In this document: piece by piece, positions 1 to 35,724 of the stretch
Numbering within the stretch: position 1 is the first letter of the stretch
Layout of the letters: each line of letters begins with the position of its first letter
Assembly: GCA_947448135.1 (NCBI GenBank)
Contig: CANFLZ010000021.1
Span: 1-35,724 of the forward strand
Direction of reading: 5' to 3'
DNA: 35,724 nt
From: Flavobacteriales bacterium
Lineage (GTDB): Bacteria > Bacteroidota > Bacteroidia > Flavobacteriales_D > Sanyastnellaceae
Notes under the pieces: generated by a model
Databases searched by the model: none
What the model saw: only the letters and a program-made list of their open reading frames with translations
What the model was told of the DNA's origin: nothing
Program-made: the position numbers and the translations under genes

Positions 1-1
1 A

Positions 2-1564
2 TGCTATGCATCATGTGCATTGTGCGGAACAAATTCAGTTTTGTTGCGCGTCGATATGTCTATGGTGGATGCTGATGGAGATGGAATCACAGGCGAAGCT
101 GGTCAAGATTACGATCCTGCCAACTTGCATGTTGCTGGAAACTTTGCAGATCCAAACTACGATAATACCAATGAGAATCCTGCATACGCAAACTGGGATC
201 CAGCTTTGATCGCTTTGAATGCAATGGGTAACGGAGTATTTGGCGTTTTGCTTCAATTGGCTCCTGCTACTTACGATTACAAATTTGTAAACGGAAACAG
301 CTGGGGATTTGAAGAAGGTGCAAATGGTGCTTGTTTCGTAGGTGGAAATCGTCAAGTAATCGTTGATCAACCCAACGTATTGACTGACGCATTTTGCTTC
401 GGTGCTTGCACTTCTTGTGTGATGCCAACTACGGTAACTTTCCGTGTCAACATGAGTAATGAGACAGTTTCTCCAAATGGTGTTCACATTGCAGGAAGCT
501 TGCAAAACTGGGATCCAGGTGCAGCTGATTGGGCAATGTCTTCAGTTGGTAATAACATTTACGAATTGGTGAAAGAGGTTCAGCCTGGTTCTTACCAATT
601 CAAATTCGTTAACGGTAACGCATGGAGCGGTGTGGACAACGACAATGAGTCAGTACCAGCTGAGTGTAATACCGGTGGAAATCGTGCTTTGGATGTTACA
701 GGTTCTACAATGACTGTCGAGTTCTGCTACAATCAATGTACTGCTGAGTGTGTAGTTGATCCAGCTGCGGCTGATTTGACTTTCCGTGTGAACATGGCGA
801 ATCAAATCACTTTGGCGACTTTCAATCCTGCTGCAGATACTTTGTGGATGATCTCTGGCGCTACTGCTCCAGTATGGCAAGATGGCCGCACTGTGATGAC
901 AGACGTTGATGGTGACCAAGTTTATGAGTGTACAGTTAACTTGTCTGGTCCAGCTGCAATCCAATACAAATTCTTGGCTGGAACTGACGTAAATGTTCCT
1001 ACTATCCAAGAAGGCCCAGGCATCAACACAATCTGTGGTATCGATAATGGTGTAGGTGGATTCAACCGCATCGCTGTTCGTGCAGGCGTTGCTCAAGTAT
1101 TGCCAATCGTATGTTTCGATCTTTGTGGAGATTGTTCAGGTTGTCAAGATTCAACTGCTTGTAACTACAATCCTTATGCTTTGGCTGCTGGTGGAAGTTG
1201 CTTGACAGTAGGTTCTCCTTGTGACGATGGTTTGTCTAACACTTCTAACGATTCATATGATGCGAATTGTGAGTGTGTAGGTACTGTTGCTGTGAACGAA
1301 GTATTTGTTTCTGAAAATGTATCGGTTTATCCAAACCCAACTGAAGGTATGTTGAACATCAACATGACTACAGTTGCAACACAAGATGTTAAAGTTGTTG
1401 TTTACAATGCGATGGGTCAAATCGTTAAAACTGAGAAGTTCAACAAATTGGCTTCTGGTTCTAATAACTTGACTTTGAACTTAGAGTCTGCAGAAACAGG
1501 AATCTATATGGTTGAAGTAATGGGCGCTCAATTGCACCATACTTTCCGTGTAGCTGTGAAGTAA
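2..1564 (+). CDS. T9SS-exported repeat protein with Por sorting domain (5' partial)
   Basis: The frame is open to the left edge, so the true start lies upstream; a TTG at 20 is not a convincing start. About 520 residues are visible. Three domains of roughly 110-130 residues follow each other, each opening with a strand like VTFRVNMS and closing with a Cys cluster (CFGACTSC, CYNQCTAEC, CFDLCGDC). The last two Cys of a fourth copy are seen at the left edge. The domains resemble the immunoglobulin-like or CBM48/CBM20-like modules of large Bacteroidota surface proteins (HIAGSLQNWDP, YQFKFVNGNAW). A Cys-rich linker (CQDSTACNYNP, CDDGLSNTSNDSYDANC) leads to a C-terminal Por domain starting near VSVYPNPTEG. 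This predicts export across the outer membrane by T9SS and surface attachment or release. The binding target is unknown; glycan binding is only an inference from the fold resemblance. Confidence 0.85.
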   Translation, partial: CYASCALCGTNSVLLRVDMSMVDADGDGITGEAGQDYDPANLHVAGNFADPNYDNTNENPAYANWDPALIALNAMGNGVFGVLLQLAPATYDYKFVNGNSWGFEEGANGACFVGGNRQVIVDQPNVLTDAFCFGACTSCVMPTTVTFRVNMSNETVSPNGVHIAGSLQNWDPGAADWAMSSVGNNIYELVKEVQPGSYQFKFVNGNAWSGVDNDNESVPAECNTGGNRALDVTGSTMTVEFCYNQCTAECVVDPAAADLTFRVNMANQITLATFNPAADTLWMISGATAPVWQDGRTVMTDVDGDQVYECTVNLSGPAAIQYKFLAGTDVNVPTIQEGPGINTICGIDNGVGGFNRIAVRAGVAQVLPIVCFDLCGDCSGCQDSTACNYNPYALAAGGSCLTVGSPCDDGLSNTSNDSYDANCECVGTVAVNEVFVSENVSVYPNPTEGMLNINMTTVATQDVKVVVYNAMGQIVKTEKFNKLASGSNNLTLNLESAETGIYMVEVMGAQLHHTFRVAVK

Positions 1565-1583
1565 TAGTTGCATGTCAACGATA

Positions 1584-1613
1584 AAAGGCTGTCTTTGGAC
1601 AGCCTTTTTTTTT
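1584..1613 (+). terminator. Intrinsic terminator after the T9SS gene
   Basis: An 11-bp stem (AAAAGGCTGTC / GACAGCCTTTT) with a TTTG loop is followed by a run of T. It lies 20 nt past the stop codon of the upstream gene and separates it from the DUF47 gene. Confidence 0.9.
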
Positions 1614-1703
1614 GCACATCATCAGAATTCCTTAACAACATGGAAAAGTTTTTTTCATCTTTGAAAAAGATTAGCGATGCAATATCGCTGCATGAAAATA
1701 ACT

Positions 1704-2351
1704 ATGGCAGATATCAATACAATTTTACAACTGTTGGTCCCTAAGGATAAGCGTTTTTACCCACTTTTTGAAAAGAGTGCAGAAAGTTTATGTGACATGT
1801 CCAAAGCCATGTACGAAGGATTAAAAGGAGGCGATGTTGAGCGCATTAACATGCTTGATACAATTAGAACATTTGAAAAGCAAGGCGATGCCATCACGGA
1901 TGCCATCGTTCGAGAGGCGAATGCCATCTTTTTGGTACCTTTCGATCGTGAGGATATCCATGAGTTGGCTGTTGTTCTTGACGACGTCGCCGATTATATC
2001 TATGGTGCATCCAAACGAATCAACTTATACAAGCCGCAACAAATTCATCCCAACATGATTGCCATTGCTAAGCTGATTGCTGAGCAATGTCAAGAGTTAT
2101 ATAAGGCAGTGAAAGAATTGCCAGAAATGTACTATTCAGAACAGGTACAAAAAAGTATTGCGGTCATTCGAAATAATGAAAGAAGAGCGGAAGAACTGCG
2201 CGATCAAACCTTGGTGGAGTTGTTCGAAGATGATGCCAATGCCATTGAAAAAATGAAGATCAGTGAAATCATTTCAGTATTAACCAAATCTGCGGATAGC
2301 GCAGAAGTGGCGGCATCTGTAATTGAAGGGATTTTAGTCAAGGTATCTTAA
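1704..2351 (+). CDS. DUF47 / PhoU-like protein
   Basis: A 215-residue all-helical protein starting MADINTILQLLVPKD. The opening LVPKDKRFYPLFEKSAE and the later REDIHELAVVLDDVADYIYG are typical of the DUF47 family (PhoU-like, YkaA/TIGR00153 group). Members are usually cytoplasmic regulators encoded next to a PiT-type phosphate transporter. I chose the ATG at 1704 because it gives the family-like N-terminus; ATGs at 1692 and 1677 are also in frame. No PiT gene follows here: uvrA starts 34 bp downstream on the same strand, so the two may be co-transcribed. A role in phosphate transport control is known for the family and only inferred here. Confidence 0.85.
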   Translation: MADINTILQLLVPKDKRFYPLFEKSAESLCDMSKAMYEGLKGGDVERINMLDTIRTFEKQGDAITDAIVREANAIFLVPFDREDIHELAVVLDDVADYIYGASKRINLYKPQQIHPNMIAIAKLIAEQCQELYKAVKELPEMYYSEQVQKSIAVIRNNERRAEELRDQTLVELFEDDANAIEKMKISEIISVLTKSADSAEVAASVIEGILVKVS

Positions 2352-2385
2352 TTGAACAAAACCTTTTTTAAATTGTCTCAGACGT

Positions 2386-5202
2386 ATGGAAGAAGAAGTG
2401 ATTGAGATTTTAGGTGCACGAGAGAACAATTTAAAAAATGTTGATGTGACAATTCCCCGTGACCAATTGGTGGTCATCACGGGATTGAGTGGTAGCGGAA
2501 AATCTTCGTTGGCTTTTGACACCATTTATGCCGAGGGACAACGCCGCTACATTGAGACGTTTGATGCGTATGCTCGACAATTTTTAGGAGAGCTGGAAAG
2601 GCCGGATGTCGATAAAATCAATGGATTGTCTCCCGTTATTTCCATCGAGCAAAAGACAGTCTCCAAAAATCCCAGATCAACAGTCGGAACGATTACCGAG
2701 ATTTATGATTTTCTTCGATTGTTGTACTCGCGTGCTTCCACTGCCTATAGCTACGTCTCGGGTCTTCCCATGGTCAAATACAATGAGGAGGAAATTGTCG
2801 ATCGAATCAAAAAGAATTTTAAAGGAAAGAAAATTCTCTTGCTCGCTCCTATGGTCAAAGCGCGCAAGGGACATTATAGAGAGTTATTTGAGCAGTTCAT
2901 GCGTCAGGGCTTTTTAAGAGCTCGTGTAGACGGCGCTATTGTCGAACTGACAAAAGGAATGAAATTGGATCGTTACAAGATTCATGATATTGAATTGGTC
3001 GTTGATCGTCTCGCCGGAAATGAAGGCGATAGTCGATTGAAGGACTCTGTTCGGTTGTCTCTAAAAATGGGCAAGGGTGCCATGATGGTTGTTCCATTTG
3101 AGAATGAAGGCAAAGCCCAGATTCACCATTACTCTAAATTTTTAATGTGCCCCGAGTCGGGTATCTCATATCCGGAGCCTGAGCCGAATTTGTTTTCGTT
3201 CAATAGTCCTTACGGCGCTTGTCCGCATTGCAACGGACTTGGTGAAGTAGCGGAAATTGACTTGAAGAAAATTGTACCGGATGACAAGTTGTCGATCAAA
3301 AAAGGAGGAATTGCTCCTTTGGGTGAAGGAAAGCAAACTTGGATTTTTCAGCAGATTGATGCTGTTTTGAGAGGTTATGATGTAACCCTCACAACGCCCA
3401 TCAAAGAAATTCCAAAGGACGCCATGCAGGTCTTGTTTTATGGAACAGAGGATGATGTCGTCGTTACCATGAACAATGGTCAAAGCATGAAAACGCGTTT
3501 TGATGGGATCATTGCTTTCATCGAACGACAAGCTGAAGATGATGCCAGTCCAGCCATCAGAAGATGGGCAGAAGGTTTCATGAATAAAATAGCTTGTCCA
3601 GAATGTAACGCTGCACGTTTGAAGAAGGAAGCACTTTTCTTCAAGGTCAATGGAAAGCATATTTATGATTTGGCAGCGATGGATTTGAAGTCACTTGCGG
3701 AATGGATGCATACGGCGGATGAATCCATGACCGAGCGACAGCTCAAAATTGCACGTGAACCATTAAAGGAAATTCGAGATCGTTTGAAATTCTTGATGGA
3801 TGTCGGATTGGATTATCTTACGTTGCATAGAAGTTCAAAAACCTTGAGTGGCGGTGAAGCCCAGCGCATACGTTTGGCTTCTCAGATTGGAGCGCAGTTG
3901 GTAGGGGTGTTGTATATTTTGGATGAACCCAGTATTGGATTGCATCAACGAGATAATCAGAAATTAATCGATAGCTTAAAATCACTTCGTGATATTGGTA
4001 ACAGTGTTTTGGTTGTCGAACATGACAAAGACATGATGATGAGCGCAGACTACCTGATCGACATAGGTCCAGGTGCGGGTGTTCATGGTGGAAAGGTAGT
4101 GGCCGAGGGTCCCCCAAAAGTGCATTTGAAAGGAAAAAGTGTTACGGGTCAATACCTCAGTGGAAAAAGAAAAATTGCGGTTCCCGCTAATCGAAGAAAA
4201 GGAAATGGAAAGTTCCTTGAGTTGTTGGGTGCGCGTGGGCACAATCTGAAAAATGTCAATATCAAAATTCCTTTGGGAACTTTTACCTGTGTCGCGGGTG
4301 TTAGTGGTGGTGGTAAATCAAGTTTGATCAACCATACCCTGTATCCCATTTTAGCCCAACATTTTTACGATAGTCAGCGCAAGCCTTTGCCGTATAAGAC
4401 AATCAAAGGTTTGGAACATTTGGATAAGGTAGTTGAGATCGATCAAAGTCCGATCGGAAGAACACCGCGTTCTAATCCATGCACCTATACTGGAATTTTT
4501 ACGGATATCAGACAGTTGTTTGCTCAGCTGCCAGAGGCCAAGGTGCGTGGTTATATGCCCGGAAGATTTAGTTTTAATGTTTCTGGTGGTCGTTGCGAAA
4601 CTTGCAAAGGTGGTGGAGTGAAAGTGATCGAAATGAATTTCCTCCCCGATGTAATGGTGGAGTGTGAAGAGTGCAATGGCAAGCGATACAATCGTGAGAC
4701 CTTGGAAGTTCGATACAAAGGAAAGAGTATCGCCGATGTCTTGGCGATGACAGTAGATGAAGGAGTTGTGTTTTTTGAAAATCACCGCAACATTCACAAT
4801 ACGCTCAAGACATTACAAGACGTTGGCTTGGGTTATATCAGCTTGGGTCAGCATAGTACCACGTTGAGTGGTGGCGAGGCGCAACGGGTTAAGTTGAGCA
4901 CAGAGCTCAGTAAGCGCGATACAGGAAATACCATTTATATTTTGGACGAGCCAACCACCGGATTGCATTTTCAAGATGTGGAAATGTTGATTAACGTCTT
5001 AAATCGATTGGTGGAAAGAGGTAATACTGTAGTGGTGATAGAACACAACATGGATGTCATCAAGGTGGCGGATTATATTGCCGATTTGGGTCCCGAAGGT
5101 GGTGAAGGTGGTGGAACCATTGTGGGCCAAGGGACGCCGGAAGAGTTGGTGAGAATCAAGGCCAGTCATACCGGCAGGTTTCTAAAAGTTGAGTTGGTTT
5201 AA
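2386..5202 (+). CDS. uvrA: Excinuclease ABC subunit UvrA
   Basis: The 938-residue length is normal for UvrA, the damage-sensing ATPase of nucleotide excision repair, which loads UvrB at lesions in the cytoplasm. Both ABC ATPase halves are complete: Walker A at residues 33-41 (GLSGSGKSS) and 638-646 (GVSGGGKSS), signature LSGGEAQR at 487-494 and 827-834, and Walker B in ILDEPSIGLH and ILDEPTTGLH. The C-terminal zinc module is intact (C737, C740, C760, C763). The N-terminal module reads C255-P-E-S258, then C279-P-H-C282, so one of the four expected Cys is Ser; I recall this being usual in Bacteroidota UvrA. The gene follows the DUF47 gene closely. The function is secure. Confidence 0.98.
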   Translation: MEEEVIEILGARENNLKNVDVTIPRDQLVVITGLSGSGKSSLAFDTIYAEGQRRYIETFDAYARQFLGELERPDVDKINGLSPVISIEQKTVSKNPRSTVGTITEIYDFLRLLYSRASTAYSYVSGLPMVKYNEEEIVDRIKKNFKGKKILLLAPMVKARKGHYRELFEQFMRQGFLRARVDGAIVELTKGMKLDRYKIHDIELVVDRLAGNEGDSRLKDSVRLSLKMGKGAMMVVPFENEGKAQIHHYSKFLMCPESGISYPEPEPNLFSFNSPYGACPHCNGLGEVAEIDLKKIVPDDKLSIKKGGIAPLGEGKQTWIFQQIDAVLRGYDVTLTTPIKEIPKDAMQVLFYGTEDDVVVTMNNGQSMKTRFDGIIAFIERQAEDDASPAIRRWAEGFMNKIACPECNAARLKKEALFFKVNGKHIYDLAAMDLKSLAEWMHTADESMTERQLKIAREPLKEIRDRLKFLMDVGLDYLTLHRSSKTLSGGEAQRIRLASQIGAQLVGVLYILDEPSIGLHQRDNQKLIDSLKSLRDIGNSVLVVEHDKDMMMSADYLIDIGPGAGVHGGKVVAEGPPKVHLKGKSVTGQYLSGKRKIAVPANRRKGNGKFLELLGARGHNLKNVNIKIPLGTFTCVAGVSGGGKSSLINHTLYPILAQHFYDSQRKPLPYKTIKGLEHLDKVVEIDQSPIGRTPRSNPCTYTGIFTDIRQLFAQLPEAKVRGYMPGRFSFNVSGGRCETCKGGGVKVIEMNFLPDVMVECEECNGKRYNRETLEVRYKGKSIADVLAMTVDEGVVFFENHRNIHNTLKTLQDVGLGYISLGQHSTTLSGGEAQRVKLSTELSKRDTGNTIYILDEPTTGLHFQDVEMLINVLNRLVERGNTVVVIEHNMDVIKVADYIADLGPEGGEGGGTIVGQGTPEELVRIKASHTGRFLKVELV

Positions 5203-5233
5203 TTTTGAATTTTCCTCAGACAAAATGTTTTTT

Positions 5234-5241
5234 TATATTTG
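5234..5241 (+). promoter_or_regulatory. Candidate -7 box (TATATTTG) for the AbiEii-like pair
   Basis: TATATTTG is a perfect match to the Bacteroidota -7 consensus TAnnTTTG. It ends 4 nt before the GTG start at 5246, so the transcript would be leaderless or nearly so. The nearest upstream TTG (5205-5207) is 26 nt away, longer than usual, so the call is weak. Confidence 0.35.
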
Positions 5242-5245
5242 ATTT

Positions 5246-5548
5246 GTGAGCAATATTTCTTTCAATAGCTTTTCGCCCCATCTATTTTGGGATTTGGATA
5301 AGAAAAATTTGGACTTTCAAAAGTCAAGGGCTCAAATTATTTACCAAGTTGTAGAGTTTGGTTTAAGGAGTGATTGGGAAATAGTCAAAACCATATATTC
5401 TCGCGAGGAGATTCTATCTGAGGCAGTGAAGTTTCGTTCTTTGGATAAAGTTACATTGGCCTTTTTATCACATTATTTACAAATTGCGAAAACTGAATTT
5501 AGATGCTACAAAGACAGTCGGTCAGCGATGAGCTTTTGGAACTCCTAA
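5246..5548 (+). CDS. Small partner of an AbiEii-type nucleotidyltransferase (possible antitoxin)
   Basis: A 100-residue protein with a GTG start. The opening SPHLFWDLDKKNLDFQKSRAQIIYQVVEFG, followed by DWEIVKTIYSREEI, matches my memory of small Bacteroidota proteins (DUF6922-like) encoded directly before AbiEii/AbiGii nucleotidyltransferases. The gene overlaps the next one by 46 bp in another frame, which implies tight translational coupling. In AbiE-type systems the upstream gene encodes the antitoxin; that role is inferred here from position. It lacks the winged-helix length of classical AbiEi. It sits alone between uvrA and an acyl-CoA synthetase gene, suggesting a small inserted defence module. 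Confidence 0.65.
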   Translation: MSNISFNSFSPHLFWDLDKKNLDFQKSRAQIIYQVVEFGLRSDWEIVKTIYSREEILSEAVKFRSLDKVTLAFLSHYLQIAKTEFRCYKDSRSAMSFWNS

Positions 5549-6114
5549 ATGCAATAATGAAGGAGTCTATTTTCGACTCTTTTGTATTGGTTGGGGGGAC
5601 TTCTTTGGCTTTGCAATTTGGACATAGAATTTCAATTGATTTGGATTTCTTTGGGCATCAAGAAATTGAAGAAGATCTATTTTTATCGAAGCTCAGTAAT
5701 TTGGGAAAGGTTCAGGTAATTAAGAAATCTGCCAATATTCTTATCTGTTCTGTCAATGGGATCAAAGTTGATTTTGTAAATTATAGTTATCCTTGGATTG
5801 AAGATTTTGTATTAGAAGATTCTTTTAGATTGGCTTCTGTAAAAGACATTGCAGCCATGAAATTGAATGCAATTGCTGGTCGAGGAAGTAAGAAGGATTT
5901 TATTGATTTGTATTTCATTTTGAAACAATTCTCATTGAAGCAAATTTTTGAATTTTATCGAGAAAAATATTCGGATGGGTCGGAGTTCATGGTTTTGAAA
6001 AGCTTGAGCTATTTTGACGATGCAGATCAGGAAGAAACACCGATTATTTTGCAATCAATTTCTTGGGAGGATGTTAAACAAGAGATTCTAGTTCAATCAG
6101 CATTGGAAGCCTAA
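5503..6114 (+). CDS. AbiEii/AbiGii-type nucleotidyltransferase (toxin-like)
   Basis: A 203-residue protein of the nucleotidyltransferase superfamily. The key motif is present at residues 31-48: GGT, then R42, S44 and the metal-binding pair D46 and D48 (HRISIDLDFF). K120 in DIAAMKLNAI and D132/D135 in KDFIDLY complete the AbiEii pattern. Family members act as type IV toxin-antitoxin toxins or phage-abortive-infection effectors, probably by transferring nucleotides to RNA; the exact target cannot be seen here. The protein is shorter than classical AbiEii (about 300 residues) but similar to many Bacteroidota homologues. Its start overlaps the upstream partner gene by 46 bp. All catalytic residues are intact, so it is probably active. 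Confidence 0.8.
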   Translation: MLQRQSVSDELLELLNAIMKESIFDSFVLVGGTSLALQFGHRISIDLDFFGHQEIEEDLFLSKLSNLGKVQVIKKSANILICSVNGIKVDFVNYSYPWIEDFVLEDSFRLASVKDIAAMKLNAIAGRGSKKDFIDLYFILKQFSLKQIFEFYREKYSDGSEFMVLKSLSYFDDADQEETPIILQSISWEDVKQEILVQSALEA

Positions 6115-6178
6115 TTTACTTGTTTTCTTATGGTCCGAAATAGAAGCGAAATATTCGTTTTTATCTATATTCGCATTT

Positions 6179-7948
6179 ATGACAAAACCTACACGCCTTT
6201 TTGATTTTGCTTACCAGCAATTGGCCGAGATGCCATTGGAAGCAATGATCAAAACCAAACATGGAAATGGATGGGTATCTATTTCCACTGCGGAGTTCGT
6301 CCACCAAACCGAAGCACTGGCAAAGGGTCTTTTGAAAATGGGAGTAATGGAGGGCGATAAAATCGCCATGATCACTTCCTACAATCGACAGGAGTGGAAC
6401 GTTACCGATAACGCAGTATTGCAAACGGGAGCAGTGAATGTTCCCATCTATCCGACCATGACCGAGTCGGATTATGAGTACATTTTGAATCATTCTGAAG
6501 CAAAAATGATTTTTGTTTCAGACATTGCTTTATACAAAAAAGTCATGGGGATCTATGATCGTCTGTTGACCCAGCCCAAAGTTTTTAGTTTTGAAGAGGT
6601 TGAGGGTTGTGAAAATTGGCGCTCCATCATGGATGAAGAATCGGATGAGCACTTGGCGGTTCTCCATCAAAGACGTGATGCAGTTGTGGGCAATCAATTG
6701 GCGACCATTATTTACACTTCTGGAACGACGGGTTTGCCCAAGGGGGTTATGCTCAGTCATACCAACATCGTCTCAACTGTTTTGGCCAGTGAGCCGCGCT
6801 TGCCACTTCTGGAAAGTGGAGTCTCAGTGGGTTTGAGCTTTCTTCCGGTTTGTCACATCTATGAACGCATGTTGCACTACTTGTACTTCCACAAGAAAGT
6901 GACGGTTTATATGACCAACATGGAGGCCATTAAAGATGATTTGAACGCAGTGCATCCGCATATTTTCAGTGCAGTGCCTCGCTTATTGGAAAAAGTATTT
7001 GATGGGGTGGTGCAGAAGGGATTGTCTGGCAAGGGTATCAAAAAAATGATTTTCCAATGGGCATTGAACTTAACCCAACAATGGGAATCAAGCGGAAAGT
7101 CCGGTTGGTATCAAATGCAACTGTCCTTGGCGGATAAATTGGTTTTTTCAAAAATTAGATTGGCTTTGGGTCTCACAGAAATTAGAGCAATCGCGAGTGG
7201 AAGTGCAGCCTTGCAACCGCGACTTGCACGTTTCTTTAATGCCGCAGGGATGGTAGTTTTAGAGGGCTATGGATTGACAGAAACTTCACCTGTTGTGTCG
7301 GTCAATACCGTTCGTGGAGAGGACATGTTGCGCATTGGCAGCGTAGGGAAATTGGTAGAAGGAGTGGAGGTAAAGATGCTGGAGGATGGAGAGATTTTGG
7401 TAAAAGGACCCAATGTCATGTTGGGATATTTTAAACAGCCCGAATTGACGGCTGAGGTGATCAAAGATGGATGGTTTTACACGGGTGATATTGGCATTTT
7501 TAAAGATGGATTTTTGGTGATTACCGATCGAAAAAAGGAGATGTTCAAAACAAGCGGTGGGAAATATGTCGCTCCGCAGGTGATTGAAAATGCTTTGAAA
7601 GAATCGTTGTTCATTGAGCAGTGTATGGTTATCGGTGAAAATCAAAAGTTTCCTGGAGCACTCATTGTCCCAGATCGTTTGGTGTTGGCGGAAATAGCCC
7701 GACAAAAGGGAATTACACAAGATCAAGGCGGAGATTGGTTGCATCATGATACAATCAAAGAATTGATTTGGCAAGACATCCTAAAAATCAATGTGCAGTT
7801 TGGAAAATGGGAACAGGTTAAATCTTTTCAGATTGTTCATGAACCCTTCTCCATCAACAAAGGTGAGATTACGCCAACATTGAAATTGAAGCGTAAGAAA
7901 ATTTTGGAGAATTATCGCCATTTGGTCGATAAGATGTTCAGTGTATAA
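6179..7948 (+). CDS. Long-chain acyl-CoA synthetase (AMP-forming)
   Basis: A 589-residue member of the ANL adenylating superfamily, closest in layout to FadD15/FAA1-like long-chain fatty acyl-CoA synthetases. It activates fatty acids with ATP to acyl-AMP and then acyl-CoA for membrane lipid synthesis or oxidation. The P-loop is at about residues 177-195 (IIYTSGTTGLPKGVMLSH). GYGLTETSPVV follows, then GWFYTGDIG and the hinge region TDRKKEMFKTSGGKYVAPQ. The length is normal for the family. The start codon lies 5 nt after a TATATTCG box (6166-6173) that resembles a -7 element. The next gene, a PAP2 phosphatase, overlaps its end by 8 bp, suggesting a lipid-related operon. Confidence 0.93.
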   Translation: MTKPTRLFDFAYQQLAEMPLEAMIKTKHGNGWVSISTAEFVHQTEALAKGLLKMGVMEGDKIAMITSYNRQEWNVTDNAVLQTGAVNVPIYPTMTESDYEYILNHSEAKMIFVSDIALYKKVMGIYDRLLTQPKVFSFEEVEGCENWRSIMDEESDEHLAVLHQRRDAVVGNQLATIIYTSGTTGLPKGVMLSHTNIVSTVLASEPRLPLLESGVSVGLSFLPVCHIYERMLHYLYFHKKVTVYMTNMEAIKDDLNAVHPHIFSAVPRLLEKVFDGVVQKGLSGKGIKKMIFQWALNLTQQWESSGKSGWYQMQLSLADKLVFSKIRLALGLTEIRAIASGSAALQPRLARFFNAAGMVVLEGYGLTETSPVVSVNTVRGEDMLRIGSVGKLVEGVEVKMLEDGEILVKGPNVMLGYFKQPELTAEVIKDGWFYTGDIGIFKDGFLVITDRKKEMFKTSGGKYVAPQVIENALKESLFIEQCMVIGENQKFPGALIVPDRLVLAEIARQKGITQDQGGDWLHHDTIKELIWQDILKINVQFGKWEQVKSFQIVHEPFSINKGEITPTLKLKRKKILENYRHLVDKMFSV

Positions 7949-8552
7949 CGACTTTCCGGCTATCCATTTGACAATCGACCAATCCATATTATACCACATT
8001 CATCAATGCCACACCACGAGTGGTGATGCGATGATGTGGTGGGTGAGTCAGCGTGATTCGAGTATTTTTCTTTATTTGCTTTTGCTCTTTTTGATGATGC
8101 GAAAGTTTCAACTTTCCATGTGGAAGGTATTGCTGATGATTGCCATTTTGGTGGCTTTCAACGATCAATTGGCCTCCACTATTTTTAAGCCTTTGGTGGC
8201 AAGACTGCGTCCCAGTCACGAGCCCTCTTTTGCATCTTGGTTGCATTTATTGCGAGATGAAAATGGTCATTTCTACAAAGGAGGACTTTACGGATTTTAT
8301 TCTAGTCATGCAGCCAATACCATGGCGGCTGGATTATTTTTCATTTTAATCATGCGCCCATTGCATTGGCTTTGGACGGTGATTATTGCAGTATGGATTT
8401 TTTTTGTAGGATTTTCGCGTGTTTATTTGGGCGTGCATTATCCTTCGGATGTTCTGATGGGATGGGCGATTGGAGCAATTTCCGCTTGGATTTTTTGGAG
8501 ATTATTAAAATCGGAAAGAATGAAGAAATGGCATCGCCTTCCTTTATATTGA
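7941..8552 (+). CDS. PAP2-family membrane phosphatase
   Basis: A 203-residue membrane protein with a GTG start overlapping the acyl-CoA synthetase stop. The start is supported because family members begin with a segment like IDQSILYHIHQ before MMWWVSQ. The three phosphatase motifs are in place: K83-x6-R90-P91; SSHAAN with H123; and S159-R160 followed by H166 and D170 (SRVYLGVHYPSD). Several hydrophobic segments flank them (about 41-53, 62-73, 128-140, 144-158 and 172-187). PAP2 enzymes remove phosphate from lipid phosphates such as undecaprenyl pyrophosphate, phosphatidic acid or PGP at the inner membrane; the substrate is not decidable here. The gene converges on and overlaps the alkyltransferase-like gene by 9 bp. 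Confidence 0.9.
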   Translation: MYNDFPAIHLTIDQSILYHIHQCHTTSGDAMMWWVSQRDSSIFLYLLLLFLMMRKFQLSMWKVLLMIAILVAFNDQLASTIFKPLVARLRPSHEPSFASWLHLLRDENGHFYKGGLYGFYSSHAANTMAAGLFFILIMRPLHWLWTVIIAVWIFFVGFSRVYLGVHYPSDVLMGWAIGAISAWIFWRLLKSERMKKWHRLPLY

Positions 8553-8867
8553 TTTCCATTCTTGTGAAGGATCCCAAAAGTGTTTTTCAAAATGGACAAT
8601 TTGATCTCCATCGACTTCAATCCCATCTGCGCGGAGTCGATTGGCCATTTCCTCGGAATGACCGAAATGCATTTTACCCGTGAGCAATCCTTGGCGATTC
8701 ACGACACGGTGAGCCGGTAATCTTTTGTCGCAAAGATTCATGGCATATCCCACCAATCTTGCGCCTTTGGGCTTTCCCAAAGCAATGGCGATAGCGCCAT
8801 AGCTCGTCACTTTGCCTTGGGGGATGTGTCGTACCAATTCGTAGATTTCGCTGTAAAAGTCATTCAT
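8544..8867 (-). CDS. Alkyltransferase-like (ATL) DNA repair protein
   Basis: A 107-residue protein starting MNDFYSEIYELVRHIPQGKV. It has the C-terminal DNA-binding fold of O6-alkylguanine-DNA alkyltransferases, including TSYGAIAIALGKPKGARLVG and the recognition helix. The active-site PCHR motif reads PAHR (residues 51-54), so the alkyl-accepting Cys is Ala at residue 52. Alkyltransferase-like proteins keep the lesion-binding pocket without the Cys and hand O6-alkylguanine to nucleotide excision repair. Most I know have Trp there (E. coli YbaZ, yeast Atl1); Ala is known from Thermus thermophilus. I rejected an upstream extension to 8978 because the extra residues have no family character and run into the divergent epimerase gene. 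uvrA is about 3.3 kb away. Confidence 0.88.
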   Translation of the reverse strand: MNDFYSEIYELVRHIPQGKVTSYGAIAIALGKPKGARLVGYAMNLCDKRLPAHRVVNRQGLLTGKMHFGHSEEMANRLRADGIEVDGDQIVHFEKHFWDPSQEWKSI

Positions 8868-8913
8868 ATCGTTGCTCAAAAGTAAGGTTTTCCTTCGTAA
8901 TTTGCCGACTGAA

Positions 8914-9960
8914 ATGGAGAATGTAAAAACACATTTGGTGACGGGTGGCTGTGGCTTTGTGGGCCGCAACATGGTCAAAAGATTATTGAATACAACACAA
9001 GATCAAGTGGTATTTATTGACAACTTGATGGTTGGGACGCATCCCGATACTTGGTTGAGTTATGAAAGTGCTGTGCGTGGGGAAGATTATGTCATTTACG
9101 ATTCGAGAGCGTTATTCATTCATGATGATGCCTTGAAAGTGATGCGAAGGTTGATGGACAATCCACAACATTTCTCAGAGGATTATCCATTTGATGTGGA
9201 TCGAATTGCCGATGTTTTTCATTTTGCCGCGATAGTGGGCGGCCGAGCCAAAATTGACGGCGACCCCATGATGGTGGCCTTGGATTTGGCCATTGACGCA
9301 GAGATGTTTTATTGGGCCGTGAATTATAAACCAGAGCGTTTGTTGTATCCAAGTTCATCGGCGGCTTATCCAATCGATTTGCAAACAGTTGACGGAGCAA
9401 TTGCCTTGAGAGAGAGTGATATCGATTTCAAAAAAATGGGTGAGCCCGATATGACTTATGGATGGAGCAAACTTACGGGCGAATTCTTGGCCAAAATTGC
9501 GGCATCGCACTATGGCTTAAAAGTAACCTGTATTCGCCCTTTCAGTGGATATGGAGAAGACCAAGATTTGACTTATCCTGTTCCCGCGATTGCGGCCCGA
9601 GCAGCGAAAAAAGAGGATCCGTTTGAAGTGTGGGGCAGTGGTCACCAGGGTCGTGATTTTGTGCACATTGATGATGTGATTGATTGTATCTTGTTGGCAA
9701 TGGACCATATCCATGATGGAACGGCCATCAATATTGGAATGGGTAAGTTGACCTCATTCAGAGAAATCATCGAGGTGTTCTGCAAGTTCGCAGGATACGC
9801 ACCTACGATTAAACCCTTGTTGGATAAACCCGTTGGTGTTCACTCACGTTATTGCGACATGACTTTTGTTCAAGAGAAGTTGGGATGGAAGGCTAAGATC
9901 AGTATCGAAGAAGGAATGCGTCGCGTTTATGAGGCCGCAGTAAAACAACTGAATTCATGA
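8914..9960 (+). CDS. NAD-dependent epimerase/dehydratase (extended SDR)
   Basis: A 348-residue protein. The Rossmann motif GGCGFVG is at residues 11-17, the catalytic Y182-x3-K186 in TYGWSK, and an SSSAAYP segment carries the catalytic Ser. This is the layout of nucleotide-sugar epimerases and dehydratases (GalE or GDP-sugar type) that supply sugars for surface polysaccharides. I chose ATG 8914 because the Rossmann strand follows immediately; a TTG at 8872 would add a non-conserved leader. The end overlaps the next glycosyltransferase by 4 bp (ATGA), giving a translationally coupled operon. The exact sugar substrate cannot be told. It is divergent from the ATL gene with only 46 bp between the starts. 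Confidence 0.88.
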   Translation: MENVKTHLVTGGCGFVGRNMVKRLLNTTQDQVVFIDNLMVGTHPDTWLSYESAVRGEDYVIYDSRALFIHDDALKVMRRLMDNPQHFSEDYPFDVDRIADVFHFAAIVGGRAKIDGDPMMVALDLAIDAEMFYWAVNYKPERLLYPSSSAAYPIDLQTVDGAIALRESDIDFKKMGEPDMTYGWSKLTGEFLAKIAASHYGLKVTCIRPFSGYGEDQDLTYPVPAIAARAAKKEDPFEVWGSGHQGRDFVHIDDVIDCILLAMDHIHDGTAINIGMGKLTSFREIIEVFCKFAGYAPTIKPLLDKPVGVHSRYCDMTFVQEKLGWKAKISIEEGMRRVYEAAVKQLNS

Positions 9961-11222
9961 AGAAAGAGGTAGTAGTATGTTTTGGTCCAGGTCCTTTGTT
10001 CAAAGGAGGGATTCAAAATTACAACACCTCATTGGCATTGGCGTTGGATCGAAGAGAGGATTGCGAAGTGCACATCGTCTCTTGGACGCAACAATATCCA
10101 GCCATCATTCCGAGAGAGTTTGTCGATAAATCAAGCAAGTCGGATTTGCTATCGGGCAGCAATGTGCAAGTGCATTATGTCACCAATTACAACAACCCGA
10201 TCACATGGCGTGAGACGGTGCAGAAAATAAAATCATTGGGCGCCAGCAAAGTCATTATCCAATGGAGCATTGCGCTGCAAGGATTGCCTTTGTATTTTAT
10301 CGCAAAGCGATTGCGCAAGGCGAAAATAGAAGTGATTTTTGATGTGCATTTCGTTCAGCAAAAAGAACACTCGGCTATTGATAAAATATTGACCAAATGG
10401 GCACTGGGTCAGTCATCCACTATTTTGGTGCATGCGCTCAAAACCTATCAAGAACTGCAAACAGTTTTTCCAAATAAACAGTTTTATTTGACTGAGAAAG
10501 GCGATCGAAAATCGAATACGGTCATCAAATTGTTTCATCCTATTTATGATTTGTTTAAGCCGCAGGAAAATTTGGACATTGATCAATTGAAAGCATCTTG
10601 GGGTTTAAAGAAACATGTGTTTTTATTTTTTGGGTTTATCCGAAGATACAAGGGGTTGGATCAAGCCATTCAAGCATTTGCCAAGGTGCGTGCCCAACGT
10701 GATGATGTCAGCTTGGTCATTGCAGGCGAATCATTTTGGAATACGTTGGATCAAACCAAATGGAGTACGCGTATCAAGCAAACTTTGTTTGGGTGGGCAA
10801 AAAGAATTTTGCTCAATAAAAAAGATGATGAGCGGGAAGACCAACCTTTGGAGTGGATAACGAAATTGGGATTGGAAAAGGATTGTTATGTGGTCAATCG
10901 CTTCATCGGGAATGAAGAAGTTCCTCCTTTTTTTCAGGTCAGCGACGCAGTGCTTTTGTTTTATAGAACAGCTACACCCAGCGGAATTGAATCTTTGAGT
11001 TATAATTTTTCGTTGCCTTTATTGGCTACAAAAGTGGGCCATTTTCCGGAGACCATTCAGGATGGATTCAATGGATATTTGGCCAATGATGCCGATATCG
11101 ATGACATGGCGCGCGTGATGTTGCAGTTTATCAATCATCCTGTTCCGCGAGAAAACGTAAGGGAGAAAACCAAGATGATGAGTTGGGATCGTTATGCCCA
11201 AGCCATTATGTACAAAGGCTAA
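9957..11222 (+). CDS. Glycosyltransferase (GT4/GT1-like, GT-B fold)
   Basis: A 421-residue cytoplasmic protein. The N-terminal half begins with a Rossmann strand and a Gly-rich acceptor loop (VVVCFGPGPLFKGGIQNYN). The C-terminal half has the donor domain: FLFFGFIRRYKGLDQAIQAF followed by SLVIAGESFW, and the late segment SGIESLSYNFSLPLLATKVG with the sugar-nucleotide-binding Glu. These are hallmarks of family GT4-like transferases that build lipopolysaccharide, capsule or exopolysaccharide. It is coupled by a 4-bp overlap to the epimerase and followed after 1 bp by a second glycosyltransferase. Donor and acceptor sugars are unknown. Confidence 0.87.
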   Translation: MKKEVVVCFGPGPLFKGGIQNYNTSLALALDRREDCEVHIVSWTQQYPAIIPREFVDKSSKSDLLSGSNVQVHYVTNYNNPITWRETVQKIKSLGASKVIIQWSIALQGLPLYFIAKRLRKAKIEVIFDVHFVQQKEHSAIDKILTKWALGQSSTILVHALKTYQELQTVFPNKQFYLTEKGDRKSNTVIKLFHPIYDLFKPQENLDIDQLKASWGLKKHVFLFFGFIRRYKGLDQAIQAFAKVRAQRDDVSLVIAGESFWNTLDQTKWSTRIKQTLFGWAKRILLNKKDDEREDQPLEWITKLGLEKDCYVVNRFIGNEEVPPFFQVSDAVLLFYRTATPSGIESLSYNFSLPLLATKVGHFPETIQDGFNGYLANDADIDDMARVMLQFINHPVPRENVREKTKMMSWDRYAQAIMYKG

Positions 11223-11223
11223 C

Positions 11224-12393
11224 ATGAGGATTGGCTATACCGGAAATAATTATCCAGAAAGGCGCAATATCATTGGTGTTGTTGACGATGTTGATTACAT
11301 CAATGTGAGTCGATACAATCGATTCGCATATATCAATCGAATTAATTTTTGGTTATCTCGAAGAAATTTTAACCCCCTTTTTAATTCCGATTATTATCAA
11401 TTTCAATCTTTGCTTTCACCCAAGGTGAACGGATTGCATTTTTTCAATAGTGTTTCTTATTCTGACCAACCTTGGATGACCACCTTTGAAACAGTTTTGC
11501 CCTATTTCCAAGAAATGAAGGCGACCTTCAAAGATGATCATCATTGGGAGCAATTGAAGAGCAGTGCATCCATTCAAAGAGCCATGGAGGCCATGGCTTC
11601 CCATCATTGTAAGGCATTGTTTGCGTTGTCTCAAAACACCAAGCGTATTCAAGAGCAGGTGCTCATGCATTTCCCCGATTTCAGGGAGCGGATTTTGCAC
11701 AAGATGCATGTTTTGCATCCTCCACAGATAGCATTGCCTTATCGTCCTCGATCATGGTCTGGTAAATTTCAGTTGGTTTTTGTAGGAAGAGCTTTTTACC
11801 GGAAGGGAGGGCAAGAATTGATTCATGCCTTGTCGAAAATTCAAACAGAAGTGCCCATTCATTTGACAGTAGTATCGAGCATGGATGTTGAATCCGGATG
11901 GCCTGGAATTGATGAATCACAAAGGCAAGAAGATATTCGATGGATGCAGTCTCAGCCTTGGATAACGTATCATGCTCAACTGCCCAATCAAGGAGTACTG
12001 CAACTGTTTGAAGAAAGTCATTTGGGATTTTTACCCACTTGGCAGGACACATATGGATATAGTGTTCTTGAAATGCAGTCACGCGGATGTCCTGTGGTTA
12101 CTACGGATATTCGGTCTTTGCCAGAAATCAATCCAGCTAGCGTTGGATGGCGGATAGCACATCCTGTGAATCATTGGCAGGAGTGGAAGGAAATACCCAG
12201 TACCAAGGAGAGCGAGGTGAGTCAATATTTAGCAGAGGCCATATACAGCGAGGTCAAAGACATCTTGACCAATCCACAGGCCATTGAGGCAAAAGGAAGG
12301 GCAGCGGTGCAGCGAATCATGCGAGAACATCATCCCGCAACCCATGCTGAAATTTTAATTGACTACTATCAGCAGATGTTTCCCAAAAAATGA
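11224..12393 (+). CDS. Glycosyltransferase (GT4-like)
   Basis: A 389-residue protein starting MRIGYTGNNYPERRN, 1 nt after the previous stop; an upstream ATG at 11194 would overlap that gene and adds non-family residues. The N-terminal half is poorly conserved. The C-terminal donor domain shows FQLVFVGRAFYRKGGQELI and the E-x7-E-like stretch TYGYSVLEMQSRGCPVVTTD, both typical of GT4 glycosyltransferases. No signal peptide or membrane segment is evident. It forms an apparent operon with the epimerase and the first glycosyltransferase and is followed 13 bp later by pdxH. The linkage it makes is unknown. Confidence 0.85.
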   Translation: MRIGYTGNNYPERRNIIGVVDDVDYINVSRYNRFAYINRINFWLSRRNFNPLFNSDYYQFQSLLSPKVNGLHFFNSVSYSDQPWMTTFETVLPYFQEMKATFKDDHHWEQLKSSASIQRAMEAMASHHCKALFALSQNTKRIQEQVLMHFPDFRERILHKMHVLHPPQIALPYRPRSWSGKFQLVFVGRAFYRKGGQELIHALSKIQTEVPIHLTVVSSMDVESGWPGIDESQRQEDIRWMQSQPWITYHAQLPNQGVLQLFEESHLGFLPTWQDTYGYSVLEMQSRGCPVVTTDIRSLPEINPASVGWRIAHPVNHWQEWKEIPSTKESEVSQYLAEAIYSEVKDILTNPQAIEAKGRAAVQRIMREHHPATHAEILIDYYQQMFPKK

Positions 12394-12406
12394 CGAACTT
12401 TCCATC

Positions 12407-13048
12407 ATGGAAGATTTGTACAAAACCCGTAAGGATTACGACAAGCATTTGTTGTTAGAAGAAGATGCCTTGAATAATCCCATTGATCAATTGAATCGGT
12501 GGTTACTTGAAGCGCAAGAAGCGCAAATCAACGATTACAATGCGATGGTGATTAGCACCATTGGAAAGGGAGGATATCCACATTCGCGTATTGTTTTATT
12601 GCGTGAAGCGACGCATCATGGACTGGTTTTTTACACCAACTACGAGAGTGACAAAGGAGAAGAGATTGCCTTAAATGACAAAGTAGGTTTGAATTTCTTT
12701 TGGAATCATTTGGAGCGTCAAGTTCGCGTTACTGGAGTGGCCAAGAAAATGTCTGAAGCCGAAAGTGATGCCTATTTTGCAAGTCGTCCCAGAGAGAATC
12801 AAATTGGCGCATGGGCCTCACCGCAGAGCAAGCCATTGCACAATCGCGAGGAGTTGGAGAAGCGCGTTCAAGAAGTGACAGCCCGATTTGAAGGTCAAGA
12901 AATTCCACGCCCACCCCATTGGGGCGGGTATAGAATTGTGCCGCATTATTTCGAGTTTTGGCAAGGACGACCAAGTCGTTTGCACGATCGATTGGTGTAT
13001 CAAGTAGATGCCGATTTTGAGTGGTGTAAGATTCGATTGGCACCGTAA
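12407..13048 (+). CDS. pdxH: Pyridoxamine 5'-phosphate oxidase
   Basis: A 213-residue FMN enzyme that oxidises pyridoxine or pyridoxamine 5'-phosphate to pyridoxal 5'-phosphate, the last step of vitamin B6 synthesis and salvage. Recognisable elements in order: the N-terminal DLYKTRKDYDKHLL, FMN-binding SRIVLLRE and ERQVRVTG, the QSKPL segment, and the C-terminal signature PPHWGGYRIVPHYFEFWQG with substrate-binding RLHDR. The length equals the family norm with ATG 12407; an upstream ATG at 12359 would overlap the glycosyltransferase end. It sits last in the glycosyltransferase cluster with no metabolic link to it. Confidence 0.95.
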   Translation: MEDLYKTRKDYDKHLLLEEDALNNPIDQLNRWLLEAQEAQINDYNAMVISTIGKGGYPHSRIVLLREATHHGLVFYTNYESDKGEEIALNDKVGLNFFWNHLERQVRVTGVAKKMSEAESDAYFASRPRENQIGAWASPQSKPLHNREELEKRVQEVTARFEGQEIPRPPHWGGYRIVPHYFEFWQGRPSRLHDRLVYQVDADFEWCKIRLAP

Positions 13049-13082
13049 TCAGAAAGAGAAAGAGAAACTTAAATAGCAACAT

Positions 13083-13526
13083 ATGAAAAAGTTATTGATG
13101 GCAGCCCTTATGTTGGTTGCAGGGATGGCGCAAGCGCAAGAGTACAAGGTGGTGACAATTGTAGAGTCAATTCTTCCAGGCGGTATGGGAAGATCAAGAA
13201 TGGTAGAGGCTACAACCCCATTGGATTACAACAATTACACAACTGAAAGAACGGACGGTAAAGATTCCAAGCAAGGTGATATCGATCGTTCGGATTTAAA
13301 GATCAATGCATTCAGAGAAACCAAGATGTTGAATTTCTTCAGCATGGTGGGCATCAATTTTCAGAATATCGCATCCAATGACGCGATGATTATGTCTAAG
13401 CTCAACGAGATGGATGCCCAAGGCTATGAATTGGCTTTTGTTGCCAGTGGCGTGGAGAGTGATGCAGGAAAGGATGATGGACAGGGTATTTTTATTACGC
13501 GGTTGTATTTTAAGAAGAAGGGTTGA
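13083..13526 (+). CDS. Exported protein of unknown function
   Basis: A 147-residue protein with a clear signal peptide (MKKLLMAALMLVAGMAQAQ, cleavage probably after AQA). The mature part opens EYKVVTIVES, and a later stretch LNEMDAQGYELAFVASG resembles the pattern of DUF4177-like small proteins; this is only a weak likeness. The Por sorting domain is absent, so it is probably periplasmic. It lies 34 bp after pdxH on the same strand and is followed within 10 bp by a palindrome with a T run that may end transcription. Confidence 0.8.
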   Translation: MKKLLMAALMLVAGMAQAQEYKVVTIVESILPGGMGRSRMVEATTPLDYNNYTTERTDGKDSKQGDIDRSDLKINAFRETKMLNFFSMVGINFQNIASNDAMIMSKLNEMDAQGYELAFVASGVESDAGKDDGQGIFITRLYFKKKG

Positions 13527-13532
13527 TGATCG

Positions 13533-13647
13533 GAGCGAATAATTATTCGCTCTTTTTGATATTTGTTGGGGCGAATAATTATTCGCCCTTTTTTTAAGGC
13601 GAATGGTTATTCGCCAGTGGATTTTTTAAGGAGAATGGTTATACGCT
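13533..13647 (+). repeat. Cluster of REP-like palindromes upstream of the RAYT gene
   Basis: Two perfect 20-bp palindromes (GAGCGAATAATTATTCGCTC at 13533-13552 and GGGCGAATAATTATTCGCCC at 13569-13588) are each followed by a T run. A third, GGCGAATGGTTATTCGCC, lies at 13598-13615, and a decayed fourth copy at about 13630-13647. The core is identical to that of the tandem array after the transposase gene. The first two can also act as intrinsic terminators for the 13083 gene. Confidence 0.85.
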
Positions 13648-13737
13648 AGTAGTCAGTTTTTTTAGGGAGTAGAGATTCGAGAATATTCCTATAATTTATA
13701 GGTTTTTTATGCGGAAGACAAGAATCATTTTTGCGAG

Positions 13738-14286
13738 ATGATTCAGAAAGGAAAATTAAAGTATCGGAAATCTCGACGAATGAAAGGGTATGACTATACT
13801 TGGAGAGGTTTGTATTTTGTAACCATTTGTGCACATAGACGGCAACGGCATTGGGGCAAAGTGTTGGATGGGAAAATGCAATTGAGCGAATTCGGTCAGT
13901 CAGCCCATCAATGTTGGAAAGAGATTAATAAACATTTCCCACACGCAAGAGTTTTAGAATTTGTAGTCATGCCGGACCATGTTCATGGGTTGATCGAAAT
14001 TTACCGCTATGCATTTCCTGACAGAGTTCGGACTAGCTGGCCTCATTTTGCAAAATTTGAGTCCCCATCACGAACTATTGGTTCCATTGTTAGGGGATAC
14101 AAAATAGGCGTAGTCAAGGGAATGCGAGCTTCGGGTTTCGTTGGTGACGTTTGGTTGCGAGATTACGATTGCCGAATATTGTTCAATCTATCAGATCGTC
14201 ATCGAGTGATGGCCTATATTCGAAATAATCCCAGAAAATTTTGTCAGCGTAGCGGCCGAAATATTAGCCGCAGAGGAGCCGCATAG
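13738..14286 (+). CDS. REP-associated tyrosine transposase (RAYT, IS200-like Y1 family)
   Basis: A 182-residue protein with the Y1 transposase fold. WRGLYFVTICAHRRQRHWG is the first strand, VLEFVVMPDHVHGLIEI carries the metal-binding His-x-His, and a candidate catalytic Tyr is in WLRDYDCRILFN, followed by the family's AYIRNNPRKF. RAYTs cut single-stranded REP hairpins and are thought to spread them as non-autonomous elements. The gene lies inside a field of identical palindromes. Its stop codon touches the first palindrome at 14286, and the last 14 or so codons align at the nucleotide level with the downstream repeat unit, so the C-terminus seems to be made of repeat sequence. It looks intact. 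The segment DYDCRIL differs slightly from the usual YDRIIRN-like motif. Confidence 0.88.
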   Translation: MIQKGKLKYRKSRRMKGYDYTWRGLYFVTICAHRRQRHWGKVLDGKMQLSEFGQSAHQCWKEINKHFPHARVLEFVVMPDHVHGLIEIYRYAFPDRVRTSWPHFAKFESPSRTIGSIVRGYKIGVVKGMRASGFVGDVWLRDYDCRILFNLSDRHRVMAYIRNNPRKFCQRSGRNISRRGAA

Positions 14287-14766
14287 GGCGAATAATTATT
14301 CGCCCGTAGGTATAGCGTCGATTGTTCGTGAGATTTTCAGAGCAGCGGTAGAGAGATTATTCGCCCGCAGAGGAGACGCAGAGGGCGAATAATTATTCGC
14401 CCGTAGGGAAGAGCGTGGATTGGCCGTGAGATTTTCAGCGGAGCGGTAGAGAGATTATTCGCCCGCAGATTAGTCGCAGAGGTCGAATAATTATTCGCCC
14501 GTAGGGAAGAGCGTGGAATGTCCGTGAGATTTTCAGAGCAGCGGTAGAGAGATTATTCGCCCGCAGAGGAGACGCAGAGGGCGAATAATTATTCGCCCGT
14601 AGGGAAGAGCGTCGATTGTCCGTGAGATTTTCAGCGGAGCGGTAGAGAGATTATTCGCCCGCAGAGGAGACGCAGAGGGCGAATAATTATTCGTCCGTAG
14701 GTATAGCGTCGATTGTTCGTGAGATTTTCAGAGCAGCGGTAGAGAGATTATTCGCCCGTAGGGAGA
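14286..14766 (+). repeat. Five-copy tandem repeat (97-98 bp) with embedded REP-like palindrome
   Basis: Units start at 14286, 14383, 14481, 14579 and 14677, the last incomplete. Each opens with the palindrome GGGCGAATAATTATTCGCCC or a 1-nt variant, then GTAGG, a segment with GTGAGATTTTCAG, a GCGGTAGAGAG segment, a half palindrome ATTATTCGCCCG, and CAGAGGAGACGCAGA. Copies differ by a few bases (for example TCGAAT at 14483 and TTCGTCC near 14690), so the array is not brand new. No reading frame runs through it. It lies between the RAYT gene and the tracrRNA/cas9 region. Confidence 0.92.
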
Positions 14767-14865
14767 GTGATAAATTTCTATTATCAATGAAATTTATTTG
14801 TTGTTAAAAACAATTTAGATGAATAATTGATTCTGTTGTATATATTTGATATAGTTCTTTAAAGC

Positions 14866-14946
14866 AAAAAAAAGCGAGGATTGCTCCCCGCTTCAAATGT
14901 TTTCACAACGGTCATAGAGCTTATTGTGAATTGCTGTTAATTGAGA
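14866..14946 (-). ncRNA. tracrRNA of the type II-C CRISPR system
   Basis: On the minus strand, an anti-repeat at about 14924-14946 (TCTCAATTAACAGC, then AATTCACAA) equals the plus-strand repeat sequence apart from one missing A. It can therefore pair over 23 bp with a minus-strand crRNA, leaving one bulged base. It is followed by about 35 nt of linker and an intrinsic terminator: GCGGGGA, GCAA tetraloop, TCCTCGC, then eight T (about 14867-14892). The product would be about 80 nt, divergent from cas9. The opposite strand has no terminator after the anti-repeat, so the minus strand is favoured. Confidence 0.88.
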
Positions 14947-14972
14947 ACACGAATATAGAATAAATAATTTAG
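14941..14972 (+). promoter_or_regulatory. Candidate cas9 promoter
   Basis: TTG at 14941-14943 and TAATTTAG at 14965-14972 are 21 nt apart and match the Bacteroidota pattern with one mismatch. Transcription would start about 8 nt before the cas9 ATG. The TTG lies inside the tracrRNA anti-repeat. A perfect TATATTTG at 14841-14848 is an alternative but lacks a well-spaced TTG. Confidence 0.35.
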
Positions 14973-14978
14973 AATCAA
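14950..14978 (-). promoter_or_regulatory. Candidate tracrRNA promoter
   Basis: Read on the minus strand: TTG at 14978-14976, 18 nt, then TATATTCG at 14957-14950, one mismatch from TAnnTTTG. The predicted start, about 14943-14946, is the first base of the anti-repeat. It overlaps the candidate cas9 promoter on the other strand. Confidence 0.55.
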
Positions 14979-14985
14979 AAAATAG

Positions 14986-17900
14986 ATGAAAAAAGTTTTG
15001 GGATTGGATTTGGGTGTTGCTTCCATTGGTTGGGCTTACATCCAGGAAGACGAAAAGAAATCTGAGATTTTAGGAATGGGAGTACGCATTATTCCTTTGA
15101 ATTCCGAAGAGCGAGATGAGTTTACAGCAGGTAATGCCATTTCAAAAAATGCGAAGCGTCGAATTAAGCGGGGAATGCGACGAAATATTTATCGGCGCAC
15201 GTTACGAAAGACATTGCTTAAGCGGGCTTTGTCGGAAGTTGGGATTGAACCTGGAAAGGAATTATTTGAAGGATTTTCAAAAATGAATCTTTGGGAACTC
15301 AGATCCAAGGCCGCTCAAGAGCAAATTTCATTGGAGGAGTTGGGTAGAGTTCTATATCATCTCAATCAAAAGCGAGGATTTAAGTCCAATCGAAAAACTG
15401 ATGGAGCGGAAGAGGATCCCAAAAAGGAATCGGAATACAAAGCCGAAATTCGCAAGAATGCCCAAGATTTGATGGATGCTCATTTGACAATTGGTCAGTA
15501 TGTTTTTAAACAGCTTCAAGAAGATCCATATTTCAAACTAAAAGGTAGAATTTTTCCAAGGCAGGCTTATGCAGATGAATTCATGGCCATTTGGAATTGT
15601 CAATCAAAATTTTATCCAAGTGTGCTGACAGAACAATTGCGCAAGAGAGTTCAGGATGAAATAATTTTTCATCAGCGTCCATTGAAATCACAGAAAGCGC
15701 TGGTAAGTCGCTGTGAATTTGAAAAGAGATATGCATGGGTAAATGACAAGAAAATGGATGTGTCTCCGAGGGTCACTCCTAGAACTTCGCCTTTGGCTCA
15801 ATGGTCGAAAATTTATGAGGCAGTTCTCAATTTGCGATTCAAAGATGAAATGGGTGTTGTAGTTTCTGTCGATCTCCAGAAGGCATTAGCATTGGCTGAG
15901 GAATTGAAATGGAAAGAAAAAATGTCTGCCAATGATATTATTAAGTTTTTGGGTATTCCTAAAGGAGTTACACATAACATTGGGGAAAAAGGAATTCAAG
16001 GTGATACAACGTTTAGCACCATTGAAAAGGCTGTGAAAGGTATCAAGAAAGCGGATGATTTGTTGGGGCGAATAAAGAAAATTGAGTTTGATATAGAATT
16101 AAAGGACAACAAAGATTTGACGCTTGTAGATGAGGAAACGGGAGAGTTATTTCATTATCAATCAAAGACTATTTCATCACATTTTGAAAAGTCCGACTAT
16201 TATCGATTGTGGCATTTGTTATATTCTGTCGAAAATGAAGAAAGCCTTATAAAAAATCTGATCGAGGATTTTGAATGCACGGCTGAGATTGCCCAGAAGT
16301 TGGTGAAATTGGATTTTACCAAGGCTGGATTTAGCAACAGAAGTGCTGCTGCGATAAAAAAGACTTTGCCCTATCTCATGGATGGATTAGATTATTCTAA
16401 GGCAATGGCTTGCGCTGGATACAGACATTCTGATTATTTGGATAAAATGGAAAATGAGGCTCGGGTGCTTTTGGATAAAGTGCCATTGCTTCAGAAGAAT
16501 AGCTTACGTCAGCCTGTGGTGGAGAAGGTTTTGAATCAATTGATCAATGTGGTTAATGCGATCATTGAACATCCACAATATGGAAGACCTGACGAAATTA
16601 GAGTTGAATTGGCGCGTGAATTAAAGCAAAGCAAGGAAGAGCGGAACCGTACATCATCCAATATCACCAAACAAGAAAAGCGTAATAAGGATATAGAAGA
16701 TAGATTGCGCAGGGAATATGGATTTGTGAAAGTGACAAAGTCACTGATTAACAAGGTTAAAATTTATGAGGAGGTTGGAGGTATTTCTCCTTACACTGGA
16801 AAACGAATTGCTTTGGCCGATTTTCTCAATGGAGCTGGAGTTGATGTTGAACACATTATTCCCAAGTCGAGATTGTTCGATGATAGTTTGTCCAATAAGA
16901 CAATGTCTGAAGCGTGGGTAAATAAGGCCAAGGGCAACATGACTGCTATGGATTTTATGAAAGCACAGCCAATTGCAGGATTACAATCTTTTGAAGATTA
17001 CATAGCCATGGTCAATTTGTGGTTTAAATCTGGGGTAAATGGCGCGAAGATTTCAAAAACCAAGTATGACCGTCTACTATGTCCCGAAGAAAATATTCCA
17101 AAAGATTTTATTGAGAGACAGTTGCGTCAGACCCAATACATCTCAAAAAAGGCTTCTCAAGTATTGGGATTGGCTTGCCGCAATGTGCATGCAACCAGCG
17201 GAGGTGTTACTGACTTTTTGAGAGAAAAATGGGGATGGAATGACGTCCTTAAAAAAGTGAATTGGGAGCGTTATGAAAAACTTGGATTTACTTCAATAGA
17301 AAGGCGTGAGGATGGTAAGAGAATATACAATATCACAGGCTGGTCCAAACGTGATGATCATCGCCATCATGCCATTGATGCGCTCGTTGTAGCTTGCACC
17401 AAACAGAGTTACATACAATCTTTAAATAGATTGAATCAATTTGTCAATAAAACCAATACTGCAGATGGTTTAAAAGAAGCGGGTCATTTTAAATTAAAAG
17501 AAATCGCGGGCAAGGCGCCATTTGAAGTAGACGAAATAGTGGAGCGCGCATCTAAAATTATTGTATCATTTAAACCGGGAAAACGGGTTTCTTCGAAAAG
17601 TAGAAATAAGGCGACAGGACACACGAGTATCATTCCACGCGGTGCGTTATCCAAAGAGACGGTATACGGAAAGATAAAAGTGCAGACCAAACGGGAAGTT
17701 GCTTTGAATAAAAATTTTAATCCAGAGTGGCTGGTGGTAGATCGCTTTTTACGTGTGGTGATAAGAGAGCGAATCAAAGCATTTGATGGAGATTTAACCA
17801 AAGCATTTAAAGCGCCCATCTATTTGGCCGATGGCTTAACGCCTGTGAAGAAATTGGAGATTTACGAATGGAATGAAGAGGCGGTGGTGAAATATCCGTT

Positions 17901-18536
17901 GTCGTCCATCAAGCAAAAGGATCTGGAATATGTTGTTGATCCTTTGGTAAAGCAGAAGCTTCAGGCATTCTTTGATCGATATCCCAACGAGAAGGAGGCC
18001 ATTAAAAATTTGGGTACATCGCCTATTTGGTTCAATGAAGAAAAAAGAATTCCCATCAGAACGGTGCGCCTCATGACAGGGTTAGGTAAAGTGGTGCCGC
18101 AAAAGCAGGTTAGTCCAAGCGAGGCCAAAGGATTTGTTGACTCAGGCAACAATCATCATTTGGCGGTGTACGAAAGAGAGGATGGTTCTTTGTTTGACGT
18201 GATGGTCTCTTTCCAAGAAGCATTTGAGCGTAAGGCCAATGGATTGCCACTTTACTTTACAGAATGTGAAGGCGCAAAACTCAAATGGAAATTTGAGCAG
18301 AATGATTTGTTTGAGATTACCAATGCAGAGGGAAAAGTGATGTACTACAGGATGCAGAAAGTTACAAAATCAGCAACTGGTACCATAGATATTTTTTTAA
18401 GACTAATATCAGAAACGAATTTGGTAGATACAAAGGAAAACATACAAATGAATGTTTATTATCGAATTTCTTCAATTAGTGCATTAACCAAAATAAATCC
18501 TAGGACGGTCAAATTGAATTTATTGGGAGAACTTTT

Positions 18537-18540
<4 letters not shown>
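14986..18540 (+). CDS. cas9: Cas9, type II-C
   Basis: An 1184-residue RNA-guided DNA endonuclease. RuvC-I has D8 in GLDLGVASIGWA. An Arg-rich bridge helix spans about 56-80 (NAKRRIKRGMRRNIYRRTLRK is its core region). RuvC-II has E541 in IRVELARE. The HNH domain lies around 605-650 with E622-H623 in VDVEHIIPKS and N637 in DDSLSNKT. RuvC-III has H794-H795 and D798 in HRHHAIDALVV. The remaining C-terminal 380 residues would be the wedge and PAM-interacting region. All nuclease residues are present, with Glu in place of the usual Asp before the HNH His. The gene overlaps cas1 by 4 bp (ATGA). The absence of csn2 and cas4 and the cas9-cas1-cas2 order define subtype II-C. The PAM cannot be read from this sequence. 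Confidence 0.97.
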
Positions 18541-19776
<1,236 letters not shown>

Positions 19777-19780
19777 AATA

Positions 19781-19813
19781 AAAAAGGAAAACCGAAAGGT
19801 TTTCCTTTTTTGG
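19781..19813. terminator. Two-way intrinsic terminator between cas2 and the array
   Basis: A 13-bp stem (AAAAAGGAAAACC / GGTTTTCCTTTTT) with a GAAA tetraloop has A and T runs on both sides, so it works in either direction. It would end the cas9-cas1-cas2 mRNA from the left and minus-strand array transcripts from the right. Confidence 0.9.
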
Positions 19814-19890
19814 ATATTCGAAATTTGTGTTTTTTTAATCGCGAAAAATCGATGTAACACCCTTAAAACGTGCATTTTAGATCACATTTG

Positions 19891-22544
19891 GTTGTTTCGA
19901 ATATTTCAAAGATCTCAATTAAACAGCAATTCACAACGTCAATTAGAATAGCGTTACAAGGGGATGAGTTGTTTCGAATATTTCAAAGATCTCAATTAAA
20001 CAGCAATTCACAACTAGTTTGGGCAAATATATTACTGAAATGCAGTTGTTTCGAATATTTCAAAGATCTCAATTAAACAGCAATTCACAACACGAAGTAC
20101 ACGCAAGTAATATGAGCAAGTGTTGTTTCGAATATTTCAAAGATCTCAATTAAACAGCAATTCACAACTTATGTTTTAAGTTCAAGAAGAAAGCCCCTGT
20201 TGTTTCGAATATTTCAAAGATCTCAATTAAACAGCAATTCACAACTGTCTTCGTTTATGTCGATTTGCTGGCGGTGTTGTTTCGAATATTTCAAAGATCT
20301 CAATTAAACAGCAATTCACAACCTGGATAGCACGTTGCTATTTTCCCAAAGCGTTGTTTCGAATATTTCAAAGATCTCAATTAAACAGCAATTCACAACT
20401 GCCTATTACAATAGCAGTCGTTCTATCTTGTTGTTTCGAATATTTCAAAGATCTCAATTAAACAGCAATTCACAACTAATTGATATTAACAATCTTATAA
20501 CTCTAAGTTGTTTCGAATATTTCAAAGATCTCAATTAAACAGCAATTCACAACTCATCCAAACGAATCAATGTTCTTTTTTGGTTGTTTCGAATATTTCA
20601 AAGATCTCAATTAAACAGCAATTCACAACGGTAACTCATGGGTGCTCTCATGCTTTCGGGTTGTTTCGAATATTTCAAAGATCTCAATTAAACAGCAATT
20701 CACAACATGGAACACTAACATTTAAAGTCGGAACTTGTTGTTTCGAATATTTCAAAGATCTCAATTAAACAGCAATTCACAACTGTGGCTCTAAAAGAGG
20801 AGGAGTTTGCGTCGTTGTTTCGAATATTTCAAAGATCTCAATTAAACAGCAATTCACAACTGCTGGTAGCTCAACTTATAGTTTGATACAGTTGTTTCGA
20901 ATATTTCAAAGATCTCAATTAAACAGCAATTCACAACCAGTAGTGAAATCAGCAGTTACAATGTTTTGTTGTTTCGAATATTTCAAAGATCTCAATTAAA
21001 CAGCAATTCACAACTGCCATCTCTTTGCTTGTGAAAAAGATATGGTTGTTTCGAATATTTCAAAGATCTCAATTAAACAGCAATTCACAACTGTCTTGGC
21101 TTGCTACGTTATCATATAAACGTTGTTTCGAATATTTCAAAGATCTCAATTAAACAGCAATTCACAACAATACCGCTTGTTGGTTTACATTTAAACTCGT
21201 TGTTTCGAATATTTCAAAGATCTCAATTAAACAGCAATTCACAACTATTGTCTTTCATGCTTATCTTTGTCTTAGTTGTTTCGAATATTTCAAAGATCTC
21301 AATTAAACAGCAATTCACAACAATCCAACTACCAACTTGGGAAGAAATAAAGTTGTTTCGAATATTTCAAAGATCTCAATTAAACAGCAATTCACAACGC
21401 ATGTACCCTGGTATGTTTGAAAATTTCGGTTGTTTCGAATATTTCAAAGATCTCAATTAAACAGCAATTCACAACCAGTGTCTGTTGAGCCAATCGCCCA
21501 AAATTGTTGTTTCGAATATTTCAAAGATCTCAATTAAACAGCAATTCACAACTCAGTGAGAGTGATAGCATATCGCTTCACGGTTGTTTCGAATATTTCA
21601 AAGATCTCAATTAAACAGCAATTCACAACTATTGATGCGATACGTGCAATACCAGCAGCGTTGTTTCGAATATTTCAAAGATCTCAATTAAACAGCAATT
21701 CACAACTGAAAAGATAGTTCTTTAAATCGTGGTTTTGTTGTTTCGAATATTTCAAAGATCTCAATTAAACAGCAATTCACAACATTAAATAGTTGTTGTC
21801 CTCAACTACAACGGTTGTTTCGAATATTTCAAAGATCTCAATTAAACAGCAATTCACAACTGATAACGCCAATGCTGGAGTGTCATTCGTGTTGTTTCGA
21901 ATATTTCAAAGATCTCAATTAAACAGCAATTCACAACGGCGCGGTGGTTGTTACGTTGCCCAATGGTGTTGTTTCGAATATTTCAAAGATCTCAATTAAA
22001 CAGCAATTCACAACTATCCGGGTCAGTAGCAAAACCAAAAAGACGTTGTTTCGAATATTTCAAAGATCTCAATTAAACAGCAATTCACAACTGTTGATAT
22101 CAACTGCATTAAATGGTGTAGTTGTTTCGAATATTTCAAAGATCTCAATTAAACAGCAATTCACAACTTTAGGATTTTAATCCATTCCTTCTGCTCCGTT
22201 GTTTCGAATATTTCAAAGATCTCAATTAAACAGCAATTCACAACTTTCAATTGCTTTAACAATTGCGTTAACTTGTTGTTTCGAATATTTCAAAGATCTC
22301 AATTAAACAGCAATTCACAACTGGTGTCTTTAAGTTCAACGAATTCAACTGGTTGTTTCGAATATTTCAAAGATCTCAATTAAACAGCAATTCACAACGT
22401 TGTGGGAACTCCACCACCACCGCCCGACGTTGTTTCGAATATTTCAAAGATCTCAATTAAACAGCAATTCACAACATGGAAATTAGTAAAATGAAGTTTT
22501 TGGATGTTGTTTCGAATATTTCAAAGATCTCAATTAAACAGCAA
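19891..22544 (-). CRISPR. CRISPR array, 35 repeats and 34 spacers (type II-C)
   Basis: Repeats begin GTTGTTTCGAATATTTC and end AAACAGCAATTCACAAC on the plus strand; 34 are 47 bp and appear identical, and the last (22506-22544) keeps only its first 39 bp. Spacers are 30 bp, except three of 29 bp (20554-20582, 21246-21274, 22092-22120), giving a 77-bp period. All spacers appear different from one another. The first and last bases of the repeat form a short inverted pair (GTTGT / ACAAC). The tracrRNA anti-repeat fits the minus-strand transcript, so I assign the array to the minus strand. Targets cannot be identified without a search. Confidence 0.99.
22445..22474 (-). promoter_or_regulatory. Promoter inside the CRISPR repeat (one of 34 equal copies)
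   Basis: In repeat 22429-22475 read on the minus strand, TTG (22474-22472) and GATCTTTG (22452-22445) are 19 nt apart, one base from the Bacteroidota consensus. The tRNA promoter at 35229-35258 has the same spacing. Transcription would start about 8 nt before the repeat end, giving short-leadered single crRNAs. All 34 full repeats carry it. In the truncated repeat at 22506-22544 the TTG is lost. Confidence 0.65.
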
Positions 22545-22692
22545 ACACCTCTGCCGGAGTATTAGACAATTTCGTCCACGGATTTTCTCCTTTCCTCGGA
22601 TTGTTGATGACATAAATGACAAAAGCAATGAATGCGAGAACAATTAAAATCAAGATGACTCTCACAATATTGATTGCACTTTTCTCTGTCAT
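22534..22692 (-). CDS. Small single-pass membrane protein ending inside the CRISPR array
   Basis: A 52-residue protein starting MTEKSAINIVRVILILIV, with one hydrophobic helix (about residues 6-29) and a polar C-terminus NNPRKGENPWTKLSNTPAE. The function is unknown. An in-frame ATG at 22743, 4 bp after the accC stop, would give 69 residues and cannot be excluded. The last codons (about FAV) and the TAA stop are read from the truncated terminal repeat of the array, so the original C-terminus has probably been replaced. It follows accC on the same strand and is likely co-transcribed with it. Confidence 0.6.
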   Translation of the reverse strand: MTEKSAINIVRVILILIVLAFIAFVIYVINNPRKGENPWTKLSNTPAEVFAV

Positions 22693-22747
22693 TCTTGTTT
22701 GATTTTGGTATTCTTTTTCTGGGCTTATCCCCACTTTCAACATCCCC

Positions 22748-24220
22748 TCAATACCTCCTCTTCCAACTATCCCCGCTCTTTTTCATGGCGTTGTGCATGA
22801 CTTGCTTTTGCTGCCTGTGGATCTTGGTGGCCAAAGCGGCTGCTATGATGGCTTCTTCTTCGGTGCGTTGATGCAAGACTTCTGGTGTGTAGTAATTTTT
22901 GACAAAATGGGTGTCAAAGTCGCCACTGACAAAGGCTTCGTGATTGATGGCCCATGAACAGAAGGGGAGTGTCGTTTGCACACCTGTCACTTGATAGTCG
23001 GCAATGGCGCGGGTCATCTTGGCAATGGCGGCATTTCGATCGGCTGCATGCACAATCAACTTGGCAATCATGGGGTCATAGTAAATCGGAATGTCCATGC
23101 CTTCTTCAAATCCATCGTCCACTCGAACCCCAGGTCCCATGGGGCGCTCATAGGTAATCAACTTTCCGATGTCGGGCAAGAAGTTGTTCAACGGATCTTC
23201 TGCATACACGCGTATCTCCAATGCATGGCCATTGATCTTTAAATCGTCTTGACCAAAACTTAATTGCTCTCCGCGGGCTACTTTAATCTGCTCTTTCACC
23301 AAATCAATGCCGGTGATCATCTCGGTGACGGGATGCTCTACCTGCAAGCGGGTATTCATCTCTAAGAAATAATAATTGCGATTTTCATCCACCAAAAACT
23401 CTACTGTTCCGGCACCAACATATTGACAACTCTTGGCTACATCAACTGCACTGGCTCCCATGGCGGCACGCAACTCGGGCGTCAATACTGCACTGGGGGC
23501 TTCTTCTACAACTTTCTGATGTCGACGTTGAATGGAGCACTCTCGCTCAAACAAGTGAACCACATTCCCATGTTTGTCTGCCAATACCTGAATCTCAACG
23601 TGTCTTGGTCCTGCTACATATCGCTCAATGAAAACCGACCCGTCTCCAAATGCACTGATGGCCTCGGAGATGGCGCGCTCCATCTGTTCTTCTAATTCTT
23701 CAATTTTTTCTACAATGCGCATCCCTTTTCCACCGCCACCAGCTGAGGCTTTGATCAAAATGGGAAGGCCTACTTCCAATGCAACTCGCTTGGCTTCCGC
23801 AACATCGGATACTGCATCTTCTGTTCCGGGTACCATCGGGATGTTGTATTTCTTGGCGGCATTCTTGGCTGCCAATTTCGATCCCATGACCTCGATACTT
23901 TCGGGGTTGGGACCAATGAATGTAATTCCCGCGGCTTGCACCTTGCGAGCGAAGTCTGCATTTTCTGACAGAAATCCATATCCGGGATGAATGCCGTCAA
24001 CGCCTATTCTTTGACACAAGGCAATGATGTCATCTCCTTTCAAATAAGATTGATTCGAAGGCGCTGGTCCAATGCGATAGGCTTCGTCAGCATATCGAAC
24101 AAATGGTGCGTTGGCATCTGCATCACTATAAATGGCTACAGTTTTAATTCCCATTTCTTTTGCAGATCGCATGATGCGAAGTGCAATTTCTCCTCGGTTG
24201 GCAATCAATATTTTTTGCAT
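22748..24220 (-). CDS. accC: Biotin carboxylase subunit of acetyl-/propionyl-CoA carboxylase
   Basis: A 490-residue ATP-grasp enzyme that carboxylates biotin on its carrier protein using ATP and bicarbonate. The N-terminal domain opens MQKILIANRGEIALRIMRSA. The ATP-binding loop is AGGGGKGMRIV at about 160-170, with K157 before it. ERECSIQRRHQKVVEEAPS and FLEMNTRLQVEHPVTE (E287, N289, R291) form the active site. The length is slightly above E. coli AccC (449) because of a C-terminal tail rich in Ala, Lys and Gln. No carboxyltransferase or biotin carrier gene is adjacent, so acetyl-CoA and propionyl-CoA carboxylase cannot be separated. Confidence 0.94.
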   Translation of the reverse strand: MQKILIANRGEIALRIMRSAKEMGIKTVAIYSDADANAPFVRYADEAYRIGPAPSNQSYLKGDDIIALCQRIGVDGIHPGYGFLSENADFARKVQAAGITFIGPNPESIEVMGSKLAAKNAAKKYNIPMVPGTEDAVSDVAEAKRVALEVGLPILIKASAGGGGKGMRIVEKIEELEEQMERAISEAISAFGDGSVFIERYVAGPRHVEIQVLADKHGNVVHLFERECSIQRRHQKVVEEAPSAVLTPELRAAMGASAVDVAKSCQYVGAGTVEFLVDENRNYYFLEMNTRLQVEHPVTEMITGIDLVKEQIKVARGEQLSFGQDDLKINGHALEIRVYAEDPLNNFLPDIGKLITYERPMGPGVRVDDGFEEGMDIPIYYDPMIAKLIVHAADRNAAIAKMTRAIADYQVTGVQTTLPFCSWAINHEAFVSGDFDTHFVKNYYTPEVLHQRTEEEAIIAAALATKIHRQQKQVMHNAMKKSGDSWKRRY

Positions 24221-24264
24221 ACGGTTGCGAAGATAAGATGGTTAATGTTGGAATAAATGGAATT

Positions 24265-26232
24265 TTATTGTCGAACGACTCGGATAACTTTTCTGTCCCA
24301 TTCACCTTTGAGTACCAACAGATAAACGCCTTTGGAATCTGGCAAAATCAGCGAGCTGTTTTTTCCCTGAAGACGCTGTTGGAACAACCATTTGCCATCA
24401 TTGCTGTATACATCAACTTGGTTGTATGATCCCATAAAATTGGAGATGGTGATGTGTCCGTTGTACGTTGGATTGGGGAAGATGGTAGGAAGAGCCGAGG
24501 TGTGATTATTGATGGAGGTGAACTGCGTTTCTTCGTGAGCAACTTCAAAGGGAACTGGAGGCAGTTGGTTGTACATGCTGCGAAAAGTATTGATCTCAGG
24601 AGAATCAAAGGCAAACATTTCATCCATGTATTGAGGTGGTGCGGATTGATACAACAAACGAACGGATACATGAAAATTCCCCAACCAATTGCCAATGGGC
24701 AAATGGAAATGAATAATATCTGTTCCGCTTCCTTCGGCATTATTTTCAAAATTGAAATCGGGATCATCACCAATACCAACGATTTGCGTAGTATCGCTCA
24801 GCCCGCCCAATTGTGAGGAAAATCCCAATGGTGTCAAGCGATTGTCTTTGATCATCGAAGCTGCTCTTTCCAAGACATTGGTTTTATTGCCATTGACATC
24901 ACCCATTACCATTTCGTAAATCTGCACTTGGTTGGATTGGGAAATGATGTTGTGATGGGGTTCGAAGGTTGCATCTTCTCCAATCACGCGTTGGTTGGCA
25001 TCCACGCCGCCGCTTCTGAACATCTCATTGCCATTGTCATCCGTGACAACAAACTCCACAAACGCTCTTCGTGCTGGATATCCACTGGGGAATTTGTGAC
25101 CCGCAAGATTCTTGATGTGCACACTGAATTTGGCGGTGTCTGCATCCATCGATTCGATACTCAATTGCAATTGAGCTGTGCTTTGTGTCAATTGCTGTTG
25201 GGTGCGACTTAACACCGTATTGAAATGCATGGCATTGGCAGTGAGGTGCAACGCGTCGATGTTGTTGCGCAACAATTCCAACATGTAGTAATTGCCGCCC
25301 ACCAGCCAATGTTGGCCGTACGGTTGGCGGCCGGTTAAAAAAGAATAACCCGATGCCAATACGATGGGCTCGTTCAATTTAGGCATGTGACAATCCTGAC
25401 ACTCTTTGTGTACGATTGGGTCATTGCTGTTTTTGTAACTCGAATTCAACCACTCGTGATAAGTGGCTTGCTCGATAAAGGTTTGACCCGTATAATTCCC
25501 AGAAAGATTGGCGGTGTGAGTAGACAACGTGTGGCATCCTGCACAAAACTCAGATTTTTTCACTTTGTGATTGCCAACCGGTGTATAGCCTACAAAACTC
25601 TGCATGGCTTGATAAAAAATGGGAACCGATTGTTCTTCGCTGACATAGGGGCCCCAGATCGTATCCGTGTGAAAGTTGAGCTCTCCGCTAAAATGTTGCC
25701 CTAAAGTTTCCATGCGTTGTTGATGACAAACACTACAATTCACGCCGTCCAACGCCATGGAATCATTGGGAAGTTGGGTGATGTCGTAATTGGGATTGCC
25801 TTGCAGGGCGTTGGTATATTTGCCAATGGGAGCGTGACAAGAGGTGCATTTGTTGACCAAGTCTTGCGCATGTGAAGGATTGATCAACATCTCATGCGAC
25901 AATTTGGCTCTCCAAAAAGGATCTTTGGCTGCATTGGCCATCATGGTTCCGCGCCAGTTCTCAGTTGGGCTGACGAGTTCACCGTCTTGCGTAATGCTGG
26001 CATATCCAACGGGATCGATGCCATGGCAGCCGCCACATCTGCCGGATCCAACGAAATAGCCATTGTCATAAATGGGTAAATTGCCGTTGAGCATTTTAAC
26101 CATCTCTGCATCGGAATGGTATTTTGTTTGAATAGGTGTGTTGTCTTTCCAGGCGATGAAAAAACAACCAACCAAAGTCAAAATCATCAAAGTCAAAATC
26201 TTCTTGGGATGTTTTGTCCAGGTATTTTTCAT
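24265..26232 (-). CDS. Five-heme cytochrome c with T9SS sorting domain
   Basis: A 655-residue protein starting MKNTWTKHPKKILTLMILTLVGC; a start at 26358 would overlap the upstream DUF721 gene and is rejected. Five CXXCH heme sites are visible: CGGCH 66-70, CTSCH 129-133, CSVCH 166-170, CAGCH 230-234 and CQDCH 278-282, in an arrangement like cytochrome c-552/c-554-type multiheme proteins. About 300 residues without hemes follow, probably beta-rich. The C-terminus is a Por domain beginning near PTIFPNPTYNG. The N-terminal hydrophobic segment ends in LVGC, which could be a lipobox, but more hydrophobic residues follow, so it may be a membrane anchor or signal peptide. The likely role is surface or periplasmic electron transfer; the partner is unknown. 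Confidence 0.85.
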   Translation of the reverse strand: MKNTWTKHPKKILTLMILTLVGCFFIAWKDNTPIQTKYHSDAEMVKMLNGNLPIYDNGYFVGSGRCGGCHGIDPVGYASITQDGELVSPTENWRGTMMANAAKDPFWRAKLSHEMLINPSHAQDLVNKCTSCHAPIGKYTNALQGNPNYDITQLPNDSMALDGVNCSVCHQQRMETLGQHFSGELNFHTDTIWGPYVSEEQSVPIFYQAMQSFVGYTPVGNHKVKKSEFCAGCHTLSTHTANLSGNYTGQTFIEQATYHEWLNSSYKNSNDPIVHKECQDCHMPKLNEPIVLASGYSFLTGRQPYGQHWLVGGNYYMLELLRNNIDALHLTANAMHFNTVLSRTQQQLTQSTAQLQLSIESMDADTAKFSVHIKNLAGHKFPSGYPARRAFVEFVVTDDNGNEMFRSGGVDANQRVIGEDATFEPHHNIISQSNQVQIYEMVMGDVNGNKTNVLERAASMIKDNRLTPLGFSSQLGGLSDTTQIVGIGDDPDFNFENNAEGSGTDIIHFHLPIGNWLGNFHVSVRLLYQSAPPQYMDEMFAFDSPEINTFRSMYNQLPPVPFEVAHEETQFTSINNHTSALPTIFPNPTYNGHITISNFMGSYNQVDVYSNDGKWLFQQRLQGKNSSLILPDSKGVYLLVLKGEWDRKVIRVVRQ

Positions 26233-26254
26233 GCAGGATATAGGAATGTGAACT

Positions 26255-26545
26255 TTACCAAACTTCGATTTTATCCACTTGGACTTGGCCCAACTTGTTG
26301 TTGATTTCGGTGACCAAGAATTCGCGGTTGGAAGCAATTTCTTGCTTGATGACTCCACTGTCTATATTGAGGACCAGCGTTCGTCCGCGCATTTCCGCTT
26401 TGGTGGTGTGCCTGACGATGAAAGGACCAACAACATCTTCAAATGCCTCAACGGCATCGAGTTGTTTCATCTTTTTGTCCAATCCTTTTCGGTTAAGCCA
26501 TTCCTTGATGACAGCGCCAATGGGTTGGTTGTTGTAGTCCCTCAT
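26255..26545 (-). CDS. DUF721 family protein (DciA-like)
   Basis: A 96-residue protein. The pattern PIGAVIKEWLNRKGLDKKM, then WEEVVG-like AFEDVVGPFIVRHT and later LVLNIDSGVIKQEI fits DUF721, the family that includes the DciA replicative-helicase loader/operator. In Bacteroidota this gene commonly follows recF, as it does here with a 4-bp overlap. A replication-related role is therefore plausible but rests on family and position. The C-terminal extension is short. Confidence 0.85.
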   Translation of the reverse strand: MRDYNNQPIGAVIKEWLNRKGLDKKMKQLDAVEAFEDVVGPFIVRHTTKAEMRGRTLVLNIDSGVIKQEIASNREFLVTEINNKLGQVQVDKIEVW

Positions 26546-27642
26546 GATTCAAAAATATGACAGGTTGGGTCTATTTCAATTTCTCGCAACAATTCAGGTA
26601 TTCGAGAAGTATCGGTATCGGTAATCACTACTTGACCTTTTAAATTCTTTTTGAGCCAGCTCAAAAGATTTTTCAATCGGTGACCATCCAATTTATCTTG
26701 AATGTCATCGAGCAACAGGATTACATTGCTTTGGGTGTTCTGCTGGGTATAGATCATTTGTGCCAACTTCAATGCAATCAAAAAAGATTTTTGTTGCCCT
26801 TGAGATCCCATTTTTTTGATCGGCATGTGATTCAATTCAAAAAGGAGGTCGTCTTTGTGTAACCCCGATGTGGTGCGCTCTGCCAGTCGGTCTTTTTCCA
26901 TTTTGGCTTTCCAAATGGGCAGAATGTCTTCCGTATAAACATCCGATTCCCAAACCAGGTTAACGGATTCTGCTTGACCCGTAACGTGCGCATAAATATC
27001 TTGAAACAGAGGAATGAAATCGTTTAGAAATTGTTTTCTCGCCTCACCAATTTGAACGGAAAGAGGTGCCATCATTTCGTCATACAAAAGCAATGATTCC
27101 GGATCAATGAAGCTGCGTGCATTATTTTTTAAATAAGCATTGCGTTGCAGCAGCAGATGATTGTATTGGATCAGCCATTGCAAATAGGCCGTTTGGGTTT
27201 GACTAATGGCGGCATCCCACCATTTGCGTCGTTCTTCAGAACCCTCGGTAATCAAGATACTGTCTTGGGGGGCAATGACCACAATAGGCTGCCAACCGAT
27301 ATGACCCGAAAGTTTTTCGATGGCCTTGCCATTGATTTCAATTTGTTTCTTCCCAGGACGACGCAAGGTCAATAGAATTTCGAAAGGTTGTTCGCCTTGA
27401 TGACCCCAAGCTTTGACGCTGCATTCTTCTTTTCCTTGTGTGGGTGTGTATTGATCGGTGAAGTGAAAATAGCTTTTGGTCATGCACAAGTAGTACAAGG
27501 CATCAAGCGCATTGGTTTTACCACTGCCATTTTTTCCTAACCAGCAATTGAAAGATGGACCCATTGGAATTTGTAACTCCAAGTGCTTTTTAAATTGAAA
27601 CAAGCGAAGCCCTTCCCAATGTTTTTGAATCCCAACTGACAT
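26542..27642 (-). CDS. recF: DNA replication and repair protein RecF
   Basis: A 366-residue SMC-like ATPase that helps load RecA at stalled forks and gaps, with RecO and RecR. Walker A is GKNGSGKT at 36-43. The ABC-type signature region is GSQGQQKSFLIALKLAQ and Walker B is VILLLDDIQDKLD. The length matches the family. I chose the ATG at 27642 (MSVGIQKHWEGLRLFQFKKH); an in-frame ATG at 27651 adds three residues. It is divergent from the TPR gene and overlaps the DUF721 gene by 4 bp. Confidence 0.95.
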   Translation of the reverse strand: MSVGIQKHWEGLRLFQFKKHLELQIPMGPSFNCWLGKNGSGKTNALDALYYLCMTKSYFHFTDQYTPTQGKEECSVKAWGHQGEQPFEILLTLRRPGKKQIEINGKAIEKLSGHIGWQPIVVIAPQDSILITEGSEERRKWWDAAISQTQTAYLQWLIQYNHLLLQRNAYLKNNARSFIDPESLLLYDEMMAPLSVQIGEARKQFLNDFIPLFQDIYAHVTGQAESVNLVWESDVYTEDILPIWKAKMEKDRLAERTTSGLHKDDLLFELNHMPIKKMGSQGQQKSFLIALKLAQMIYTQQNTQSNVILLLDDIQDKLDGHRLKNLLSWLKKNLKGQVVITDTDTSRIPELLREIEIDPTCHIFES

Positions 27643-27645
27643 ATT

Positions 27646-27677
27646 TTGCAAAGATTCGATAAAATGTCTTATTTTCG
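27646..27677 (+). promoter_or_regulatory. Candidate promoter for the TPR-ribH operon
   Basis: TTG at 27646-27648, 21 nt, then TATTTTCG at 27670-27677, one base from TAnnTTTG. The predicted start is about 13 nt before the ATG at 27697. It lies in the short recF/TPR divergent gap. Confidence 0.4.
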
Positions 27678-27696
27678 GCGCTCGAAATTTTATATC

Positions 27697-28362
27697 ATGT
27701 CAGAAAATTTACCAACTGCAAAATCCTTGACTGGATTTTATACGAAGAATAAAAAGAACATCACAATCGCTTTGGGCGTTGTGGGTGTAGCTGTTGCTGG
27801 GTATTTGGCGTATACCTTCTTGTATGCGGGTCCACGTGAAAAGTCTGCGGAGCAAGCGCTTTGGAGAGTTGAGCAATGGGCTGAAATGGACAGCATGAAA
27901 TGGGTTTTGGACGGTGATGGTCAGTCTGAAGGTGCTTTGTCTATCATGGAAAGCTATAGTGGTACCGTCGCAGCAAAGAAAGCTGCTTACTATGCAGCAT
28001 GTGCAAAGCGCAATGCAGGTGATTTTCAAGGAGCATTGGATTTATTCAAAGAAGTAGATTTCAACGACAACACAGTAGGAATTCAAGCCATCGGAAACGT
28101 AGGGGATATGTATGCAGAGTTAGGCCAATTGGATGATGCTGCAAGTTGGTTAGAGAAAGCCGCTAAGAAAGCGATGTCATCTTCTTCGAAAGATGCATTG
28201 GCTCCTTACTACTTAATGAAAGCAGCTCGCGTTCAAATGGAGAGAAAAGACAACACCAAGGCAATTGCTTTGTTGCAAGATGTTGTAGACAACTTTAAAC
28301 GTACACAAGAATACAGTGAAGCAGCCAAATTGATGGCCATGCTTCAAGCACAGTCTAAATAA
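27697..28362 (+). CDS. TPR-repeat membrane protein
   Basis: A 221-residue protein starting MSENLPTAKSLTGFYTKN. One transmembrane helix (about 22-43, TIALGVVGVAVAGYLAYTFL) is followed by a periplasmic or soluble part made of tetratricopeptide-type helical pairs (AAYYAACAKRNAGDFQGALD and GNVGDMYAELGQLDDAASWL). The architecture resembles YfgM-like ancillary proteins, and Bacteroidota often place such a gene directly before ribH. The stop overlaps the ribH start by one base (TAATG), so translation is coupled. An upstream ATG at 27646 would lie in the candidate promoter and is not preferred. Confidence 0.87.
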   Translation: MSENLPTAKSLTGFYTKNKKNITIALGVVGVAVAGYLAYTFLYAGPREKSAEQALWRVEQWAEMDSMKWVLDGDGQSEGALSIMESYSGTVAAKKAAYYAACAKRNAGDFQGALDLFKEVDFNDNTVGIQAIGNVGDMYAELGQLDDAASWLEKAAKKAMSSSSKDALAPYYLMKAARVQMERKDNTKAIALLQDVVDNFKRTQEYSEAAKLMAMLQAQSK

Positions 28363-28856
28363 TGGCTACAAAAAATTTATCCCACATTGAGTGGAGTCAA
28401 ATGCCCGAAGTAGGGCATTTGTCTTTTGGTATCGTTGTATCAGAATGGAACCAAGAAATCACTGAGAATTTACTCAAAGGCGCTTTGGCTGTTTTGAAGA
28501 AGGCAGGAGTGAAGAAAAAGAATATCCGAGTTGAGTATGTCCCTGGAAGTTTTGAGTTGGCCCATGGCGCTCAATTGATGGTAGAGTGCACGAATCCCGA
28601 TGCGGTTATCTGCTTGGGCAGTATCATCAAAGGTGAAACACCTCATTTTGATTTTGTATCGCAGGCTACAGCGCAGGGCATCATGCAGGTAGGGTTGCAA
28701 TATGGTTTGCCGGTAATTTTTGGTGTGTTGACAGATGATAATATCCAACAATCAAAAGACAGAAGCGGCGGTAAATTGGGAAACAAAGGTTCGGATGCTG
28801 CGGCTGTAGCCATTAAGATGGCTGCGATGCGTCAAAGAATGTTGGTGACTGAGTAA
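28362..28856 (+). CDS. ribH: 6,7-dimethyl-8-ribityllumazine synthase
   Basis: A 164-residue enzyme that joins 3,4-dihydroxy-2-butanone 4-phosphate with the 5-amino-6-ribitylaminouracil precursor, the penultimate step of riboflavin synthesis. It normally assembles as an icosahedral or pentameric shell. Recognisable parts are FGIVVSEWNQEITENLL, the substrate loop VPGSFELAHGAQ, and KGETPHFDFVS with catalytic H95, then GLPVIFGVLTDDNIQQ. The length is normal. It is translationally coupled to the TPR gene and abuts a convergent gene at its stop. Confidence 0.96.
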   Translation: MATKNLSHIEWSQMPEVGHLSFGIVVSEWNQEITENLLKGALAVLKKAGVKKKNIRVEYVPGSFELAHGAQLMVECTNPDAVICLGSIIKGETPHFDFVSQATAQGIMQVGLQYGLPVIFGVLTDDNIQQSKDRSGGKLGNKGSDAAAVAIKMAAMRQRMLVTE

Positions 28857-29129
28857 TTAGTCTAAAACGACGTTTTGATTTTGAAGTAATTCTTTTCCTT
28901 TTCGAGTCAAAGTATATCCAACACTGGGTTTGTTTAAGATAAACCCTTCTAAATACAATTTTGAAATGCGCTCACCTAGGTGGGCGCTTTGGTTTTGATG
29001 CGCCAAGTCACGCTCAATTTTTACCCAAAAATTCGCTTCCAATTGAGACAGCCTAATCAATTGATTTTTGTTGTTCTTTTTGAAATTCTGAATGATGTCT
29101 AATATGACAAAATCGTAACGATCAATCAT
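28857..29129 (-). CDS. Small predicted winged-helix-like protein
   Basis: A 90-residue protein of unknown function. Its middle part is helical (LIRLSQLEANFWVKIERDL), and the end, GFILNKPSVGYTLTRKGKELLQ, looks like the wing and last helix of a winged-helix domain. The stop codon is directly next to the convergent ribH stop (28856/28857) with no gap, so transcripts overlap. No signal peptide or membrane segment is seen. A DNA-binding role is only a guess from the pattern. Confidence 0.65.
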   Translation of the reverse strand: MIDRYDFVILDIIQNFKKNNKNQLIRLSQLEANFWVKIERDLAHQNQSAHLGERISKLYLEGFILNKPSVGYTLTRKGKELLQNQNVVLD

Positions 29130-29251
29130 GGTAATTTTGCGTTCGTTTAGGTGATTACGAAACTACGGAGTGATGGCAAAGGAAATTTCGAATTCTAAAA
29201 AAATTCCCCACAAGTTATTCACGATTGTTTAAATTCGAAAAAAATATCGTC

Positions 29252-30319
29252 ATGAAAAAGAACTTGGTTTTTGTGTTTTTAATTTTGGGACAATTGTCTT
29301 GGGCACAGATTCAAATTACCTCCGCTGATTTGCCTCACTCTGGAGATGTCTTGTATCAGCAAGATGCGACTTGGTCTGGCAATTGGGATTTAGAACAGAG
29401 CGGAGCTGACTTATCCTGGACAGTCAATTCATCCAATGTTACTTTGTTAGGAACTACAACTTCTACTGATTGCATGCCGATGAGTGGAGCGCCTGTGGCA
29501 TACCAATTTTTCTTTGGATCTCCTTTCGATCAGGAACACTACAGCAGTTACCACACTGTTTCCGCTTTGCCACAATTGCCTTTGGATCAATTACCGATTT
29601 CAATTCCTGTCACTTTTCAAGACGCATATGCGTTCTATCAAAATCGTGCTGACCGTTATGCGTTGACTGGTTTTGGCGTAACGATTAGTGGCTTGCCAAC
29701 GGGTGCGGCAGGTGATCCAGTGGATGTCATTTATCCATTGCCATTGACCTATGGAATTGATCAAACATCCAATGCATATTTCAATTATCAAATTCCAACT
29801 TTGGGTTCCTATACCACCGATCAAACTCGGCGCACTCAAGTATTGGCTTATGGTACTCTGAATTTGTTCGGTGTTGATTATCCGGTTATCAAAGTAAAGT
29901 CAACGGTTAACGCCAACGATATTTTGGTGGTGGATCAATTTAGTTTGACATTGCCATTTGCCCGTCCTGAGGCGATTGAATACAAGTGGTTGACACCGGG
30001 TATCAATGTTCCTTTGTTGCAAATCAATACAACTGCTGGAGCTGTGTCATCAACGCTGGTTTATGATGCGAATGCTGCGCAAGTAAATGAAATAAATGAA
30101 AGCAATCAAGTTGTAGTTTATCCCAATCCTTCTGCTGATTTCTTGCATGTCAATGTCGCCGATAATGCTCATTACCGAATTTTAAACATGATGGGTCAGG
30201 AAGTAATGGCCGGAAACTATTCCAGAATCCATGGCATTCAATTGAGTGATTTGAGTGTCGGTCAATACATGATTCAAATCAACGGTCAGAATATCCGTTG
30301 GGTTAAAAACAGCAAATAA
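29252..30319 (+). CDS. T9SS-exported protein with C-terminal sorting domain
   Basis: A 355-residue protein with an N-terminal signal peptide (MKKNLVFVFLILGQLSWAQ). The middle 240 residues are beta-rich and I cannot assign them to a family. The C-terminal Por domain starts near VVVYPNPSADFLHV and ends IRWVKNSK, which marks it for the type IX secretion system. I chose ATG 29252 because the signal peptide starts there; an upstream TTG at 29225 would add a polar leader. No clear neighbour link; fabD follows after 21 bp on the same strand. Confidence 0.87.
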   Translation: MKKNLVFVFLILGQLSWAQIQITSADLPHSGDVLYQQDATWSGNWDLEQSGADLSWTVNSSNVTLLGTTTSTDCMPMSGAPVAYQFFFGSPFDQEHYSSYHTVSALPQLPLDQLPISIPVTFQDAYAFYQNRADRYALTGFGVTISGLPTGAAGDPVDVIYPLPLTYGIDQTSNAYFNYQIPTLGSYTTDQTRRTQVLAYGTLNLFGVDYPVIKVKSTVNANDILVVDQFSLTLPFARPEAIEYKWLTPGINVPLLQINTTAGAVSSTLVYDANAAQVNEINESNQVVVYPNPSADFLHVNVADNAHYRILNMMGQEVMAGNYSRIHGIQLSDLSVGQYMIQINGQNIRWVKNSK

Positions 30320-30340
30320 TTTTCCAATATAATTTTAAGA

Positions 30341-31228
30341 ATGAAAGCTTACGTATTTCCAGGTCAAGGTGCGCAGTTCACCGGAATGGCCAAAGATCTT
30401 TATGAGCAAAGTGAGTTAGGAAAGAGCATGCTCGAACAAGCCAATGATATTTTGGGTTTCCGCATTACCGATATCATGTTCAATGGCACAGAAGAAGAAT
30501 TGAAACAAACCAATGTAACCCAACCGGCTATTTTCTTGCACAGTGTTGTTTTAGCAAAATGTTTGGGAGAAGGTTTTCAACCGGTGATGGTTGCAGGGCA
30601 TAGCTTGGGGGAGTTCTCCGCTTTGGTTGCCGCAGGTGCGATTAGTTTTGAAGATGGATTGAAATTGGTTTCTGCGCGCGCTCAAGCGATGCAAAGAGCT
30701 TGTGAAATTAATCCCTCTACAATGGCTGCAATTCTTGGTTTGGAAGATGCTAAGGTTGAAGAGATTTGTGCGTCGATCGATGGAGTAGTTGTTGCTGCCA
30801 ATTACAATTGCCCAGGTCAATTGGTTATTTCTGGAAGCAACGAAGCGATAGATGCTGCCTGTGCGGCATTAACAGAGGCCGGCGCAAAGCGTGCGTTGAA
30901 ATTGTCTGTCGGTGGTGCATTTCATAGCCCATTGATGATGCCAGCGCAAGATGAATTAAAGGCGGCAATTGCCAATACACCTTTCCATTCTCCTGTTTGT
31001 CCTGTTTACCAAAATGTAAATGCCAAGCCTCAGACGGATCCTGAAGTAATCAAGCAAAATTTGATTGAGCAATTGACCGCTCCTGTGAGATGGACACAAA
31101 TTATGGAGAATATGATCGCAGATGGATGTTCAGAAGTAGTTGAAGTTGGACCGGGTAAAGTATTGCAAGGATTATTCAAAAAAGTAAGTCGCGATTTGCC
31201 CACAGTTTCTGCGGGAATTGAAGGATGA
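30341..31228 (+). CDS. fabD: Malonyl-CoA:ACP transacylase
   Basis: A 295-residue cytoplasmic enzyme that moves malonyl groups from CoA to acyl carrier protein for fatty acid synthesis. It opens AYVFPGQGAQFTGMAKDLY, the family signature. The nucleophile is S88 in GHSLGEF, and the catalytic His is H195 in GGAFHSPLMMPAQ. The terminal QLTAPVRWTQIMENM is also typical. The stop overlaps the sensor kinase start by 4 bp, which couples the two although they have no obvious functional link. Confidence 0.97.
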   Translation: MKAYVFPGQGAQFTGMAKDLYEQSELGKSMLEQANDILGFRITDIMFNGTEEELKQTNVTQPAIFLHSVVLAKCLGEGFQPVMVAGHSLGEFSALVAAGAISFEDGLKLVSARAQAMQRACEINPSTMAAILGLEDAKVEEICASIDGVVVAANYNCPGQLVISGSNEAIDAACAALTEAGAKRALKLSVGGAFHSPLMMPAQDELKAAIANTPFHSPVCPVYQNVNAKPQTDPEVIKQNLIEQLTAPVRWTQIMENMIADGCSEVVEVGPGKVLQGLFKKVSRDLPTVSAGIEG

Positions 31229-32496
31229 TCAAAAGAAGTATTGCAGTAGTCATTGTCTTGGCGGTGATTTCCCTCGGGTTAATCACTGCCGGACAAGTGT
31301 ATTGGGTGACGCAGGCCTATCACTTGCAAGAAAGCGTCTTTGTTACAAAAGTCAATTCTGTTTTAATCAATGTGGCCAATAAAATTCACTTGATTGAAAA
31401 TGATCAGTCCATTGTTGAGCCTCCTAAATCTATGGGGCGCGGATCTTTTATTATTTGTGTTAATCACACACCGTCCCCTTATTTGTTGAAAACACTTTTG
31501 GAAGATGAGCTTCAACGTGAAGGGGTTCTCGAAGAAGTGCAGTATGGAATCTATGATTGTTTTTCTAATCAATATGAAGTGCAAGGCTGGGTATCGGCAT
31601 CAGCAGATTCGGTCAGTCATGACCCCGAGAAAAATGGCTTGAAAATCTATCCATCCGAAGGGCATTATCTTTCGCTCTATTTCCCTCATAAAAACACTTT
31701 TTTATTCAAACGAATTGATTTCTGGATGTATAGTTCGGTGGTCATCTTTTTGATTTTTGTATTCTTCGCCTACACCATTTGGGTCTTGTTTAGAGAGAAA
31801 CGTCTTTCTACAATTCGCAATGATTTTGTCAATAACATGACCCATGAATTGAAGACTCCATTGGCGACCATTCAACTGGGAACTGAGGCGTTGAAATCCG
31901 ATAGAATATTTGATGACAAAGAAAGACATCGCACTTATGTCGAGATTATTGAAAGCGAGGCCAAGCGATTGAAGGGCCAGATGGAAAAGGTTCTTCAAAT
32001 ATCATCGCTGTCTCAAAAAAAATCTTTGGTTTGGCAACGAGTGGATGTGCATGAAATTATCCAAACAGCGGTTATTACAAACACCATTCGTATCGAGGAA
32101 TTGGGAGGTAATATACTAATCGATCTCAGCGCAGCAGCCCATATTGTAACAGGTGACCCAGTCCATATTTCCAATATCATATACAATTTGCTAGACAATG
32201 CCATCAAGTACACCGATCACGAGCCGTTGATTCAAATCCGAACACGGAATGGAAAAAACTGCATTCTCGTCGATATCGAAGACAATGGAATTGGCATCAA
32301 CAGAAGACAACAGAGTTTGATTTTTGACAAGTTCTATCGCGTTCCAACAGGTGACATTCACAATGTCAAAGGTTTTGGATTGGGCTTGTATTATGTGCAG
32401 ACGACATTGAAAGCGCAAAAAGGTAAAATTTCGGTCAAAAGTGAAAAGGGAAAAGGTTCTATTTTTACTTTGCAATTGCCATTGGCCAATAAATAA
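31225..32496 (+). CDS. Sensor histidine kinase
   Basis: A 423-residue membrane kinase. Transmembrane helices at about 7-27 and 169-189 enclose an extracytoplasmic sensor region of about 140 residues. The HisKA domain has the phosphorylated H207 in NNMTHELKTPLATIQLG. The ATP-binding domain shows the N box (NLLDNAIKYTD), G1 (DNGIGI) and G2 (GFGLGLYYV). The response-regulator gene starts 6 bp after its stop, and its own start overlaps fabD by 4 bp. The layout resembles Bacteroidota kinases of the RprX/RprY type; the signal it senses is unknown. Confidence 0.93.
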   Translation: MIKRSIAVVIVLAVISLGLITAGQVYWVTQAYHLQESVFVTKVNSVLINVANKIHLIENDQSIVEPPKSMGRGSFIICVNHTPSPYLLKTLLEDELQREGVLEEVQYGIYDCFSNQYEVQGWVSASADSVSHDPEKNGLKIYPSEGHYLSLYFPHKNTFLFKRIDFWMYSSVVIFLIFVFFAYTIWVLFREKRLSTIRNDFVNNMTHELKTPLATIQLGTEALKSDRIFDDKERHRTYVEIIESEAKRLKGQMEKVLQISSLSQKKSLVWQRVDVHEIIQTAVITNTIRIEELGGNILIDLSAAAHIVTGDPVHISNIIYNLLDNAIKYTDHEPLIQIRTRNGKNCILVDIEDNGIGINRRQQSLIFDKFYRVPTGDIHNVKGFGLGLYYVQTTLKAQKGKISVKSEKGKGSIFTLQLPLANK

Positions 32497-32502
32497 AAAG
32501 AA

Positions 32503-33204
32503 ATGAACTCCAATCTGCCCACCACCGCGCAAATTCTTCTCGTTGAAGATGATCGCAATTTGGGATTCGTCATTCAAGACACACTGAAACAAGAAGGTTT
32601 TGTTGTGCATCTGGCCAGTGATGGCAAAGAAGGATTAGCTTATTTCAACAAGGGAGGCTATGACCTTTGCTTGTTGGATGTAATGATGCCGAAGAAAGAT
32701 GGTTTTAGTTTGGCTGGGGATATCCGAAAAATTGACACCGAAATTCCAATCGTTTTTCTCACTGCCAAGGGAATGGCGCAAGATAAAGTCAAAGGATTTC
32801 AGGTTGGTGGTGATGATTATATCACCAAACCATTTTCTAGTGAGGAATTGATTCTTCGCATCCGTGCTATACTCAAGCGAAATGTAAAATTCAAAACAGA
32901 AAACAAATCGGAAATTAAGCTGGGTTTATATACCGTTGATTTTAAAAACTTTGATTTGATTGGTCCCGATACTCAGCGGAAACTCACCAAAAAGGAAGCA
33001 GATTTATTGAAACTTTTGGTGGAACATCAAGGGCAAGTTTTAGAACGTGAGTTATTGGCGAACATGGTTTGGGGGGATGATACTTATTTTGTCGGAAGGA
33101 GCATGGACGTGTTTATTACCCGTCTGAGAAAGTATTTGTCCCAAGATGAAAAAATTTCAATCGTCAATATTCATGGGGTTGGATTTAAATTATTGGTGCA
33201 ATGA
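32503..33204 (+). CDS. Response regulator, OmpR/PhoB family
   Basis: A 233-residue regulator. The receiver domain (about 10-125) has the acidic pocket E15-D16-D17, the phosphorylated D59 in LLDVMMPKKDG, T in FLTAKG, and K in DYITKPFSSEEL. A C-terminal winged-helix DNA-binding domain (about 140-232) shows LTKKEADLLKLLVEHQGQV and RSMDVFITRLRKYL. It is paired with the sensor kinase directly upstream. The end overlaps the following barrel-like gene by 4 bp. Target genes are not identified. Confidence 0.95.
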   Translation: MNSNLPTTAQILLVEDDRNLGFVIQDTLKQEGFVVHLASDGKEGLAYFNKGGYDLCLLDVMMPKKDGFSLAGDIRKIDTEIPIVFLTAKGMAQDKVKGFQVGGDDYITKPFSSEELILRIRAILKRNVKFKTENKSEIKLGLYTVDFKNFDLIGPDTQRKLTKKEADLLKLLVEHQGQVLERELLANMVWGDDTYFVGRSMDVFITRLRKYLSQDEKISIVNIHGVGFKLLVQ

Positions 33205-33956
33205 GGAAATTTGCTCTTGTAATTGGTTTGTTAGCATTTCATCTAAGTAGTGTTTTAGCACAATTTCAAGTGCGTGACAGTATTCTTTTCAATCCTCATG
33301 TTACGCTCACGTATGGTTATCATTTGCCGACAGGGGACATGGCCAAAAGATTTGGATTGACGGGAAGTGCAGGTTTGAATTTTCATATCAAGGATAAGAA
33401 GTCTAGATTTTGGGGCGTACAAGCCAACTATCTTTTTGGTAATCGAGTTTCAGAGCCGGGATTGTTGCAAAATTTATATACACCAAAAGGCGAGATATTA
33501 GACAATCAAGGTCAACCGGCAATCGTTTACATTCAGGAACGCGGATGGCAAGCATTTGGCGATTTTGGTCATTTATTTCCTGTGATTGGGCCCAATAAAA
33601 ATAGTGGACTTTTGGTTTATGGTGGTGCAGGTTATCTGTTTCATAAAATAAGAATTGAACACCAGAGCCATGAAATCAATGCGTTGTCTGGTGATAATTT
33701 GCGCGGTTATGACCGATTAACCAGTGGGCCTGCAGTGCACGGTTTTGTTGGGTATTCGCATTTGAGTAACAATCGACGAATTAATTTCTTAATTGGTTTA
33801 GAAGCGACACAAGCTTGGACGAAGAGTGTTCGTGGTTACAATTATGATACGCAATCGTTTGATCATGCCAAAAGAAACGATGGTCTCGTAGGATTGAAAG
33901 TGGGCTGGATTTTAAATTTATACCAACGCGCTCCAGACGCATTTTATATCAATTGA
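33201..33956 (+). CDS. Outer-membrane beta-barrel-like protein
   Basis: A 251-residue protein with a signal peptide (MRKFALVIGLLAFHLSSVLA). The mature part has alternating beta strands with aromatic ends (VTLTYGYHLPTGDMA, FWGVQANYLFGN, LLVYGGAGYLFHKI, GLKVGWILNLYQRA), as in small outer-membrane barrels. No specific family was recognised. It overlaps the response regulator by 4 bp and lies 1 bp before waaA; similar proteins are often found next to waaA in Bacteroidota, suggesting a link to the outer membrane. Confidence 0.75.
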   Translation: MRKFALVIGLLAFHLSSVLAQFQVRDSILFNPHVTLTYGYHLPTGDMAKRFGLTGSAGLNFHIKDKKSRFWGVQANYLFGNRVSEPGLLQNLYTPKGEILDNQGQPAIVYIQERGWQAFGDFGHLFPVIGPNKNSGLLVYGGAGYLFHKIRIEHQSHEINALSGDNLRGYDRLTSGPAVHGFVGYSHLSNNRRINFLIGLEATQAWTKSVRGYNYDTQSFDHAKRNDGLVGLKVGWILNLYQRAPDAFYIN

Positions 33957-33957
33957 T

Positions 33958-35208
33958 ATGGCTGCGTTCCCCTCGTTGTTGGATTTGGGCATGTATGCCT
34001 ATCAGGGTATGCTTTCAGCGGTTGGCGTTTTTCATTCCAAGGCTAGAGCAATTACCAAAGGGCAACGATCAGCAATCGGCATCATGAAAAACTGGCGGCA
34101 GCAGAATGCGACTGCGGATGTACTGTGGATTCACGTTGCTTCATTGGGGGAATTTGAGCAAGGGCGACCCGTCATTGAGTCCATTCGATCTCAATTTCCT
34201 CATGCCAAAATAGCATTGACGTTCTACTCGCCCAGCGGATATGAGGTCAGGAAAAATTATTCTGGAGCGGATATCATCACGTATTTGCCTTTGGATACAA
34301 CATCAAATATGCAAGTGTGGTGCGATGTTCTCCGTCCAAGATTAATGTTGTTGGTGAAATATGAAGTGTGGCCCAACATGTTGCGCGCACTTGGAAATAG
34401 GAAGATTCCAGTGATTATGTTTTCTGGGTTGTTTTATCCAGAGCAACGATTTTTTGGTCGCAATGCTTTTTTTTGGAAGTCGATATTAAAAAACGTCTCT
34501 TATTTTCATGTTCAGGATGAGCGTTCCGCACAGCTTTTGATGGGGCAAGGATGGGCCAATGTGGAAGTGAGTGGGGACACACGATTTGACAGGGTTTTTG
34601 AAATCGCTCGAAGTGCGCAAGTGCCAGAAAAGTACAAACGTTGGAAAGGCAATGCAAGAGTCGTCGTCTTGGGTTCGTCCTATTCTGTCGAAGAAAGAGC
34701 AGTATCGGAATTGATTGAATCGTACACCGATGTGAAGTGGGTTATCGCACCCCATCATATCGATGATGTGCGGATTGCGGAGATCGAGCAAGTATTTTGG
34801 CAAAAGACCATTCGCGCTACTGAATTGAATAGTGATCATCCGAATGAAGCACCTGTTATGGTTTTAAATACAATGGGAGAGCTTGGTGGATTATACAAAT
34901 TGGGAGATATAGCAGTCGTGGGAGGAGGATGGGGGAGAGGCATTCACAATGTCTTGGAGCCCGCTGCGCATGGTTGTGCTGTAGCATGGGGACCCAATGC
35001 CGAGAAGTTTCAAGAAGCCCAGTTGTTGAGATCGTTGGGTGCTGGAGTGCAAGTAGATACAACAGAGGCATTGATCGATCAGTTGACACAATGGTTAGCG
35101 CATGAGGAGGTTCGCGTAGCAGTTGGTCAGAAGGCTGCGGAAGTGGTATCCCAAGAATCGGGAGCTACGCGCAAAGTATTGAAAACCATAGCTGAATTTT
35201 GGAAGTAA
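33958..35208 (+). CDS. waaA: 3-deoxy-D-manno-octulosonic acid (Kdo) transferase
   Basis: A 416-residue GT30 glycosyltransferase that attaches Kdo from CMP-Kdo to lipid A precursors at the inner membrane. The N-terminal half has WIHVASLGEFEQGRPVI with the catalytic Glu (E65), then IALTFYSPSGYEV and LVKYEVWPNML. The C-terminal half carries VSGDTRFDRV and the donor-binding GGGWGRGIHNVLEPAAHG. The length is normal for the family. It is the last protein gene of a run starting at fabD, and two tRNA genes follow. Confidence 0.95.
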   Translation: MAAFPSLLDLGMYAYQGMLSAVGVFHSKARAITKGQRSAIGIMKNWRQQNATADVLWIHVASLGEFEQGRPVIESIRSQFPHAKIALTFYSPSGYEVRKNYSGADIITYLPLDTTSNMQVWCDVLRPRLMLLVKYEVWPNMLRALGNRKIPVIMFSGLFYPEQRFFGRNAFFWKSILKNVSYFHVQDERSAQLLMGQGWANVEVSGDTRFDRVFEIARSAQVPEKYKRWKGNARVVVLGSSYSVEERAVSELIESYTDVKWVIAPHHIDDVRIAEIEQVFWQKTIRATELNSDHPNEAPVMVLNTMGELGGLYKLGDIAVVGGGWGRGIHNVLEPAAHGCAVAWGPNAEKFQEAQLLRSLGAGVQVDTTEALIDQLTQWLAHEEVRVAVGQKAAEVVSQESGATRKVLKTIAEFWK

Positions 35209-35228
35209 AAAAAAAGATGAAAAAACAC

Positions 35229-35258
35229 TTGCGCAAATAGAAATTGAGTGTATTTTTG
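35229..35258 (+). promoter_or_regulatory. Promoter of the tRNA genes
   Basis: TTG at 35229-35231, 19 nt, then a perfect TATTTTTG at 35251-35258, matching the Bacteroidota consensus in sequence and spacing. The start would be near 35265, about 17 nt before tRNA-Gly. Confidence 0.75.
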
Positions 35259-35281
35259 CATCCCAAACGTTCTTATAATAA

Positions 35282-35355
<74 letters not shown>

Positions 35356-35361
35356 AAATGA

Positions 35362-35385
35362 AATCCCGAGCAATCGGGATTTTTT
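35362..35385 (+). terminator. Intrinsic terminator between the two tRNA genes
   Basis: An 8-bp stem AATCCCGA / TCGGGATT with a GCAA tetraloop is followed by TTTT. It follows tRNA-Gly by 7 nt and may separate it from tRNA-Leu. Confidence 0.85.
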
Positions 35386-35403
35386 GTTGCTACCGCAACG
35401 GAT

Positions 35404-35488
35404 GCCCTGGTGGTGGAATCGGTAGACACGCAGGACTTAAAATCCTGTGACCATTGCGGTCGTGCGGGTTCAAGTCCCGCCCGGGGTA
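35404..35488 (+). tRNA. tRNA-Leu(TAA)
   Basis: An 85-nt class II tRNA with a long variable arm. The anticodon stem-loop CAGGA-CTTAAAA-TCCTG reads TAA. The T arm is GCGGG-TTCAAGT-CCCGC. The acceptor stem is GCCCTGG with CCGGGGT; the first pair is a G-T wobble and the discriminator is A. No CCA is encoded. Confidence 0.93.
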
Positions 35489-35490
35489 CA

Positions 35491-35522
35491 AAGAAAGGCG
35501 CTTTTAGCGCCTTTCTTGTTTT
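35491..35522 (+). terminator. Intrinsic terminator after tRNA-Leu
   Basis: An 11-bp stem AAGAAAGGCGC / GCGCCTTTCTT with loop TTTTA is followed by GTTTT. It ends the tRNA transcription unit 3 nt after tRNA-Leu. Confidence 0.9.
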
Positions 35523-35583
35523 AAAGAATTTAGATCATTTGTTTTTGATTTTCCTCACTAATTTCGATTCCTAATTTTTATCT

Positions 35584-35724
35584 ATGTCTCTATCACAATC
35601 ATTTGAAGAAATCGTCAATACTCGCCGCGCGGTGAGAAAATTTCATGAGTCGGATTACAATCCTAATTCAGTTACACAAAGCTTGAGAAGAGCGCAGTTG
35701 GCTCCCAGTAGCAGCAATATGCAG
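35584..35724 (+). CDS. Nitroreductase-family protein (3' partial)
   Basis: The first 47 codons of a gene that runs off the right edge, starting MSLSQSFEEIVNTRRAVRKF. The RRAVRKF element followed about 30 residues later by APSSSNMQ is the FMN-binding pattern at the N-terminus of nitroreductase-like flavoproteins (NfsB/PnbA group). These reduce nitroaromatics or quinones with NAD(P)H; the substrate cannot be judged from this fragment. It follows the tRNA terminator by about 60 bp. Confidence 0.8.
   Translation, partial: MSLSQSFEEIVNTRRAVRKFHESDYNPNSVTQSLRRAQLAPSSSNMQ

Follow-up and report, generated by a model that had tools for sequence, protein, structure and literature searches.

Does each repeat of a Bacteroidota type II-C CRISPR array carry the promoter for the spacer that follows it, and from which strand are the guides made? 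We addressed this for an array in a 35,724-nt stretch of DNA (the window) from a Flavobacteriales bacterium. Repeat-embedded promoters are already known from II-C systems, where they have been measured in Campylobacter and Neisseria. The repeat of Campylobacter jejuni closes with an extended -10 box, GGTAAAAT, and the first transcribed base is the fifth of the spacer (PMC3656092); for Neisseria meningitidis, citing papers treat the II-C repeat promoters as established. Among Bacteroidota, a repeat promoter has been proposed for Flavobacterium columnare (PMC8092290) and F. psychrophilum (PMC10309648) from a TTG located 33 or 35 bp before each spacer, and these papers describe transcription toward the leader, based on eight reads from the F. 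columnare array and on RNA-seq reads from the F. psychrophilum array. The first-pass annotation of the window read a minus-strand promoter of the Bacteroidota sigma type into every repeat. The observation behind this proposal is confirmed by our analysis, and its interpretation is partly supported. Judging from sequence comparisons, the crRNAs of this II-C locus come from the minus strand, and we consider it likely that they are produced by -7 promoters within the repeats and that the tracrRNA has a promoter of its own.

The locus and its repeat

The genes cas9, cas1 and cas2 are consecutive, the array comes after cas2, the tracrRNA is encoded upstream of cas9, and neither csn2 nor cas4 was found among the six open reading frames searched for protein families (Table 1). 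The locus is therefore assigned to type II-C, its Cas9 matching the general family TIGR01865. A carboxylase gene, a gene for a cytochrome-like protein and a REP-transposase-like gene are the neighbours. The latter, a REP-associated tyrosine-transposase-like gene at 13738-14286, scored 38 bits, below the family cut-off of 80. It is flanked by the palindrome GGCGAATAATTATTCGCC, and downstream of the gene come about five 98-bp tandem copies that contain the palindrome; allowing one mismatch, the genome has 10 such sites, six of them at 13570-14766 of the window.

Table 1. Features of the CRISPR-Cas locus in the window
Feature	Position	Strand	Remarks
tracrRNA terminator-like hairpin and T-run	14866..14893	-	
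tracrRNA anti-repeat	14924..14946	-	pairing with crRNA repeat bases 2-25
-7 box TATATTCG (5/6), predicted tracrRNA promoter	14950..14957	-	3 nt before anti-repeat; TTG 18 nt upstream
cas9 (1184 aa)	14986..18540	+	TIGR01865, 511 bits
cas1	18537..19466	+	TIGR03639, 286 bits
cas2	19393..19776	+	longest ORF; family match from residue 27; TIGR01573, 70 bits
Terminator-like hairpin and T-run between leader and cas2	19780..19805	-	faces the array's transcription
AT-rich leader, presumed spacer-insertion side	19813..19890		from array polarity
CRISPR array, 34 full 47-bp repeats and one truncated	19891..22544	- (crRNA strand)	strand from tracrRNA
-7 box GATCTTTG, leader-proximal repeat	19907..19914	-	same offset in all 34 full repeats
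TTG, possible -33 element, leader-proximal repeat	19934..19936	-	same offset in all 34 full repeats
Truncated terminal repeat, transcribed first	22506..22544	-	box kept; TTG and first 8 bases lost

The array consists of 34 identical repeats, the last full copy starting at 22429, and 34 spacers of 29-30 nt; a 35th copy matches the repeat over its first 39 bases. In the reverse complement of the repeat, GTTGTGAATTGCTGTTTAATTGAGATCTTTGAAATATTCGAAACAAC, TTG occupies bases 2-4 and GATCTTTG bases 24-31, with 19 nt in between. This arrangement, on which the first-pass annotation had built its case, is present in each full repeat, and the tRNA promoter to which it had been likened, TTG-N19-TATTTTTG at 35229-35258, exists as described. 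Thirty tRNA loci of the organism itself were examined, and 8 of them have a perfect TTG-N19-TAnnTTTG within 160 nt upstream, which makes N19 a plausible spacing here. Promoters of the Bacteroidota primary sigma factor carry TAnnTTTG at -12 to -5, and in B. fragilis a TTTG near -33 (PMC9723704, PMC7366714). Compared with these, the element considered here is copied with every repeat, and the window's box is a 5/6 match, its first base being G where the consensus has T.

For a single repeat this resemblance is only modestly above chance. TTG-N19 followed by a box of at least 5/6 is expected 0.008 times per repeat-sized stretch, given the background outside the array, and appears in 0.9% of fully shuffled window repeats; when the shuffles keep GTTG, 7.5% have a box of at least 5/6 at N17-21. 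It is important to note that the 34 copies are not independent.

The -7 box in repeats across Bacteroidota

Repeats from other genomes were also compared. A first contig scan with the window's Cas9 as the lone query gave no match. The search for Cas9 covered 395 phylum genomes, with matches in 67, 150 order genomes, with matches in 24, and 395 class genomes, where there were 139 matches, 93 of them above the cut-off; these genome sets overlap and include the window's genome. Set 1 made use of many but not all of the hits, namely those of 60/66 other phylum genomes and 21/23 order genomes as well as 58 class regions. Of 141 sources scanned, including the window, 42 had no detected array and were dropped; the remaining 99 arrays comprise 64 with long repeats (44-47 nt) and 35 with short ones (36-37 nt). 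A second collection of 80 loci (set 2), freed of 4 duplicates and of 23 loci lacking an array, contributed 50 long repeats (45-50 nt). The anti-repeat gave the orientation of 81/99 set-1 arrays, and in the other 18 the 5' motif overruled the anti-repeat match, so that the array was flipped; all set-2 arrays were oriented by the 5' motif. Cluster representatives share <80% identity, and the long repeats of set 1 yielded 31 of them.

A TAnnTTTG box of at least 5/6 lies at N17-22 from the TTG in 52/64 long repeats of set 1 (perfect in 20) and in 40/50 of set 2 (perfect in 23), i.e. in 92/114 long arrays, with N18 (28) and N19 (37) as the prevailing spacings. The 12/64 and 10/50 remaining long repeats lack such a box. 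Dissimilar repeats show it as well: 23 of the 31 set-1 long representatives have the box, compared with 4.5 expected, a maximum of 12 in 2000 shuffles and 2 on the other strand, and among those set-2 repeats that resemble neither set 1 nor one another it is found in 8/11 (1.5 expected). Perfect boxes anywhere in the repeat are practically confined to the crRNA strand (22 vs 0 in set 1, 25 vs 1 in set 2), mostly at repeat bases 23-26. Boxes of 5/6 on the other strand occur in 17/64 and 21/50 long repeats, for which shuffles of the crRNA sense give 9.3 and 6.2; among dissimilar repeats their number falls to 2/31 and 3/11.

Among the short repeats of set 1 the box is present in 11/35 and absent in 24/35, with 7/15 representatives positive (1.4 expected); in set 2 all three short repeats have it. 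Several loci (L066, L068, L092, L097 and similar ones) share 36-nt repeats of the form GTTGTGGTTTGATTAAAG...GATATT that are devoid of a -7 box. Where short arrays lack the box, external promoters in front of them show no clear enrichment (4/19 vs 2.2 expected).

An unrestricted search placed matches of at least 5/6 at bases 23-24 in long representatives (18/35 matches) and at bases 22-24 in short ones (6/9), from which it follows that the box keeps its distance to the 5' end of the repeat and not to the 3' integration end. When 23 representatives were anchored on the box, the box positions contained 0.9-2.0 bits and the bases just after it 0.0-0.2 bits, although selecting and anchoring on the box inflates its own values. 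The two middle bases favour TC, a preference that promoter function alone does not explain. Mutations within arrays revealed no difference between the box and later bases, but with 16/1360 inner copies changed and 19 distinct variants this comparison has no power.

Thus, the conservation across the phylum that the first-pass annotation had proposed to look for does exist for the -7 box at N17-22, while the window's own copy is a 5/6 match. The TTG belongs to a GTTGTG start common to repeats with and without a box, is not kept in terminal repeats and by itself proves nothing.

Three loci deserve separate mention. All named set-2 loci are Bacteroidota by title except L309, whose contig is titled Candidatus Fibrimonadaceae; its 45-nt repeat has TAAATTTA at N19. 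In L179 (G616:C28), a Bacteroidota-assigned genome bin contains a repeat GTTGTAGCTCCC...GGCTACAAT, which we take to be Neisseria-like and which possibly reflects contamination or transfer. In L164 (G436:C2:2056507-2059772), which is from the window's own family, the Cas9 matches are split among several open reading frames, of which one contains a TGA in frame, and adjoin a 43-copy array.

A predicted tracrRNA promoter and the ends of the array

A box of the same type is associated with the tracrRNA. Within 0-7 nt of the anti-repeat, a -7 box of at least 5/6 was found in 50/55 long-repeat loci (9.7 in shuffles) and in 33/45 set-2 loci (6.7 in shuffles); in the long-repeat loci a TTG stands at N18-20 from it 29 times, where about 5 are expected. 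Short-repeat loci are not enriched (4/19 vs 2.6 shuffled). The window itself has TTG-N18-TATATTCG. As the box would sit at -12 to -5 (PMC9723704), the tracrRNA would start at the first anti-repeat bases. When a weight matrix derived only from the tracrRNA boxes was applied to the repeats, its maximum fell on base 23 or 24 in 19/31 representatives. Measured on this matrix, the window's repeat box is a weak variant: it scores 5.0 against a median of 9.1, and G at its first base occurs in 0/50 tracrRNA boxes. The same GATCTTTG nevertheless serves as the box in nine set-1 arrays, the window included, and in one set-2 array. On the plus strand upstream of cas9, TATATTTG at 14841-14848 could be a -7 box of cas9, with no TTG at N14-25; if so, the cas9 mRNA would overlap the tracrRNA in antisense.

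When the entire repeat is used as the query, the stretch matched by the anti-repeat stops at or before base 28 in 53/58 loci and passes base 31 in 5, so that pairing with the tracrRNA leaves most of the conserved TTTG unexplained. A permissive gapped alignment of repeat and anti-repeat gives matches of 0.96-1.00 at bases 2-18 and of 0.5-0.8 past base 24.

The ends of the arrays were inspected as well. The more degenerate end coincides with the crRNA 5' end in 45/74 arrays and with the other end in none, the two being equal in 29. In the window, too, the crRNA strand runs toward the leader, the degenerate repeat is at its 5' end, and the repeat at 19891 is directed into the leader, toward the hairpin listed in Table 1. 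This hairpin has an A-run at its opposite side and may serve both directions. Terminator-like hairpins on the crRNA strand are found at the leader side in 24/64 arrays (2.5 expected) and in 23/50 of set 2 (0.9 expected); 16 and 11 of these are confined to the crRNA strand, compared with 2 and 2 hairpins confined to the cas strand.

A truncated or changed terminal copy is present in 30/48 long arrays of set 1 and in 23/39 of set 2, and none in 18/48 and 16/39. Where a box-bearing array has a truncated terminal repeat, the break mostly precedes the box and leaves it whole (22/24 and 17/19). By a strict count the breakpoint lies past the start of the box in 3/30 and 2/23 arrays; the probability of 6e-5 for uniform breakpoints assumed 2/30. 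Since the oldest repeat is part of no crRNA with a real spacer, a promoter role would be the obvious reason for keeping it. However, box-poor terminal repeats retain their 3' half in 9/10 cases as well, so the retention is not box-specific; we count it as support and reject it as decisive evidence. We also rejected a replaced TTG as support for the -33 element: among 24 terminal repeats whose box is intact but whose TTG is gone, 4 have a TTG at N17-21, compared with 3.1 expected. A previous study of extra repeats in II-C arrays noted that the oldest repeat is mutated mostly in its first 15 nt and remarked that its preservation as a promoter may be necessary (PMC12080349). In the present analysis, the breakpoint is set against a defined -7 box, and leader-side terminators are counted.

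Proposed expression of the guides and competing explanations

Taken together, these data suggest that, in the window's organism and in many related bacteria, each guide can probably be turned on by the repeat that precedes its spacer. RNA polymerase with the Bacteroidota primary sigma factor would start inside each repeat at the mid-repeat -7 box and move away from the oldest, degenerate repeat in the direction of the leader; the transcripts would cover a single unit or several before ending at the leader terminator. The tracrRNA, started from its own -7 box, would pair with repeat bases 2-25 and thereby lead to an RNase III cut. Some details of the first-pass annotation have to be amended. 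It expected initiation about 8 nt before each spacer, as in Neisseria and Campylobacter; with a -7 box at -12 to -5, the predicted start in a 47-nt repeat is base 36, which leaves 12 nt to the spacer, and the Campylobacter start is within the spacer (PMC3656092). Of the 34 spacers that it took to be expressible singly, 33 follow a full copy, and the oldest lies behind the truncated repeat that lacks the TTG; expression free of processing is not supported, as the transcripts would run on and need 3' processing, and the 12-nt repeat tag at the 5' end would have to be trimmed.

An obvious competitor is a single precursor that enters from outside, either by read-through of the minus-strand genes upstream or from a promoter overlooked near 22550-22750, with the box having no promoter role. 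We regard this as unlikely, yet it is the most serious of the alternatives. The carboxylase gene (22748-24220, minus strand) points into the array from about 200 nt away and could read into it, the minus strand between 22450 and 22900 yielded one weak terminator-like signal, which is at the truncated repeat, and the window's box is off-consensus. A 2016 report on Riemerella, which relied on a generic promoter predictor, found none in the repeats (PMC5006608); the repeat of a Riemerella anatipestifer array in our survey (L267), however, has a perfect TATCTTTG at N20. The single outside start envisaged as a counter-scenario also finds little in the flanking DNA: with a TTG at N17-21, the best box in the 200 nt upstream of the window's array reaches 4/6, and a 6/6 promoter within 200 nt upstream occurs in 0/45 arrays with 0.6 expected, which is neither an enrichment nor a depletion. 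Furthermore, an outside precursor leaves both the conserved box and its likeness to the tracrRNA box unexplained.

The TATCTTTG stretch might also have another reason to persist, whether as an integration motif of Cas1-Cas2, in an RNA fold, in pairing with the tracrRNA or simply through common descent, but we find this quite improbable. The TC bias of the middle bases would fit such a role, and so would the anti-repeat matches that pass base 31 in the few loci noted above, and a downstream copy of box bases 1-4 in inverted orientation, present in 14/52 arrays (5.4 in shuffles, at most 12). Among dissimilar representatives the inverted copy drops to 3/23 against 1.8 in shuffles, and we discarded it as an integration motif; in addition, TTTG is equally conserved although it lies outside the inverted-copy stem. 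Descent alone is at odds with the lack of conservation right after the box, integration with a box position that follows the 5' end, and pairing with the point at which most anti-repeat matches end. Least of all do we expect crRNAs from the plus strand, for which no support was found and which would be very surprising. The best plus-strand box is 4/6. As the window's anti-repeat is followed by a hairpin and T-run on the minus strand, the crRNAs come from that strand; the tracrRNA upstream of cas9 thus bears out the strand assignment of the first-pass annotation. The crRNA strand is opposite to cas9 in 59/60 long-repeat loci and in 52/53 of set 2, the latter oriented by the 5' motif only.

Initiation within the repeats therefore remains our preferred explanation, and it can be placed among the systems described so far. 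With C. jejuni and N. meningitidis the window shares cas9-cas1-cas2, a tracrRNA and, as predicted here, crRNAs from promoters in the upstream repeat. Unlike the C. jejuni repeat, it has its box, of the TAnnTTTG type, around bases 23-31 and a predicted start inside the repeat; its 3' end in the crRNA sense, GAAACAAC, contains no extended -10 box. The Flavobacterium II-C systems agree in phylum, in the idea of a repeat-encoded promoter and in transcription toward the leader (PMC8092290, PMC10309648), but the F. columnare repeats are 36 nt long and the available text names no -7 element in them (PMC8092290), and for F. psychrophilum TAnnTTTG was assigned to the cas9 promoter (PMC10309648). In Clostridium cellulolyticum the array is likewise opposite to the cas genes and a promoter element is suspected in the repeat; there, the last nine bases of the repeat resemble an extended -10, and expression was in E. 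coli (PMC7038990). What appears to be new is the -7 box in repeats across the phylum together with its tracrRNA counterpart; among the matches listed in our literature search, for which subscription papers were mostly outside the scope, we recognised no description of either in Bacteroidota.

We tentatively go further and propose, with the chances leaning slightly against us, that Bacteroidota II-C systems possess a matched pair of promoters. A long repeat (44-50 nt) would combine a tracrRNA-pairing half with a -7 box, and the box of the tracrRNA would be placed for a start at the anti-repeat. The repeat would then be long because the start lies inside it, which entails a 12-nt 5' crRNA tag absent in Campylobacter. 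Read-through would grow with each upstream repeat, so that the spacers acquired last, next to the leader terminator, might be transcribed most, a corollary we hold just as tentatively.

The tracrRNA starts predicted for 50/55 and 33/45 loci should be of use in designing guide RNAs for Cas9 proteins of Bacteroidota. If the repeats are indeed promoters, exact positions for mutation would be at hand, and the host sigma factor would set part of the repeat sequence, which could limit the transfer of arrays between phyla.
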